NCBI GenBank assembly: GCA_025774245.1
Contig: JALGWI010000002.1
Coordinates: 1 to 64,000 of the forward strand
Source of the DNA: a bacterium
GTDB taxonomy: Bacteria > Joyebacterota > Joyebacteria > Joyebacterales > Joyebacteraceae
Direction of reading: 5' to 3'
DNA length: 64,000 nucleotides
Positions within the stretch are counted from its first letter, which is position 1. Every line of letters begins with the position of its first letter. Below the pieces are notes generated by a model. It was not told the origin of the DNA. It ran no database searches and saw only the letters and a list, made by a program, of their open reading frames with translations. Shown in pieces: positions 1 to 64,000 of the stretch. The position numbers were made by a program, and so were the translations under genes.

Positions 1-348
1 CTGGGCCGTATCTCAGTCCCAGTGTGGCTGACCACCCTCTCAGGCCAGCTACCCATCATCGCCTTGGTGAGCCGTTACCTCACCAACAAGCTAATAGGAC
101 TCGGGGCCATCCTTGAGCGGCACCTTGAATCAGAGGGCACCTTTGATCTCCTACACATGCGAGTGAGAGATGTCATGCGGAATTTACGTCTTTCGGACAT
201 GTTCCCCACTCAAGGGCAGGTTCCCCAAGCGTTACTCACCAGTTCGCCACTCTAATAAGGATTCCGAAGATTCCCGTTCGCGTTCGACTTGCATGCCTAA
301 TCCACGCCGCCAGCGTTCATTCTGAGCCAGGATCAAACTCTCCACTGT
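1..348 (-). rRNA. rrs: 16S ribosomal RNA, 5' portion (runs off the left edge)
   Basis: Read on the minus strand, positions 342-322 give the universal 27F site (AGAGTTTGATCCTGGCTCAG). It is followed by the usual start of 16S helix 6, and near position 1 by the conserved 338-region stretch ending ACACTGGGACTGAGATACGG. Only about the first 350 nt of the gene are present; the rest lies beyond position 1. The mature 5' end is placed by analogy with E. coli, about 8 nt before GAGTTTGATC. The gene is transcribed leftward from the promoter at 560-588. Confidence 0.97.
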
Positions 349-488
349 AAATCTATCCTTGATGCCACCTCACACCGCGAGGCGACAACATTTCAAAGGA
401 TTTGAACGTGTACCCCTGCTCGTCCCGCGCACGAGGCGCGGAGCAGAGCGGGGCCCCGTTCTGCTACTGACGTAACACGCTATTCAAA

Positions 489-500
489 TGTCAAAGAGCT
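489..500 (-). promoter_or_regulatory. boxA-like antitermination site in rRNA leader
   Basis: On the minus strand the rRNA leader contains AGCTCTTTGACA. This matches the boxA element (GCTCTTTnA) to which NusB/S10 bind for rRNA antitermination. It lies about 140 nt upstream of the 16S 5' end, the usual place. A similar GCTCTTTGACAT string recurs on the minus strand near 17840, with no rRNA beside it. Confidence 0.6.
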
Positions 501-559
501 ATGTGTTCCCAGTACCGGAAAGGCCGTCACCAGCCCTACCGCGTTCTGGTAACCGTATT

Positions 560-588
560 ATGATAGTCGCGGGGCGGGGGCCTGTCAA
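560..588 (-). promoter_or_regulatory. rRNA promoter
   Basis: The minus strand reads TTGACA (588-583), a 17-nt GC-rich spacer, then TATCAT (565-560). This near-consensus sigma-70 promoter would start transcription at about 553 and give a roughly 205-nt leader before 16S. The stretch 589-756, between this promoter and tyrS, holds GC-rich inverted repeats (for example 630-655) but no gene I can support. Confidence 0.8.
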
Positions 589-756
589 GCGGTTTTTTGG
601 ATCCCGCGCCGACTATTTTCGTTCTCTTCCGGCGGGCCTTCCGTGGCCCCCGCCGAGCCGCTGCCGGGTCCCACCGAGCCGTCTGCGGGCCCGTGGAGCC
701 CCTCGAGGCTTCGTCGTCGGGCCCCGTGGACCCCCCTCAAGGCGCCGCGGAGCTGT

Positions 757-2007
757 TCAGCCTTCGAGGCGGACGTTCGCCGGCACGATCCGAACGAAGC
801 GCCGCTTCCCGGCCTGGATGAGCCGGGGCTCCTCGAGCGAGAGCGCGTAGTCGACGTCGCGGACGACCTCCCCGTCGACGCGAAGCCCGCCCTGCTGGAT
901 CAGCCTTCTGGCTTCCCCGTTCGACGCAGCGAGCCCCGCACCCTTCACGACCGCCACGATCCAGACGCTCGACAGATCGCCCTGCCCCGCGAGCACGACC
1001 TCGGGCTCGGGGATCTCGTCGGGCAGGCCGCCCTTCGCGAAGATGCGGTCAAACTCCTCCTCCGCACCCCGCGCTTCGTCCTCGCTGTAGTAGAGGGCGA
1101 CGATCGCGCGGGCGAGCCTTCGCTTGAGGTCGCGCGGGTTGACGGCGGGGTCCGCAAGCTCCCTCCGAACCTCCGCGGCCTCCTCGTCGCTCACGCAGGC
1201 CGCCAGCTCGAAGTAGCGCGCGATGATCTCGTCGGGGACCGACATCGTCTTGCCGTAGATCTCCCGCGGCGCCTCCGAGATCCCGATGTAGTTGCCCGTG
1301 CTCTTGCTCATCCGCTTGACGCCGTCGGTGCCCTCGAGCACCGGAAGGAGCATCACGACTTCGGGCTCGACCCCGTAGGCCTTCTGGATCTCGCGCGCGA
1401 CCAGGCAGTTGAACTTCTGCTCCGTCGCACCGAGCTCAACGTCGGCCCGGATCTCGACCGAGTCGTAGCCCTGCATGAGCGGGTAGAAGAGCTCGTGGAT
1501 GCTGATGGGAAGCTCCCCCTTGAACCGCGCCGTGAAATCGTCCCGCTCGAGGATGCGTGCGACCGTGTATTTCCCGGCCAGGTCCATGACGTCGGCGAAC
1601 GACATCCGGCTGAACCAGGCACCGTTCATCACGACCTCGAGCTTCGCGGGGTCCGGGTCGACGATCTTCCGAAGCTGCTCGTTGTACGTGGCCGCGTTCG
1701 CCAGGACCTGCTCGTGCGTCAGGCGCGGCCTCGTGTCGGAGCGCTCGCTCGGGTCCCCCACCATTCCGGTGTAGTCCCCTATGATCACGACGACCCTGTG
1801 TCCGAGGTCCTGGAACTGCCGAAGCTTGCGGAGGCCGATCGCGTGGCCGAGGTGGAGGTCGGGCGCGCTCGGGTCGAAGCCCTGCTTGACGACGAGGGGT
1901 CTCCCCTCCTTGCCGGCGCGTGCGAGCTTCTCCTCGAGCTCGGCCTCCTTGATGATCTCGAGGGTACCAGCCCTCAGGAGGTCCATCTGTTCGCTGATCG
2001 GAATCAC
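757..2007 (-). CDS. tyrS: tyrosyl-tRNA synthetase
   Basis: Class I aminoacyl-tRNA synthetase that charges tRNA-Tyr in the cytoplasm. The 416-residue length is normal for bacterial TyrRS. The HIGH-type motif appears as DLHLGH in the context GFDPSAPDLHLGH, typical of the TyrZ-like branch. The second signature is KRMSKS near residue 235. The C-terminal ~65 residues (SNGEARRLIQQGG and after) form the S4 RNA-binding domain. The ATG is preceded by GGAGGGAGAT, a good ribosome-binding site. The gene is divergent from the penicillin-binding protein gene and lies upstream of the rRNA promoter on the same strand. Confidence 0.96.
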   Translation of the reverse strand: MIPISEQMDLLRAGTLEIIKEAELEEKLARAGKEGRPLVVKQGFDPSAPDLHLGHAIGLRKLRQFQDLGHRVVVIIGDYTGMVGDPSERSDTRPRLTHEQVLANAATYNEQLRKIVDPDPAKLEVVMNGAWFSRMSFADVMDLAGKYTVARILERDDFTARFKGELPISIHELFYPLMQGYDSVEIRADVELGATEQKFNCLVAREIQKAYGVEPEVVMLLPVLEGTDGVKRMSKSTGNYIGISEAPREIYGKTMSVPDEIIARYFELAACVSDEEAAEVRRELADPAVNPRDLKRRLARAIVALYYSEDEARGAEEEFDRIFAKGGLPDEIPEPEVVLAGQGDLSSVWIVAVVKGAGLAASNGEARRLIQQGGLRVDGEVVRDVDYALSLEEPRLIQAGKRRFVRIVPANVRLEG

Positions 2008-2258
2008 GATCTCCCTCCGGGAGCCTCATGCTGTGCGAAGATAATACGCCCCCCCGGCGTCAGACGCGTTGCCGGAGAGGCCGTTTCACTGCATATTACA
2101 TACCAACCACCGGAGGCCGGCGCAAGGGGAAACTGCAGCCCACGGGCTCCCGGAGCCTCCCCCGGGGGGCTTGCGTCTTGACTTCCGAGAGAGCCTGGGC
2201 TACGTTTGCGGGCGTTTCCGAGGCCTCGAGCTTCGGAGGAAGAAGGAGAAGGAGAGAG

Positions 2259-4328
2259 ATGGTCAGATCCTGGGTCATCACCTTCGCGATCGTCCTCGGG
2301 GTCATCACGCTCGGAACCGTGGGGGCCATCCTGTGGCTCCAGCGCGACCTCCCCTCGCCGTCCCTCCTGGAGACGATCGAGCCCACCATCGGAACGACCG
2401 TATACGACCGCGACGGCCTCGTCCTCCACGAGTTCTTCAAGGAAAACCGGGTCATCATCCGGCTCGACCAGATGTCCCCCCGTCTCGTCGACGCGATCAT
2501 CGCGACCGAGGACCGGGAGTTCCGGGGGCACTGGGGCGTCGACGCGCTGGCCATCCTCCGCGCCACCCTGAAGAACGTGCGCGCCGGGCGAGTCATCCAG
2601 GGGGCGAGCACGATCACACAGCAACTCGCCAGGAGCCTCTTCCTCACCTCCGAGATCACGCTCGCCAGGAAGCTCAAGGAGGCGCTCCTCGCCCTCAGGA
2701 TCGAGCAGGTCTACTCCAAGGACAGGATCCTCGAGCTCTATCTGAACCAGATCTACTTCGGCGACGGCGCGTACGGCGTCGAGGCGGCCGCCCAGGACCT
2801 CTTCGGGAAGCCGGCCAGCGAGCTCGAGCTCACCGAGGCCGCGCTCCTGGCGGGGCTTCCCAAGAACCCCGCCGGCTACTCGCCGCGGCGACACCCGGAG
2901 AGGGCGCTCCAGCGGCGCAACCTCGTCCTCGCGATGATGGTCGACCACGGCTCGGTCACGCCCGAGGAGGCCGCCGCGGCCGACTCGATCGCGCTCGCCG
3001 TGAGGCACCGCGAGGAGGAGATTCGGCTCGGCGCCTACTTCATCGAGCACGTTCGCCGCGATGTCATCGCCCGGTACGGGGCGGAGGCGCTCTACTCCGG
3101 CGGACTCAGGATCTACACGACGCTCGACAGCAACCTCCAGGCGGTCGCGGAACGGGTGCTCGAAGAGAGGTTCGCGCTCCTCGAGAAGGAGTACCGCTTC
3201 CCCGTGAAGCGCGGCGATCCCTTCGACGCCGACACGGTCAGGTACATCCCCTACGTCCAGGGCGCGCTCCTCGCGGTCGACGTCTCGACCGGGGGGATCC
3301 TGGCAATGATCGGCGGCAGGGACTTCAAGGACAGCTCGTTCAACCGCGCCACGCAGGCCCCCCGCCAGCCCGGGTCGGGCTTCAAGCCGTTCGTCTACAC
3401 GGCGGCCATCGACAACGGGTTCTCGCCGGCCGACACGATCATGGACGCGCCGATTGTCATTCCGGGTGCCGGCCCTCCGAAGATCCTCGAGGGCACCGAC
3501 CCCCCGATCGAGGAGCCGACCGACTGGATCCCCGAGAACTACTCGCGAGAGTTCAAGGGCGAGGTCCGGCTGCGGTACGCCCTCAAGAAGTCGATCAACA
3601 TCCCGGCCGTGAAGCTCGGGATCATAATCGGCCCGGCGACCGTCGCGCGCTACGCGCGTGAGATGGGCATCTCGACGCACCTCTCCCCCGTCTACTCGCT
3701 GCCGCTCGGGAGCGGCGAGGTCAAGCTGATCGACATGGTGAAGGCCTACGGTGTGCTGGCCAACCAGGGGATTCAGCTCTCGCCCTACGCCGTCGACCGG
3801 ATCGAGGACAGGACGGGCCGCGTCCTCGAGAGGTACACAGGGACGAGCCGCGAGGTGATCTCGCCCCAGACCGCGTTCGTGGTCACGAGCATGATGGAGA
3901 GCGCGATCGACAGCGGCACTGGGTGGGCGGCACGCGCCTGGGGCTTCCAGCATCCGGCGGCGGGCAAGACGGGAACGACCAACGAGTGCACAGACGCGTG
4001 GTTCGTGGGGTTCACGCCGAAGATTATCTGCGGCGTGTGGGGCGGCTTCGACGACCGCCAGTCGCTGGGCGAGAAGATGACGGGCGCGCGGGTGGCGCTC
4101 CCCGTGTGGACCGACTTCATGAAGGCCGCGCACGCCGAGGAACCGAAGGAATCGTTCCGCATGCCCGCCGGCGTCGCGGTGAGGAGGATCTGCGCCGAGA
4201 CCGGGGAGCTCGCGACCGACCACTGTCTCGAGATCCTCGAGGAGGTCTTCATCGAGGGGACCGGACCGGTGTGGCACTGCAGGAAGCACACGCCCGGCGC
4301 GCGCCGCAGCAGGACCGGCGGGATCTGA
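2259..4328 (+). CDS. class A penicillin-binding protein (PBP1A-type)
   Basis: Bifunctional peptidoglycan synthase of 689 residues anchored in the inner membrane with a periplasmic catalytic part. Residues ~5-27 are the single membrane segment. The GT51 transglycosylase domain shows ATEDREFRGHWG, GASTITQQLAR and LNQIYFGDGAYGVEAA. The transpeptidase domain shows SGFK (SxxK), SIN (SxN) and KTGTTN (KTGT), so all catalytic motifs are intact. I chose the ATG at 2259 because it follows a purine-rich site (GGAGGAAGAAGGAGAAGG) and begins the membrane helix; an in-frame ATG at 2028 would add an Arg-rich tail with no RBS. It converges on deoA. Confidence 0.95.
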   Translation: MVRSWVITFAIVLGVITLGTVGAILWLQRDLPSPSLLETIEPTIGTTVYDRDGLVLHEFFKENRVIIRLDQMSPRLVDAIIATEDREFRGHWGVDALAILRATLKNVRAGRVIQGASTITQQLARSLFLTSEITLARKLKEALLALRIEQVYSKDRILELYLNQIYFGDGAYGVEAAAQDLFGKPASELELTEAALLAGLPKNPAGYSPRRHPERALQRRNLVLAMMVDHGSVTPEEAAAADSIALAVRHREEEIRLGAYFIEHVRRDVIARYGAEALYSGGLRIYTTLDSNLQAVAERVLEERFALLEKEYRFPVKRGDPFDADTVRYIPYVQGALLAVDVSTGGILAMIGGRDFKDSSFNRATQAPRQPGSGFKPFVYTAAIDNGFSPADTIMDAPIVIPGAGPPKILEGTDPPIEEPTDWIPENYSREFKGEVRLRYALKKSINIPAVKLGIIIGPATVARYAREMGISTHLSPVYSLPLGSGEVKLIDMVKAYGVLANQGIQLSPYAVDRIEDRTGRVLERYTGTSREVISPQTAFVVTSMMESAIDSGTGWAARAWGFQHPAAGKTGTTNECTDAWFVGFTPKIICGVWGGFDDRQSLGEKMTGARVALPVWTDFMKAAHAEEPKESFRMPAGVAVRRICAETGELATDHCLEILEEVFIEGTGPVWHCRKHTPGARRSRTGGI

Positions 4329-4403
4329 CGCGAGGCGCCCTGGCCGCCGCGGCACCCGCCTGAGGGGCTCCGTGCGGGCGTCTCCAGGATTGCCGGCACC
4401 CGA

Positions 4404-5708
4404 CTAGTCGAGAGCCTCGAGCACCCTCGAACGCGCCGCCGGCCTCTCTCCCCCAATCTCAAACGCCGCTCTCGTCCTCACGACGGCCGCGTCGACGTCT
4501 CCGCCCTCGTTCGCGTGGACGATCGCGAGCGGCTCCCCTCTCGACACCTCGCTCCCGACCGGCGAAGCGATCTCGATCCCCACGGCCGGGTCGACCGGAT
4601 CCTCCACGGTGGTCCGCCCCGCTCCGAGCGCGAGCGACGTGAGGCCGATCTCGAGCGCGTCGATCGCAGTCACGTAGCCCGATGAGGCGGCCGCGACCGT
4701 CTCCCGCAGCGTGGCCGCCGGCAGGACCCCGGGGTCGCTCACGACGCGGGGATCACCTCCCTGAGCCGCAACGAACCTCCCGAAGACCTCAAGGGCGCTG
4801 CCGTCGTCGAGCACGCGCTCGGCGACCGCCAGCGCGGCCTCGGTGTCTGCGGATTCGCCGGCAAGCTGGATCATCCTCGCCGCCAGGGCGAGGCTCGTCT
4901 CCCGGACGTCCGGGGGACCGCTCCCCTTGAGCACCTCGACCGACTCGGCCACCTCGAGCGCGTTCCCCACGGTGAGCCCGAGCGGGCTCTCCATGTCCGT
5001 GAGGAGCGCGACGGCCGGCAGGCCGAGGCTCTTCGCCGTCGCGATGAGGCGCTGCGCGAGCGCCCGCGCGCTCTCGTGATCCTTCATGAAGGCGCCGCGC
5101 CCGACCTTGACGTCGAGCACGAGGGCGTCCAGGCCCGCGGCCAGCTTCTTCGAGAGGATGCTCCCCACGATGAGCGGCACGCACTCGATCGTCGCCGTGA
5201 CGTCTCGGAGCGCGTACATCTTGCGGTCGGCGGGCGCGACCTCGGGGGACTGCCCGACGATCGCCATGCCGACGTCGGAGACGATCCTCACGACGTCCTC
5301 GGGCCCCCAGTCGGTCCGCATCCCCGGGATCGACTCGAGTTTGTCGAGCGTCCCGCCCGTGTGGCCGAGCCCGCGTCCCGAGATCATGGGAACGCGGACG
5401 CCGGCGGCGGCGGCGACCGGAGCCACGATGAGCGAGAGCTTGTCGCCCACGCCGCCCGTCGAGTGCTTGTCGACCTTGACGCCCTCGACCGCCGACAGGT
5501 CGAGCGTGGCACCGCTCTCGAGCATGAGGCGCGTGAGGATCTCCGTCTCGGCCTCGCTCATTCCCGAGAACAGGACCGCCATGAGAAACGCCGACATCTG
5601 GTAGTCCGCGACGTCTCCCGCGAGGAACCCGTTGACCATGAACGCGATCTCGGCGGAATCGAGCTCTCCCCCGTCCCGCTTCTTCGCGATGATCTCGTAC
5701 GCGGTCAC
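4404..5708 (-). CDS. deoA: pyrimidine-nucleoside / thymidine phosphorylase
   Basis: Phosphorolyses thymidine and related pyrimidine nucleosides to base plus (deoxy)ribose-1-phosphate. The 434-residue length matches the family. The signature around KVDKHSTGGVGDK and the glycine-rich SGRGLGHTGGTLDKLE segment, which make up the phosphate/nucleoside site, are intact. The start is taken as GTG at 5708, which follows GGGGGAGGGGAA and begins VTAYEIIAKKRDG as in family members; the longer upstream frame is Arg-rich and overlaps deoC. It is the last gene of the cdd-rpiB-deoC-deoA operon. Whether it prefers thymidine (DeoA) or is a broad Pdp enzyme cannot be told from sequence. Confidence 0.93.
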   Translation of the reverse strand: MTAYEIIAKKRDGGELDSAEIAFMVNGFLAGDVADYQMSAFLMAVLFSGMSEAETEILTRLMLESGATLDLSAVEGVKVDKHSTGGVGDKLSLIVAPVAAAAGVRVPMISGRGLGHTGGTLDKLESIPGMRTDWGPEDVVRIVSDVGMAIVGQSPEVAPADRKMYALRDVTATIECVPLIVGSILSKKLAAGLDALVLDVKVGRGAFMKDHESARALAQRLIATAKSLGLPAVALLTDMESPLGLTVGNALEVAESVEVLKGSGPPDVRETSLALAARMIQLAGESADTEAALAVAERVLDDGSALEVFGRFVAAQGGDPRVVSDPGVLPAATLRETVAAASSGYVTAIDALEIGLTSLALGAGRTTVEDPVDPAVGIEIASPVGSEVSRGEPLAIVHANEGGDVDAAVVRTRAAFEIGGERPAARSRVLEALD

Positions 5709-5782
5709 TTCCCCTCCCCCGTAGACGAGAACCGGCGATCTCCGCCGGCTCCTGGACTCCACGTCGCGCGACAGGACCGTCG

Positions 5783-6631
5783 CTAGCCACCCACGATCTT
5801 GACGCTCGCGCTCGCTCCGATCCTCGTGGCGCCGGCCTCGATCATCTCCCTGGCCGTCTCGGTGTCCCTGATGCCGCCGGCGGCCTTGACGCCCATCTCC
5901 TCGCCGACCGTCGCGCGCATGAGCCGGACATCGTGCACGGTGGCCCCGCCGGGCCCGAACCCGGTCGACGTCTTGACGAAGTCGGCGCCGGCGGCCTTGA
6001 CGATCTGGCAGATCCTCACCTTCTCGTCGTCGGTGAGGAGCGCGGCCTCGATGATCACCTTCGAGACGACGATGTTCCGGCACGCGTCGACCACCGCCCG
6101 GACGTCGCGCTCCACGAGGTCGTAGTCGCCCGACTTGAGGGCCCCGACGTTCGCGACCATGTCGATCTCCTGGGCGCCGTCCGCGATGGCCCTCTCGGCC
6201 TCGAACGCCTTGACGGAAGGGAGCGACGCCCCGAGCGGGAACCCCGCCACGGTGCAGACCTTGACGCTCGAGAGTCTGAGGAGCTGAGCGCAGAGCGAGA
6301 CGTACGTGGGATTGACGCAGACGGAGGCGAACCCGTGGGCCTTCGCCTCCTCACAGAGCTTGGTGATCTCCTCGCGGGTCGCCTGGGGCTTCAGAAGCGT
6401 GTGATCGATCGCCGAGGCGAGACGGGGGCTCACGGCGCCGACGCCGGTCGCCGCACTGATCCTCTCGGCGCCGGAGGCGAGGATCGAATCGACGTCCTCG
6501 GTCCTCTTCTCGACGCAGAGCCCGCAGTCCACACAGGGATCGCACTCGCCCGCCTCCGCGAGCTGAGTTCCCGTCTCGAGCCGCCCGATCACCTCGCGCG
6601 TGACACGCGCGATCAGCTCTTCCCGGTCCAT
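5783..6631 (-). CDS. deoC: deoxyribose-phosphate aldolase with N-terminal targeting-like helix and Cys cluster
   Basis: Class I aldolase that splits 2-deoxyribose-5-phosphate into acetaldehyde and glyceraldehyde-3-phosphate. The catalytic residues are visible: Schiff-base Lys in FVKTSTGFG, Lys in KAAGGIRD and Asp in EIDMVANVG. At 282 residues it is about 60 longer than a plain bacterial DeoC. Residues 2-19 form an amphipathic helix ([15 protein letters not shown]) resembling encapsulation peptides of microcompartment enzymes. A CxxCxxCxxC cluster (Cys30, 33, 36, 39) follows before the TIM barrel starts at about 70. The start overlaps the end of rpiB by 19 nt, indicating coupled translation. 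Family assignment is secure; the role of the extension is inference. Confidence 0.95.
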
Positions 6632-7179
6632 CCTTCCTCCAGGGCGCGGATCTTATCGACCCTCCGTTCGTGCCGACCGCCACCGAAGTCGGTCGAGAGC
6701 CAGACGCGGACCATCTGCCTCGCGAGCCCCCTCCCCACCACACCCGAGCCGAGTGTCAGCACGTTCGCGGAATTGTGCTCCCTGCTGTTGATGACGGTCG
6801 CGACGTCGTGGCAGCAGGCGGCGAGCACACCCGGGACCTTGTTCGCGGCCATGGATGACCCGATGCCCGCACCGTCGATCATGATGCCGCGCGAGCACTC
6901 GCCGCTCGCGACGGCCTGAGCGACCTTGACGGCGAAGTCCGGGTAGTCGCACGAGGCGGCGCTCGACGTGCCGACGTCGATCACGCGATGCTCGAGCTCC
7001 TCCGTGAGGTAGCGCTTGAGCGACTCCTTGAGCTCGTATCCGCCGTGATCCGAGCCGATCGCGATCGGTGCGCCGCCCGCGTCGGCGGCGGGTCGGGGGC
7101 CGGATTCGCCGGTCGCCCGCTCGCGGTCGGCCACGACCTCACGAACGATCGCTTCGACGCGCTTCGGATCGATTCCCAC
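6613..7179 (-). CDS. rpiB: RpiB-family sugar-phosphate isomerase with N-terminal extension
   Basis: RpiB/LacAB-family isomerase, expected to interconvert ribose-5-phosphate and ribulose-5-phosphate. It is 188 residues against the usual ~145-150. The extra N-terminus has an amphipathic helix at residues 4-20 ([15 protein letters not shown]) and then a Gly/Pro/Ala linker, the same layout as in DeoC next door. The core begins at [13 protein letters not shown], with the substrate-binding DH and the HN of REHNSANVL intact. The cysteine that serves as catalytic base in E. coli RpiB (CGTG) is Asp here ([10 protein letters not shown]), so the mechanism or substrate may differ. The downstream deoC ATG lies within its 3' end. 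Confidence 0.9.
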
Positions 7180-7213
7180 GAGGGTCCTCCTCCTTCGCTG
7201 GCCGCGCGGAGGT

Positions 7214-7603
7214 CTAGAGCTTGTAGGAGGTGAACGGGTACGGGAAGAGTTCCGCGATCGTCGTCGTGAGCCTCTCCCCGCCCGCAGACTCGATCAGGAT
7301 CGGCAGATCATGGGTGAACTCCCAGATCACCTGCCGGCAGACGCCGCACGGCGGCGTGGGCTCCGGGGCGTTTGTCACGACCGCCATCCTCTCGAAGTCC
7401 CTGACGCCCTCCGAGACCGCCTTCGCAATGGCGTTCCGCTCGGCACAGACCGAGAGCCCGATCGAGGCGTTCTCGACGTTCACGCCGGTGAAGATCCTCC
7501 CGTCCCGGGACAGCAGCGCCACGCCGACCGGGAAGCCGGAGTAGGGTGCGTAGGCGTTCTCGAGCGCCTGCCGTGCCTCGCGTACGAGTTCGTCGTCGGT
7601 CAT
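7214..7603 (-). CDS. cdd: cytidine deaminase
   Basis: Zinc-dependent deaminase converting (deoxy)cytidine to (deoxy)uridine, feeding the phosphorylase encoded in the same operon. At 129 residues it is of the short homotetrameric type. The zinc and catalytic motifs are CAERNAI (Cys and catalytic Glu) and PCGVC (two Cys ligands). The start is ATG at 7603 (MTDDELV), preceded by GGAGGAG about 12 nt upstream; the longer upstream frame is low-complexity and has no RBS. It is the first gene of the operon, 34 nt before rpiB, with a promoter at 7708-7737. Confidence 0.94.
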   Translation of the reverse strand: MTDDELVREARQALENAYAPYSGFPVGVALLSRDGRIFTGVNVENASIGLSVCAERNAIAKAVSEGVRDFERMAVVTNAPEPTPPCGVCRQVIWEFTHDLPILIESAGGERLTTTIAELFPYPFTSYKL

Positions 7604-7707
7604 GATCTCGAAGTCTCCTCCGCCCGCGGGGCTCGGTCGACGTCGGGCTCGGCATCGATTCAGGCGGAGCAGGCGTCCCCGACGGACGCCCGCTTCGAAG
7701 CAGGAGC

Positions 7708-7737
7708 ATACTAGCACACGCGCTCGCAGGCCTTCAA
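7708..7737 (-). promoter_or_regulatory. promoter of cdd-rpiB-deoC-deoA
   Basis: The minus strand reads TTGAAG (7737-7732), an 18-nt spacer ending TGC, then TAGTAT (7713-7708), an extended -10 type. The leader to the cdd start is about 100 nt. The GCGTGTGCTAG segment around the -10 is shared with the promoter at 16324-16353. Confidence 0.6.
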
Positions 7738-7770
7738 GCGCGAAAGGGTCGCCGGGCGCACACGCAAACA

Positions 7771-7795
7771 GGGGCGCCACCCGAAGGGGCGCCCC
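7771..7795 (-). terminator. hairpin after PorV-like gene
   Basis: GGGGCGCC at 7771-7778 pairs perfectly with GGCGCCCC at 7788-7795. The hairpin lies 30 nt past the stop of the minus-strand PorV-like gene. On the minus strand it is followed by CCTGTTTGCG, so there is only a weak U tract. Confidence 0.6.
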
Positions 7796-7824
7796 CGTCC
7801 GTCAAGTTGTCACCCTCGCCGGAG

Positions 7825-8757
7825 CTAGCCGCCGAAGGCCATGGAGAGCGAGATCCGGTGCGTCGACTGCAGCTCTTTGTAGTCGCCGTAGGTGTAGTCG
7901 AGCTGGAAGTCGCTGTACCGGAAGCCGGCGCCGAAACCGAAGTTCCCGAACTCTGTACCGGTCTTGTACCCGGCACGGAGCGCCAGCATCTTGTAGATCC
8001 AGACCTCACCACCGAGCGCCCAGTAGAGCGACCGATTCTGAGGATACATCGCGTCCACCGTGAAGAGGAGGTCCACGTACGAAATCTGCTCGTCCAGCGT
8101 CGCGTACGAGCCGCCGAAGCCGAAGGTGAGCGTCTGCTCGACCTCGGTCCCCGCGAACTTGTACTTCGTTCCGAGGTTCTTCACGACCCCGCCGAGCTGG
8201 ACCTGCTCGTTCATGAGACCGTACTGGACACCCAGGTTCACACCGAGCGCCGTGCCCGTCACGTCGTCGAGACTACCCTGGACGACCTGGCCCGTGACGC
8301 CCGCCTTGAGACCGCAGACACTCGGGACCTCGAAGCCGTAGCCGCCGATGAACCCGAAGTTGTAGGCGCTGGCGGTCTCGCCGAAGCCGTCGCCGTCTCC
8401 TTCGAACACGGAAACGCTTCCGAGATCGAAGTAGGCGAGCCCGAGCGCAAGCGCACCTTCACCGCTCGGGAAGCCCACGCCGAGATAGGTGTAGCTCGAG
8501 TCCATGAGCCAGTCGACCGCACTCACGCCAACCTGGACGCGATCGATGTTCGCGAGGCCCGACGGGTTGTACGTCAGGCTCCACAGATCGCCGGGAGCCG
8601 CGTGGTATCCGGCCATGCCGGCCGGACGCGCTCCCACCCCGATCGCGAACACGTCCAGATACGTGCTCCCCGCATTCCCGTCATCAGCCGTGGCAACGCC
8701 CGTCACGAGCATCGCGGCGACCAGTGCGAGAGCGGGAAGACCGATCTTTCTCATCAT
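7825..8757 (-). CDS. PorV/PorQ-family outer-membrane beta-barrel protein
   Basis: A 310-residue exported protein. Residues 1-24 are a clear signal peptide ending ATA/DDG. The start of the mature protein (YLDVFAIGVGARPAGMAGYHA...SLTYNPSGLA) is the hallmark of the PorV/PorQ (UPF0164) family. Alternating beta strands follow, and the C-terminus closes as a barrel (RISLSMAFGG). In Bacteroidetes PorV is the shuttle that hands type IX secretion cargo to the surface; many FCB-group bacteria have several paralogs. It lies 67 nt downstream of the giant protein gene on the same strand, separated by a hairpin, so read-through could co-express them. Function in secretion is inference from family and context. 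The RBS is AAGGAGG. Confidence 0.85.
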   Translation of the reverse strand: MMRKIGLPALALVAAMLVTGVATADDGNAGSTYLDVFAIGVGARPAGMAGYHAAPGDLWSLTYNPSGLANIDRVQVGVSAVDWLMDSSYTYLGVGFPSGEGALALGLAYFDLGSVSVFEGDGDGFGETASAYNFGFIGGYGFEVPSVCGLKAGVTGQVVQGSLDDVTGTALGVNLGVQYGLMNEQVQLGGVVKNLGTKYKFAGTEVEQTLTFGFGGSYATLDEQISYVDLLFTVDAMYPQNRSLYWALGGEVWIYKMLALRAGYKTGTEFGNFGFGAGFRYSDFQLDYTYGDYKELQSTHRISLSMAFGG

Positions 8758-8779
8758 GCTACAACCTCCTTGCTTCCCG

Positions 8780-8807
8780 GGGGCGGGGGCGTCGGAGCCC
8801 CCGCCCC
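8780..8807 (-). terminator. GC-rich hairpin between giant gene 1 and PorV-like gene
   Basis: GGGGCGGGGGC (8780-8790) pairs with GCCCCCGCCCC (8797-8807) around a 6-nt loop. It begins 17 nt past the stop of the giant gene. No U tract follows, because the PorV-like RBS follows at once, so it may attenuate transcription or protect the 3' end rather than terminate fully. Confidence 0.5.
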
Positions 8808-8823
8808 GGGCAAGTTGGGTGTC

Positions 8824-11800
8824 TTACCTGATGACCATGATCTTCCGCGTAACAACCTCGTCGCCGATATCGATCGTGACGATGTACATTCCGCTCGCCA
8901 CAGTCTTGTCCTTGTCGTTCTTGAGATTCCAGACGACGTCCGTGTCGCGGCCGCTACCGCTGGTCAGCTCCGTGACCTTCCCACCGTACATGTCGAAGAC
9001 GGTGATCTTCGCATTGTCGACACCACCGACCTTGATCGTGATGCCTCCGTCATGCTCGCTCGCCTTGTACGGGTTCGGGTAGACCGTGACCTCGCCGTCC
9101 TCCACCTCGAGCGTCACCAGGATGTCGATGTCGTCCATCCACGTGCCGTCCAGGTAGACGCTCAGCACGCCCTCGTAGTCCTGACCAAGGAGGTAGTCGG
9201 GCGCTGCGACGTGCAGGGTGAAGTCCGTGCTGCCCTCATACGGGATCGGCGCCGTGACAGGATCGAACGTCACTGCGTCGCTCGGGATGAAGGAGCCGGT
9301 CTCGCCCACCAGGTTCTCGATGGTGAAGACGATGCCCTCGCTGATGGGAGCGTTCCCCGCGTTGTCGACGGTCACGTCAACGTCGATCGTCTCACCCGCG
9401 AGGCCCAAGCCCTCAGCCGAGTCCTCATCGAACTCGCACGCCAGGAGCTCGCCGATGACCACGTCGAGCTGGAAGCTGTCCTCCACCGTCCTGCCGTCGG
9501 CACTGATCGTGACGACGCAGGGATAGGTTTCGGCGGCAACCGTCCCGTCGATCCAGCTCACGTTGACCGCGTAGACCCTCGACTCACCCCAAGGGATCAC
9601 CGGATCGAGGATGACCACGTTCCCCGTCACCCCGACCGGAAGCCCCGTGATGCCCGCCTGGACGTTCTCCAGGTCGCCATTTCCGAGGTTCACGGCCTCG
9701 AACTGACCGGAGGCCGCTGCCCCCGCCCACTCAGGCTCGAGAGTCATCACGTTGCCGACGACGTTGTAGCCGTTGTCGAGCACGTCGATGCCCGGAATGT
9801 GATTCACCGTGACCGACATGGGCAGATCGCCGAAGAGCGTCTCCCCATCCGCCAGGAGGGAAGCAGTGCCCTCGTAGACGCCCGCCCGCTTGTCGGCCGC
9901 CACGGCGACGCAGATAGCGACATCCTCTGAACCGCCGTACGGGATCGTCAGACTCGACGGATCGAAGCCTACGAACATCGACGCGATGAACTCGCCCGTC
10001 GTGGGCTCGATGAGAGCCGAAGCCTCGAAGTGGACATCGGTCACCTCGACGTTGCCGATGTTGTTGACCGTCGCGTCGTCACAGTAGACTCCGCCCGGAT
10101 CGCCAGCGACGCTCCAGGCGACGTCGTCCCACTCGACGTTGATCGCCGGGAGGACGTGCACGGTCAGGTGGAAGTAGTCCATGAGCTCCGCGACATCAGA
10201 GATCGACTCGTCGTAGACGATGCCCTGACCCATACCCTCTTCCGAGCCGTCATTCGGGGAGCCGTCGAACTGGAAGATCGTGACGTCCCCCACGCCCGTC
10301 GCGACGCCCCTCGCGCAAATCGGGATCGTCCCGTTTCCGGGAATCCAACTCACCGGGTGGTACGTCTTGTACTCCCCGGCGGGCCATGAGGACGGCAGGT
10401 CAGGCACAGTGAGCCTGAGGCGCCTCGCCTCACCCTGGGGCAGATCGTTGCCCATGAGTCCGTGGATCGTAACGTCCAGGGTCCACGTCGGCGTCGGATC
10501 GCTCCAGAGCTCGATCGTCAGACGCTCTATCGGCAGAGTCGGTTCCTGCGGGATGTGCGTCAGCGTCTCGCTGGTCGGATCGTAGTACTGGAGGTCGAGG
10601 AAGCTCTCGTCCCCGGGACCGTCGACCGCGTCGACGTTCGACGGCGGGAACACAGCGCTCGCGCACCAGTACTCGATCTCCTCGATGATCGCCTCGTTGT
10701 CGGTCGGATCGACGAAGAGGACGAGCTCGTTTCCAGACATGCTCGCGTAGTCGTCATCGATGTCGAGATCCGGCAGCACCAGCTTGAACTGGAGCTCGAA
10801 CGTATCGTTCGTCTCGTCAGCCTGCCAGACGCCGTCCGGCGGGTCACCGATCAGAATCCCGTGCACGTCTTCGAACACGCGCACCGTGCCGACGTACAGA
10901 CCGCGCGGCAGGAGCGTCGTGTCGATGAACACGAGTGACGACTCGACCTGTGCCAGCTCGAGATCCGGCATGAGCGGACTCGGGAAGCTGATCGAGGTCG
11001 TCGGGTTGACCGGGCCGATCGCGAGCCACTCGTACTGCGCCTCGATCTCGAAGGTCAGGTTGACGTTCCCCTGAGGATCGGGCAGGTCGGTGTCCCACGT
11101 CCGGTTGACCCACGGGTAGGCCGGAAGGCCGTTGTAGTCGTTGATCCCGTCGGGCGTACCGCCGGGCCACGGCCACACGCCGTCCGGGTTCGTGTTCGGG
11201 TTGGCGTAACGGAACATGCCCTCGATCTCGCCCGGGTACATCGGGGCGCCCATCAAGTGCATCTCGCCGTCCATCGGCGGGTTCGGGAACTCCAGCGGAT
11301 CCGACGCGAATCCCACGCCGATCGGGTCATCGTCGTCGTCGCAGATGTCGATGTCCTTCTGCGGGGCGACGTAGAGCCTGAGCATGGTGTAGTCGTCCGG
11401 GAGCTCCTGCGGCATCGGATCGAGGAACCCGGGGTTCGTTCCCGGACGCCTCGTCTCAGCCTGCAGGTAGCCGAAGTACCAACCCGGCATCGCGCCCTCG
11501 GGCACGTCGACCGTCACGTCGATGTCCGCGGACGTACCGATCACGAAGTCCTCGACCTGCGGCGGCGTGAAAGTGACCGCCGTGTAGTGGAACCAGTCGA
11601 GCTTGCCCGTGTCCGGCACGCTGTAGTTCGCCGGCGGCCAGCTCCAGAGCGGCCCGGCCCAATGAAGCGAAGTGGACCGGAAGTAGACGGTGTCGATCGG
11701 CGCTGCCGCCATCGACGGCCCGTCACCCGGATCCGGGTTGTTCGCCAGATTGGTGTGCCACACCTGGAAGGCCTCGGTGTCGTTCGAGCCCGGCGGGATA

Positions 11801-14800
11801 CCGGCACCTGCCGCGTCGATGTCGAGCGTGTCAAACATCACGCCGACCGCGTTCGGGTGGATGTCGATGTCCCAGTCGCCCAGCGTGTAGAGAACCGGGT
11901 CGACGTCGAGCATGTCGTTGACACCGCCACGATCCGTGTCCCACTCGTTCGGATCGGTCTCGCCAGCGGGCCAGTCGGTAACGGTGTCGTGCGGATCGTC
12001 TCCGTCCCGGAAGCCGTCGCGGTCCTCGTCCTCCTCACCCGGTCCACCGTCGAGCAGTCCGTCGTTGTCGGTGTCCCAGTTGAGAGGATCGGTCGTGTAC
12101 GCGCCGTCCTCCTGGACGTCGTAGCGCTGGCTCAGGCACGGGTTCGCCGGCGACGTGTCGCTGCCCATCGCCGAGAGGAGTCCGGTCTCCAGACCGTCCG
12201 CGAGGTCGTCGACGTCGGTGTCGCAGAGGAGCACGTCGGTCGCGATCGTGATGGTCTCGTAGCCGTCGATCAGACCCTCGTTGTCCGTGTCGTCGTCCAT
12301 CGGGTCCGGCTCGGTAGCGCCCGGATCGGCGTTGTTGCCGTCGCCGTTCAGGTCCTCATCCAGGTCCGACAGGCCGTCGAAGTCCGAGTCGTAGAGGTAG
12401 GGCTCGGAGTTCGCGAGACCCTCGAAGTCCCACCCCCCGATCGGATTCGGCGGATCGGTTCCCGGACCCCACGGGCCCGGAGGAATCGGACCCATCACGC
12501 CCACCTCGAAGCCGTCGTTCAGGCCGTCGCGGTCGGTGTCGGTCAGGTTTGGATCGGACGGCCGCCAGCCGAGAGCCCACTCGCCCTGGTGCGGCTGGTG
12601 GGTCTCCTGGAAGTACTCGACACCGTCCATTCGACCGTCGTTGTCGACGTCCTGATCGTCGTTGTTGAGCCAGGTGTGCCAGGTGTTGAGACCCTCCTCC
12701 TGGCGGTCGGACAGGAAGTCGTTGTCCGAGTCGTTGTCCAGGATGTCCGGGATGCCGTCGGCGTCGCTGTCGTTCACGCCGGCGCAGTCCTCGGTCGCGG
12801 CGCCGTCCCAGATCCAGTCGTTGTCGCTGTCGACATCGAGCGCGTTGAAGATGCCGTCCGCATCGGTGTCGACGTCGACTGCCTCGATCGGGCTCACGGC
12901 GAACTCGGTCTCCCAGCACCCGTCGTTGTCGGTGTCGGGATTGCTCGGGTCGGTCACGCCGCCCAAGAGACCGTAGTACTCGGTGCCGTCCCAGAGCCCG
13001 TCGGTGTCGGTGTCGACCACGCCGATCGGGATGGTCTGCTGCTCGAACTCGAGATCGTCCTCGAGGGCGTCACCGTCGGTGTCGTCGAGCGTCGGGTCGG
13101 TCGGGTAGAGCGTGTTGTCGACCCAGCCCACGGCGTAGTAGTCGGCGGGCGGCACGGCGGGATCGTTGCCGACGACCTCGTAGAAGTCGGGCAGGTGATC
13201 GCCGTCCGTATCGCGGTCCTGGGCATCCGTCTCGCCAGGATCGAGCATGCCGTTCCCGTTCAGGTCCTCGACGTCGTCGTCGAACCCGTCGAAGTCACTG
13301 TCGACGATCCTCGGGTCGGTCTTGGTCGTCGGGTCGGCGTCGCCAGCGCCGAACGGGCCGGCCGCCGTGTCGATTCCGATGTTGATGGCGGTGTACCCGA
13401 CCTCCCAGCCGTCCATGATGGTGTCACCGTCGGTGTCCCAATCGAGGGGATCGGTTCCGAAGATCTCCTCGTCACCGTCGTAGATACCGTCGTCCTCGGT
13501 GTCGCCATCGAGCGGATCGGTCTCGGTGACGTCGACGACGCCGTCGTGATCGGCGTCCTCGTAACCATCGTAGAGACCGTCGTTGTCGACGTCGAAGTCG
13601 GTGGGATCGTAGCCGACGAACCCGAAGAAGGTGTTGTCGTCGTCGTCCCAGATCCCGTCACCGTCCGTGTCCGGGTAGTGCGGGTTCGTGACGAACCCGT
13701 CGGCCCCCGGGAGCACTTCCTCGCCGTCGTTGAGGCCGTCGTGGAACGGAGCGGGGTAGCCGTAGTCCTGCTCCGAGTGCGCGAGCTTCGGGTTGGTGGG
13801 CGGCCAGGTGACGCCGTTCAGGTCGAGGTCGAACCAGGACGGATGAAGCTCATCGCCGTCGAACAGACCGTCGCCGTCGACGTCGTTCACCGTATGCATC
13901 GTCGGCGTCGGCGACCCGTCGATCACCCTCTCCTCGAGGTCCCAGAGACCGTCCGTGTCGCTGTGGATGGGCGTCCAGCTGTACGACACGGTGATCCTGG
14001 CGTCCAGAGGATCGGACTCACAGGCCACCTCGTCGACGTCCGACAGCCCGTCGCCGTCGGTGTCGATGTTGCCGGGATTGAGCGGGCCGACGTGGAACCT
14101 GTCGCCGCGTGCGTGCAGCACCGCCACGACGTAGTCCTCGTAGGCGACCTCCGTCCTGTCGTGGAAGTACGCGACGTTCGCCGGGGTCTCGTTCTCGCTC
14201 CAGTCGGAGTCCGTGTCGAGCACGTTCGGGATCGCCTCGCCGGGCTCCACGTTGCTGTCGTCCTCGGTGAACGTCCAGTTGACCGTCGCGCCCGACGCGT
14301 CGATGTACGTACCCGCGATGGTCTCGCCATCGAGGATCCCGTCACCGTCCGTGTCAGGATCGAGCGGGTTGGAGAGCCACGAGTTCACCTCGGTGCCGTC
14401 CTCGACGGTGTCACCGTCGGTGTCGTTGTCGAGAGGATCGGTGCCGTGCGTGTTGACCTCGGCGCCGTCGCTGAGTCCGTCGTCGTCGCTGTCGGAGTCA
14501 ACGGGGTTCGTCCCCCAGATGTGGACCTCCTCACCATCGAGGAGCCCGTCGCCGTCGCTGTCGCTATCGGCCATGTCGGTAGCGCCGACGAACTCCACAC
14601 CATCCAGAAGGCCGTCGCCGTCGGAGTCGATGTCGAGCGCGTTGATGCTCGAGTCGCCGAACGGCCTGGCGTACCCCCCGTCGGTGTTCGTGTTCGCACG
14701 GTCGGTACCGGCACTCAACCCCTCGTCCACCCCGTCCTCGTCCGTGTCGGCCATGTCGAAGTTCGTCTGGTAGTTGTAGATCTCGTCGCCCGGATCGATC

Positions 14801-16044
14801 GGATCGCCGTCGCTCGGCGAGGACGCGCTCGTCGGATCCGTGCCGAAGATCATGACCTCGGCGTTGTCCGGCAGGCCGTCGCCGTCCGTATCGACATCCG
14901 TCGGATCGGTGATGTAGCCGTCGACCCCAGCCACGATCTCCTCGGCATCGTCGATGCCGTCGTTGTCGCTGTCGAGATCGAGAGCGTCGATCAGGCCGTC
15001 ACCGTCGCTGTCGACACCCGGCGTCGCCAGGGGGTTCTCGACTTCGTCGCCGAGCCCGTCCTGGTCGGTGTCGGGGCCGTCCGGCAGGAGCGGGTTGGTC
15101 TTCCAGATGACGATCTCGAGACCGTCGACCCACCCGTCGCCGTCCGTGTCGATCCCGCCGTCGAGCGGGTCGGTCTCGGCTCCGGTCGGGTCGTGGCTTT
15201 CGTAGATCTCGTAGCCATCACTGAACCCGTCGGCGTCGGTGTCGTACAGCCTCGGATTGGTCTCGCCCGTGTCGACGATGCCGTTCTGGTCGGCGTCCTC
15301 GTCAGTGTCGTCGAGACCGTCGTTGTCACTGTCGTAGTCGACGGCATTGATCATGCCGTCGTTGTCGTCGTCCGCCCCGTCCTCGTTACCGATACCATCG
15401 AGACGACCGTCGTTGTCGGTGTCGTCGTCCGTCGGATCGGTCCCGAAGTCGAAGACCTCCTGGGCGTCGGTCCAGCCGTCACCGTCGGTGTTCGCCAGGT
15501 GAGGGTCGGACCCCCACATGTGCTCCCAGCCGTCGATGAGGCCTTCACCGTCGGTGTCGGCGACGAGCCAGTTCGTCTCGTTCGACCCGACACCCGCCCA
15601 GATACCGTCGCGCTCGGTGTCACCAGCCTGGATCTGCTCCTCGACGGTGTCGGGAATGAAGTCGCCGTCCGAGTCCCAGTCCAGCGCATTGATGAGGTCG
15701 TCCGCGTCCTCGGGGCTGTCCACGAGGCCTTCGATGCCGTCGCTGATGCCGTCGCCATCGGTATCGTAGTTGTACGGGTCGGTCTCGCCCACGTCCACGA
15801 TGCCGTTGCCGTTCACGTCCTCGACGATGTCGCTCAGGCCGTCACCATCCCAGTCGGCACCCTCTTCGGCAACGCCCCCGAAGAGCGCGTGCTTGATCTC
15901 GTAGAAGTCCGCCAGCCCGTCGCCGTCCGTGTCAATGTAGTAGGCAACGGCAGGGCTGACCCCGATGACCGCCAGCGAGAACACGACCAGTAGAGAAGCG
16001 AGCACAAGCATCGCACCTCTGTCGCCGCGGTTATCTCTTGCCAT
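8824..16044 (-). CDS. giant secreted TSP3-repeat protein with C-terminal FlgD-like/sorting domain (giant 1)
   Basis: A 2,406-residue exported protein. Residues 1-34 form a signal peptide (LVLASLLVVFSLAVIG). Residues ~36-1375 are dozens of aspartate-rich calcium-binding repeats of thrombospondin type 3 or EF-hand-like form (DTDGDGLxD, DSDNDGxxD), many in a ...GTDPLDxDTDGDG frame. Residues ~1376-2310 are beta-rich, Ig-like or NEW3-like modules that repeat phrases such as YxVxGNVMTLE. The last ~85 residues (YPNPYKASEHDGG...GMYIVTIDIGDEVVTRKIMV) are a FlgD-Ig/type IX sorting-like domain. It closely parallels the protein at 21460-28932. The ATG follows TAGGAGGTTGTCGG. It is probably a surface or extracellular adhesive or structural protein; no enzyme motif was seen. 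Confidence 0.9.
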   Translation of the reverse strand: MARDNRGDRGAMLVLASLLVVFSLAVIGVSPAVAYYIDTDGDGLADFYEIKHALFGGVAEEGADWDGDGLSDIVEDVNGNGIVDVGETDPYNYDTDGDGISDGIEGLVDSPEDADDLINALDWDSDGDFIPDTVEEQIQAGDTERDGIWAGVGSNETNWLVADTDGEGLIDGWEHMWGSDPHLANTDGDGWTDAQEVFDFGTDPTDDDTDNDGRLDGIGNEDGADDDNDGMINAVDYDSDNDGLDDTDEDADQNGIVDTGETNPRLYDTDADGFSDGYEIYESHDPTGAETDPLDGGIDTDGDGWVDGLEIVIWKTNPLLPDGPDTDQDGLGDEVENPLATPGVDSDGDGLIDALDLDSDNDGIDDAEEIVAGVDGYITDPTDVDTDGDGLPDNAEVMIFGTDPTSASSPSDGDPIDPGDEIYNYQTNFDMADTDEDGVDEGLSAGTDRANTNTDGGYARPFGDSSINALDIDSDGDGLLDGVEFVGATDMADSDSDGDGLLDGEEVHIWGTNPVDSDSDDDGLSDGAEVNTHGTDPLDNDTDGDTVEDGTEVNSWLSNPLDPDTDGDGILDGETIAGTYIDASGATVNWTFTEDDSNVEPGEAIPNVLDTDSDWSENETPANVAYFHDRTEVAYEDYVVAVLHARGDRFHVGPLNPGNIDTDGDGLSDVDEVACESDPLDARITVSYSWTPIHSDTDGLWDLEERVIDGSPTPTMHTVNDVDGDGLFDGDELHPSWFDLDLNGVTWPPTNPKLAHSEQDYGYPAPFHDGLNDGEEVLPGADGFVTNPHYPDTDGDGIWDDDDNTFFGFVGYDPTDFDVDNDGLYDGYEDADHDGVVDVTETDPLDGDTEDDGIYDGDEEIFGTDPLDWDTDGDTIMDGWEVGYTAINIGIDTAAGPFGAGDADPTTKTDPRIVDSDFDGFDDDVEDLNGNGMLDPGETDAQDRDTDGDHLPDFYEVVGNDPAVPPADYYAVGWVDNTLYPTDPTLDDTDGDALEDDLEFEQQTIPIGVVDTDTDGLWDGTEYYGLLGGVTDPSNPDTDNDGCWETEFAVSPIEAVDVDTDADGIFNALDVDSDNDWIWDGAATEDCAGVNDSDADGIPDILDNDSDNDFLSDRQEEGLNTWHTWLNNDDQDVDNDGRMDGVEYFQETHQPHQGEWALGWRPSDPNLTDTDRDGLNDGFEVGVMGPIPPGPWGPGTDPPNPIGGWDFEGLANSEPYLYDSDFDGLSDLDEDLNGDGNNADPGATEPDPMDDDTDNEGLIDGYETITIATDVLLCDTDVDDLADGLETGLLSAMGSDTSPANPCLSQRYDVQEDGAYTTDPLNWDTDNDGLLDGGPGEEDEDRDGFRDGDDPHDTVTDWPAGETDPNEWDTDRGGVNDMLDVDPVLYTLGDWDIDIHPNAVGVMFDTLDIDAAGAGIPPGSNDTEAFQVWHTNLANNPDPGDGPSMAAAPIDTVYFRSTSLHWAGPLWSWPPANYSVPDTGKLDWFHYTAVTFTPPQVEDFVIGTSADIDVTVDVPEGAMPGWYFGYLQAETRRPGTNPGFLDPMPQELPDDYTMLRLYVAPQKDIDICDDDDDPIGVGFASDPLEFPNPPMDGEMHLMGAPMYPGEIEGMFRYANPNTNPDGVWPWPGGTPDGINDYNGLPAYPWVNRTWDTDLPDPQGNVNLTFEIEAQYEWLAIGPVNPTTSISFPSPLMPDLELAQVESSLVFIDTTLLPRGLYVGTVRVFEDVHGILIGDPPDGVWQADETNDTFELQFKLVLPDLDIDDDYASMSGNELVLFVDPTDNEAIIEEIEYWCASAVFPPSNVDAVDGPGDESFLDLQYYDPTSETLTHIPQEPTLPIERLTIELWSDPTPTWTLDVTIHGLMGNDLPQGEARRLRLTVPDLPSSWPAGEYKTYHPVSWIPGNGTIPICARGVATGVGDVTIFQFDGSPNDGSEEGMGQGIVYDESISDVAELMDYFHLTVHVLPAINVEWDDVAWSVAGDPGGVYCDDATVNNIGNVEVTDVHFEASALIEPTTGEFIASMFVGFDPSSLTIPYGGSEDVAICVAVAADKRAGVYEGTASLLADGETLFGDLPMSVTVNHIPGIDVLDNGYNVVGNVMTLEPEWAGAAASGQFEAVNLGNGDLENVQAGITGLPVGVTGNVVILDPVIPWGESRVYAVNVSWIDGTVAAETYPCVVTISADGRTVEDSFQLDVVIGELLACEFDEDSAEGLGLAGETIDVDVTVDNAGNAPISEGIVFTIENLVGETGSFIPSDAVTFDPVTAPIPYEGSTDFTLHVAAPDYLLGQDYEGVLSVYLDGTWMDDIDILVTLEVEDGEVTVYPNPYKASEHDGGITIKVGGVDNAKITVFDMYGGKVTELTSGSGRDTDVVWNLKNDKDKTVASGMYIVTIDIGDEVVTRKIMVIR

Positions 16045-16111
16045 CCGACAACCTCCTAAGGAATACGTGTTCGCTCCGAGCGCGCAATCGCCTGGCTCGC
16101 GCGCGCGGGCT

Positions 16112-16210
16112 TCACCTGCGGCAGAACCCGCCGTAGGCGAAGAGCTCTCGCCACCCCTTCCAAGTGGCGAACCATTCCTCCTGCCTGTGCAGAACCTCCT
16201 CCTGATTCAC
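16112..16210 (-). CDS. possible 32-residue leader peptide upstream of giant gene 1
   Basis: Within the long leader of giant gene 1, a GTG at 16210 opens a 33-codon frame ending TGA at 16112. The peptide starts MNQEEVLHRQEEWFATWKGW and is rich in aromatic residues, unlike the Arg/Pro-rich peptides of the random frames here. AGGAGGTG overlaps the start itself, and further AGGAGG-like sites lie inside the frame, so the true translation signal is unclear. It has no recognised family. It could be a regulatory upstream ORF or chance. Confidence 0.25.
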   Translation of the reverse strand: MNQEEVLHRQEEWFATWKGWRELFAYGGFCRR

Positions 16211-16301
16211 CTCCTATCGACGCTGGATATGCCGCCCCACAAGCGGCCTCCAAACGTAGGAACCCCCACTCTTTTGTCGCTTCCGTCTCGTCAAATCTCC
16301 C

Positions 16302-16353
16302 CGCCCGTAGCGGGCGTTGGGGCAATCTAGCACACGCTCTCAAAATCTGTCAA
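16302..16353 (-). promoter_or_regulatory. promoter and 5' hairpin of giant gene 1
   Basis: The minus strand reads TTGACA (16353-16348), an 18-nt spacer ending TGC, then TAGATT (16329-16324). The predicted start near 16317 coincides with a hairpin (CGCCCG, CTA, CGGGCG; 16316-16302) that would cap the 5' end of the mRNA. About 270 nt of leader follow before the start codon, containing several AGGAGG strings at 16170-16218. The rest of the gap up to alr (16354-16508) shows nothing I can name. Confidence 0.65.
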
Positions 16354-16508
16354 CCTTCTTTTTGTCGGAACCCCCGGCGTTATCAATCGGTCGAAGCTGA
16401 GAGCCTTTGTCAAGTTACGACGCTTCCGTGACCGTCAAACGCGGCCCGTTTCCGGGTCGCGGGAACGTGTGTCGACGGAGCCAAACGAGCACCTTTCAGC
16501 AACTGCGG

Positions 16509-17705
16509 TCACTGCTCGTCGGTCCACCGACGCCTCCCGACGACCCTCCGTTCGGTCAGGGTTCGAAGGCCGATCGTCTCGCCGCTCTTCACGTAGACGC
16601 GCGCGACCCTCTTCCCGATGCCGCAGATCACCTCGTAGTTGATCGTTCCCACTCGATCCGCGACCTCGTCGACGGTGATCGCCTCGTCGCCCTGGGCGCC
16701 GAAGAGGATCACTTCGTCTCCCACCTCGGCGTCCGGAATGGCGTCGACGTCCACCATCGTGACGTCCATCGTGACCCTGCCCACGATCGGGGCTCGCCGG
16801 CCCCTCAGAAGAACCTCCCCGGCGTTCGAGAGCCGCCAGCTGTACCCGTGGCCGTACCCCACGGGGATCACGCCGACCCGCATCGGCCTCGGGGTGGTGT
16901 AGGTCCTTCCGTAGCTCACGGGGTGCTCGACCGGCAGATCGCGCAGCTGCGCGATCCTCGACTTGAAGCTCATGACCGGCCGGAGATCCATGTCGTCGCG
17001 GCCCTCTCGGGACGGCCGCATGCCGTAGACCACGATCCCGGGACGGACCATGTTGAGCGGCGACTGGATGGAGGACGGCACCCCGAGCACGGCGCCGCTG
17101 TTGGCGGCATGCCGGAGCGGCACGTCGATGCCCTTGCGATCGAGCCGCTCGAGGAGTTCCCGGAACCGCAACACCTGGCCGTCGGTGAACTCCGTGTCCT
17201 CGTCGGACGACGGGAAGTGTGTGAAGACGCCCTCGAGGTGGAGGGCCGGCAGTTTCGCGACGGCCGCCACAAACGGGACCGCGTCCGCCAGGAGCACTCC
17301 GCACCGCCCCATCCCGGTGTCGACCTCCACGTGAACTGCAGCGATCTTGCCCTCTGCGGAAGCCGCCCTGGAAAGCGCGCGGGCTATCCCGAGGCTCGGC
17401 ACCGTGCAGGAGAGGTCGTACTCGACTGCCCCCGCCGTCTCGTTCTCCATCGGCGGGCTCAGGATCAGCACCGGCGCGTCGATCCCCGCCTGTCGGAGCT
17501 CGATCCCCTCGTGCAGCGTCGCCACGCCCAGCATGTCCACGCCGCCGGCGACGGCGACCCTTGCCACCTCAACGGAGCCGTGCCCGTACGCGTCGGCCTT
17601 GACGACCAGCATGATCCCCAGGGCCTCCCCGATCCGGGAACGAACCTCCGCGATATTGTGCGTGAGCGCGTCGAGATCGACCTCGACCCACGTGGTGAAC
17701 CTCAC
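16509..17705 (-). CDS. alr: alanine racemase
   Basis: PLP enzyme interconverting L- and D-alanine for peptidoglycan. The PLP lysine is in VVKADAYGHG and the second catalytic tyrosine in PVSYGRTY. The conserved TWVEVDLDALTHN start and the GHGYSWRLSNAGEVL and GRVTMDVTMVD blocks are all present. I place the start at GTG 17705 (VRFTTW), which has GAGGAG six nt upstream. A longer GTG start at 17756 would lie at or before the predicted transcription start. The resulting 398 residues fit the family. It is a single gene, divergent from mazG across a 0.5-kb gap. Confidence 0.95.
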   Translation of the reverse strand: MRFTTWVEVDLDALTHNIAEVRSRIGEALGIMLVVKADAYGHGSVEVARVAVAGGVDMLGVATLHEGIELRQAGIDAPVLILSPPMENETAGAVEYDLSCTVPSLGIARALSRAASAEGKIAAVHVEVDTGMGRCGVLLADAVPFVAAVAKLPALHLEGVFTHFPSSDEDTEFTDGQVLRFRELLERLDRKGIDVPLRHAANSGAVLGVPSSIQSPLNMVRPGIVVYGMRPSREGRDDMDLRPVMSFKSRIAQLRDLPVEHPVSYGRTYTTPRPMRVGVIPVGYGHGYSWRLSNAGEVLLRGRRAPIVGRVTMDVTMVDVDAIPDAEVGDEVILFGAQGDEAITVDEVADRVGTINYEVICGIGKRVARVYVKSGETIGLRTLTERRVVGRRRWTDEQ

Positions 17706-17757
17706 ATCGGACTCCTCGGCAGGACCGCCAGCCTCTCCCGCTGGTGAAGCGTCCACC

Positions 17758-17787
17758 GTATTAGCACGGCGTCCTGGCTCCCCGCAA
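17758..17787 (-). promoter_or_regulatory. alr promoter
   Basis: The minus strand reads TTGCGG (17787-17782), an 18-nt spacer ending TGC, then TAATAC (17763-17758). Transcription would begin near 17751, leaving about a 45-nt leader before the GTG start of alr. Confidence 0.6.
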
Positions 17788-17859
17788 GCCTTTTCGCCCG
17801 CGCACGGGCCCTTTCCGGGCCTCCCGCACGAGCATCTATGTCAAAGAGCATGAGCGATT

Positions 17860-17927
17860 GGGCCCTCTGCGGCTGCGCCGCAGAAGGCCCTGAACGCGGG
17901 CCCCTAGGAGCCATCCTCCGGGAGGAT
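17860..17927. other. structured intergenic segment between alr and mazG
   Basis: The 350-nt gap 17790-18140 has no convincing gene. It contains a long hairpin: GGGCC, one mismatch, TCTGCGGC, loop TGC, GCCGCAGA, one mismatch, GGCCC (17860-17890). A second palindrome ATCCTCC/GGAGGAT follows (17913-17927). Neither is followed by a U tract on either strand. A boxA-like GCTCTTTGACAT on the minus strand lies just left of the hairpin (about 17838-17849). It could be an unannotated small RNA or a processing site. Confidence 0.3.
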
Positions 17928-18141
17928 TCCCAAGAACCGCGTGTCAGCGGCGGGTCAATGCAAGCGGCGTGCCAGTGACTGGGGCCTCCTTGAGAACCGA
18001 CAATCCGTTCGATACGGGTTAATCCCGCGTACACTAATGAGTTACGGGTGCCAACACGACGTCTAGCGATCTCGGGACCCCGCCCCACCTTACGGAAACC
18101 CCACGAATCGGGCACTCCCGGCGGGAACGGGCGACTTGCGG

Positions 18142-18170
18142 TTGATTCGGCCCGCGGAGTCGTGTATGGT
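18142..18170 (+). promoter_or_regulatory. mazG promoter
   Basis: TTGATT (18142-18147), a 17-nt spacer and TATGGT (18165-18170). Transcription would start near 18177, about 50-75 nt before the candidate mazG start codons. Confidence 0.5.
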
Positions 18171-18251
18171 TTCATCGGATCGTGCGCTCCTCTATACATA
18201 CAGTCGAGCCAGCATACCGGACACCCGATGCGGGGTGTCGCCGGAGGACCC

Positions 18252-19046
18252 TTGGGAACCGACAGATCGAGAGACGCCTTCGCCGAGCTGGTCGCGCTCA
18301 CGCGCCACCTTCGCTCCCCCGAGGGCTGCGCCTGGGACCGCGCGCAGACGGTCGCCTCCATCCGGCCCCACCTCGTCGAGGAGTTCCACGAGCTCCTCGA
18401 GGCTCTCGACGTCGCGGATGACGGGAGACTTCGTGACGAGCTCGGGGATCTGCTCTTCCTTATCGTGTTCATCGCCAGGATCGCCGAGGAGGAGGAGCGA
18501 TTCGGCGTCGGCGACGTCATCGAAGGCATCGACGCGAAGCTCCGCCGCCGACACCCGCACGTCTTCGGCGACGAGGTGGCGAGCACTCCCGACGAGGTGA
18601 GAAGCACCTGGGAGACGATCAAGCTCACCGAGAAGTCCCACGCGGACAGGAAGTCGATCCTCGACGGGCTGCCGCGCGAGTTCTCGGCGCTCCTGACGGC
18701 CCGGCGGCTCCAGGAGAAGGCCGGCGCCGTCGGGTTCGACTGGGAGAGCCCGCACGACGTGCTCGACAAGATCGAGGAAGAGGTTCGCGAGCTTCGAGAC
18801 GAGATCGATGACGGTCCGCGGGAGAGGCGCGAGGCCGAACTCGGAGATCTCCTCTTCGCGATCGTCAACATCGCCCGCTCTCTCGAGATCGACCCCGAGG
18901 CGGCGCTCAGGAAGACGAACCTCCGGTTCAGGAAGCGGTTCGCTCTGATCGAGGAGCGGTTCAAGGGGCAGGATCTTCGTGAGGTCGGACTCGAGGCGAT
19001 GGACCGAGTGTGGGACGAGGCGAAGAAGGCGGAAGGCGAAGGGTAG
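18252..19046 (+). CDS. mazG: nucleoside triphosphate pyrophosphohydrolase MazG
   Basis: Hydrolyses (d)NTPs to NMP and pyrophosphate, a nucleotide-pool cleaning enzyme. The protein of about 264 residues has two MazG-type helical domains, each with the metal-binding ExxE...ExxD pattern: EEFHELLEAL...DELGDLLF in the first and EEEVRELRDE...AELGDLLFAIVN in the second. The family hallmark CAWDRAQT is at the N-terminus. The start is uncertain: TTG at 18252 follows GGAGGA by only 3 nt, and an in-frame ATG at 18228 has no clear RBS. It is one of few plus-strand genes and converges on the NUDIX gene. Confidence 0.93.
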   Translation: MGTDRSRDAFAELVALTRHLRSPEGCAWDRAQTVASIRPHLVEEFHELLEALDVADDGRLRDELGDLLFLIVFIARIAEEEERFGVGDVIEGIDAKLRRRHPHVFGDEVASTPDEVRSTWETIKLTEKSHADRKSILDGLPREFSALLTARRLQEKAGAVGFDWESPHDVLDKIEEEVRELRDEIDDGPRERREAELGDLLFAIVNIARSLEIDPEAALRKTNLRFRKRFALIEERFKGQDLREVGLEAMDRVWDEAKKAEGEG

Positions 19047-19139
19047 GAGTTCGGATCGAAGCCGGGATGCGTCGCCGCGTCATCCGCGGTCGGGACGCGC
19101 TCCGGCGGAGAGCCGGTCAGCCGCGCCCGCGGCGACCGG

Positions 19140-19577
19140 TCATCGCCCGCGAGCCCAGCGGTCGCTCAGATAGTCCCGCAGGATCCCCCGGTGATCGAAG
19201 GCCATCTCGTCGGGAAGCTCGTCCGCGCGGAAGACGCGCGCGCTCCTGGCGTCGTCGGCACCCTCCAGCACGCCGCTTCCCTTCGCCGTGAAGACCGTCG
19301 TGATCGTGTGCATGCGACAGTCCCGTCGCGGGTCGGAGTAGACGTGGAACTGCTCGAGGTCATCGAGCGCAAGCCCGGTCTCCTCACGCGCCTCGCGGAC
19401 CGCCGCGGCCTCGGCGGACTCCCCGTAGTCGATGAAGCCTCCCGGCAGCGCCCACCCGTGCGGCGGGTTTGCGCGCTCGATGAGAACGATCCCACCCTCG
19501 CATTCGATGATGATGTCGACCGTCGGCGCGGGGTTCCTGGGATGGTCCTTCGCGTGGTCGTCTACCTGTCCGGACAT
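19140..19577 (-). CDS. NUDIX hydrolase
   Basis: A 145-residue NUDIX-fold pyrophosphohydrolase. The complete Nudix box [22 protein letters not shown] is present ([20 protein letters not shown] and on). The surrounding [20 protein letters not shown] and [11 protein letters not shown] segments resemble the ADP-ribose pyrophosphatase/MutT-like group, but the substrate cannot be fixed from sequence. The ATG at 19577 overlaps the end of the barrel-protein gene by 16 nt, indicating one transcript with DUF1844 and the barrel gene. No strong RBS is seen, consistent with translational coupling. Confidence 0.9.
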
Positions 19578-20860
19578 CCGTCCTCGTCCTCGAACCCGTC
19601 GAGGTCTTCCTTTTCGTCGGGGCACATGTCTCGTTCGTCGACGATCCCGTCGCCGTCGTTGTCGAGATCCGGAACGCCGTCGCTGTCCTCGAACCCGTCG
19701 AAGTCCTCAGCCTGGAGCGGTGCACCGTCGAGCGCGTCGTGGATGCCGTCGCCGTCGTTGTCGAGATCGGGGCACCCATCCTCGTCCTGGTACCCGTCGA
19801 AGTCCTCCGGGCGGCGGGGGCAGGCGTCCTCGTAGTCCGGGATGCCATCGCCGTCCGTGTCGGCCGCCGAGACCGGCCACGCGTAGGCGACGGCGACCGT
19901 CAGCTCCCAGTCCGGGTAGGCATTGTGGGGATCGAAGTCGGTCGACGCATCGTCGCCCGAGATCGCGACGCCGAAGCCCGCCGTGGCGCTCCAGCCGTCG
20001 CCGAACCGCACGCGGAGTCCGGGCGTCACGGTGAGCGGGTTCTCCTTGAGCGCCACGACCTCGCGGCTCTGGATGATGTCTGCGCGGAACTCCGTGAAGA
20101 GGCTCACGTTCTCGCCGGGGAACTCGACCGCGCCGCGCAGGATCAGGGCGTCGTTGTCGGTGCCGCTCCCCCCCTCGGGCACGGGCGGATAGTAGTCCGG
20201 ATAGAACCTGCGGCCGTGGTCGTCCCGCCCGTGGAACGCCCAGCCGATGTTCGCGTGGAGCCGCATGGGGAAGCTGGCCGTGAAGTCGCCGGTGGCGAGG
20301 AGCATGATCTCGGAGTCGGGGTTCTTCCCACCCGTGAGGTAGGTTCGCCCCTCGCAGGCGCTGTCGACCCAGAGCTCGTCACCCGCAGCGAACCCGAAAC
20401 GCCCCTCGAAGGCCAGGAGGAACGAGGGCGTCCACTGGGGCACGCCAACCTTGACGCCGAGCATGGGGTTGTCGAGGCCGGTGACGGGGTTCGAACCCTC
20501 CACGCCTTCGTCCCACGCGGCTCGCCGCGTGCGCAGATCGAAGGACAGCTCGAGCCAGTCGGTGAGGCCGTAGTTCCCGGCCAGGTGGAGGCTCGTGTAC
20601 GAACCGGGCCGCGCGTCGTCGAGGCAGGCCGTCAGGTCGCGCGATTCGTAGTAGTGGGCCGCGAGCGAGAAAGCGAGAACGCCGCGGGTCTGAGGCGCGG
20701 CGGATCGCACGAGGATGAGCCCCGCGCTCCCATACGCCGAGCACTCGCACGAAAGCGTCACGGCAGAGGCGATAGCAGGCACGAGGAGCGACACGACGGC
20801 GAGTGCCGCGATCGCGGAAGGAGCGGTCCGGTTCCTGGACCTCGGACTCGGCTTCGTCAT
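19562..20860 (-). CDS. outer-membrane beta-barrel protein with C-terminal TSP3 repeats
   Basis: A 432-residue exported protein. Residues ~15-33 form a signal peptide ([18 protein letters not shown]). Residues ~35-330 show alternating hydrophobic strands typical of an outer-membrane barrel ([29 protein letters not shown]). Residues ~333-432 are TSP3 repeats ([18 protein letters not shown]). Such a barrel-plus-TSP3 layout usually continues into an OmpA-like peptidoglycan-binding domain, but here the frame stops at DEDGCPDR, inside the last repeat, where the NUDIX start begins. Its ATG overlaps the DUF1844 stop (ATGA). It could be a naturally short form or a truncated gene. Confidence 0.82.
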
Positions 20861-21267
20861 GACCGGTCGGTGTCTCCGTCTTCGTGGGCCGGATCGTCGG
20901 CGGGGGCGTCGCCGCCCGCGGGCTCACCGTCCTGCGCGTCGCCCGGCTCGCCACTCGGCTCGGCGCTCGGCGCCGCCGCCTTCGCCTGCTCTTCCTTCGA
21001 CACATCGAGGAAGTTCATGCGGAGCTGGTAGAGAACGTGGTCGATGAGTCGCTTCTCGTCCTCGTTGAGGTTCCCCTCGGTCTTCCGGCGCAGCATGTCG
21101 AGCATGTCGATGCTGTCCCGCACACCTCCGAGGTCGATCTCCACGTCGCCCGTCAGAGGGCTCGCGATCTTCCCGAGCTGCTGCATCGCGGCGGCCTCGA
21201 ACGTCGCCACGATGCGGAAGAACTGGCCGTCGATCCCGGTCGAGGCGCCGTCTCTCTCGTCTGCCAT
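20857..21267 (-). CDS. DUF1844 family protein
   Basis: A small cytoplasmic protein of 136 residues and unknown function. The core (FFRIVATFEAAAMQQLGKI...DSIDMLDMLRRKTEGNLNEDEKRLIDHVLYQLRMNFL) matches the DUF1844 pattern. A low-complexity Ala/Glu/Gly/Asp-rich acidic tail follows (residues ~95-136). The start at ATG 21267 has GGAGG six nt upstream; earlier in-frame ATGs at 21288 and 21297 lack such a site. Its stop overlaps the barrel-protein ATG by 4 nt. Confidence 0.85.
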   Translation of the reverse strand: MADERDGASTGIDGQFFRIVATFEAAAMQQLGKIASPLTGDVEIDLGGVRDSIDMLDMLRRKTEGNLNEDEKRLIDHVLYQLRMNFLDVSKEEQAKAAAPSAEPSGEPGDAQDGEPAGGDAPADDPAHEDGDTDRS

Positions 21268-21376
21268 GCTGACCTCCGCCGGCGGCATCGCCGCCATCGT
21301 TGCTCTCCGCAGTCTAAGTGTCGCGACGTAGGCAGTCAACGCGAATCGCCCGACCTCCGGTCCTCGCCAGCGAACA

Positions 21377-21401
21377 CGCCCCGTCCACCGTGGACGGGGC
21401 G
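21377..21401 (-). terminator. hairpin after giant gene 2
   Basis: A perfect 11-bp stem (CGCCCCGTCCA / TGGACGGGGCG) with a 3-nt loop lies 60 nt past the stop of the minus-strand giant gene 2. On the minus strand it is followed by TGTTCG, a weak U tract. Confidence 0.7.
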
Positions 21402-21459
21402 CGCCCTTTCGCATCCTCTCGAAGAAGCCGCCAGCGGCTCCGTTCCCGAGTCGCAGCGC

Positions 21460-24400
21460 CTACTTCAGCATCGTCATTCTAATGACGTCCGTCTCGTCCC
21501 CGACCGACAGCCTCGCGAGGTAGACGCCCGTCGCAAGCTGTCTGCCCCTCCGATCGAGCCCGTTCCAGACGACGGTGTGTTCGCCGGGTTCCATCCACAC
21601 GTCGACGAGCATGGCGACTCGTCGCCCGGCGGGATCGTACACCTCGAGTCGCACGGGCTCCGCGGTGTCGCCTCCCACGAAGAAGGAGATCGTGGTCGTC
21701 GGGTTGAAGGGGTTCGGGTTGTTCTGAAGGAGGAAGCTCCTGGCCGAGGCGAACTCCTCGTTCTCGTACGGCACGTCCGTCCCACCCTCGTCGGGAATGC
21801 CGTCGCCGTCGCCGTCGATCGTGAGAGTGTAGACCGTATCGATCTCGGGAAGTATCGCCGAGACGTTCGACGGCACCGAGTCACCTCCGAGCTCGCCGTC
21901 CGGCTCCGGATCCCAGCAGAGCGACGCGACGAAAGAGATCTCCGCGTAGGCAGGAACGGCCCCGGGCCCGAGTCCGTAGAGCACGTCCCACGGGATCGCC
22001 AGTTCGCTTCCGCCCTCCACCCCGTGATCGTGCATCGAGTCGAACGCCGAGAGGATGTCGCCGGAGAGATCGGTGGTCGTTGTCGGACTGTCGATCGAGA
22101 AGAACCCATCGACATCGAACTCACCCTGGTGCTGGTAGCAGCCGTACTGGAAGTCGACTCGGACGGCCGAGGCTGTGAAGACCGCCCCCCTCTCCCAAGC
22201 GTCGATGTTCGTGAGGTCGTTCTCACCCTCGGGCCCACCCGGATCGGTGTCCAGATAGAGGAGCCAGCTGTTCCCCTCGACCTGGCCGTTTACACCCAGG
22301 TACAGGAACTCCTCGTCCCAGTCGATGTGAAGACCGTACAGCTCGTTCATGAGGGAGTCCGGGGGGGGATGCCAGGTGCTGTCGTCGTCGGGGTCGTCGA
22401 CCATGAGCGTGTATACGTACCACTCACCGGGGTCGATGTGGCCGTCGATCGTATACTTCGTGGCCGCGCCGATGACGACGATCTCGAGGATGAAGGAATC
22501 GACGGGCGTGCCGTCGGCCGCGACATCAACGGTCCCCACGTAGGTGCCGGGGAGGACCGAGGGATCCGGCAGCGTCACCTCGATCATCCCCTCCACACAT
22601 TCGTTCCAGGGAATGCCGCCAGGGAGTGTACCGACGATGTCGAGCCCGGACGGGTAGTACGAGATCTGCGCGCCGAGGCCGGTCACGTCGCAGTTCCCCA
22701 TGTTGCACACCTCGAACAGGCCCACTGATGACGAACCGTGCCCCTCCACGACGAGCGTCATGATGTTCGCAATGACGTTGTAGGCGTTGTCGGAGACATC
22801 GATCTCGGGAACGCAGTTCACATCGAGAATGAGCGGGATCTCGTCGAAGAGCGTGTTGCCGTCGGCGTAGAGCGACAGCGTCGACTCGTATGTGTCTGCC
22901 CGAGTGCCTGGCGGGACGGCGACACAGATCTCGACCGAGTCGCACTCGCCGGGAGCCAGGTCGAGCGCGGCCGGCTCGACGCTCACGACGTAGGCCGGGA
23001 TGACCTCACCATGGGTCGCGCCGGTGAGGGGCCCGGGCTCCACGCGCGCGTCGGCGACCGGGGTGTTCCCCGTGTTGCAGACGGTGACGAATCCGCAGGA
23101 CGTCTCCCCGGGATCGCCCGACAGCGCGAGCTCGTCATCGCCGAACAGCACCTCGACCAGCTGGGTGACCCAGACCGTGAGGTGGAAGTAGTCCATGAGA
23201 TCCTGGACGGCGGGGAAGAGACCCGAGCCAAAGACGACCCCCGGACCCTCCTCGCCAGGAAGCCAGCCGAGGCCGGTGGCGAGCCCCCGTGCGCAGACCG
23301 GCATCGTGCCGTCTCCCGGGATCCACGTCGGCGGATGGACGGTGCTGTAGGGGCCCGCGAGCTGCGTCCCCGGGACCTCGTGCACGCGGAGCCTCAACCG
23401 CGTCCACTCACCCAGGAGGAGCGTGTCCCCCATGGTCCCATCGAGCCAGACCTCGAGGGGATCGCCCGGACCCTCGAGCCAGATGCTGACAGGTGTCGAG
23501 ACGCCATCGGTCGGGATCTTCAGAAGGTAGCCGGTCGTCGGGTCGAAGTACTGGAAATCGAGGATGCTCTCGGTCCCCGGCCCGTCGACCACATCGACGT
23601 TCGAGATGAGATCGCCGGCGCACCAGAGCCTGAACTCCCCAAGCTCAGCGAGAGCATCGCCAGGATTCACCACGCCCTCGAACACGTTCCCGCTCATGTT
23701 CGCGAAATCGTCGTCGATGTCGAGGTCCGGGAGCCCGAGCCAGAACTGCAGCTCGAGTGTGTCGTTCACCTCATCGGGGTCCCAGATCCCGTTCGGCGCG
23801 AACGGCGGATGCGGTATGTCCTCGAAGATCCTGACGGCGCCCCGATAGAAACCACCCGGAAGCGCCGAGGTGTCGACGCGGACGAGGAACGAGTCGACTT
23901 CGCCGACTGCGAACTCCGGCAGGAGCGGATCGTCGAAGCTCACCGCGCCAGTTGGGTCGACCGGCCCCACGGCGAACCACTCGTACTGCGCGAGAACCTC
24001 GTTGGTGAGATTGACGTTTCCCTGCGGATCGGGTGGGTCGGTGTCCCACACGCGCGACACGTGCGGGCGCGCCGGGAACCCGTTCAGGTCGTTGATCCCG
24101 TCGGGCACGTGTCCCGGATAGGGCCAGTCGCCGTCCGGCCGGGTGTTCGGGTTCGCCAGCCGGAACATCCCGGCGATCTGCATCGGACAGAACGGAGCAC
24201 CCACCAGATGCATCTCCCCCGTACCGGGCGGCTCCGGAAAGGCCGGGGGATCCGACGCGATCCCGACGCCGAGCGGATCACCGTCGTCGTCGCAGACGTC
24301 GAGATCCTTGTGCGGGGCGACCCAGATCCGGAGGGTGACGTAGTCGTCGGGAAGCTCCTGCTCGACATCGCGTCTCGTCTCCACCTGGACGTACCCCACG

Positions 24401-27400
24401 TACCACCCCGGCATCGCGCCCTCGGGCACATCGACCGTCACGTCGACGTCTTGGGACGCGCCGACCGCGAAGTTCTCGACCTGCGGCGGGTTGAAACTGA
24501 CCGCCGTGTAGTGGAACCAGTGCGTCGTGGACGTGTCGGGCACGTCGTAGTCACCCGGCGGGTAGCTCCACAGCGGGCCTGCCCAGTGAAGCGATGTGGA
24601 CCTGAAGTAGCAGGTGTCGATCACCGTTCCAGGGAACGACGGCCCGTCACCCGGATCCGGGTTGTTGATGAGATCAGTGTGCCAGACCTGGAAGGCCTCG
24701 GTGTCGTTCGAGCCCGGCAGGATCCCCACGCCGAACACACCGATGTCGAGCGTGTCGTCCGTCACCCCGACCGCGTTCGGGTGGATGTCAATGTCCCAGT
24801 CGCCCAGCGTGTAGAGAACCGGGTCGACGTCGAGCATGTCGTTGACACCACCACGATCCGTGTCCCATTCGTTCGGATCGCTCTCGCCGCCGGCAAACCA
24901 ATCGGAACTGGTGTCGTGCGGGTCGTTACCGTCCCGGAAGCCGTCGCGGTCCACGTCCTCCTCACCCGGTCCACCGTCGAGCAGTCCGTCGTTGTCGGTG
25001 TCCCAGTTGAGGGGATCGGTCGTGTACGCGCCGTCCTCCACAGTGTCGTAGCGCTGGCTCAGGCACGGGTTCACCGGAGATGTGTTGTTCCCCATCGCCG
25101 AGAGGAGCCCGATCTCGAGGCCATCCGCAAGGTCGTCGATGTCAGTGTCGCACAGAAGCGGATCCGTCATCACGGTCAGGACCTCGTAGCCGTCGAGGAG
25201 ACCCTCGCTGTCCGTGTCGTCGTCGATCGGATCCGTCTCGGTGGCGCCGACGTCGGCGTTGCTGCCGTCGCCGTTCAGGTCCTCATCCAGATCCGACAGG
25301 CCGTCGAAGTCCGAGTCGTAGAGGTAAGGCTCGGAGTTCGGAAGGCCGTCGAAGTCCCACCACGCCGGATCCGGATCGGTTCCCGGACCCCACGGCGGGG
25401 CCGGAGGAATCGGACCCATCGCGCCAACCTCGAAGCCGTCGTGCATGCCGTCGAGGTCGGTGTCGAAGAGGTTCGGATCGGACGGCCGCCAGCCGAGAAC
25501 CCACTCGCCCTGGTGCGGCTGGTGGATCTCCTGGAAGTACTCCTCGCCGTCGTAACGACCGTCGTTGTCGTGGTCCTGGTCGTTGTCGGACGGGTGGTGC
25601 CAGGTGTCGAGTCCCATCTCCTGACGATCGGACAACAGGTCGTTGTCCGAGTCGCTGTCGAGGATGTTCGGAACACCGTCGCCGTCGGTGTCGTTCACGC
25701 CGGCGCAGTCCTCGCTGCCGTCGCCGTCCCACACCCAGTCGTTGTCGCTGTCGACGTCCATCGCGTTGGCGATCCCGTCAACGTCGCTGTCGAGGTCGAC
25801 CGCCTCGATCGGACTGACGAGGAGTTCGGTCTCCCAGCACCCGTCGTTGTCGGTGTCCGGGTTCGATGGATCGGTCAGCCAGACATAGTACTCATGACCA
25901 TCGAGCAGGCCGTCGAGGTCGCTGTCGGGATCGCCCGGGTCGGTCGACTGCGCGAGCTCCACGTCGTCCTCGAGACCGTCGCCGTCGGTGTCAGTGAGCG
26001 TCGGGTCGGTCGGATCGATCGCGTTGTTGCACCACCCGGCCGCGTAGATGCTGGCGGGTGGAATCGTCGGGTCGTTACCGGTGACCTCGTAGTAGTCGGG
26101 CAGGGCGTCGTCGTCGGTATCGCGATCCTGGGCGTCCGTCTCGCCCGGGTCGAGCATGCCGTTTCTGTTCACGTCTTCGATGTTGTCGCTGATGCCGTCG
26201 AAGTCACTGTCGACGAGCCTCGGATCGGTCTTGGTGGTCGGGTCGGCGTCGCCGGCTCCGAACGGACCGAGCGCCGTGAAGGCACCAACGGTGGCCGGCG
26301 TGTAGCCGACCTCCCAGCCGTCCATGATGGTGTCGCCGTCGGTGTCCCAGTCGAGCGGATCGGTTCCGAAGGTCTCCTCATCACCGTCGTAGATCCCGTC
26401 GTCCTCGGTGTCACCATCGAGCGGATCCGTCTCGGTGGCGTCGACAACGCCGTCGTGGTCGGCGTCTTCGTAACCGTCGTAGAGGCCGTCGCCGTCGACG
26501 TCGAAGTTGGTGGGATCGTAGCCGACGAACCCGAAGAAGGTGTTGTCGTCGTCGTCCCAGATCCCGTCACCGTCCGTGTCCGGGTAGTGCGGGTTCGTGA
26601 TGAACCCGTCGGCACCCAGAACCACTTCTTCGCCGTCGTTGAGGCCGTCGTGGAACGGAGCGGGGTAGCCGTAGTCCTGCTCCGAGTGCGCACGCATCGG
26701 GCTCGTCGGCGGCCACGTGACGCCGTTCAGATCCGCGTCGAACCAGGACGGATGAAGCTCATCGCCGTCGAACAGACCATCGCCGTCGAAGTCGTTCACC
26801 TGGTGCATCGTCGGCGCCGGCGTCCCCTCGAGCACCCTCTCCTCGAGATCCCAGAGCCCGTCGCCGTCGCTCTGGTTGGGCGTCCAGCTGTACGAGACGG
26901 CGATCCTGGCGTCCAGAGGATCGGAGCCGCAGGCGACCTCGTCGACGTCCGACAGCCCGTCGCCGTCGGTGTCGATGTTGCCGGGATTGAGCGGGCCGAT
27001 GACGAACCGGTCGCCGCGCGCGTGAAGCACGACCGCCACGAAGTTCTCGTAGGCGATCTCCGTCCTGTCGTGGAAGTACGCGACGTTCGCCGGGGTCTCG
27101 GGCTCGCGCCAGTCGGAGTCCGTGTCGAGCACGTTCGGGATCCCGTCCGCGCCGAGCTCCATGTCCTGATCGTCCTCGGTGAACGACCAGTTGACCGTCA
27201 CCCCGGACGCGTCGATGTACGTACCCGTGATGGTCTCGCCATCGAGGATGCCGTCACCGTCCGTGTCGGGATCGAGCGGGTTGGAGCCCCACGAGTTCAC
27301 CTCGACCCCGTCACCCACGAAGTCGCCATCGGTGTTCTGGTCGAGCGGGTCGGTTCCCGTCGAGTACGTCTCGGTACCGTCGTCGAGGCCGTCGCCATCG

Positions 27401-28932
27401 GTGTCTGCCACGGCCGGATCGGTCCCCCAGATGTGAACCTCTGCTCCATCGAGGAGCCCGTCTCCATCGGTGTCCCAGTCGGTCATGCTGGTTCCGTAAA
27501 CGCTCTCGTCGCCGTCCCAGATGCCGTCGCCATCGGCATCGCGGTCGAGGGCGTCCGTGCTGGCGTCTCCGTACGGCCTCGGTCGGATCGCGTCGCTGTT
27601 CCGGTTCACCCTGTCGGTCCCGGCCCACAGTCCCTCGTCGACGCCATCATCGTCCGTGTCGGCCATGTCGAAGTTCGTCTGGTAGATGTAGATCTCGTCT
27701 CCCGCCGAGATGCCGTCACCGTCGTACGGGTCGTCGGGGTCGGTCGGATCCGTGCAGTAGATCTCGATCTCGGCCGCATCCGGCAGCTCGTCTCCGTCGG
27801 TGTCAGTGATGAGGGGGTTGGTGACGTAGCCGTCGGCGCCACTGATCACCTCCTCAGCATCGTCGATGCCGTCGTTGTCGCTGTCCAGGTCGAGGGCATC
27901 GATGAGGCCGTCACCGTCGCTGTCGACGCCCGGCGTCGCCAGCGGGTTCTCGACCTCGTCGCCGATCCCGTCCTGGTCGGTGTCGGGCCCGTCCGGCAGC
28001 AGCGGGTTGGTCTTCCAGATGACGATCTCGAGACCGTCGACCCACCCGTCGCCGTCCGTGTCGATCCCGCCGTCGAGCGGGTCGGAGCGGGCTTCGTAGA
28101 TCTCGTAGCCGTCACTGAACCCGTCGGCGTCGGTGTCGTACAGCCTCGGATTGGTCTCGTTCACATTGACGATGCCGTTCTCGTTGGCATCCTCGTCACT
28201 GTCGTCGAGACCGTCGTTGTCGCTGTCGTAGTCGACGGCGTTGATCATGCCGTCGCCATCGTCGTCCTGCCAGTCCTCGTTGCCGATGCCGTCGAGACGA
28301 CCGTCGTTGTCGGTGTCGTCGTCCGTCGGATCGGTCCCGTAGAGGATGGCCTCCTCGTAGTCGTTCCAGCCGTCATCGTCGGTGTTGGGAATCTGCGGGT
28401 TGGAACCCCACATGTGCTCCCAGCCGTCGATGAGGCCGTCACCGTCGGTGTCGGCAGCGAGCCAGTTCGTCTCGTTCGACCCGACACCCGCCCAGACGCC
28501 GTCGCGCTCGGTGTCACCAGGCTGGATCTGCTCCTCGACGGTGTCGGGAATGAAGTCGCCGTCCGAGTCCCAGTCCAGCGCATTGATGAGGTCGTCCGCG
28601 TCCTCGGGGCTGTCCTCGAGGCCTTCGATACCGTCGCTGATGCCGTCGCCGTCGGTATCGTAGTTGTACGGGTCGGTCTCGCCCACGTCCACGATGCCGT
28701 TGCCGTTCGCGTCCTCGACGATGTCGCTCAGGCCGTCACCGTCCCAGTCGGGACCCTCGTCCGCCAGGGTTCCGTGGATTCCGTGCTTGGTCTCGTGGAA
28801 GTCGGGGAGCCCGTCCACGTCAGTGTCGTAGTAGTACGCACCGATCGGGAGAGCCCAGATCGCGACCAGGAGGAACGCGAGGAGTGCCCCCGCGACCGAC
28901 TGCACCTTGTGAGTCCCGCAGACGCCGACCAT
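21460..28932 (-). CDS. giant secreted TSP3-repeat protein with type IX-like sorting domain (giant 2)
   Basis: A 2,490-residue exported protein, paralog of giant 1. Residues ~10-32 form a signal peptide (VAGALLAFLLVAIWALP). TSP3-like calcium-binding repeats run to about residue 1370 in almost the same order and wording as in giant 1. Beta-rich modules run to ~2130. A module of about 200 residues then starts at TKYTIDGHIDPGEWY and closely matches one in the GH57-like protein next door. The C-terminus has the type IX sorting pattern: LLQNNPNPFNPTTTISF, then VYDPAGRRVAML, GVYLARL and a final MTMLK. The start follows GGAAGGGAGGACGACG. It is likely a cell-surface or extracellular calcium-dependent structural or adhesive protein; no catalytic motif was seen. 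Confidence 0.9.
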   Translation of the reverse strand: MVGVCGTHKVQSVAGALLAFLLVAIWALPIGAYYYDTDVDGLPDFHETKHGIHGTLADEGPDWDGDGLSDIVEDANGNGIVDVGETDPYNYDTDGDGISDGIEGLEDSPEDADDLINALDWDSDGDFIPDTVEEQIQPGDTERDGVWAGVGSNETNWLAADTDGDGLIDGWEHMWGSNPQIPNTDDDGWNDYEEAILYGTDPTDDDTDNDGRLDGIGNEDWQDDDGDGMINAVDYDSDNDGLDDSDEDANENGIVNVNETNPRLYDTDADGFSDGYEIYEARSDPLDGGIDTDGDGWVDGLEIVIWKTNPLLPDGPDTDQDGIGDEVENPLATPGVDSDGDGLIDALDLDSDNDGIDDAEEVISGADGYVTNPLITDTDGDELPDAAEIEIYCTDPTDPDDPYDGDGISAGDEIYIYQTNFDMADTDDDGVDEGLWAGTDRVNRNSDAIRPRPYGDASTDALDRDADGDGIWDGDESVYGTSMTDWDTDGDGLLDGAEVHIWGTDPAVADTDGDGLDDGTETYSTGTDPLDQNTDGDFVGDGVEVNSWGSNPLDPDTDGDGILDGETITGTYIDASGVTVNWSFTEDDQDMELGADGIPNVLDTDSDWREPETPANVAYFHDRTEIAYENFVAVVLHARGDRFVIGPLNPGNIDTDGDGLSDVDEVACGSDPLDARIAVSYSWTPNQSDGDGLWDLEERVLEGTPAPTMHQVNDFDGDGLFDGDELHPSWFDADLNGVTWPPTSPMRAHSEQDYGYPAPFHDGLNDGEEVVLGADGFITNPHYPDTDGDGIWDDDDNTFFGFVGYDPTNFDVDGDGLYDGYEDADHDGVVDATETDPLDGDTEDDGIYDGDEETFGTDPLDWDTDGDTIMDGWEVGYTPATVGAFTALGPFGAGDADPTTKTDPRLVDSDFDGISDNIEDVNRNGMLDPGETDAQDRDTDDDALPDYYEVTGNDPTIPPASIYAAGWCNNAIDPTDPTLTDTDGDGLEDDVELAQSTDPGDPDSDLDGLLDGHEYYVWLTDPSNPDTDNDGCWETELLVSPIEAVDLDSDVDGIANAMDVDSDNDWVWDGDGSEDCAGVNDTDGDGVPNILDSDSDNDLLSDRQEMGLDTWHHPSDNDQDHDNDGRYDGEEYFQEIHQPHQGEWVLGWRPSDPNLFDTDLDGMHDGFEVGAMGPIPPAPPWGPGTDPDPAWWDFDGLPNSEPYLYDSDFDGLSDLDEDLNGDGSNADVGATETDPIDDDTDSEGLLDGYEVLTVMTDPLLCDTDIDDLADGLEIGLLSAMGNNTSPVNPCLSQRYDTVEDGAYTTDPLNWDTDNDGLLDGGPGEEDVDRDGFRDGNDPHDTSSDWFAGGESDPNEWDTDRGGVNDMLDVDPVLYTLGDWDIDIHPNAVGVTDDTLDIGVFGVGILPGSNDTEAFQVWHTDLINNPDPGDGPSFPGTVIDTCYFRSTSLHWAGPLWSYPPGDYDVPDTSTTHWFHYTAVSFNPPQVENFAVGASQDVDVTVDVPEGAMPGWYVGYVQVETRRDVEQELPDDYVTLRIWVAPHKDLDVCDDDGDPLGVGIASDPPAFPEPPGTGEMHLVGAPFCPMQIAGMFRLANPNTRPDGDWPYPGHVPDGINDLNGFPARPHVSRVWDTDPPDPQGNVNLTNEVLAQYEWFAVGPVDPTGAVSFDDPLLPEFAVGEVDSFLVRVDTSALPGGFYRGAVRIFEDIPHPPFAPNGIWDPDEVNDTLELQFWLGLPDLDIDDDFANMSGNVFEGVVNPGDALAELGEFRLWCAGDLISNVDVVDGPGTESILDFQYFDPTTGYLLKIPTDGVSTPVSIWLEGPGDPLEVWLDGTMGDTLLLGEWTRLRLRVHEVPGTQLAGPYSTVHPPTWIPGDGTMPVCARGLATGLGWLPGEEGPGVVFGSGLFPAVQDLMDYFHLTVWVTQLVEVLFGDDELALSGDPGETSCGFVTVCNTGNTPVADARVEPGPLTGATHGEVIPAYVVSVEPAALDLAPGECDSVEICVAVPPGTRADTYESTLSLYADGNTLFDEIPLILDVNCVPEIDVSDNAYNVIANIMTLVVEGHGSSSVGLFEVCNMGNCDVTGLGAQISYYPSGLDIVGTLPGGIPWNECVEGMIEVTLPDPSVLPGTYVGTVDVAADGTPVDSFILEIVVIGAATKYTIDGHIDPGEWYVYTLMVDDPDDDSTWHPPPDSLMNELYGLHIDWDEEFLYLGVNGQVEGNSWLLYLDTDPGGPEGENDLTNIDAWERGAVFTASAVRVDFQYGCYQHQGEFDVDGFFSIDSPTTTTDLSGDILSAFDSMHDHGVEGGSELAIPWDVLYGLGPGAVPAYAEISFVASLCWDPEPDGELGGDSVPSNVSAILPEIDTVYTLTIDGDGDGIPDEGGTDVPYENEEFASARSFLLQNNPNPFNPTTTISFFVGGDTAEPVRLEVYDPAGRRVAMLVDVWMEPGEHTVVWNGLDRRGRQLATGVYLARLSVGDETDVIRMTMLK

Positions 28933-29071
28933 CGTCGTCCTCCCTTCCGAGGCGCAACTCTCTGCGCCAGGGCATCCTCGGTGTCCCTGCTGGAAGAGCG
29001 CGGCAGGTGGAGCGGGCGTCCCTGTTGTCGGTAGATTGCCGCAACTCGGCTAGTATGTCGTGAGCGAGGGC

Positions 29072-29100
29072 ATTATATACCATCACTGCGCGGCTTTCAA
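29072..29100 (-). promoter_or_regulatory. promoter of giant gene 2
   Basis: The minus strand reads TTGAAA (29100-29095), a 17-nt spacer and a perfect TATAAT (29077-29072). The leader to the start codon is about 130 nt. Confidence 0.75.
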
Positions 29101-29136
29101 CACCCCAGTGTCAGAATCGGGCTCTGAGACACGAAA

Positions 29137-29164
29137 CGGCCGGCACGCTTGCGCGTGCCGGCCG
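29137..29164 (-). terminator. intrinsic terminator after GH57-like gene
   Basis: A perfect 11-bp stem (CGGCCGGCACG / CGTGCCGGCCG) with a 6-nt loop lies 57 nt past the stop. On the minus strand TTTCGTGT follows, a short U-rich run. Confidence 0.75.
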
Positions 29165-29220
29165 TGGTGCCCGGTTCTCTCACTTCCTGGGGCCTATTCG
29201 AGGACCTTGCCCCGCCGCTC

Positions 29221-32200
29221 CTACTTCAGCATGATCATCTTCGCCGTGTCGGTCTCGTCGCCGACGGTGAGCCTGGCGAAGTAGACGCCGGAGGCGAGCC
29301 TTCGCCCCTCGTCGTCGAGCCCGTCCCACACGACGGCGCGCTCACCCGGCTCCATCTTGCGGTCGGCGAGCGTCGCGACGCGCCTCCCGGCGGGGTCGTA
29401 GACCTCGAGGAGGACGCGCGTCGACGGACCGTCCACCACGACGAACGAGACGGTCGTCGTCGGGTTGAACGGGTTCGGCCGGTTCGGGAGGAGATGGCTC
29501 CTCGCGGACGAGAGTGGCACGTCCTCGTGTACGCCCGTCAGGATCTCGTCGGGCACGCCGTCCCCGTCCTCGTCGATCGTGATCGTGTGGACGGTGTCGA
29601 TCTCGGGCAGCGCGACCGATGCGTTCGAGGGCGCGGAGTCCCCGCCGAGCTCTCCGTCTGGCTCGGGGTCCCAGCAGATCGAGCTGACGAGCGAGAGCTC
29701 CGCGTACGGCGGCACTGCGCCCGGACCGAGTCCGTACAGCGCGTCCCACGGAATCGCGATCTCGCTCCCGCCGCTCGTTCCGTGGTCGTGGGACGAGTCG
29801 AACGCCGAGATGATCGAGTCCGTGAGCGCGGTCGTCGTGGTCGGGCCGTCGATCGAGAAGAAGCTGTCGTCGTCGCCCCCGCCCTGGTGCTGGTAGCATC
29901 CGTACTGGAAGTCTGCGCGGAAGCCGCTCGCGGTGAAGGTCGTGCCCCGCTCCCACGTGTCGATGGCGGTGAGATCGGTCTCGCCCCCGGGACCGTCGGG
30001 GTCGGTGTCGAGATAGAGAAGCCAGCTGTTCGACTGGACCTGCCCGTTCACACCGAGATAGAGGAAATCGATGTCCCAGTCGACGTGGAGCCCGTAGAGC
30101 TCGTTCAAGAGCGGCTCCCCGGGCGGGTGCCACGTGCTGTCGTCGTCGGGATCGTCGACGACGAGCGTGTACTCGGCCCACTCGTTCGGGTCGAAGTACC
30201 CGTCGACGGTGATCTTCGTGTCCGCGCCGTAGATCACACGGACGTTGTCGAGGTTCGTCACGACGGCGTTGCCGTTGCCGGCAAGATCGAGGAAGGAGCT
30301 GGCGTTCACCAGGAGCTTGAGCGTGCCGGGCGTCAGCGCCTCGATCGCCTCTGCGGTCGCCTCCGTCACCTCGATCATGATCGTGCTCGCGTCGGCGCCG
30401 TTCAGCACCGTGGCTCCCGTGGTCAGGTTGACGTCGGGGACCCCGTCGTCGTCCTCGTCGATCGCGATCCCGGTGCGGACGACGTTGTCGTACTGGATGG
30501 TCTCGTTCAGCGTCACGTCGAGCCTGTCGGCGCCGGGGTAGTAGTTGGCGACGACGGGCCTGGGCGGCAGCTCGTCGGTGAGGACGGCCGCGAGCGCCTC
30601 GAGCTCCGCGATCTCGTCACCGACGGGCGGGCTCGTGTACCCGGCGTAGAGGTAGAGCTCGAACTGCCCGACCCCCACGATCTCATCGATCTCGAGGAGC
30701 GTCGCCGTCTGCGTGAGGTTGTGCGACGCTCCGCCCTCGCCGAGGACGAACGCCGCCGTGGCGCTGCTCGAGTCGTTCCTCTGGCCCATGTACTCGGCGC
30801 CGTCGGGATCCCAGACCCGGTAGAGCTCGGTGTCCCACACGAGGTCGACGAGGTCGGGGGTCCAGCCGCTCTTGATGTAGACGGTCTGCCCGACGGCGTC
30901 GTAGATGATGTCGAGGAAGGGATCGCCGAGCGAGAGCTTCACGCGCTTCTCGAGGACGTCGTCACTGTGCGTGATCCCGAGCTCGACGGTCGTGCCGGCC
31001 GCGGAGATCACCTCGAAGTCGTAGAGGTCGTGCTCGCGGTCGATGCCCCCGACGCTCACGTCGGAGAGGGCGGCCATGTGGTTCGTCTCGTTGTAGTCGC
31101 CGTTCGTCTCCGCCCAGTAGACGTTGCAGTTCCCGACGACGGAGTACGCGTACGGAGTCCTCGAGGCCACGTCTCCCTTGGCGAAGATCCAGTTCGCCTT
31201 CCCGCCGATGCTCTCGAAGATCGCCATCACCCGGTCGTTGTAGATGACGGCCTCGTCGGCCCCGTCCTCGTCGAAGTCGGCCAGGTAGCAGCCCGTGGGG
31301 TTCGCGCCGTACGTGCCCCACTCCTCTGCCCACCTCGCGGCCTCGCTGTACGGGTTGGCGTTCTTGATGTGGTTCGAGTAGCGGTTCTGCCAGTCGGCGA
31401 TCTGCCCGGAGTCGTGCCAGCCGGTCTCGTGGAGCATCGTCATCATCACGTACCAGGCCGCCTGCGAGAGCTCGTTGTCGGGCCCCGTCACGACCTTGTT
31501 GAACGCGTTCTGCCAGATCGCCTCGTAGCCCCACTTGGGATCGTGGGCGTCCATGTTGTGCTCGCCGGTGTAGCTCGCCCAGTCGCAGTACCACTGGTTG
31601 CAGCCGCCGCCGTAGCCCCAGAACTCGCCGAGCAGTCCGTAGGTTCCGTTCTGGAGCGTGATCGGCGTCGCCGGGAAGCTGTCGATCACGTCGTCGAGCT
31701 TCCAGACGCTGATCTGATCTGAGTAGAGGCTGCACTGCTGCAGCACGTAGATGTAGTTCTCGAGGGCGAACGGGTGCGTCACGTCGAAGCCGGCGACCTC
31801 CGCGGCGACCTCCCAGTCGTTCCCGTAGATGATGATCTCGTCCGAGGTGCCGTCGAAGATGGTCGACATCGCCGCGCCGCCGTCGTAGTTCATCTGCCCG
31901 ACGAAGTCGTTGTCGATCGGCAGCACCTTGAGACCGTTGTCGATCACGTAGACGTGGTGATCGTTGAAGACGTCGTTCATGTAGCCGCAGTGGACGTAGT
32001 CGTCGAGGATCACGGCGTCGACGTCGTTGCCGACGAAGTCGTCCTTGATCGTGTTGTCGTTCAGGCAGCACGCGGCGTTGATCCCGTTCCCGTCGTTGTC
32101 GGGGTTCTCCAGCCAGACGCGCTCGGGCACCCACGCGACGCGCGGCCACTGTCCGTAGCGGTAGTTGGCCATCTGCCGATGCGTGTAGACCGACCAGCTG

Positions 32201-33285
32201 TTCATGTCGTCGTAGACGAACGGCATGATGTGCTGCGCGAAGGCCGAGGTCATCATCTGGGCCCAGCCCTCCCCCACCCCGTTCACGAGCGAGTCGTTGA
32301 AGGCGGGATCGTGCCACTCCGCGCCGGTCATGAGCGTTCCGGCCATGTGGAAGTTGCCGGGGAGGTTGTAGTAGTCGTGGGCGTCGAGGAGCTCGTCGAA
32401 GCCGTCGTCGGGGTTCGCCGGATCTCCGGGGTAGGACGCGTTCTCGCCCTTCACGCCCCAGTAGACCGTCGTGTACGTGAGGCCCTGGTTCCCGTGCTGG
32501 GCGAAGGCGACGTTGTGGTCGCCGCGCCGCGGCTCGTTGGTCGCCGCGACCTCGTCGACGATCTCGCCGTCGACGACCGAGACGACGTGGTAGCGGATCG
32601 CCGTGGCGTCGCGCGCAGCCACGTCGTCCGCGATCAGGGCGTACTCCTGTGGCGCCACGCCGGCCTGGCGCGCCGCCACGTCCCGGAAGCCGTCCGGAAG
32701 ATCGATCGAACCCTCGAGCGTGTGCCACGAGGGAACGACCGCGGCCCGGCGATCGAGTCCCTCGACGGGACCGTCCCCGCCGGGGGCGAAGCCCGCGGTT
32801 TCGAACTCACCGTCGTCGCCGTACGCGAGCCGCACCGCCGCGTCCCAGCGCACCGGGACGCGCCCGTCGAGTCCGCCCGGCATCTCCATCGTGCCGCCCT
32901 CGGCGTAGTCGAGGAACACGTAGATCTCGGTTCCGGCCTCGCGGAACCAGTCGCGCTCGCCGTCGAGCGAGCGCATCGCGACCATCCCGACCCTGAAGAC
33001 CAGGCGGTCCACGTTCTGGTCGGCGTAGAACGCCAGGATGTCGCCGGCGTGACCGACCGGATCGGTGTCGTCGTAGATCCCGTCGATCGCCTTGCAGTGG
33101 ATCGCCTCGTAGTCGGCAAGGTAACCGTCGGCCTCGATGCCGCCCGCAGGCGGCGGAAGCTCGCTCGTCCCCCGGAGCGCGAGCGCCTCCCCCGCAAGGC
33201 CCGTAATGAGGAGAGGCCCCAGGATCGTCGCGCAGATCGTCATCCATCTCGCCCCGCGGGGGCCCTCCCTGAGGCAGCGTGACAT
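29221..33285 (-). CDS. secreted GH57-like glycoside hydrolase/transferase with type IX-like sorting domain
   Basis: A 1,354-residue exported protein. Residues 1-36 form the signal peptide (MTICATILGPLLITGLAG). The middle resembles family GH57: AWVPERVWLEN near residue 385 matches the motif that carries the catalytic Glu (WLxERVW), followed by DAVILDDY. IIIYGNDWE near 488 matches the region of the acid/base Asp. Residues ~1017-1240 are the module shared with giant 2 (TKITVDGYFDPNEWAEY...). The C-terminus has LLPNRPNPFNPTTTVSF...GVYFARL...MIMLK, a type IX sorting domain. GH57 members act on alpha-glucans; the substrate here is unknown. The start is ATG 33285, after GGAGGGGGGACG; an upstream ATG at 33369 lies before the promoter -10. 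Confidence 0.82.
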   Translation of the reverse strand: MSRCLREGPRGARWMTICATILGPLLITGLAGEALALRGTSELPPPAGGIEADGYLADYEAIHCKAIDGIYDDTDPVGHAGDILAFYADQNVDRLVFRVGMVAMRSLDGERDWFREAGTEIYVFLDYAEGGTMEMPGGLDGRVPVRWDAAVRLAYGDDGEFETAGFAPGGDGPVEGLDRRAAVVPSWHTLEGSIDLPDGFRDVAARQAGVAPQEYALIADDVAARDATAIRYHVVSVVDGEIVDEVAATNEPRRGDHNVAFAQHGNQGLTYTTVYWGVKGENASYPGDPANPDDGFDELLDAHDYYNLPGNFHMAGTLMTGAEWHDPAFNDSLVNGVGEGWAQMMTSAFAQHIMPFVYDDMNSWSVYTHRQMANYRYGQWPRVAWVPERVWLENPDNDGNGINAACCLNDNTIKDDFVGNDVDAVILDDYVHCGYMNDVFNDHHVYVIDNGLKVLPIDNDFVGQMNYDGGAAMSTIFDGTSDEIIIYGNDWEVAAEVAGFDVTHPFALENYIYVLQQCSLYSDQISVWKLDDVIDSFPATPITLQNGTYGLLGEFWGYGGGCNQWYCDWASYTGEHNMDAHDPKWGYEAIWQNAFNKVVTGPDNELSQAAWYVMMTMLHETGWHDSGQIADWQNRYSNHIKNANPYSEAARWAEEWGTYGANPTGCYLADFDEDGADEAVIYNDRVMAIFESIGGKANWIFAKGDVASRTPYAYSVVGNCNVYWAETNGDYNETNHMAALSDVSVGGIDREHDLYDFEVISAAGTTVELGITHSDDVLEKRVKLSLGDPFLDIIYDAVGQTVYIKSGWTPDLVDLVWDTELYRVWDPDGAEYMGQRNDSSSATAAFVLGEGGASHNLTQTATLLEIDEIVGVGQFELYLYAGYTSPPVGDEIAELEALAAVLTDELPPRPVVANYYPGADRLDVTLNETIQYDNVVRTGIAIDEDDDGVPDVNLTTGATVLNGADASTIMIEVTEATAEAIEALTPGTLKLLVNASSFLDLAGNGNAVVTNLDNVRVIYGADTKITVDGYFDPNEWAEYTLVVDDPDDDSTWHPPGEPLLNELYGLHVDWDIDFLYLGVNGQVQSNSWLLYLDTDPDGPGGETDLTAIDTWERGTTFTASGFRADFQYGCYQHQGGGDDDSFFSIDGPTTTTALTDSIISAFDSSHDHGTSGGSEIAIPWDALYGLGPGAVPPYAELSLVSSICWDPEPDGELGGDSAPSNASVALPEIDTVHTITIDEDGDGVPDEILTGVHEDVPLSSARSHLLPNRPNPFNPTTTVSFVVVDGPSTRVLLEVYDPAGRRVATLADRKMEPGERAVVWDGLDDEGRRLASGVYFARLTVGDETDTAKMIMLK

Positions 33286-33347
33286 CGTCCCCCCTCCGCG
33301 CCGGCCGTGGCCGGCCGCAGCAGTTCCGTGTGGTTTCGGCTCTCTAT

Positions 33348-33376
33348 AATATAGCACAGAATGAAGCACTGGTCAA
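33348..33376 (-). promoter_or_regulatory. promoter of GH57-like gene
   Basis: The minus strand reads TTGACC (33376-33371), a 17-nt spacer and TATATT (33353-33348). Transcription would start near 33341, leaving a leader of about 55 nt. Confidence 0.75.
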
Positions 33377-33448
33377 TGAACGTCGCTCAACGAACGGGGA
33401 CCGGTCGGGGACGGCCGCGCACCGGCGACCGGCTCCCAGCAGACGAAG

Positions 33449-33470
33449 GGCCCGCTCCTTCGAGCGGGCC
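33449..33470 (-). terminator. hairpin after the 33.5-kb hypothetical gene
   Basis: GGCCCGCTC / GAGCGGGCC with a CTTC loop lies 66 nt beyond the stop of the minus-strand gene at 33536. No clear U run follows. Confidence 0.6.
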
Positions 33471-33535
33471 ACTGGCCACCGGCGGTTCGCTGGTCTCCGG
33501 GAGCGCGCGAGCGGGTTCGCGCGGCCGCACGCACG

Positions 33536-34141
33536 CTAGTCCTCCTCGACCTTCCTGAGCCAGGCGTCCTTCCAGAAGAAGAAGCAGCACCGGTCGCAGT
33601 TCTCGCGCCCGTAGATCCCCTTCCCCCTGCAGATGACGCCGTCCAGGAGAACGACGTTCTTCACCTTCTGCATCTTGTGGTCGTGCTCGTCGAGGATGTA
33701 CCGCACGCGCTTCATGACCCGAAACGTCTTGCCGCAGTACTCGCGCATCGGCGGGAGGAACTTCAGTCCGCCGTGCTTCCCGGTCTTCTTGTCGAGGGTC
33801 TTCCGGATCTCCTCGGCCGGGAGCACCGTGACGAGATCGCCTTCGCGGATGCGCCCGCCGCTACGCCCTCGCCCGCCGGCGCGCGGCGGTCCGGAGGCCG
33901 CGGCTCCGCCCGACGACGCTCCACGCGGCGCCTCGCAACCGCCCGCGGTCGGACAGCCGTCCGACGTCAAGAGGCCGAGTCGCCGTCTGAGTCCGCGGAC
34001 CCGCCTCATTCCGAACCTCCACGTGTGCTCGAAGAAGTTCAGGGGCAAGAGGGCTTCGTCCAGCCAGCGGAGCTGGCAGAGTTCCTTCGTGTACTCGGGA
34101 AGCACGTTCGGATCGGTTCGATCCGGAGGCGCGACGTTCAC
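33536..34141 (-). CDS. conserved-looking protein of unknown function with Cys-rich C-terminus
   Basis: I do not recognise a named family. The 201-residue protein has three parts. Residues 1-58 are helical and basic (YTKELCQLRWLDEALLPLN...FGMRRVRGLRRRLG). Residues ~60-98 form a low-complexity Gly/Ala/Pro/Arg linker. Residues ~99-201 form a compact, probably beta-rich SH3-like domain: it starts IREGDLVTVLPAEEI, has LPPMREYCGKTFRV and VVLLDGVICRGKG, and ends ENCDRCCFFFWKDAWL. The Cys pattern (C...C...CxxCC) could bind metal. There is no signal peptide or membrane helix. The start is GTG 34141, with GGAGG 5 nt upstream. It appears to be transcribed alone, ending at the hairpin at 33449-33470. Confidence 0.65.
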   Translation of the reverse strand: MNVAPPDRTDPNVLPEYTKELCQLRWLDEALLPLNFFEHTWRFGMRRVRGLRRRLGLLTSDGCPTAGGCEAPRGASSGGAAASGPPRAGGRGRSGGRIREGDLVTVLPAEEIRKTLDKKTGKHGGLKFLPPMREYCGKTFRVMKRVRYILDEHDHKMQKVKNVVLLDGVICRGKGIYGRENCDRCCFFFWKDAWLRKVEED

Positions 34142-34269
34142 TCCTGCCTCCCTCGTTCGAGGTTAACGCAGGCCGGAATCGCGTGGGGCCGTACGGGTGA
34201 TCCTAACCCAACCCACGGCGCCGGTCAACGCCTGCCGTCGATGCCCCGACGGGGACCCCGGTCCGGCGT

Positions 34270-35877
34270 TCAGGCCGACTCGAGCGCCCGCTTCAGAACG
34301 CCCGCCGCCACGGCGGGATCGGCGCGACCGCCGGTCTCTTTCATAACGAGGCCCATGAAGTGGCCGAGGAGCTTCGTCTCGCCCGCCCGATAGCGCTCGA
34401 CGGTGGCGCTCTCGGACTCGAGGACGCCCCGAACGACCTCCTCGAGCGCGGCTTCGTCGGAGAGCTGCGCGAGCCCGAGCCGCTCAATCAGAACGTCGAT
34501 CGGATCGGCCGACTCGATCGCCTCCTCGAAGAGCCGCCTCGCCGCCGGCTCGTTGACGTCGCCCTCGATCCTCGGCCGGAGAACCCCCGCGAACCTGGAC
34601 GGCGGCATCCGGGTCGAGGCAAGCTCACGGAGGTCCACTCCGTCCGAAGCGTTGAGCCAACCGCCGAGCGTTCCCATCACCCAGTTGCTGACCGTCTTCG
34701 CGATGCCCGCGAGATCGGCTGCTCCCTCGGGGCGGCCGAGCCCCGCGAGCCGCGCGCGTCCTTCGAGGGCCGATTCGAAGTCGACGTCCCCGGTCTCGAA
34801 GTCGACGTCTCCCGTCCCGCCTGACGCGCCGTCCGTCTCCAGTTCCGGGTGCGTCAGTCGCAGAAGCTCGCGAAGCGAGACCTCATAGAAGACGGCGGTC
34901 GGAAGCTCCGCCGTGAGCACGCCGGCGTCGTACTCCGGAAGGCCGTACCACGACCGGAAGCGCTCGCGCATCGCGTTCGGAAGCTCCGGCATCCGCGCTC
35001 GCACGCGCTCGAGCCAGGCGTCGTCGATCGCGACGTCGAGGAGGTCGGGCTCCGGGAAGTAGCGGTAGTCCGACTCTATCTCCTTCGAGCGCATCGCCGT
35101 CACGCGCTCGGCCGTCTCGTCCCAGAGGAGCGTCTCGTGCACGACCTCTCCGCCTCCGGCGACGACCGCCGACTGCCGGTCGATCTCGTGGCGAAGGGCC
35201 TTCCTGACCGCCCGAAACGAGTTCAGGTTCTTGATCTCGGTCGGCGTGTGGAGCCCGTCGCTCCCGCGCGGGCGGACGGAGACGTTCGTGTCGAATCGGA
35301 GGCTCCCCTCGTGCATGTTCCCCGTCGCGACGCCGAGGAAGACGAGGATCCGCCGCAGGCTCGTCAGGAAGAGGTCGGCCTCTTCGACGCTCCTGATGTC
35401 AGGCTGCGTCACGATCTCCACGAGCGGGACGCCGCAGCGGTTCATGTCGACGAGGCTCACGCTCCGACCGTCGCGCTCGACGTGGACCGTCTTCCCGGCG
35501 TCTTCCTCGATGTGGACCTGACGGATCCGCACGCGCCTCACGCCCCCCGCGGTCTCGACGTCGAGGTGGCCGTCGGTCGCCAGAGGCGCGTCGTGCTGCG
35601 TGATCTGGTAGCCCTTCGGGAGATCCGGGTAGAAGTAGTTCTTGCGCGCGAATCCCATCCGCTGTGCGACCGTGGCGTCGAGGGCGAGCGCGACCCGGAT
35701 GCCGCGCTCGACGACCTCGCGGGAGAGGACCGGCAGCACGCCCGGCATGCCGAGACAGACCGGACAGACGCGGCTGTTCGGTCTCCCGCCCACGCCGCTC
35801 CCGGAAGCGCAAAAGATCTTCGTGCGCGTCGAGAGCTGCGCGTGCACCTCGAAGCCTATGACGGGCTCGAACTCCAG
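34270..35877 (-). CDS. gatB: Asp-tRNA(Asn)/Glu-tRNA(Gln) amidotransferase subunit B
   Basis: The kinase/tRNA-binding subunit of GatCAB, which converts mischarged Glu-tRNA-Gln and Asp-tRNA-Asn to the amidated forms. The family start FEPVIGFEVHAQLSTRTKIFC, the VCPVCLGMPGVLP zinc segment and the YFPEPDL motif are clear. The C-terminal YqeY-like domain ends ...GGRADPAVAAGVLKRAL. The only in-frame conventional start upstream is at 36036, inside gatA, which adds ~53 Arg/Pro-rich residues. A perfect AAGGAGG sits five nt before a CTG at 35877, exactly at the family N-terminus, so CTG initiation is proposed. A 17-bp tandem repeat fills the gap after gatA. Confidence 0.93.
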   Translation of the reverse strand: MEFEPVIGFEVHAQLSTRTKIFCASGSGVGGRPNSRVCPVCLGMPGVLPVLSREVVERGIRVALALDATVAQRMGFARKNYFYPDLPKGYQITQHDAPLATDGHLDVETAGGVRRVRIRQVHIEEDAGKTVHVERDGRSVSLVDMNRCGVPLVEIVTQPDIRSVEEADLFLTSLRRILVFLGVATGNMHEGSLRFDTNVSVRPRGSDGLHTPTEIKNLNSFRAVRKALRHEIDRQSAVVAGGGEVVHETLLWDETAERVTAMRSKEIESDYRYFPEPDLLDVAIDDAWLERVRARMPELPNAMRERFRSWYGLPEYDAGVLTAELPTAVFYEVSLRELLRLTHPELETDGASGGTGDVDFETGDVDFESALEGRARLAGLGRPEGAADLAGIAKTVSNWVMGTLGGWLNASDGVDLRELASTRMPPSRFAGVLRPRIEGDVNEPAARRLFEEAIESADPIDVLIERLGLAQLSDEAALEEVVRGVLESESATVERYRAGETKLLGHFMGLVMKETGGRADPAVAAGVLKRALESA

Positions 35878-35914
35878 AGACGCCTCCTTCGGAGAACCGC
35901 GGCCAGGGCGCCGG

Positions 35915-35998
35915 GGAGCCGGGCGACGACGGTGGCCGGAGAACGACGCTGGCCAGAGAGCGACGGTGGCCAGACAACGACGCCGGCCCGGCGACGCC
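35915..35998. repeat. 17-bp tandem repeats in the gatA-gatB gap
   Basis: Three well-matched 17-bp units occupy 35932-35948, 35949-35965 and 35966-35982. In plus-strand reading they are GTGGCCGGAGAACGACG, CTGGCCAGAGAGCGACG and GTGGCCAGACAACGACG. Degenerate copies flank them on both sides, filling the space from the gatA stop to near the gatB RBS. The unit is not a multiple of three, which argues against this stretch being coding. Confidence 0.75.
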
Positions 35999-37462
35999 TC
36001 AGAGCCCGGGCGGTCTCCTCGCGCCGCCGACCCCACGCTCGCACGCGGACGCCAGGCGGAACATCGTGGACTCCCGGAACCTGTCGACCATGATCTGAAA
36101 CCCCACGGGGAGGCCGTCGTTGCACACGCCGCAGGGGACCGAGATCGCCGGGACGCCTGCCAGGTTCGCGTGAACCGTGTAGGCGTCCGAGAGGTACATC
36201 TCGAGCGGGTCGTCGATCCGCTCGCCGATGCGGAACGCGGCCGTGGGCGACGTCGGCGACACGATCGCGTCGACCTCGTCGAACGCCCGGTCGAAATCGC
36301 TCGCGATGAGGGCCCGCACCCGCTGGGCCTTCAGATAGTAGGCCTCGCGGTAGCCGGCCGATAGCGCGTAGGTCCCGAGCATGATGCGGCGTCGGACCTC
36401 CGCGCCGAACCCCGCGCTCCGCGTGCGGGCGTACGCGCCGAAGATGTCGGCCGCGTCCTCGGACCGGTACCCGTATTTCATCCCGTCGTACCGCGCGAGG
36501 TTCGACGAGGCCTCCGCGTCGGCGACGATGTAGTAGCTCGCGATGCCGTAGGCGAGATGTGGGAGCGAGAGCGGCACGGCCCGGGCGCCGAGCTCCTTGA
36601 GGACATCGAGCGCGTCGAGGACGGTCGACGCCACATCGGCAGAGAGCCCCTCGGCGAAGTACTCCTCGGGAACGCCGATCGTGAGGCCCTCGCAGCCGAG
36701 ATCGAGATCGGCGAGGAGATCGGGGACCTCCTTCGCGGCCGTCGTCGCGTCGCGCGGATCCTCGCCGGCGATGGCGCCCAGAAGCGCGGCGGCGCCCTCG
36801 ACGTCCTTCGAGATGGGGCCGATCTGGTCGAGCGACGAGGCGAACGCGATGAGACCGTAGCGCGAGACGCGGCCGTAGGTCGGCTTCACGCCGACGACGC
36901 CGCAGAACCCGGCGGGCTGCCGCACCGATCCGCCGGTGTCGGAACCGAGCGCGAGGAGGACCTCGCCGGCTGCGACTGCCGCGGCCGACCCGCCGCTCGA
37001 ACCGCCGGGAACGCGATCGAGATCCCACGGGTTCCTCGTCGGGCCGAACGCCGAGTTCTCGTTGGACGAGCCCATGCCGAACTCGTCCATGTTCGTCTTC
37101 CCGACGACAAGCGCCCCGGCCCGCCTGAGCCGCGCCACGACCGTCGCGTCGTAGGGCGGAACGAAGCCCTCGAGGATGCGCGAGGCCGCGGTGGTCGCGA
37201 GACCCCGCGTCACGATGTTGTCCTTGACCGCGACGGGAATCCCCGCGAGGCAACCGAGCGCGTCGCCGCGCGCTCGTGCCCGGTCGATCTCGTCGGCCTC
37301 GGCGAGCACCTCGCCGCGCTCGCGCACGGTCAGGAATGCCGAGATCTTGGGCTCGACCGCGTCGATCCGGTCGAACGCCGCTTCGATGAGATCGCGGGCG
37401 GCGAACTCCCCTCGGTCGAGGCCGCGCCTGGCCTCGGAGAACGTCAGTTCGTGAAGTTCCAA
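35999..37462 (-). CDS. gatA: Asp-tRNA(Asn)/Glu-tRNA(Gln) amidotransferase subunit A
   Basis: The glutaminase/amidase subunit of GatCAB, 487 residues. The amidase-signature Lys-Ser-Ser triad is visible in AVKDNI, GGSSGGSAAAVAAG and GSDTGGSVRQPAGFCG. The usual ATTAASRIL and GSSNENSAFGPTRNPWD blocks precede it. It follows gatC by 48 nt and precedes gatB in the order pcrA-gatC-gatA-gatB. The presence of GatCAB implies the indirect route to Gln-tRNA and/or Asn-tRNA in this organism. Confidence 0.96.
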   Translation of the reverse strand: MELHELTFSEARRGLDRGEFAARDLIEAAFDRIDAVEPKISAFLTVRERGEVLAEADEIDRARARGDALGCLAGIPVAVKDNIVTRGLATTAASRILEGFVPPYDATVVARLRRAGALVVGKTNMDEFGMGSSNENSAFGPTRNPWDLDRVPGGSSGGSAAAVAAGEVLLALGSDTGGSVRQPAGFCGVVGVKPTYGRVSRYGLIAFASSLDQIGPISKDVEGAAALLGAIAGEDPRDATTAAKEVPDLLADLDLGCEGLTIGVPEEYFAEGLSADVASTVLDALDVLKELGARAVPLSLPHLAYGIASYYIVADAEASSNLARYDGMKYGYRSEDAADIFGAYARTRSAGFGAEVRRRIMLGTYALSAGYREAYYLKAQRVRALIASDFDRAFDEVDAIVSPTSPTAAFRIGERIDDPLEMYLSDAYTVHANLAGVPAISVPCGVCNDGLPVGFQIMVDRFRESTMFRLASACERGVGGARRPPGL

Positions 37463-37510
37463 ATCGAGAGCACGGACCTCCGCGCCGGACGGACGGGCGT
37501 GCCCGCGGCG

Positions 37511-37804
37511 CTAGTCCTCTGGCAGGAAGCCCGGCACGAGGAAGTAATCGCCTTCGCGGTCCGGCGCGTTCGCGAGAGCCTCGTCGACTCCGAGCGGGAC
37601 TTCGGGCTCGTCGTCCCGAAGCACGTTCCCCTGCACTCGGGTACGGAACAGGGGTCCCACTCCGTCGGTGTCGAGCCCCCCGAGCCGCTCGCAGTACTCC
37701 AGTATCTCGCTCATCTCTTCGGCGAGACCCGCGAGCTCCTCGTCGGAGAACTCGAGCCTCGCGAGCGCCGCGACGTGTCTGACGTCTTCGACCGTGACGG
37801 CCAT
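37511..37804 (-). CDS. gatC: Asp-tRNA(Asn)/Glu-tRNA(Gln) amidotransferase subunit C
   Basis: The small scaffold subunit of GatCAB that wraps between A and B. The 97 residues begin MAVTVEDVRHVAALARLEFS, the standard GatC opening, and contain the middle LGGLDTDGVGPLF and the tail AxREGDYFLVPGFL, all typical. GGAGGAGATGGGCG precedes the ATG. It lies 31 nt after pcrA and 48 nt before gatA on the same strand. Confidence 0.95.
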   Translation of the reverse strand: MAVTVEDVRHVAALARLEFSDEELAGLAEEMSEILEYCERLGGLDTDGVGPLFRTRVQGNVLRDDEPEVPLGVDEALANAPDREGDYFLVPGFLPED

Positions 37805-37835
37805 CGCCCATCTCCTCCGGGCCGGGTGCGCCGCG

Positions 37836-40061
37836 TCAACCAGTAACGGGCGTGAGTTTGCCGTACCTTACCATGATCCTCTTCTCGATGTCATCGGCGA
37901 ACCGGACCCGCACGATCGCGTCGGGACCGACCCCGGACACATCCAGCACGACGCCCTCTCCCCAGGTGGGGTGCGCGACCCTGGCGCCGGGCGCGAGCGC
38001 GACCTCCTCCTGCGAGAATCCTTCGTAGTCGGGGAAGACGTCGGCCCTCGCGCGTCTCGCCGGGCGCCGGGGCGTCGCCCCCGCCGCCGGCCGGCTTCTC
38101 GCCACGGCGAACGAGACCGTCTCGAGGTGCTCGGGCTCGATCTCGTCGAGGAATCGCGACGGCGCCCGCATGTCGGTGACGCCTGCCCTGCGGCGTGTGT
38201 CGGCACAGAAGATGCGGAGCTCGTCCATGGCGCGCGTCATGCCGACGTAGAACAGGCGGCGTTCCTCCTCCAGCTCGTCGTCGTCCTCGTACGCGGACAC
38301 GTGCGGCAGGAGCCCGTCCTCAAGTCCGGGGATGATGACGACCGGGAACTCGAGCCCCTTCGCGTTGTGGAGGGTCATGAGCGAGACCGCGATCGCCTGG
38401 TCGTCCCAGCGATCGATGTCCGCGACGAGAGAGACCTGCTCGAGGAACGCGCCGAGGCTCTCCTCCCCGCTCGCGTCGATGAACTCGCTTGCTGCCGACA
38501 CGAGCTCCTCCACGTTGGCGAGCCGCTGCGAGGCGTCCTCGCTCTTCCGGCCCTCGAGCCACGTGACGTAGCCGGACTCCTCGACGACCTTCGTGACGAT
38601 CTCTGCGGCCGGCGCGCTCTCGGCGAGGGCGCGGAGGCGTCCGAACGTCGCGGCGAGGGCGGTCGCCGACTTCGCCGCCGAGGCGGGGATTCCGTCGATC
38701 TCGACCGCCACGCCCAGGACCTCGAGCAGCGTAATGCCCCGCTCGGCCGCCGCGGCGGCGAGCCTCTCGGCGCTCTTCTCACCGATCTTTCTGGGCGGGA
38801 CGTTGAGGATCCTGGCGAGGCTCACCCCGTCGGCCGGATTCGCGATCACGCGGAGGTACGCGAGGACGTCCTTGACCTCGGCGCGCTCGTAGAACCGGAC
38901 ACCGCCGATGATATCGTACGGGATCCCGCCCCGCCTGAGGCTGTCTTCGATCACCCTCGACTGGGCGTGCGTCCTGTAGAGGACGGCGAAGTCGTGGTAG
39001 TTCCTCTCCCCCTCGCCCACCCGCGCGAGGACCGCGTCCCGGATCGCGTCGGCCTCCTGGTACTCGTTCGAAACGCGAGCGAGCGTCACCGGCAATCCGG
39101 CGTCGCGCTCGGTCCAGAGCTTCTTCTCCTTGCGCCTCGCGTTCCGGGCGACGACGTCGTGCGCGGCGTCGAGGATGTTCCTGGTCGAACGGTAGTTCTG
39201 CTCGAGCGCCAGGACCCTGGCGTCGGGATGGTCCTTCTCGAAATCGAGGATGTTCGTGATGTCGGCGCCGCGCCAGCCGTAGATCGACTGGTCGTCGTCC
39301 CCGACGACGCAGATGTTCCGGTGGTGTCCGGAGAGCAGATTCACCAGCGCGTACTGGGCGTGGCTCGTGTCCTGGTACTCGTCGACGAGCACGTGCTCGA
39401 AGCGCGTCGAGTACGCGGTAAGGACGGGCGGGTTCTCCCGGAACAGCTCGACGGCGCGCATGATCAGATCGTCGAAGTCGAGCGCGTTGTTGCGGACGAG
39501 GCCCTTCTCGTACTCCGCGTAGACCTTCGCCACGCACTCCTCGAAGTAGCCTCCGCCCTCGGACGCGTACGCCTGCGCCGTGAGGAGCCGGTCCTTCGCC
39601 CGCGAGATCGCCGACAGAATCGCCTTCGGCGCGAAGACCGACGCGGCGACGCCCGCCTTCTCCATGCACTCTTTCACGAGATCGATCTGATCGGTGCCGT
39701 CGTAGATCGAGAAGGCCGGCGTCCACCAGCCCCAGCGGGCCTCGATCCTGAGCATCCTCGCGCACATCGAGTGGAACGTCCCGACCCACGCGAGCCCTGC
39801 GTCGGACCCGACGAGCGCCGCGATCCTCCGCCTCATCTCCTCGGCAGCCTTGTTCGTGAAGGTGACCGCGAGGATGCGCCGCGGGCTCACGCCGAGCTCT
39901 TTGACCAGATACGCGATCCGGTAGGTCAGGACGCGCGTCTTGCCGCTCCCGGCTCCCGCGAGCACAAGGAGCGGCCCGTCGCCATGACGGACCGCGGCCT
40001 CCTGAACCTCGTTGAGATCATTGAGAAAGTCCGTCGCCAGTCTGAGACCTCCGATCGTCAT
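37836..40061 (-). CDS. pcrA: ATP-dependent DNA helicase PcrA/UvrD
   Basis: An SF1A 3'-5' helicase for repair and replication-fork maintenance, 741 residues. Motifs in order: LNEVQEAAV (Q motif), GAGSGKTR (Walker A), TFTNKAAEEM (Ia), DEYQD (II), GDDDQSIYGWRGA (III), QNYRST (IV), MTLHNAKGLEFPVV (V) and EERRLFYVGMTRA (VI). The C-terminal ~60 residues (APGARVAHPTWGEGVVLDV) are the Tudor-like RNA-polymerase-binding domain of PcrA-type proteins. The start is taken at ATG 40061; the RBS is not strong. It heads the pcrA-gatCAB transcript. Confidence 0.95.
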   Translation of the reverse strand: MTIGGLRLATDFLNDLNEVQEAAVRHGDGPLLVLAGAGSGKTRVLTYRIAYLVKELGVSPRRILAVTFTNKAAEEMRRRIAALVGSDAGLAWVGTFHSMCARMLRIEARWGWWTPAFSIYDGTDQIDLVKECMEKAGVAASVFAPKAILSAISRAKDRLLTAQAYASEGGGYFEECVAKVYAEYEKGLVRNNALDFDDLIMRAVELFRENPPVLTAYSTRFEHVLVDEYQDTSHAQYALVNLLSGHHRNICVVGDDDQSIYGWRGADITNILDFEKDHPDARVLALEQNYRSTRNILDAAHDVVARNARRKEKKLWTERDAGLPVTLARVSNEYQEADAIRDAVLARVGEGERNYHDFAVLYRTHAQSRVIEDSLRRGGIPYDIIGGVRFYERAEVKDVLAYLRVIANPADGVSLARILNVPPRKIGEKSAERLAAAAAERGITLLEVLGVAVEIDGIPASAAKSATALAATFGRLRALAESAPAAEIVTKVVEESGYVTWLEGRKSEDASQRLANVEELVSAASEFIDASGEESLGAFLEQVSLVADIDRWDDQAIAVSLMTLHNAKGLEFPVVIIPGLEDGLLPHVSAYEDDDELEEERRLFYVGMTRAMDELRIFCADTRRRAGVTDMRAPSRFLDEIEPEHLETVSFAVARSRPAAGATPRRPARRARADVFPDYEGFSQEEVALAPGARVAHPTWGEGVVLDVSGVGPDAIVRVRFADDIEKRIMVRYGKLTPVTG

Positions 40062-40208
40062 CGGGGGGAGGGCGGCGACCCGGCGGGCGACCCGGAAAGA
40101 GCAGCACGTCCGGCGACCGGGCCCGCGATTCGCGCGGCGGTCGGTCCGGCCGGCTACCCGTCCGGATGCTCGGCCCGAATCCCGGGGCGTCGCTGTCAGG
40201 GGAACGCT

Positions 40209-40892
40209 CTAGAACTCCGCGCCCATCGCGAAGTGCATCCGCATCGGTCCGCTCGTCCTGCCGTTGCTCGGCCACGCCCAGTCGAACCGCAGGACGAAAT
40301 AGCCGAGGTTTATGCGGGCGCCGAACCCGTAGGCGGCCATGATGTCGTCGAGCCGCCGTCCCAGAGCCCCACTCGAGACGCCCCGGAACTTCTCTTCCCA
40401 CGCCGCGCCGGCGTCGAGAAACACCACGCCACGCACGTTCCACAGCGCCAGGGGAAGCGGTGATCCGATCTCGAGACGGCGAAGCAGGGGGAACCTCAGC
40501 TCGATGCTGGTGAGGATGAGATTGTGGCCCCGGAACTGGAAGTCCCCGAACCCCCTGAGGCCGTTGACGCCGCCCATGTAGAAGTACTGGGCGCTCTGGG
40601 ACGAGCTGCGCGCCCCGAGGAACTTCAGCGCAAGCGTGTGCTCCGGCCCGATCCTCACGTACTTCCTGATGTCGCCGACCGCCGAGAGGTAGTCGAAGCT
40701 CCCGTCGGGATCCCAGCCCTTCGAGAGGGAGATCGAGTACCTGCCCCCTCCGACGGGCCCGACGGAACCCCAGAGCGTCGTGTCGTTGACGAGCCGGACG
40801 CTCGGGATGAGGAGCTGCCTTCTCTCCTGTTCCTCGGTCGGCTCGATGTAGCCCTCGTCGTTCTCGGCCAGGTACTTCCTGTCGATCGACAT
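40209..40892 (-). CDS. C-terminal Omp85/BamA-type barrel fragment of the frameshifted gene
   Basis: The last 227 codons of the barrel in their own frame, opening at MSIDRKYLAENDEGY. The Omp85 signature MGGVNGLRGFGDFQFRG and the closing strands YFVLRFDWAW...MRMHFAMGAEF are intact, ending in the aromatic Phe typical of outer-membrane barrels. No RBS precedes its ATG, so it is unlikely to be an independent gene. Confidence 0.75.
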   Translation of the reverse strand: MSIDRKYLAENDEGYIEPTEEQERRQLLIPSVRLVNDTTLWGSVGPVGGGRYSISLSKGWDPDGSFDYLSAVGDIRKYVRIGPEHTLALKFLGARSSSQSAQYFYMGGVNGLRGFGDFQFRGHNLILTSIELRFPLLRRLEIGSPLPLALWNVRGVVFLDAGAAWEEKFRGVSSGALGRRLDDIMAAYGFGARINLGYFVLRFDWAWPSNGRTSGPMRMHFAMGAEF

Positions 40893-40943
40893 CGCCGCGA
40901 GGTCGAACTCGATCCGACATCGCCGCGAGGTCGAACTCGATCC
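40888..40943. repeat. 28-bp perfect tandem duplication causing a frameshift
   Basis: Positions 40888-40915 and 40916-40943 are identical 28-bp copies starting GACATCGCCGCGAGG and ending ACTCGATCC. Because 28 is not a multiple of three, the second copy shifts the reading frame of the surrounding gene; deleting one copy restores it. Confidence 0.95.
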
Positions 40944-43633
40944 GCGTGAACTTGCTGAACGGGTATTCGAGCGACGCGGTGGCGCCGAAGCTGCGCTCCG
41001 TGAAGTAGCGCCTCTTGCCCAGGTACTCGCCCAGCTGGGTGCGGTCCGAGTAGTAGTTCTCGGTGAAATTGTAGAGCCCGATGGAGTAGTTGAAACGGTG
41101 CGAGAGGTTCTCGTACCGGACGTACAAGTTGCTGGCCTCGATGCTCGTGAAGAGGTCGGCCGCGATGTAGAACCGGTGGTTGCCGAGGACGTCGCTGATG
41201 GCGATCTCGGCGCCGGCGGAGAACCCGAAACTCGACGTGTACGCGAGCCCGCCGGTCACGTAGTCCGGCGCGAACCGGGGCCTGTACGGCTCGATCTTCC
41301 CGAGGTCCCTCGGCTCGTCCTCCATGTCCGCGCCCGGCGTGTGGACGCCGGAGGCCTTGGCGTACGCCTCGCGGGCCTTCGCCACGGCGTCGTCGTCCCG
41401 GTCGTCATCGTAGTCCGACCCGTCCGCGTACTGCTCCGAACTCCCGGGCGCGCTCTCGTCCGAAGCGTCGGACGTGGCTTCTCCGCCGCTCTCGAACCGG
41501 TCCCCGTCAAGCGCGTCCGGGTCCTCGTGAGGACCCTCACCGCCGTAGACACGCTCCGGCTCTCCGGTCCCCTCGCTCGCTCCGCCGTTGCGCTCTTCCG
41601 CAGCAGTCTGTCCGGCGAACAGCTTCCCGTTGCCGTTCCCGTTGCCATTCCCCGCGCCCGCATGCCCTGACGGGTTTCCGCCGAGGGGCGGACCTTCCGC
41701 CACGGCGACCGCCGCCGCGCCGACCGCGGCCGCCCCCGCGGGGGCGGGAGACGGACCGATGAAATCGGCCTCGGCGATCACCTCGACGTCGGGCCTCGTC
41801 GGCTCGTCGGGAACCTCCTGCTTGATGCTCGGGAACCACCCGTTCTCGTCGATCACCTCTTCGAAGCGGGAGAGCGGGTTCTTGACCACGGCGATGTCCC
41901 AGCCGCCCTCGCTGTACAGCTGGAACGCGGCCCAGTCGGCCTCGCGCGCCCAGCTCGGCGCCTTGGCCCCGCCGAGAAGATCGGTGGCCAACACGCTCAA
42001 CCCGGTCTCCAGGTCGGCCATGTAGATCGCGGGCGAGCCGTGCATGTCGGACCCGTAGGCCATGAGCTCCCCGTGGTGTGCCCAGGCGGGCGACCCGTCG
42101 CGGCCGGGCGTCGCCACCAGTCGGGTGACCTCGAGCGTCTCGATGTCCATGGAGTAGATGTCGTAGTCGCGCCTGAAGCCCATTTCGGGCGGGGAGTCGC
42201 GATCGGACGAGAAGGCGACCTTCGATCCGTCGGGCGACCACTCGGGATCGCGCTCGTCGAAGAAGTCGTCGGTGAGCTGCCGGGGCTCGGCGCCGTCGAC
42301 GTCGGTCAGGTAGAGGTCGGACGCCCCGTTCTTCAAGCCGACGAAGACGATGCTGCGGCCGTCAGGAGACCAGGAGGGCGTGAATATCCCGTCGAGGTCG
42401 TACCGGTGGCTCGCGACGATGTCCCCGGACTCGGCGTCGGCGAAGTGGAGCGCGTCGCTCCTGCCCGCCTTCGTCGCGAAGCAGATCTGGCTCGCGTCGG
42501 GCGACCAGGCGAACCCGGTCCGGAGAATGTGAAGCGCCTCGAACTCGTCGGTCACCTCTCCGCTCACCACGTGGTGAAGCGTCCTGCCATCGAGGGTCGA
42601 GGACACGAAGACGTTCGCCGTCCGGTTCCTGTCGGACACGAAGACGACCTTCTTCCCGTCCGGCGAGATCGCGGGGCCGAAGTTGAAGTACGAGTCGTCC
42701 TCGCGATGGTCCGTCACGAACGTCGCGAGCCGGTCGCCGTCGTCGCGCTCGGTCACCTCCGGCCAGTACTTCTCCTGGAGCCATTCGTGCCATTCCTCGG
42801 AGAGCTCCGGCGTCATGAGGCCGATCGTCTCGCGGAGCGCGGCGTCGAGGTTGTGTGTCTTGGCGATCGCCTTGACGATCTCCGCGATCTTCTCGCGGCC
42901 GTAGCGCTCCGCGATGAAGTTGAGGACCGACTGACCTCCCTTGTAGACGAGGTACCCGCCGTAGAGATACTCGAGAGGAACGACCAGGTCGGAGACCGTG
43001 AGGTCCCGGAGAATCATCTCGGCCTCGGGGTCCCACCCCATGGACGTGTACTCGGCGAGACCCTCGACGAACCAGAGCGGCACGGGGTTCGTGTACGCCT
43101 GCCGGATGACGGACTCGACGAGCCCGCCGTAGACGATGTCGAACATGAAGACGTGGGTGAGCTCGTGGTAGAGGACGTGGCGCAGGTCGTCGTACGAGCC
43201 GGTGAAGGGGATCACCACGCGGTTCTTGAAGAGCTCCGTGAAGCCGCCGACCGTCTCCTCGACGTGAGACAGGGAGACGTTCGTCTGCTGGAACTCGTTG
43301 TGGGAATTGTAGAGGATGATGGGGATGATCGCCGTGAGCTCGTGGCCCAGCAGAACCTCGAAGTCCGCGTTCGCGTCCTCGATGATCTGGCTGGCGGCGT
43401 CGGCGATGTCCTCGCCGCCCTCATAGAAGTAGACGTCGAAGTGCTCTGTGTGGATGATCCGCCAGTCGAAGCTCCTGTACTGGACCTTGTTGCGGCCGAA
43501 CGCCGTGTCGGCGGACGCGCCGTGGGCGCAGAGGAGCGCCACGAGCACGATCGCCACGACGAACGCCGAACGTCTTGATCTGGCCATGTTCAGTCTGCGC
43601 ATGGTTCTGTCCGAGCTCCGGCCGTCACTACTG

Positions 43634-43662
43634 ATTCTAGACCTATGTCCGGGTTCTGTCAA
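43634..43662 (-). promoter_or_regulatory. promoter of the peptidase/Omp85 gene
   Basis: The minus strand reads TTGACA (43662-43657), a 17-nt spacer and TAGAAT (43639-43634). It is among the best promoter matches in the window. The leader to ATG 43602 is about 25 nt. Confidence 0.8.
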
Positions 43663-43677
43663 CCGTTACGGTTGACT
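43659..43677. promoter_or_regulatory. palindromic operator-like site between divergent promoters
   Basis: GTCAACCGTtACGGTTGAC is a perfect 9-1-9 inverted repeat. Its two outer arms overlap the -35 boxes of the leftward promoter (43657-43662) and the rightward promoter (43672-43677). A dimeric regulator bound here would block both, but the symmetry may simply reflect two back-to-back TTGAC boxes. Confidence 0.5.
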
Positions 43678-43700
43678 TCCTGGAAGGACGCCGTCATGAT
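43672..43700 (+). promoter_or_regulatory. promoter of the lipoprotein gene
   Basis: TTGACT (43672-43677), a 17-nt spacer and CATGAT (43695-43700, four of six matches to consensus). The leader to ATG 43740 is about 33 nt. Confidence 0.5.
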
Positions 43701-43739
43701 GGAGCCCATTGAGTGCAGGAATCGGTCCCCGGAGAATCC

Positions 43740-44216
43740 ATGACCCTGCAAATGAGACGTCGAGCCCGGGCGGTTCTTCAGAGCGCCGGGCGCCCGCTCG
43801 CCGTCGTGGCGATCGCGGCGGCCGTCGGGTTCTGGGGCTGCCAGACGACGGAAGAGCCCGGCGGAGCGTGGGTTCCCGCGCCCGGCACCCGCGTCACCGA
43901 GGAGGGTTTCATCGACCACGTTGCGGCCCTGAACCTCGCCCTCGAAGAGGGCCTCACGGGCGACGACGCGGCCGCGCGAGTCGCCGCGCTCGGAGCCGAG
44001 AACTACGCACGGGATGAGCTCGAGGCATACGCTGAGATCCTCAGGCGCGACCCCGAACGCTGGGCCCGGATCGCCCGGACGATCAACGAACGCGTCGAGG
44101 AACTCAGGCGGGAGCCGCCGGCGGCGGACGCTGCGGGGGGCGCCGACGCCGGAGAGGCGACGGGCGCTCCGGCGGACGCCGACGCTACCGCCCCCGAAAC
44201 ACGTCCAGGTAGATGA
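43740..44216 (+). CDS. small lipoprotein of unknown function
   Basis: A 158-residue protein with a lipoprotein signal: basic start MTLQMRRRARAV, hydrophobic VVAIAAAVGF, then a WGC lipobox with the acylated Cys near residue 34. The mature part is short and helical (FIDHVAALNLALEEGL, ARDELEAYAEILRRDPERW) with an acidic Ala/Glu/Asp tail. No family was recognised. ATG 43740 has CCGGAGAA six nt upstream. It is divergent from the peptidase/Omp85 gene, which may indicate a shared envelope role. Its 3' end overlaps that of rseP by 32 nt, tail to tail. Confidence 0.75.
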   Translation: MTLQMRRRARAVLQSAGRPLAVVAIAAAVGFWGCQTTEEPGGAWVPAPGTRVTEEGFIDHVAALNLALEEGLTGDDAAARVAALGAENYARDELEAYAEILRRDPERWARIARTINERVEELRREPPAADAAGGADAGEATGAPADADATAPETRPGR

Positions 44217-45513
44217 GCGCGATCATGAGCCCGGCGAAGAACACAAGACCGACCTGCTGCCAGACCACGAGCTGACGGTCGGTGAGACGCCTGCCGCGCG
44301 CGCGCTCGAGAACCATGAGCAGGAGGTGTCCGCCGTCGAGGATCGGGAGCGGCAGGAGATTGATGACGAACAGGTTGAGGCTCATCACCGCCATGAACCC
44401 GAAGAAGAAATCCGCGCCCCACCTGGCGCTCTCGCTCGCAAGCTGAACCACGCGGATCGGACCGCCGAGGGTCTCCGCCGAAAGCTCGCCCCGGATCAGT
44501 CTCGGGATCAGCATGACGAAGAACTCCGCGATCTCGAGGAATCGATCGACCGTGACGCTGACGCCGGTTCCGATCGCCTCCCCGAGGCCGATCTTCCGAA
44601 CGGTCCAGGGCATCAGGATGTTGATGAGCCCGACGCGCCGTACTCCACCCGCTCCGTCCGGCTCCTCACCCTCCTCCGGCGTCACGACGGCGCTCATGCG
44701 CTCCCCGTCGCGCTCCCAGACGATCTCGATCTCCTCTCCCTCCCGATCGTAGATGAGGCCGCTCAGATCGAACCAGGAATCGACCGGGGTGCCGGCGATC
44801 GAGATCACGCGGTCGCCGTCCGCAAGGCCGGCGCGGTCGGCGGGACCTCCCCGCATGACCTGGCCGATGACCGGTGGCACGAACGGCGTGATGCCCAGGA
44901 GCTGCCCCGCCGTATCGGGAGGCGTCTCGACGGTCACGGGGACGGCCTCGGTCCCGTCGGCGCCGCGCTCGACGACAAACTCGATCGGGCCCTCATCCCG
45001 TTCCGACAGGAGCCCGTAGACGTCGTCCCACAGCTCGACCGGTTGCCCGTTGACGGAGACGATCCTGTCGCCCGTGAGCAGCCCGCCCGTATCGGCGGGC
45101 GAGCCCGCTTCGATCTCCCCGAGGATCGGTTCGCCGAGCGTGGCGATCCCGCCGATCCAGAAGACACCGATCATCACGATGACGGCCCAGACGAAGTTCA
45201 TCACGGGACCGGCTGCGACGATGAGCGCGCGAACAGCGATCCGTTTCCCGAGGAAGGTGTTCGGCCCCGGGGGTTCGTCGCCGTTGCCCTCGGTCGGGTC
45301 CATGCCCGCCATCTTCACGTAGCCGCCGAGCGGGATCAGCGAGATCGCGTACTCGGTCCCGCCGCGCTTCATCGTGAGAATCCTCGGACCGAAGCCTATG
45401 GAGAAGCGCTCGACCGTCACGCCCGCGAGGCGCGCGGCCACGAAGTGGCCGATCTCGTGGACGATGATGAGGATCCCGAGGAGCACGGCTGCGTAGATGT
45501 AGAAGACGAACAT
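44185..45513 (-). CDS. rseP: RIP zinc metalloprotease RseP
   Basis: A site-2-type intramembrane protease of the inner membrane that cleaves anti-sigma factors and signal-peptide remnants. The 442 residues show HEIGH in the first membrane helix, two PDZ domains (around GEIEAGSPADTGGLLTGDRI and GQVMRGGPADRAGLADGDRV) and the C-terminal NLLPLPILDGGHL zinc motif, then two more membrane helices. The start is ATG 45513 (MFVFYIYAAVLLG). It is the last gene of the rplM...rseP run, 41 nt after dxr. Confidence 0.95.
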   Translation of the reverse strand: MFVFYIYAAVLLGILIIVHEIGHFVAARLAGVTVERFSIGFGPRILTMKRGGTEYAISLIPLGGYVKMAGMDPTEGNGDEPPGPNTFLGKRIAVRALIVAAGPVMNFVWAVIVMIGVFWIGGIATLGEPILGEIEAGSPADTGGLLTGDRIVSVNGQPVELWDDVYGLLSERDEGPIEFVVERGADGTEAVPVTVETPPDTAGQLLGITPFVPPVIGQVMRGGPADRAGLADGDRVISIAGTPVDSWFDLSGLIYDREGEEIEIVWERDGERMSAVVTPEEGEEPDGAGGVRRVGLINILMPWTVRKIGLGEAIGTGVSVTVDRFLEIAEFFVMLIPRLIRGELSAETLGGPIRVVQLASESARWGADFFFGFMAVMSLNLFVINLLPLPILDGGHLLLMVLERARGRRLTDRQLVVWQQVGLVFFAGLMIALIYLDVFRGR

Positions 45514-45554
45514 GTTCCCTGCGCTTTCCGTTGCGGGCCCGGACGGGCTCCGCG

Positions 45555-46721
45555 TCAGGCCTCTCTCACCTTGAGCCGCTCCACCGCTCCTGCCGCGGCC
45601 TCGCGCGCCCGTCCCTCCGCGTCGAGCACGGACTCGACGGTCGCGGCGGCGCCCGGCGTCACGGCCGCGAGCGTCTCCTCGATGACGGTCGCGATGTCGC
45701 CGAATCGGATGCTCCCGCCGACGAACGCGTCGACGGCGACCTCGTCGGCCGTCGCAGCGATCGTGGCACCCGTCCCTCCCCTCTTCGCCGCCTCGAGGAC
45801 GAGGAGGAAGCACGGGTAACGATCGTAGTCGATCGGCTCGAAATGAAGCGCCCCGAGCTTCTCGGGCGGGCACTCGCCGAAGGAGCCGTCGGGCGGCTCG
45901 GGGTAGAGCATCGCGTACTGGATCGGCACGCGCATGTCCGGCACCCCGAGGTGAGCAAGCATTGTGCCGTCGGCGAGGCGGACCAGCGAGTGGACGATCG
46001 ATTCGCGGTGGAGAACTACGTCGATCCGCTCGAACGGAAGACCGAAGAGCCACCGCGCCTCGACGACCTCCATGGCCTTGTTGACGAGCGTGGCCGAATC
46101 GACCGTGACCTTCTCCCCCATGGTCCAGGTCGGGTGGCGGAGAACCGAATCGACGTCGGCCTCCGCGACGTCGCCAGGCGGCACATCCCGGAGCGGCCCG
46201 CCCGACGCCGTGAGCACGACACCCGCGACCTCGGCCGCCGGGACGCCGGCCAGGCACCGGAAGATCGAGCTGTGTTCGCTGTCGACCGGGATGAGCTCGG
46301 CGCCGCTCTCCTCGGCCGCCCGCGTCGCGATCTCACCGGCCATCACGAGCGACTCCTTGTTGGCCAGCGCGACGCGCTTCCCCGAGCGGAGGGCGGCCAT
46401 CGTCGGGCCGAGGCCCGCCGCGCCCACGAGCGCGTTGACCACGAGGTCGACGTCGGGATCGGACGCGAGCGACGCCAGCGCCTCACTGCCCTCGACGACC
46501 TCGACGTCCGGCGGGAATCCGGAGCCCGACGCCCCCTCGCCGACGCCGACCCGCTTCACCCGGAAGCGCTCCGCCTGTTCGGCGAGGAGATCGACGTTCC
46601 GGAACGCCGACAGGCTCACGATCTCGAAGACCCCGGGATGGGCCTCCGCAACCTCGAGGGCGTTCCGCCCGATCGAGCCCGTCGATCCGAGAATCGTCAC
46701 CCGCTTCCTGTGTGCCGTCAC
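45555..46721 (-). CDS. dxr: 1-deoxy-D-xylulose-5-phosphate reductoisomerase
   Basis: The second step of the MEP isoprenoid pathway: NADPH-dependent conversion of DXP to MEP. The 388 residues show the nucleotide-binding GSTGSIG near the start, the metal/substrate segment IPVDSEHSSIFRCL, LTASGGPLRD, and PTWTMGEKVTVDSATLVNKA. The start is GTG 46721, with GGAGAGAGAA just upstream. It lies between cdsA and rseP, and uppS, which uses the downstream product of this pathway, is in the same run. Confidence 0.96.
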   Translation of the reverse strand: MTAHRKRVTILGSTGSIGRNALEVAEAHPGVFEIVSLSAFRNVDLLAEQAERFRVKRVGVGEGASGSGFPPDVEVVEGSEALASLASDPDVDLVVNALVGAAGLGPTMAALRSGKRVALANKESLVMAGEIATRAAEESGAELIPVDSEHSSIFRCLAGVPAAEVAGVVLTASGGPLRDVPPGDVAEADVDSVLRHPTWTMGEKVTVDSATLVNKAMEVVEARWLFGLPFERIDVVLHRESIVHSLVRLADGTMLAHLGVPDMRVPIQYAMLYPEPPDGSFGECPPEKLGALHFEPIDYDRYPCFLLVLEAAKRGGTGATIAATADEVAVDAFVGGSIRFGDIATVIEETLAAVTPGAAATVESVLDAEGRAREAAAGAVERLKVREA

Positions 46722-46753
46722 TTCTCTCTCCGATACGGCCGCCCCGGTCGGCG

Positions 46754-47587
46754 TCAGACGACCAGGAACCGCAGGTAGTAGTAGACGAGCGGCGCGACGA
46801 AGAGGACGCTGTCGAACCTGTCGAGCATGCCGCCGTGGCCCGGGAGCACCTTCGACGTGTCCTTCACGTTGACGTCGCGCTTCATGAGCGACTCGACGAG
46901 GTCGCCGAGGATCGCCATCACGGGCGACGCGAGCCCGAGGGCGAAGACGTCGAAGTACGAGAGAAAGGGTGCGAACGTGAACTTCGCGAGAAACGCAACG
47001 CCGAGCGCGACCGCGACCCCGCCCACGGCGCCCTCGACCGACTTCCCGGGACTCACGCGCGGCAGGAGCTTCCGCTTCCCCACGAGGTTTCCGATGAAGT
47101 ACGCGCCGGTATCCGTGCCCCACGCGAGCGCGAAGGCGAGGATGACGAACGCGCCGCCGTAGCCGGTCCAGGGAGGCTCCTCACCGAGCTGTCTCAGGAG
47201 GATGATGTGACTCCCGAGCCACGCGACGTAGAAGACGCCGAAGACCGTCGACGAGATGTGGAAGACCGCGAGCTCCCCGTCGCGCCGGGAGATCTCGAGC
47301 ACCATGATGACGACGAGAGCGATCGTAATGAAGAGACCGGAAAACACGCCGCCCATGAAGTAGACGTACCAGGAGACGGCAAGCCCCGCCGCGACACCAG
47401 CGATCTTGAACGGACGGATCCCCTTGGCCTCGATCATCCGGTAGAACTCGAAGAGCCCGAGGCCGATGACGAAGTTGACCGCGATGAGGAACGGGATGCC
47501 GCCGACCAGTGAGCAGATGATGATGGTCGGGAGGCCGACGGCCGCGGTGAGAAGACGGGTCGTCAGCTGTCTCGACTCGAAAGCCAT
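46754..47587 (-). CDS. cdsA: phosphatidate cytidylyltransferase
   Basis: Makes CDP-diacylglycerol from phosphatidic acid and CTP in the inner membrane. The 277 residues have about seven to eight membrane segments. The C-terminal signature SPVMAILGDLVESLMKRDVNVKDTSKVLPGHGGMLDRFDS is the Cds hallmark, interrupted here only by normal family variation. The start MAFESRQLTTRLLTAAVG is typical. It lies three nt after uppS. Confidence 0.95.
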   Translation of the reverse strand: MAFESRQLTTRLLTAAVGLPTIIICSLVGGIPFLIAVNFVIGLGLFEFYRMIEAKGIRPFKIAGVAAGLAVSWYVYFMGGVFSGLFITIALVVIMVLEISRRDGELAVFHISSTVFGVFYVAWLGSHIILLRQLGEEPPWTGYGGAFVILAFALAWGTDTGAYFIGNLVGKRKLLPRVSPGKSVEGAVGGVAVALGVAFLAKFTFAPFLSYFDVFALGLASPVMAILGDLVESLMKRDVNVKDTSKVLPGHGGMLDRFDSVLFVAPLVYYYLRFLVV

Positions 47588-47590
47588 GGG

Positions 47591-48370
47591 TTACCGCCTG
47601 GTGCGCGAGGCCCGCCTGAGTCCGCCGAACCTCCGGTCCCTCTTCTGGTAGACGGAGATGGCCTCGTACAGGTGCCGGCCGCGGAAGTCGGGCCAGAGGA
47701 CGTCGGTTATGTAGATCTCTGTGTACGCGAGCTGCCAGAGCAGGAAGTTGCTGATTCTGAGCTCACCGCTCGTCCTGATGAGCAGGTCGGGGTCGGAGGA
47801 GTCCGGCAGGTAGAGGAACGTCCGGAAGAGATCCTCGTCGATGTCGGACGGGCGGACTTCACCCTTCTCGACGCCCCTCGCGATGCCGCGGACGGCGTCG
47901 AGAATCTCGGCGCGCCCCCCGTAGGAAAGAGCGATATTGAGCTTGAGACCGGTGTTCTTCGAAAGCCTCTCGACGGAGCGCTCGACACGGGAGAGCGCGT
48001 ACTTGGGGAGAAGGTCGAGGCGGCCGAGCGCACGGAGCGTGACGTTGTTCTCGTCCATCTCGTCGACCTGCTCCCTCAGTGTCTGGTCGAGCAGGTGCAT
48101 GAGAGCCGAGACCTCGGTGCGCGGCCTGTTCCAGTTCTCCATCGAGAACGTGTACAGGGTGAGCTCTTTGAGACCGAGATTCGAGCTCGCGATGACGATG
48201 TTGCGCACGACGGCCCGGCCGGCGGCGTGGCCGGCGATCCTGGGGAGCCCCCTTCGGCGCGCCCAGCGGCCGTTGCCGTCCATGATGACAGCCACGTGAC
48301 CCGGAAGCCGCTCCGGGTCGCGCTTGAGCGCCTCGGCGAGGTCCTTCTCCCTCCTGCGCGCCATCCCCAT
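47591..48370 (-). CDS. uppS: isoprenyl transferase (undecaprenyl diphosphate synthase)
   Basis: A cis-prenyltransferase that builds the undecaprenyl lipid carrier. The 259 residues show the pyrophosphate motif IMDGNGRWARRRG with the catalytic Asp, GHAAGRAVVRNIV, YTFSMENWNRP, and the terminal DPDLLIRTSGELRISNFLLWQ plus LWPDF. The ATG at 48370 follows GGGAGAG; a second in-frame ATG lies two codons in. It follows the ferredoxin gene across a hairpin. Confidence 0.95.
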   Translation of the reverse strand: MGMARRREKDLAEALKRDPERLPGHVAVIMDGNGRWARRRGLPRIAGHAAGRAVVRNIVIASSNLGLKELTLYTFSMENWNRPRTEVSALMHLLDQTLREQVDEMDENNVTLRALGRLDLLPKYALSRVERSVERLSKNTGLKLNIALSYGGRAEILDAVRGIARGVEKGEVRPSDIDEDLFRTFLYLPDSSDPDLLIRTSGELRISNFLLWQLAYTEIYITDVLWPDFRGRHLYEAISVYQKRDRRFGGLRRASRTRR

Positions 48371-48397
48371 CTCTCCCGCTGCACGGCCGGATAGAGC

Positions 48398-48425
48398 AGG
48401 ACGGCGGGCGAGCGCCAGCCGTCCT
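48398..48425 (-). terminator. hairpin between ferredoxin and uppS
   Basis: AGGACGGC (48398-48405) pairs with GCCGTCCT (48418-48425), with further pairing possible inside. It lies about 30 nt past the ferredoxin stop and could limit read-through into uppS. The following minus-strand sequence (TGCTCTATCC) is only mildly U-rich. Confidence 0.4.
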
Positions 48426-48456
48426 CACAACCGGCAGACAGATCCGACGCCGCCCG

Positions 48457-48627
48457 CTAGCCCTGCTTGATCGCGTCGAAGGGACACTCCTCGACGCAGA
48501 GACCGCAATCGGTGCAGGTGTCCGGGTCGATCGTGTACTTCTCCTCGCCCTCAGCGATGGCCTCGACCGGGCACGCGCTGGCGCAGGCCCCGCAGGCAGT
48601 GCACTCGTCGTTGATCACGTAGGCCAT
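48457..48627 (-). CDS. 2[4Fe-4S] ferredoxin
   Basis: A 56-residue electron carrier. Two clostridial-type cluster motifs are complete: CTACGACASACP near the start and CTDCGLCVEECP near the end. No extra domain is present. ATG 48627 follows GGAGG by six nt. It is inserted between frr and uppS, a position not usual for this gene run. Since MEP-pathway enzymes IspG and IspH need low-potential electrons, a link to isoprenoid synthesis is conceivable, but that is inference. Confidence 0.95.
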   Translation of the reverse strand: MAYVINDECTACGACASACPVEAIAEGEEKYTIDPDTCTDCGLCVEECPFDAIKQG

Positions 48628-48673
48628 TCGTCACCTCCGTTGTAGCGTGTTCCCAACACAGGTCCGCGTCAGG

Positions 48674-49231
48674 CTAGACCTCCATCAACTCCGTCTCCTT
48701 CGCCGCGAGGACGTGGTCGACCTCGCGGACCTTCTCGTCGGTCATCTCCTGAACCGTCTTGTCGTGAGCGCGGTGGAACTCGTCCTCCGAGATCTCGCCG
48801 GCCTTCTGCTTCGCCTTCAGGGCCTCGTTGATGTCTCGCCGGATGTTCCTCACGGCGATGCGCCCTTCCTCCGCGAGCTTGTGGACGTATCTGACCATCT
48901 CCTTGCGCCGCTCCTCCGTGAGAGGAGGTATCGGCACCCGGATGAGGTGGCCGTCGCTCGACGGATTCAGGCCGAGATCGGCGGAGAGGATGGCCTTCTC
49001 GATGTCGCCGACGACCTTCTTGTCCCAGGGTTGCACGACCAGGAGCCGCGCCTCGGGAACGCTGATGTTGGCGACCTGTCTCAGAGGAACCGTGCTCCCG
49101 TAGTACTCGACCCTGACGCCATCCAGAAGCGAAACGGTGGCCTTGCCGGTACGGATCTTCGCAAACTCCCTCCGAACCGCTTCGACGGCCTTCTCCATTC
49201 TCCCCTCGGCATCACGGAAGAGCTCGTCCAT
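48674..49231 (-). CDS. frr: ribosome recycling factor
   Basis: Splits post-termination ribosomes together with EF-G. The 185 residues match the family, with MEKAVEAVRREFAKIRTGKA at the start, the VPLRQVANISVPEARLLVVQPWD block, and IRVPIPPLTEERRKEMVRYVHKL. ATG 49231 follows GGGAGGACGCG. Its start overlaps the 3' end of pyrH by 20 nt, so translation is likely coupled. Confidence 0.96.
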   Translation of the reverse strand: MDELFRDAEGRMEKAVEAVRREFAKIRTGKATVSLLDGVRVEYYGSTVPLRQVANISVPEARLLVVQPWDKKVVGDIEKAILSADLGLNPSSDGHLIRVPIPPLTEERRKEMVRYVHKLAEEGRIAVRNIRRDINEALKAKQKAGEISEDEFHRAHDKTVQEMTDEKVREVDHVLAAKETELMEV

Positions 49232-49949
49232 CGCGTCCTCCCTCGATACGTGTACCAATCGTCTCGCCCGCGGACGCTTTCGCGATGTTGCCATCCACCG
49301 AGAGCGCGAAAACAACGACGGGCAGGTCCAGCTCCCGCGCGAGCGACAGGGCCGTGAGGTCCATCACGCCGAGCCGCTTCTCGATGGCCTCGAGATACGT
49401 CAGCTCGTCGTATCGCTTCGCGTCGGAGCGCTTCATCGGATCGGCGTCGTACACGCCGTCGACCTTTGTGGCCTTGAGCAGCGCGTCGGCGCCCAGTTCG
49501 GCGGCCCTGAGCGCGGCCGCAGTGTCGGTGCTGAAGAAAGGGTTCCCGGTACCCGCGGTGAAGACCACGACGGTGCCGGATCTCAGGTAGGTGTCGGCCC
49601 TGCCGCGCTCGAACGGTTCCGCCGCGCCGCCGCACGGCACGGCACTCATCACCGTCGCGGCCTGGCCGAGTTCGCGGAGCGCGCCCGTGAGGGCGAGCCC
49701 GTTCAGGACCGTCGCCAGCATGCCTATGTAGTCAGCCGTGACGCGATCATCGCCGGTGCGGGCAGCCTCCACGCCTCGGAGGATGTTCCCGCCACCGATC
49801 ACCACGCCCACCTCGACGCCGGTATCGGCCGCCGCCTTGATCTCCCCGGCCAGCCACCTGGCGGCCTCACGGGAGATCGGGCCGGCTTCACCGCCGGAGA
49901 GCGCCTCGCCGCTCACCTTCAGGATGACACGCCTACGCGCAGCATGCAT
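49212..49949 (-). CDS. pyrH: UMP kinase
   Basis: Phosphorylates UMP to UDP. The 245 residues have the amino-acid-kinase fold: VILKVSGEAL, VVIGGGNILRG, ADYIGMLATVLNGLAL, and TGNPFFSTDTAAALRAAELGADALLKATKVDGVY. It stands in the conserved tsf-pyrH-frr order, overlapping tsf by 17 nt at its start and frr by 20 nt at its end. Confidence 0.96.
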   Translation of the reverse strand: MHAARRRVILKVSGEALSGGEAGPISREAARWLAGEIKAAADTGVEVGVVIGGGNILRGVEAARTGDDRVTADYIGMLATVLNGLALTGALRELGQAATVMSAVPCGGAAEPFERGRADTYLRSGTVVVFTAGTGNPFFSTDTAAALRAAELGADALLKATKVDGVYDADPMKRSDAKRYDELTYLEAIEKRLGVMDLTALSLARELDLPVVVFALSVDGNIAKASAGETIGTRIEGGRDGRALP

Positions 49950-50571
49950 CGGAGGCTGGCTTCTCCTCCTCGGGGGTCGTCTCCCCGAGCTTCATCCTGA
50001 CGAAACGCGTGATCCTGATGTTCTCTCCGAGGGTCGCGATCGTCTGCTTGACGAGGTCCTCGACCGTGATGTCGGTGTCCTTCACGAAAGGCTGCTCGAG
50101 GAGGCAGGTCTGAGAGTAGTACTTCTCGATGCGCCCGTCCACAATCCTGTCGAGGATCTTCTCGGGCTTCCCCGAAGCGAGCGCCTGCTCCCTGAAGATG
50201 TCCTTCTCCTTGGCGAGGACGTCCTCCGGAAGCTGCTCGCGCGACACGACGAGCGGGTTCTGCGCGGCGATGTGCATCGCCACGTCCTTCGCGAAGACCT
50301 GGAACTGGTCGGTCTTGGCCACGAAGTCGGTCTCGCAGTTGATCTCGACCAGGACGGCGAGCTTCGACCCGGCGTGGACGTAGGAGGCGATCATTCCCTC
50401 GCCCGTCGGACGGTCGGCCCTCTTCGCGGCCTTCAGGACCCCCGACTTTCTCAGGTGCTCGATCGCCTTCTCGACGTCCCCCTTCGTTTCCGCGAGGGCG
50501 GCCTTGCAGTCCATGATGCCGGCGCCCGTCTTCGTTCTGAGTTCCTTGACCTGTTGGGCGGTGATGTCCAT
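49933..50571 (-). CDS. tsf: elongation factor Ts
   Basis: The nucleotide exchange factor for EF-Tu. At 212 residues it is the short form, as in Thermus and cyanobacteria, rather than the ~280-residue E. coli form. The N-terminal UBA-like domain (VKELRTKTGAGIMDCKAAL) and the TDFVAKTDQFQVFAKDVAMHIAA core are clear. The start is ATG 50571; an upstream extension of the frame is low-complexity. It is 70 nt downstream of rpsB. Confidence 0.95.
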   Translation of the reverse strand: MDITAQQVKELRTKTGAGIMDCKAALAETKGDVEKAIEHLRKSGVLKAAKRADRPTGEGMIASYVHAGSKLAVLVEINCETDFVAKTDQFQVFAKDVAMHIAAQNPLVVSREQLPEDVLAKEKDIFREQALASGKPEKILDRIVDGRIEKYYSQTCLLEQPFVKDTDITVEDLVKQTIATLGENIRITRFVRMKLGETTPEEEKPASDACCA

Positions 50572-50641
50572 GTGACGCTCCAACTCCTCATTGGTGATCG
50601 GGATCGCTGCGGTGTGTAGACGCTTCAGACACTCGGATGAC

Positions 50642-51394
50642 CTAGGCCTCGACCGCCTTCGGCGTCGCGGGCTCGTCGGCGGGCGGCTCGACGGCGTCGC
50701 CGCCCTCGAGCTGGCTCGACCTCGCGTCGAGCACGGCATCGGCCGCGAAGGCAGCAAAGAGCCGGATCGACCGGATCGCGTCGTCGTTGCCCGGAACCGG
50801 ATACTTGACGACCTCCGGATCGGAGTTCGTGTCACATATCCCGACGATCGGAATCCCGAGCTTGTTTGCTTCGCTGAGCGCGATATTCTCTCTGCGGATG
50901 TCGACGATGAAGACGAGTCCCGGAAGCTTGTCCATCGCGCGGATGCCGTCGAGGACGCGAAGGAGCTTCACCTTCTGGCGCTCGTGCTTCAGAACTTCCT
51001 TCTTCGCGAGGAGCTCGTAGGTGCCGTCCTCGGCCATGCGCTCGATGTCCTCGAGGCGGCGGACGCTCTGACGGATGGTACGCAGGTTCGTCAGCGTCCC
51101 GCCGAGCCAGCGCTGGGTCACGAAGAGCATGCCGCAGCGCTCGGACTCCTCCCTCACGATCGACTGGCCCTGCCGCTTCGTGCAGACGAAGAGGACACGC
51201 TCACCGCGTCCGATGGTGTCCTGGATCGCTTCCCTGGCCTTCTTCATACAGGTGAGTGTCTTGGCGAGATCGATGATGTGAATCCCGTTGCGCTTCATAA
51301 AGATGAAGGGCTTCATCTTGGGATTCCATCGGTGGGTCTGGTGGCCGAAGTGAACCCCGGCCTCCAGCAGCGCATGCATGTCCGCGTTAAGCAT
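50642..51394 (-). CDS. rpsB: 30S ribosomal protein S2
   Basis: Small-subunit ribosomal protein of 250 residues. Family blocks: HALLEAGVHFGHQTHRWNPKM, FVCTKRQGQSIV, TQRWLGGTLTN, and PGLVFIVDIRRENIALSEANKLGIPIVGICDTN. ATG 51394 follows AGGAGG by 11 nt. The frame extends to a TTG at 51427 without an RBS. The 170-nt gap from rpsI, long for this tightly packed operon, holds hairpins such as GTCCGT/ACGGAC and may be an S2-responsive leader, as known for rpsB-tsf elsewhere. Confidence 0.96.
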   Translation of the reverse strand: MLNADMHALLEAGVHFGHQTHRWNPKMKPFIFMKRNGIHIIDLAKTLTCMKKAREAIQDTIGRGERVLFVCTKRQGQSIVREESERCGMLFVTQRWLGGTLTNLRTIRQSVRRLEDIERMAEDGTYELLAKKEVLKHERQKVKLLRVLDGIRAMDKLPGLVFIVDIRRENIALSEANKLGIPIVGICDTNSDPEVVKYPVPGNDDAIRSIRLFAAFAADAVLDARSSQLEGGDAVEPPADEPATPKAVEA

Positions 51395-51564
51395 GAGCGG
51401 ATGACCCTCCTGTTGAACGGTTGTCAACCACCGCGGCGTTCATTCCGGACGCCGGCCGCCGAGGGGAGGATCCCCCTGGCGGACCCCGGTGCCGGTCCGG
51501 CCGCGTGCTAGATTTCCGCGCCGCGCAGGTCCGTGAGACGGACGCATTGCGGATGACTGCACTC

Positions 51565-51954
51565 CTACCTCTTCGAGAACTGGAATCTCTTCCGCGCGCC
51601 CTTCTGACCGTACTTCTTCCGCTCCTTCATCCGCGGGTCCCTGGTCAGAAGACCGGCCTGCTTCAGAGGCTTCCGGTAGCTCTCGTCCACCTTGACGAGC
51701 GCGCGCGCGATACCCAGCCTCACCGCACCGGCCTGGCCGGTGACTCCGCCGCCCACGACGCTCGCGATCACGTCGTACCGGTCGCCGGTCGACGTGATCT
51801 CGAAGGGCTTCAAGATGTTGTCGATCATCGTCTCCCGGGGGAAGTAGGTGCGGATCGCCTTGCCGTTCACGGTCCTCTGACCGGTTCCCGACACGAGCCT
51901 GACCTTGGCGACCGACTCCTTCCTCCTGCCTACCGAACTGAAATCCGTCTCCAT
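51565..51954 (-). CDS. rpsI: 30S ribosomal protein S9
   Basis: Small-subunit ribosomal protein of 129 residues whose C-terminal tail reaches the P-site tRNA; it ends [17 protein letters not shown] as expected. [15 protein letters not shown] and the [21 protein letters not shown] core are standard. ATG 51954 follows AAGGAG. It lies 50 nt after rplM, the usual partner. Confidence 0.97.
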
Positions 51955-52004
51955 CGATTGCTCCTTACTCGAGCCGCGTTCCACACCGGGCGCCTTGCCC
52001 GGCT

Positions 52005-52433
52005 TCAGACCTCGAGCGGCTCCGGCCTCTGCGCCTGGTGCGGGTGATCCGGCCCGGCGTAGACACGGAGCTTCTTCAGCATGTTCCTTCCCAGCGTATT
52101 CTTCGGCAGCATCCCCTTCACGGCGCGACGCACGACCTCCTGAGGCCTCGTCTCCATCAGCTTGCTCGCGCGCACGTACCTCGCCCCGCCCGGATACCCG
52201 CTGTGGCTGAAGTAGGTCTTCTTGTCCAGCTTCTTCCCCGTGAGCTCGATCTTGGCGGCGTTGATGATGATGACGAAGTCACCCGTGTCGAGGTGCGGGG
52301 AGTAGTTGACCTTCCCCTTGCCCCGAAGGACCGTCGCCACCTTCGATGCGAGCCTCCCGAGGATCTGACCGTCGGCATCGACGACGTAGTGGCGTCGTAC
52401 GATCTCCGATGGCTTCGTAACGTGTGTCGACAT
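52005..52433 (-). CDS. rplM: 50S ribosomal protein L13
   Basis: Large-subunit ribosomal protein of 142 residues. Blocks [42 protein letters not shown], and [23 protein letters not shown] are standard. ATG 52433 follows GGAGGTAGTTGG. It is the first gene of the long rplM...rseP run, with its own promoter and a leader of about 150 nt. Confidence 0.97.
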
Positions 52434-52519
52434 CCAACTACCTCCACGTGGTTCGAACGGCCCGCATCGGCGACAATACGATGCGTGGCCCCCCGGACGG
52501 CTCGCCGGACCCGGGCGCT

Positions 52520-52540
52520 CGCCTCTCCTCAGGAGAGACG
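52520..52540 (-). promoter_or_regulatory. hairpin in rplM leader
   Basis: On the minus strand, CGTCTCTCC / GGAGAGGCG with a TGA loop and one mismatch forms a stable stem in the ~150-nt leader between the promoter and rplM. Ribosomal protein leaders often bind the protein they encode; an L13 role here is inference. Confidence 0.35.
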
Positions 52541-52589
52541 CTCCCGGAGGCTCGACGCCGAGCCGGGATTCCTGCGACAAGAACCCCTA

Positions 52590-52614
52590 ACATTAGCAAT
52601 CCGCACAATCCTTG

Positions 52615-52618
<4 letters not shown>
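52590..52618 (-). promoter_or_regulatory. promoter of the rplM...rseP operon
   Basis: The minus strand reads TTGACA (52618-52613), a 17-nt spacer ending TGC, then TAATGT (52595-52590). The -35 box overlaps the last codons of mtnA. Confidence 0.7.
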
Positions 52619-53672
<1,054 letters not shown>

Positions 53673-53676
<4 letters not shown>

Positions 53677-54338
53677 GGTGTGTCCTTCCCGCGTTCGCTT
53701 TCGCGGAGCGGCGCTCCCTCGGGCGCGGCGGCCGTGCCGGCCGTCCTGAGCTCCTCGAGGAGCCGGCAGAGCCTCGCGACCGGGAGACCGACGACGTTGT
53801 AGAAGCAACCCTCCACCCTCTCGACGACGGCGGCGCCGCACTCCTGGATGCCGTAGGAGCCGGCCTTATCGAGCGGCTCTCCACCGGCGACGTAGCCTTC
53901 GATCTCGCCGTCCGTGAGCGGCCGCACGAGGACGCGCGTCCTCTCGACGCCCGTCACCCAGGCGCCGTCCGAGCACCTGAGAACGGCGACGCCCGTCAGA
54001 ACCTCGTGCCATCGGCCGCGGATCATCCCGAGCATCCTCACGGCGTCGGGCGCGTCGACGGGCTTCCCCAGGATGAGCCCGTCGATGAGGACCGCCGTGT
54101 CCGCGGCCACGAGCGTTCCCCGCTCGTGCCGCGCGCCGACCGCGCGCGCCTTGGCGAGCGAGAGCCTGAGCACGTGCTCCTCGGCCCCCTCCCCTTCGAC
54201 CGGCGTCTCGTCCAGATCGGGGCGGTCGACGACGAAGTCGAGCCCGAGCCCCGTGAGGATGCGCTCCCGCCGCGCGGAAGCGGATCCCAGGATCACGGGC
54301 GTCTCGTCGATGAGCCTGCGAATGAGGTTGCAGTCCAC
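53673..54338 (-). CDS. maf: Maf-like nucleotide pyrophosphatase
   Basis: A house-cleaning nucleoside triphosphate pyrophosphatase of the Maf/Ham1-like fold, 221 residues. The N-terminal SxR motif is GSASARRERIL. EEHVLRLSLAKA, VAADTAVLIDG and AGSYGIQECGAAVVERVEGCFYNVVGLP are all typical. The last ~20 residues are an extra charged tail. It lies 13 nt after dtd. Confidence 0.94.
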
Positions 54339-54351
54339 GGTACCCTCCGCG

Positions 54352-54834
54352 TCACGCGCCGTCGCGCGACCGGCCCGATCTCGATGTGTGGCGGTCGTCG
54401 GTGTCGAGGATGATCGTCACGGGACCCTCGTTCTCGATCGAGACGAGCATCCTGGCGCCGAACTCCCCCGTCTCGACGCGGACCCCGTTGTTCCTGAGCT
54501 CCGCGACGAAGCGCTCGTAGAGCGCGCTGCCTTCGTCGGGAGGCGCCGCTGCGGTGAAGCTCGGGCGCCGCCCCTTCCTCGTACTCGCCAGGAGCGTGAA
54601 CTGCGAAACTACGAGCGCGTCGCCGCCGATGTCCGAGAGCGAGAGGTTCATCTTCCCGTCCGGGTCCTCGAAGATCCTGATCTCCTCGGTCTTCCGCGCG
54701 AGCCAGCGCACCTCGTCCTCGCCGTCTCCCGCGGCGACCCCGACAAGGACGACGAGTCCCCGCCCGATCTCGCCCACGCTCCGACCGTCGACCGTGACCC
54801 GGGCCGACGACACCCTCTGGAGTACAGCCTTCAC
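54352..54834 (-). CDS. dtd: D-aminoacyl-tRNA deacylase
   Basis: Removes D-amino acids and glycine from mischarged tRNA. The 160 residues show [17 protein letters not shown] and the cis-Gly-Pro region GPVTIILDT that define DTD. The start is GTG 54834 ([15 protein letters not shown]), preceded by GGGAGGG; the longer upstream frame overlaps the rel gene. A short basic tail (~15 residues) extends past the usual end. Confidence 0.95.
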
Positions 54835-54857
54835 GAACGCATCCCTCCCGCGACCGC

Positions 54858-56987
54858 TCAGCCCTCGCCTTCGAAGCGCCTTCTCACCACGCTCTTGACG
54901 CCCTTGAGCCCGCCGATCGTCCGGATGAGCGTCTTGAGCCGGTGGAGGTTCCCGACGGTCACCAGGAAGCTCGCCATGGTGAGCCCCTCCTCCGTCCTCA
55001 TGGAGGCGCCGGTGACCTCGACGCCCTGGTCCGCGATGGCCTTCGAGACGTCCGCGAGGAACGTGGGCGTCCTTTCGCCTGTGACGACGAGGCCCGCGGG
55101 GAACGTCTGGCCTTCGCCGACGTCCCACTCGACCGGCATCGTGTGCTCGGAGTCGATCGCCGGACCGAACGTGTTCGGGCAGCCCACGCGGTGCACCGAG
55201 ATGCCCCGGCCGCGCGTGATGATCCCGACGATCTGGTCGCCCGGGACCGGCTGGCAGCACTTCGCGAAGCGGAGCATCAGGTCGCCGACCCCGTCGATCC
55301 TGACGCCGGCCTCCGGCCTCCTGACCTTCCGCGTGATCCGCTGGACGATCCCCGCGCCGCGCGACGGCTCCGGCTGGAGCTTCCTGCCGAGCTCGCTCAG
55401 GCCGACGTCGCCGCGGCCGACCGCGGCCGAGAGCTCGCGCGTCCCCTCGAACCCGAGGCTCTGAGCCACGTCGTCGAGCGGGATCTCGGCGGCCTTGCCC
55501 CGGAGCCTCTTGACCTCGCGGTCGATGATCCGCCGCCCGAGAACGACGCTCTCGTCGTCGGCCTGCTGCCGCATGTGGTGACGGATCTTGCTCCTCGCTC
55601 GAGACGTGGCGACCACGTTGAGCCAGTCCCGGCTCGGGTGCGCCGAGTCGGAGGTCATGATGTCGACGGTGTCGCCGCTCCTGAGTTCGTGCTTGAGCGA
55701 CACGAGGCGGCCGTTCACCCGCGCTCCCGCGCAGTGGTTGCCCACGCCCGTGTGGATCGCGTACGCGAAGTCGACCGGCGTCGATCCCCTCGGAAGTTGC
55801 TTGAGGTCGCCGTTCGGAGTGAAGACGAAGATCTCGTCCCGGTAGAGGTCGACCTTGAGCGACTCGAGGAACTCGTTCGCCTCCGTCAGGTCGATGTTCC
55901 CCTCGAGAAGCTGCCGCACCCACGCCAGGCGCTTCCTGAGCTCCTCGTCGGCGGGTTTGCCCTCCTTGTACGTCCAGTGGGCGGCGATCCCCATCTCCGC
56001 CTGCTCGTGCATCTCGCACGTCCTGATCTGGATCTCCACCATCCGCCCGCGGGGACCGACGACCGTCGTGTGGAGCGAGCGGTATCCGTTCATCTTCGGG
56101 GTGGCGACGTAGTCCTTGAAACGATCGTGGGCCGGCGTGAAGAGCGTGTGGACGATGCCGAGCACGCGGTAGCACTCGCCGACGCTCTCGGTGATGATCC
56201 GAATCGCGATCAGGTCGAAGATCTCCTCGAGCGCCTTCCCTCGAGTCACCATCTTCCTGTGGATACTGTAGAGGTGCTTGGCCCGGCCCGAGATCTGCGC
56301 GTTTACCGCGTCCCGCACGAGCCGTTCGCGGATCGGCCTGGCGATCTCCTCGATGTAGGCCTCGCGCTCGGCGCGCGTCTCGGCGATCCGCAGGCGAAGC
56401 CGCTCGTACCCCTCGGGCTCGAGCACCCTGAACGTGAGGTCCTCGAGCTCGCGCTGCATGCGCGCCATTCCGAACCTCCCGGCGAGCGGCGCGTAGATGT
56501 CGCGCGTCTCGCGGGAGATACGGTCGATCTGCTCCGGCGTGAGGTGCGAGATCGTCCTCATGTTGTGCAGGCGGTCGGCGAGCTTGATGAGGATGACGCG
56601 GACGTCCTTGACCACGGAGAGGAGCATCTTACGGAAGTTCTCCGCCTGCTCGCGCTCCCTGCTCTCGAACTTGAGCCCCGTGATCTTGGTGACGCCGTTC
56701 ACGAGCTCGGCGATCTCATCGCCGAACTCCTCGGAGACGTCGGAGAGCTCGACGTCGCCCTGCTCGATCGCGTCGTGCAGGAGGCCGGCGGCCACGGTCG
56801 CCGTGTCGAGCATGAAACGCGACAGGATCGCGGCGACCTCCTCGCAGTGAACGATGAAGGGGTCGCCCGACTTGCGCTTCTGCCCATCGTGCACGCGGTA
56901 CGAGAAGTCGTACGCCCTGGCGATGACGCCGACCGCGAGCTTGGGGTCGATCTCCTGGAGCCTCTCCGCGTACTCTTTTCCAGTCAT
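54858..56987 (-). CDS. rel: RelA/SpoT-family (p)ppGpp synthetase/hydrolase
   Basis: The stringent-response enzyme, 709 residues. Domain order: HD hydrolase (~1-190), synthetase (~220-340), TGS (~370-430), zinc-finger-like ([12 protein letters not shown]) and ACT (C-terminal ~75). The synthetase shows [21 protein letters not shown], with the RxKD signature of bifunctional Rel rather than RelA. In the hydrolase, the His of [10 protein letters not shown] and the later [11 protein letters not shown] are conserved, but the HDxxED motif reads HDAIEQ, so the second acidic residue is Gln. Hydrolysis may be weak or lost. It lies in the recJ-rel-dtd-maf-mtnA run. Confidence 0.94.
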
Positions 56988-57039
56988 ACGGATCTGCGCG
57001 GTGGGAGTCCGGGCTCGCTCCCGCGGGCCCCGGACAGTG

Positions 57040-58746
57040 CTAGTAGTCCTCGGCGTGAACGTCCTTGAGCCTCATCTGAAGCTCGGTACGGCCATGCCAG
57101 GTGTTCTCCTCGAGGACGTACGCCGCAGCGACCATGCCGCCGCTCGATCTCAGCTCGTCGAGCGCTTCGGCCATTCCAAACCCGATCGCGTCTATGTGGG
57201 CGTCGCCCTGCGCGACAGTCATCTTGAGGTGCCCGTTCCCGACGGTCTTCGCCGCTATCAGCTTGAGCCGCCTCGTTCCGAAGATGGGCTCCGGGTTGCC
57301 GGAGCCGAAGGGCCTCATCCCCTTCATCATGTTCACGAGATCGAAGTCGCACTCCGCGAGCGTGATCTCGGCGTCGATATCGACGACCGGGATAAGATCC
57401 TCGGGCGTGAGGACGCTCGACACGGCCTCCTCGACGCAGTCGCGGAACTCCTCGAGCCTGCCCTCGGGGAGCGAGACGCCGGCCGCGTGGCGGTGCCCGC
57501 CGAAGCTCACGAGGCAGCCGCGACACTTCGAGAGCGCCGCGTGCAGATCGAACCCCGGGATGCTCCGCCCGGACCCCTTCGACATCCCGTCGGTGATCGA
57601 GAGGAGGACGGTCGGGCGATTGTACTGCTTGGCGATGCGGGAAGCGACGATACCGATGACGCCCGGGTGCCAGCCGCGCGACCAGAGGACGATCGAGCGG
57701 CGGCTGTCCACGTCGAGCGTCGATTCGAGAGAGTCGGTCGCGTCCTTGAGGACGTCCTGCTCGAGCGCCCGGCGCTTCTTGTTCTCGCGATCGAGCTTCT
57801 TTGCGATCTGCTCCGCCTTCGCGCCGTCGACGGTCGTCAGGAGCTCCACGCCGATCTTCGCGTCGCCCAGGCGCCCTGCCGCGTTCAGTCGGGGACCGAG
57901 GGCGAAGCCGATGTGCGTCGCACGCGCGCTCGCGGGCTCGACGCCCGCCACCTCCATGAGCGCCCGGAGTCCCGGGTTGGTCGTCGTCCTGAGCCGCTCG
58001 AGACCGAGCGACGTCAGGACCCGGTTCTCCGACACGAGGGGAACGATGTCCGCCACCGTTCCGACGGCGACGAGATCGAGGTTCTCCTCGACGCTGTACG
58101 CCACGTCGCGGTAGTCCCTCGCGAGCGCCTCCATGACCTTGTAGGCGACGCCGACGCCGGCGAGGTCCTTGAACGGGTACTTCGAATCGTGGCGCTTCGG
58201 ATCGACGACGGCGAGGGCGTCGGGCAGCGAGTCCTGAGGCTCGTGATGGTCTGTGACGAGCACGTCGAGCCCGGCGCGCTTGGCGGCCTCGATCGCCTCG
58301 TGGCCGGTGACGCCGCTGTCGACCGTGATGATGAGCTTGGCTCCGTAGTCCTTCGCGGCGACGATGCCGTTCTCGGAGAGCCCGTAGCCGTCGACGAGCC
58401 TGTTGGGGATGTAGAAGCCGACGTCGAGGCCGGCCGCCTCGAGGCAGCGTTTGATGAGGACGATCGACGTGATCCCGTCGACGTCGTAGTCGCCGCAGAC
58501 GAAGACCTTCTCCCCTCCGGCGACGGCGGTCCGGATGCGGTCGAGCGCCGGTTCGATGTCGGGAAGGAGCTGCGGATCGTGAAGGGTCTCGCGGTCGGGA
58601 GTGAGGTAGGAGCGGGCGTCGGACTCGCTCGCGACGCCGTGGCTCACGAGAACCTTGGCGAACGAGAGCGGAACGTCGAGCTCTCCGGCAAGGAGGGTGG
58701 CGCGCTCCGTGGCGCTCTCGTCAGGTATGTTCCAGATGCGTCTCAA
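57040..58746 (-). CDS. recJ: single-stranded-DNA-specific exonuclease RecJ
   Basis: A 5'-3' ssDNA exonuclease for repair and recombination. The DHH-family motifs are complete: CGDYDVDGITS, TVDSGVTGHEAI, VTDHHEPQD and GPRLNAAGRLGDA; the DHHA1 part shows FGGHRHAAGVSL. The start is uncertain. No ATG or GTG lies in frame between the RNase P RNA gene and the conserved part, so TTG 58746 (LRRIWNIPDES) is proposed, giving 568 residues; an ATG at 58941 would lie inside rnpB. It is the first protein gene of recJ-rel-dtd-maf-mtnA. Confidence 0.92.
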   Translation of the reverse strand: MRRIWNIPDESATERATLLAGELDVPLSFAKVLVSHGVASESDARSYLTPDRETLHDPQLLPDIEPALDRIRTAVAGGEKVFVCGDYDVDGITSIVLIKRCLEAAGLDVGFYIPNRLVDGYGLSENGIVAAKDYGAKLIITVDSGVTGHEAIEAAKRAGLDVLVTDHHEPQDSLPDALAVVDPKRHDSKYPFKDLAGVGVAYKVMEALARDYRDVAYSVEENLDLVAVGTVADIVPLVSENRVLTSLGLERLRTTTNPGLRALMEVAGVEPASARATHIGFALGPRLNAAGRLGDAKIGVELLTTVDGAKAEQIAKKLDRENKKRRALEQDVLKDATDSLESTLDVDSRRSIVLWSRGWHPGVIGIVASRIAKQYNRPTVLLSITDGMSKGSGRSIPGFDLHAALSKCRGCLVSFGGHRHAAGVSLPEGRLEEFRDCVEEAVSSVLTPEDLIPVVDIDAEITLAECDFDLVNMMKGMRPFGSGNPEPIFGTRRLKLIAAKTVGNGHLKMTVAQGDAHIDAIGFGMAEALDELRSSGGMVAAAYVLEENTWHGRTELQMRLKDVHAEDY

Positions 58747-58880
58747 GACCTCGTCCTCGACTTCCTCCGGGGTCCCCCGGACGTTGCCCGCCGCCGGCCC
58801 TCGAGAGCCGGCGACGCGGACGCCCGGATCGAACCGGGCACTCCTGCCGCGGCATCCTTGTACAGGGAGTACTGTCGAAC

Positions 58881-59268
58881 GGGAACTGAAGCAGACCGTA
58901 AGCCGAGTTCTGTCGGAAGGAAGACCTTCCGTGGCGACCATTCATCTGGGACGCCGGTTACCCGGCGCCTCAAGCGACCTACCCGAGAGTCATAGCGAAG
59001 CGGGCAGCTTCTCCTCTCCTATTTGGTCTCGCTCCGGATGGGGTTTACCAAGCTGCCCTCGTCACCGAGAGCACTGGTGAGCTCTTACCTCACCTTTTCA
59101 CCCTTGCCGGGAGCCCGTCGCCGGGCTCCTTAGGCGGTTTCCCTCTCTGTGGCACTTTCCTTAGGATTGCTCCCACTGGGCGTTACCCAGCATCCTGCCC
59201 TATGGAGCTCGGACTTTCCTCAGGCCGACTTGCGCCGACCCGCGGTCGCCTGGCCTGCTCCAGTCCCC
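58881..59268 (-). ncRNA. rnpB: RNase P RNA (bacterial type A)
   Basis: The catalytic RNA of RNase P, about 388 nt. On the minus strand it contains GAGGAAAGTCCGAGCTCC, ATAGGGCAGGATGCTGGGTA, CCACAGAGAGGGAAACCGCC, AGATGAATGGTCGCC and ACAGAACTCGGCTTACGG, the conserved core strings in the right order. The ends are set by the P1 helix, where GGGGACTGGAGCAGGCC at the 5' side pairs with GGTCTGCTTCAGTTCCC at the 3' side. It lies between the RNase H gene and recJ. Confidence 0.96.
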
Positions 59269-59331
59269 GCTCGACACGCGACCTTCGTTCCGGTTCCGAT
59301 CGAGCCCCGGCCGGAACGCCGGACGGTGAGT

Positions 59332-59979
59332 TCATCCCGGACCCTGCTGCGCCCCCATCCGCGCGAGCGCATCGGCCCGGGCGTTCTCCTTTCTCGGGAT
59401 CGTCTCGAACGCCACCTCGTCGAGCTGCGAGAGGAGCTGCTCCACTCTGAGGTAGGCGTCGAGAAGCTTCCGGTTCCTCACTTTGTAGCGGCCCGTCAGC
59501 TGGTACGCAACGAGCTCGCTGTCCAGCCGGACGACGATCCGGCGCGCTCCGTGCTCCAGCGCGCGCGCGATGCCGATCCTCACTGCCTCGTACTCCGCCA
59601 CGTTGTTCGTGGCGTGCCCAAGGTGCACGTGGAACTCCTCGACGACCTCCCCCGCGGGTGTGGCGATCACTCCGCCGGCTCCGGAAGGGCCGGGGTTGCC
59701 GAGCGACGCTCCGTCGGTGTGGAGCACGAGCTCGGTGTGAGTCGATGCCCCGGAACGGCGCGCGGCACCGGAGTGGCGCGCTGCTTCGGAGCTGCTCCCG
59801 CCCTCCGCCGCCGGCGGAGGTCCGAACCGCATGTCGGCACCCACGGCTCCCGCGAACTCCGCCACGCTCTCGAGGAACCGGCGTGCCCGTTCCTCCGGAA
59901 GCCCAGCGGCCCGGGCTGCTTCTCCGAGTGGCAGCCCGTCGACGAGCGAGCGCACGAAGGTCTCTTCCTTCTTACCCAT
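59332..59979 (-). CDS. RNase HI-family protein with N-terminal helical extension
   Basis: A ribonuclease H-fold protein of 215 residues. Residues ~85-215 are the RNase H domain with the acidic residues in HTDGASLGNPGPSG (Asp), NNVAEYEAV (Glu) and VRLDSELV (Asp), and the late ENARADALA (Asp). Residues 1-45 (FVRSLVDGLPLGEAARAAGL...) look like a small helical or HTH-like domain, joined by a low-complexity linker. It may degrade RNA in RNA-DNA hybrids. Its ATG overlaps the end of the zinc-ribbon gene by 8 nt. Confidence 0.9.
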   Translation of the reverse strand: MGKKEETFVRSLVDGLPLGEAARAAGLPEERARRFLESVAEFAGAVGADMRFGPPPAAEGGSSSEAARHSGAARRSGASTHTELVLHTDGASLGNPGPSGAGGVIATPAGEVVEEFHVHLGHATNNVAEYEAVRIGIARALEHGARRIVVRLDSELVAYQLTGRYKVRNRKLLDAYLRVEQLLSQLDEVAFETIPRKENARADALARMGAQQGPG

Positions 59980-60691
59980 CCTCCCGCTCCAGCCTCCAGT
60001 AGAGGATCCTGCCGCAGCTCTGACACTCGATGTAGTGATCGGCGCGCTTGATCTCGATCACCATCTGCGGCGGGAGCGTGATGAAGCAGCCCTGGCACGT
60101 TCCGTCGATGACCGCAGCGACGGCGAGGTCGCCCTTGCTCTCGAGGATACGGTCGTACCGCGCGAGCATCGGCTGCTTGATCCGCGTCGAGATCCGGAGC
60201 CGCTCGTCCGCCTTGATGGCGACGGCGTCGTTCAGCCTCTCGATCTCCTTGTTGAGCTCGGCGATCCTGGCGTCGGTCTCGGCGACGAGGCTGGCCGCCC
60301 GCTGCTTCGCCTCGTCGAGCTCCTTCGCCCCGCGCCCCTCCGACTCCATGATCTCCAGGATCTCGTCTTCGGTCTTGGAGATCTCCTGCCGGATGAACGT
60401 GATCTCGTGGGAGAGCGCGGCGTACTCCTCGTTCGTCTTGATGACGAGCTGCTTCTCCTGCAGGGCCTTGAGCTTGACGCCCTCGTCCTCCAGGTCGCGC
60501 TCGAGCTTGAGTCGCGACTTGCGCATCGACTCGAGCTCGGCCTCCCGCTCGACGACCTCGGCGTTCGTTCGTTCCTTCTCTTCCTCGAGCTCCTGGATCC
60601 TCTCGGGCAGGAGTTCGCCGTCCGCGGTCAGCTCGGCGAGCTCCAGGTCGATCTTCTGCAGATCGAGCAGCAGCTCGAGCGCTTCAAGCAA
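59972..60691 (-). CDS. coiled-coil zinc-ribbon protein (DUF164/C4-type)
   Basis: A 239-residue cytoplasmic protein. Residues ~1-175 are a long coiled coil (heptad-like ELEEEKERTNAEVVEREAEL). The C-terminus carries two CxxC pairs (GTCQGCF and IECQSCGRIL) forming a zinc ribbon, typical of the DUF164 family often found beside RNase H or near recombination genes. The start is TTG 60691, six nt after GGGAG; it follows the family N-terminal pattern LxxLLxLQxID. Its biochemical role is not established. Confidence 0.88.
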   Translation of the reverse strand: MLEALELLLDLQKIDLELAELTADGELLPERIQELEEEKERTNAEVVEREAELESMRKSRLKLERDLEDEGVKLKALQEKQLVIKTNEEYAALSHEITFIRQEISKTEDEILEIMESEGRGAKELDEAKQRAASLVAETDARIAELNKEIERLNDAVAIKADERLRISTRIKQPMLARYDRILESKGDLAVAAVIDGTCQGCFITLPPQMVIEIKRADHYIECQSCGRILYWRLEREDG

Positions 60692-60739
60692 GGAACACTC
60701 CCTTCCCGAGGAGCGCGTCAGGAGCCTGCATCCAAATGA

Positions 60740-60765
60740 GAGGTGTACCCGGCCGGGTACACCTC
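60740..60765 (-). terminator. terminator of the tRNA transcript
   Basis: A perfect 26-nt inverted repeat with 13-nt arms and no unpaired loop in the linear match. On the minus strand it is followed by TCATTTGG. It lies 157 nt past the tRNA-Val gene. The 60766-60921 stretch between them shows no gene. Confidence 0.65.
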
Positions 60766-60921
60766 CGTCGACTCCCGCGCAACCAGTCTTCCGCGCGGCG
60801 GGGGCGCCGTCGGCGACCTCCACCGCGACCGTCGAGCGCGGTCACCCGTACCATGAGCCGTTCGTCGTACCGAAGGCGCGCAATGCCGTCTCCTGCGAGC
60901 TCGGGTCCTCTCCCCGAGTGA

Positions 60922-60998
60922 TGGTGGGCGATACTGGATTCGAACCAGTGACCTCCGGTATGTGAGACCGGCGCTCTAACCAACTGAGCTAATCGCCC
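60922..60998 (-). tRNA. tRNA-Val (anticodon CAC)
   Basis: A complete 77-nt cloverleaf on the minus strand: acceptor GGGCGAT / ATCGCCC, D-arm TAGCTCAGTTGGTTAGAGC, anticodon arm CCGGT-CTCACAT-ACCGG with CAC, T-arm CTGGTTCGAATCCAG, and encoded CCA. Confidence 0.96.
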
Positions 60999-61012
60999 CC
61001 AGCCTGCCGATC

Positions 61013-61087
61013 TGGTGGGCCCACTCGGATTCGAACCAAGGACCTACGGATTATGAGTCCGCTGCTCTACCGCTGAGCTATGGGCCC
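61013..61087 (-). tRNA. tRNA with CAT anticodon (Met, or Ile2 if lysidine-modified)
   Basis: A complete 75-nt cloverleaf on the minus strand: acceptor GGGCCCA / TGGGCCC, D-arm TAGCTCAGCGGTAGAGC, anticodon loop CTCATAA, T-loop GGTTCGAATCC, and encoded CCA. It lacks the C1:A72 mismatch and GGG/CCC anticodon stem of an initiator, so it is elongator Met or Ile2. Confidence 0.93.
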
Positions 61088-61100
61088 CGATTCGCGGCGA

Positions 61101-61130
61101 AGTCTAGCACGCCGCCTTCGGGAGTGTCAA
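61101..61130 (-). promoter_or_regulatory. promoter of the tRNA pair
   Basis: The minus strand reads TTGACA (61130-61125), an 18-nt spacer ending TGC, then TAGACT (61106-61101). It begins just past the rpoD stop and sits 14 nt before the first tRNA. Confidence 0.8.
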
Positions 61131-61171
61131 CCGAGCCACGCGGACGGCGCTTCTCAAGCCGCCGCCGCGCG

Positions 61172-62926
61172 TCACGGAAGGTCGATGTACCCTCTCAGGC
61201 GGCTGCGGCGCTTGTAGTGCCTGAGTTTCCCGATCGCCTTCTTCTCGATCTGCCGGACGCGCTCGCGCGTCACACCGAAGATCGTGCCGACCTCCTCGAG
61301 CGTCATCGGCGCCTTGTCCTTGTCCAGACCGAACCGCAGGCGAATGATCCTCTCCTCCCTCGGGTCGAGTTCGGAGAGGACCTCGTTGATCTCTCCCTGG
61401 AGGAGCTTGAACGACGCGTAGTCGGACGGCGAGACGACCTTCGTGTCCTCCACGAAGTCGCCCAGGCTCGAGTCTTCGTCCTCGCCGATCGGACGGTCGA
61501 GCGAGATCGGCTGCTGCGCGGCCTTGAGGATCCCCTTCACCTTGTCCTCGGTCAGGTCGAGCTTCGTCGCGATCTCGTCGACCGAGGGATCGCGCCCCGC
61601 CTCCTGCACCAGCTGCCGCGTTGTGCGCACGACCTTGTTGATCGCCTCGATCATGTGGACGGGGACGCGGATCGTCCGCGCCTGATCCGCAATCGCGCGG
61701 GTGATGGCCTGCCGGATCCACCACGTGGCGTACGTCGAGAACTTGTAGCCCCTCGTGTAGTCAAACTTCTCGACGGCGCGCATGAGGCCGGTGTTCCCCT
61801 CCTGGATGAGGTCGAGGAAGTCGAGGCCGCGGTGCGTGTAGCGCTTCGCAATCGAGATCACGAGCCGGACGTTCGCCTCGACCATCTCGGTCTTCGCCCG
61901 CGTCGCCTCATACTCGCCGGTCCGGATCCGCGTCGCGACGTCCTTGAGGACCTCCGCGCAGACGCCGCACTCGCGCTCGACGCGCCTGACCGCCCTCTTC
62001 TTGTTCCTGACCTCGTTCGTGAGAGCCGCGATCTCCTTCTTGAAGACGGCCGGCGTCTTGGTCTTCGTCTTCGTGGCCGTCTTCGTCGCGGTCGTCTTGG
62101 CCGTCTTCTTCCCGGCCTTCGCCTTCTTCTTCTTCGCCCCGGCCCTCTCAGCCTGCCTGGCCAGGCTCGCCGCCTGCGCGTTCACCTCATCGATCTCGGC
62201 CTCGTGCCGCTCGAGCTTGTCCATGACCTCGTCGATGCGCACGGCCATCCTCGTGATCTGCCGCGGGTGAAGCGCGAGCTTCGTCACCTCGATCTTGAGG
62301 GTCCTCCGCCTCCTCGCGATGGCCTTCCTCGTCTGCGTCGCGTGCTGCGGCTTCGCCTTCTTCAGCTTCGCCTCAAGGGCTCTCTTCTCCGAGTCGACCC
62401 GCACGATCTTGTCGATCCTGTTGATGACCCGACGACGCTCCTCCTTGCCCGTCGCGCTCTTCCGTTTGCGGTCGACTCGAACCGCGCGATCGAGCCGGAT
62501 CTTCTCGGCGCTGAGCCTCTCGGAGAGGGTCGTCAGCCGTTTCATGGTCGTCAGCGACTCGAAGATCGCCGCGTACGCCATGTTCTCGGCGACCTCGATC
62601 CGTTTGCAGATTTCGACCTCGCCCGCACGATCGAGCAGCTTGACCTGCCCCATCTCCCGGAGGTACATCCTGACGGGATCGTCGAACCTCAGGCGCGGCT
62701 GCGCCTTGGCCCGCTTCTTGGCCTCGCGCTTCCGCGTCGCCTCCTTCGTCTTCTTGTCGACAACCTCGACGCCGAGCTCAGACAGCTCGCAGTAGATGTC
62801 GTCGACGAGCTCGATGTCGATTTCGTCGCCGAAGAAGGAGTCGAGTTCCTCATACGTGAGGGAGCCACTCTTCCCGACTCGTTTCCGAATCGCTACGACG
62901 ATCTGGTCAGCTGAGCGTTTCGCCAT
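61172..62926 (-). CDS. rpoD: primary RNA polymerase sigma factor
   Basis: The housekeeping sigma factor, 584 residues. Region 1.1 is at the N-terminus, region 1.2 at [22 protein letters not shown], regions 2.1-2.4 at [11 protein letters not shown]...[30 protein letters not shown], and region 4.2 at [19 protein letters not shown]. The non-conserved region between 1.2 and 2.1 is about 220 residues and includes a Lys/Ala/Thr-rich, histone H1-like stretch at ~260-294 ([20 protein letters not shown]...). It lies 36 nt after dnaG, the conserved pairing of the macromolecular-synthesis operon. Confidence 0.97.
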
Positions 62927-62962
62927 GCGTCCGTCCTCGCCTCCTCAAGACTGAACGAAGAC

Positions 62963-64000
62963 TCACCTCTCCGTCGACAGGTCAGAGAGCTGCCTCGCCA
63001 GCTCCTGCCGCCGTGCCACCTGCGTCAGAAGCTCGTTCTGGTCGTCGGTCATTTCCGCGGTCCGGATCAGCCGTTCGACCGACCGGATTTCTACCTCGAT
63101 CTTGGTCTTTCTGACAGTCCTAATATAGTCGTCACAGAGGCGTCCGCCATCCCTTCCCTCGGTAGAAACGACTGAAAGCTCGGTCAGAACCGCCCGCATG
63201 GCGGCGTCCTCGACCTCCCCCACGAGGGCCGAGACGTCGACCGGCTCGCCGGTCGGCGCCGACAGGAGGCGCTCGGCCATATTGCGGAGCGTGGGATCCT
63301 CGAAGTCCTCCGGGGAGACCGACGCCGCCACGAGCGCGGCCGCATCCCCACCCTGGAGGAGGATCACCAGGAGGCCCTTCTGGGCGGCGAGCGAGGCATC
63401 CTCGATGCCGCGCCGCCCTGCCGCGCCTCCTGCACGCGCTGTTCCCGGCGTGGCCCCCGGAGCCCCTGCGGACCCCGCGGACCCAGTGGGCCCCGGGTCC
63501 CCCGAAGCCGCGTCGGAAGCCCTCGCCTTCCGCCGGGCCGCGTCCTCCGCCTTCTTCGCCTCGTACGCCCTCGTGACCGCGCCCCTCCCGATCGAGAGGG
63601 CCTGCGCGATCTTCTCGAGCATGAGATCGGCCTTGAGCGCGTCCTCGATTCGCGCCACGGTCTCGATGAGACCGCGCGCGGCCGACTCCCGGTCCTCCGG
63701 CGACGCCGGGGGATTCGCGGCGACGTAGAAGTCGATGAAGTCGAGCGAGCCCTCGAGCTCGTCCTTGAGGGCCTCCGCCCCGCGCTTCCGGACGAAGGTG
63801 TCCGGGTCGACGCCCTCGGGGAGCATCGCGACGCGCACCTTGAGGCCGAGCTGGACGAGCGTCTCGGCGGCCCTGGTCGCCGCCTGGATCCCGGCCGAGT
63901 CGCCGTCGTAGAGGACGAAGACCTTGTCGGCGTAGCGCGACATCGCCTTCGCCTGCTGCGGCGTCAGGGCCGTGCCGGCCGACGCCACCGCGTTGGCGAA
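62963..64000 (-). CDS. dnaG: DNA primase, C-terminal part (gene continues past the right edge)
   Basis: Synthesises replication primers. The visible part begins inside the TOPRIM domain (FANAVASAGTALTPQQAK, then KVFVLYDGDSAGIQAATRAAE with the metal-binding DGD). It continues through MLPEGVDPDTFVRKRG to a low-complexity Ala/Gly/Pro linker and the C-terminal helicase-binding domain. The zinc and catalytic N-terminal parts lie beyond 64000. It is directly upstream of rpoD. Confidence 0.94.
   Translation of the reverse strand, partial: FANAVASAGTALTPQQAKAMSRYADKVFVLYDGDSAGIQAATRAAETLVQLGLKVRVAMLPEGVDPDTFVRKRGAEALKDELEGSLDFIDFYVAANPPASPEDRESAARGLIETVARIEDALKADLMLEKIAQALSIGRGAVTRAYEAKKAEDAARRKARASDAASGDPGPTGSAGSAGAPGATPGTARAGGAAGRRGIEDASLAAQKGLLVILLQGGDAAALVAASVSPEDFEDPTLRNMAERLLSAPTGEPVDVSALVGEVEDAAMRAVLTELSVVSTEGRDGGRLCDDYIRTVRKTKIEVEIRSVERLIRTAEMTDDQNELLTQVARRQELARQLSDLSTER

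Follow-up and report, generated by a model that had tools for sequence, protein, structure and literature searches.

The window analysed here, i.e., bases 1-64000 of the 162,647-bp contig C30 from the draft assembly of genome G000 (3.23 Mb in 128 contigs), carries a perfect 28-bp tandem duplication within a minus-strand gene that combines Peptidase_MA_2, a PD40/TolB-like propeller and an Omp85 barrel, and the barrel part of this gene is split between two reading frames at the repeat. With slightly better than even confidence, we take this to be a young slippage duplication, meaning a real mutation that would inactivate a gene of the WD40-Omp85 type in the sampled population.

The two perfect copies postulated by the first-pass annotation are indeed identical and directly adjacent to each other (Table 1). 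With up to three mismatches allowed, the 28-bp unit was found at these two places only within the window, none of 100 shuffles contained two matches to it, and from composition a 28-base match at a lag of 28 is expected about 1e-11 times per 64 kb; the repeat match is far beyond chance. The first-pass annotation had further claimed that the repeat breaks the reading frame, which is borne out by the congener G001, in which one ORF covers both window pieces; these align in frames -3 and -1, with the junction located at the repeat. From the repeat onward, the front ORF (40018-43662, minus strand) no longer follows the conserved protein and reads on out of frame, and the barrel end is found in a different frame with its stop at 40209. 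On the intact ortholog P0003 (1129-aa form), the break falls near residue 905, roughly one third into the barrel.

The front piece (P0001) and the rear barrel piece (P0002) were used as separate queries for domain assignment, and the resulting Peptidase_MA_2, PD40 and PF01103 matches agree with the order of peptidase, propeller and Omp85 barrel that had been read earlier. PD40 matched the front piece with an E-value of 8.1e-26, the TolB model matched with 6.5e-41, a match that falls short of the equivalog cut-off, and the NCBIfam matches to TolB-type propeller, BamA-type barrel and TamL-type barrel all stayed under their curated cut-offs. PF01103 was recovered both on the barrel piece of the window (E 7.8e-14) and on P0003 (E 6.6e-13), whereby the Pfam Omp85 match covers residues 863-1129 of the latter and the BamA model sets in from residue 792. 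A structure prediction for the intact ortholog, built from 3 sequences, reached a mean pLDDT of 36 and gave no usable model of the barrel, which in the WD40-Omp85 class would be a closed one of 16 strands in the outer membrane. Downstream of the gene, a UvrD-type helicase is followed by gatC-, gatA- (amidase) and gatB-type genes; the ortholog in G008 (L033) is one ORF of 1141 aa, likewise followed by a helicase-like ORF as judged by eye. Two other tandem repeats were seen in the window, one with a 17-bp unit in 3.4 copies and 85% matches at the gatA/gatB boundary (35926-35982) and an imperfect one with a 99-bp unit in 2.2 copies and 76% matches (19643-19862).

Table 1. Positions of the tandem duplication, the parts of the broken gene and its downstream neighbour within the window.
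Feature	Position	Strand	Basis or remark
Peptidase_MA_2 domain (PF13485), HELTH motif in translation	42775..43353	-	residues 80-272 of P0001
PD40 beta-propeller, TolB-type matches below TolB equivalog cut-off	41821..42687	-	approximate extent, by eye
Omp85-type barrel, first third, in the propeller frame	40944..41265	-	P0003 alignment; start by eye
Whole period-28 tract, 58 bp	40887..40944	.	one further matching base per end, i.e., 2 bp junction overlap
Second 28-bp copy, identical to the first	40916..40943	-	sequence comparison
First 28-bp copy of the tandem duplication (plus-strand order)	40888..40915	-	sequence comparison
Omp85-type barrel, other two thirds, in a different frame; stop after conserved C-terminus	40209..40913	-	PF01103
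UvrD/PcrA-type helicase, downstream neighbour	37836..40061	-	domain match

The site was followed through the relatives by searching the barrel piece in 60 of them and in G000 itself, using collections that hold one genome per species; 19 other genomes represented the family, and the front-piece search covered 12 of these. A strong barrel ortholog was identified in 17 of the 19, and every one of the 17 has one copy and an open frame at the site, with a longest periodic run of 6-10 bases as compared to 30 in G000. In G010 the front part is present and stops 2 bases short of the end of its contig, before the duplication site, so that the gene was found at least partly in 18 of the 19 genomes; G003 gave no ortholog-strength match with either gene piece as query. 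The genome-contig scan for relatives, from which records of the window's own genome or of a very close one may be missing, yielded one match; this is the ortholog of G008, which derives from an unclassified metagenome bin. Among the genomes seen, the duplication is hence private to G000, where perfect adjacent copies within the gene are combined with their absence from the relatives, as is characteristic of an intragenic tandem duplication. It had been proposed from the window that a single copy restores one continuous frame and that sister genomes should be compared; one copy with a continuous frame is what all family relatives covering the site possess, and no relative with the duplication was encountered. 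Two relatives hold perfect tandem copies of their own at the ortholog locus (L008:1833-1926 and L019:963-1037), of 42 and 30 bp, both multiples of 3; these lie elsewhere than the break, probably within the segment that links the propeller to the barrel.

The barrel part behind the break does not show decay, as judged from pN/pS against four relatives and from the barrel piece, which is open down to its stop. The before/after comparison used 4 of 9 relatives, namely those with a full-length ORF picked up by the filter, and pN/pS changed from 0.483 before the break to 0.501 after it for G001 (226 codons aligned after the break), from 0.534 to 0.508 for G008, from 0.427 to 0.505 for G005 and from 0.487 to 0.512 for G011; for the same two pieces of the barrel, values of 0.27 to 0.58 were obtained from six pairs of relatives with an intact gene. 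Owing to the large synonymous change, these values argue against an old loss and cannot date a recent one. The earlier claim that the event is very recent is thus supported as far as the data reach, with identical copies and an undecayed barrel after the break. Between G001 and G002, a further genome of the same genus, pN/pS is 0.18-0.26 for the gene and 0.18 for the next ORF, located in the helicase's place, which shows strong constraint, i.e., purifying selection acting on the gene between these two genomes. As the gene is conserved and under such selection, finding it lost in the assembled allele is somewhat unexpected and counts against a real mutation.

Considering these data, the slippage reading assumes that a single young replication slippage event duplicated 28 bp in tandem within the barrel part. 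The extra 28 bp shift the frame, since 28 is not a multiple of 3, and the product would retain peptidase and propeller, with some two thirds of the barrel missing, the C-terminal end among them; lacking these, it should not insert into the outer membrane. The allele would most likely be a loss-of-function allele, either recent or confined to the strain level, and one copy could be lost again by slippage, as is the case for any perfect tandem duplication, but would not be a dedicated switch. The exact overlap at the duplication junction amounts to 2 bp only, which counts against slippage as origin. A hairpin as driver of the duplication was considered as well and rejected, as folding is unremarkable, with the imperfect stem over the 28-bp unit scoring no better than expected (z -1.38 and -0.65). 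Taken by itself, a duplication of this sort is an ordinary, known kind of event.

It is possible, if rather doubtful, that the true sequence holds one copy and that the duplication was made by the assembler or during gap filling. Consistent with such an artefact, the assembly is a draft of 128 contigs, a single copy is the state of every relative whose gene extends over the site, and the barrel is undecayed after the break; false pseudogenes are known to arise from erroneous assembly, as stated in the available part of PMC11017572. Against it stands that the duplication is far from the ends of a long contig and that no other frame break survived among the C30 ORFs compared. For this comparison, ORFs of at least 150 aa from C30 were set against those of C14 (253,653 bp) of G001. 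A loose first count gave 6/105 frame-break candidates for G001 ORFs on G000 and 9/101 for G000 ORFs on G001, together with 3/9 and 2/8 on a contig of G002, most of which were taken to be ORF extensions over neighbouring genes. Upon removal of shadowed hits, frame changes were left in 3/123 (G001 on G000; the G001 ORFs include some spurious overlapping ones), in 1/124 (reverse direction) and in 1/9 and 1/10 (G002 contig). Two of the 3 candidates from the first direction, a pair of S21-like and YqeY-like genes and a site upstream of a tyrosyl-tRNA-synthetase-like gene (all named by eye), were dismissed on their reading frames, and the one of the reverse direction turned out to be an ORF extension over the upstream region, leaving the peptidase/propeller/Omp85 gene as the sole frame break surviving inspection among the ORFs compared on C30; this speaks against an assembly that is full of errors in general. 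A length of 28 bases is not known as a usual assembler overlap, a further point against an artefact.

The question whether tandem duplications of this kind occur elsewhere in G000 is addressed by an exact tandem-repeat scan of 735,247 bp (22.7%) of the genome, with unit lengths from 10 to 400 bp over the initial 393,074 bp and from 14 to 200 bp over the remainder. Besides the 28-bp pair, lysine-rich coding repeats and units of 10-16 bp, it revealed two perfect repeats. One, with a 23-bp unit in 4.65 copies, follows immediately on the stop of an AIRS-family gene (G000:C9, L100:10166-10272) and has the appearance of a natural variable-number repeat; the other is a 21-bp pair that keeps the frame and encodes ENWLIED twice in a protein kinase/TPR gene (G000:C11, L101:15830-15872). 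Both leave the likely reading frames intact, and they document that tandem duplication of such size does occur in G000. In 253,654 bp of G001, scanned with units of 14-200 bp, lysine-rich tandem repeats only were found. Should the 28-bp duplication be an error after all, the lesson would be that gene-breaking repeats in drafts need read support before a switch or a pseudogene is called.

The first-pass annotation had also offered a reversible phase switch, whereby slippage between the 28-bp copies toggles the barrel protein within the population. This appears unlikely: an envelope protein would be a fitting target, and by analogy duplications in pneumococcal capsule genes are said to phase-vary, yet the repeat has no more than two copies, G002 is broken by a gap at another point of the gene and not by a repeat, and none of the 17 relatives has a repeat at the site, so that nothing positive speaks for a standing switch. 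Slippage-type contingency loci are characterised by a repeat tract kept in relatives, and here the relatives have one copy throughout. Reversibility in principle applies to any perfect two-copy duplication and is no positive evidence for the switch that had been proposed.

The second broken copy resides in G002, whose ortholog changes frame across an 80-bp gap located in the propeller part, as compared to G001 and G000 (G002:C149, about position 8640; L054). With G001 as reference, no shared bases were seen at the gap junction. Slippage between two ACAGGA repeats, one of which lies in G001 5 bases inside the left edge of the gap and the other at its right edge, was considered as origin of the gap and rejected, as the junction is off the first copy and shares no bases. 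Across 7 G002 contigs (83,241 bp, 77 ORF-contig pairs), the gap is the only frame change, counted with a filter of more than 60 bits and more than 60% identity, under which a break involving a weakly conserved piece might go unnoticed; C149 had been chosen because it carries the gene, and the other 6 contigs (72,016 bp) gave no frame change. By our own estimate, which assumes that breaks are random and occur at most once per 72-162 kb, the chance of a 3.5-kb gene being hit in G002 is roughly 2-5%. The coinciding breaks of the same gene in G000 and G002, both of them drafts, are suggestive, not proof. They could be read as the WD40-Omp85 gene being a recurrent target of inactivation in the genus, by the 28-bp duplication in G000 and the 80-bp gap in G002, with on/off selection on the surface barrel, e.g., as a phage receptor, and the duplication as a revertible off state; we consider this quite improbable. 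That the gene is an established pseudogene, long lost in the lineage, can hardly be sustained and is already largely refuted by the undecayed barrel: G002 also has a broken copy, but the 28-bp copies are identical, strong constraint is seen between G001 and G002, the breaks differ between G000 and G002, and neither the relaxed constraint nor the further stops after the break that mark a decayed pseudogene were found in G000. If the slippage duplication is real, it would be a natural snapshot in which a large, uncharacterised outer-membrane protein has only recently, and reversibly, been lost; taken with the break in G002, it would be a hint that this protein has been selected against more than once.

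Among known systems, the intragenic duplications in pneumococcal capsule genes (type 3 locus, cap8E and tts), reportedly described by Waite et al. in 2001 and 2003 as leading to phase variation, come close to the case presented here. In serotype 8 pneumococcus, a tandem duplication within wchA abolished the capsule, according to the portion of PMC4022640 available. In both systems a duplication within an ORF inactivates a gene for a surface structure; unlike the capsule genes, for which phase variation is reported, the present case consists of one assembly and concerns another protein family. A medium-length tandem repeat differing in copy number is also found in Mycobacterium tuberculosis Erdman, where the accessible part of PMC12817950 describes a 57-bp repeat at dop whose copy number varies between strains or assemblies; there, strains were compared with deep long reads, whereas one state is known here. 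Concerning the protein itself, the WD40-Omp85 subfamily of the Omp85/TpsB superfamily was described as carrying a TolB-like propeller before the Omp85 barrel (Heinz and Lithgow 2014, PMC4104836, as far as the available text goes), and the gene studied here encodes both a C-terminal Omp85-type barrel and an N-terminal WD40/TolB-like propeller. Unlike the subfamily as described in that text, it has an additional N-terminal Peptidase_MA_2 domain and is broken in the window; the Omp85-metalloproteases treated in the same text use PF00149. Judged from its domain matches, the protein fits the WD40-Omp85 class with an added, putative peptidase domain.
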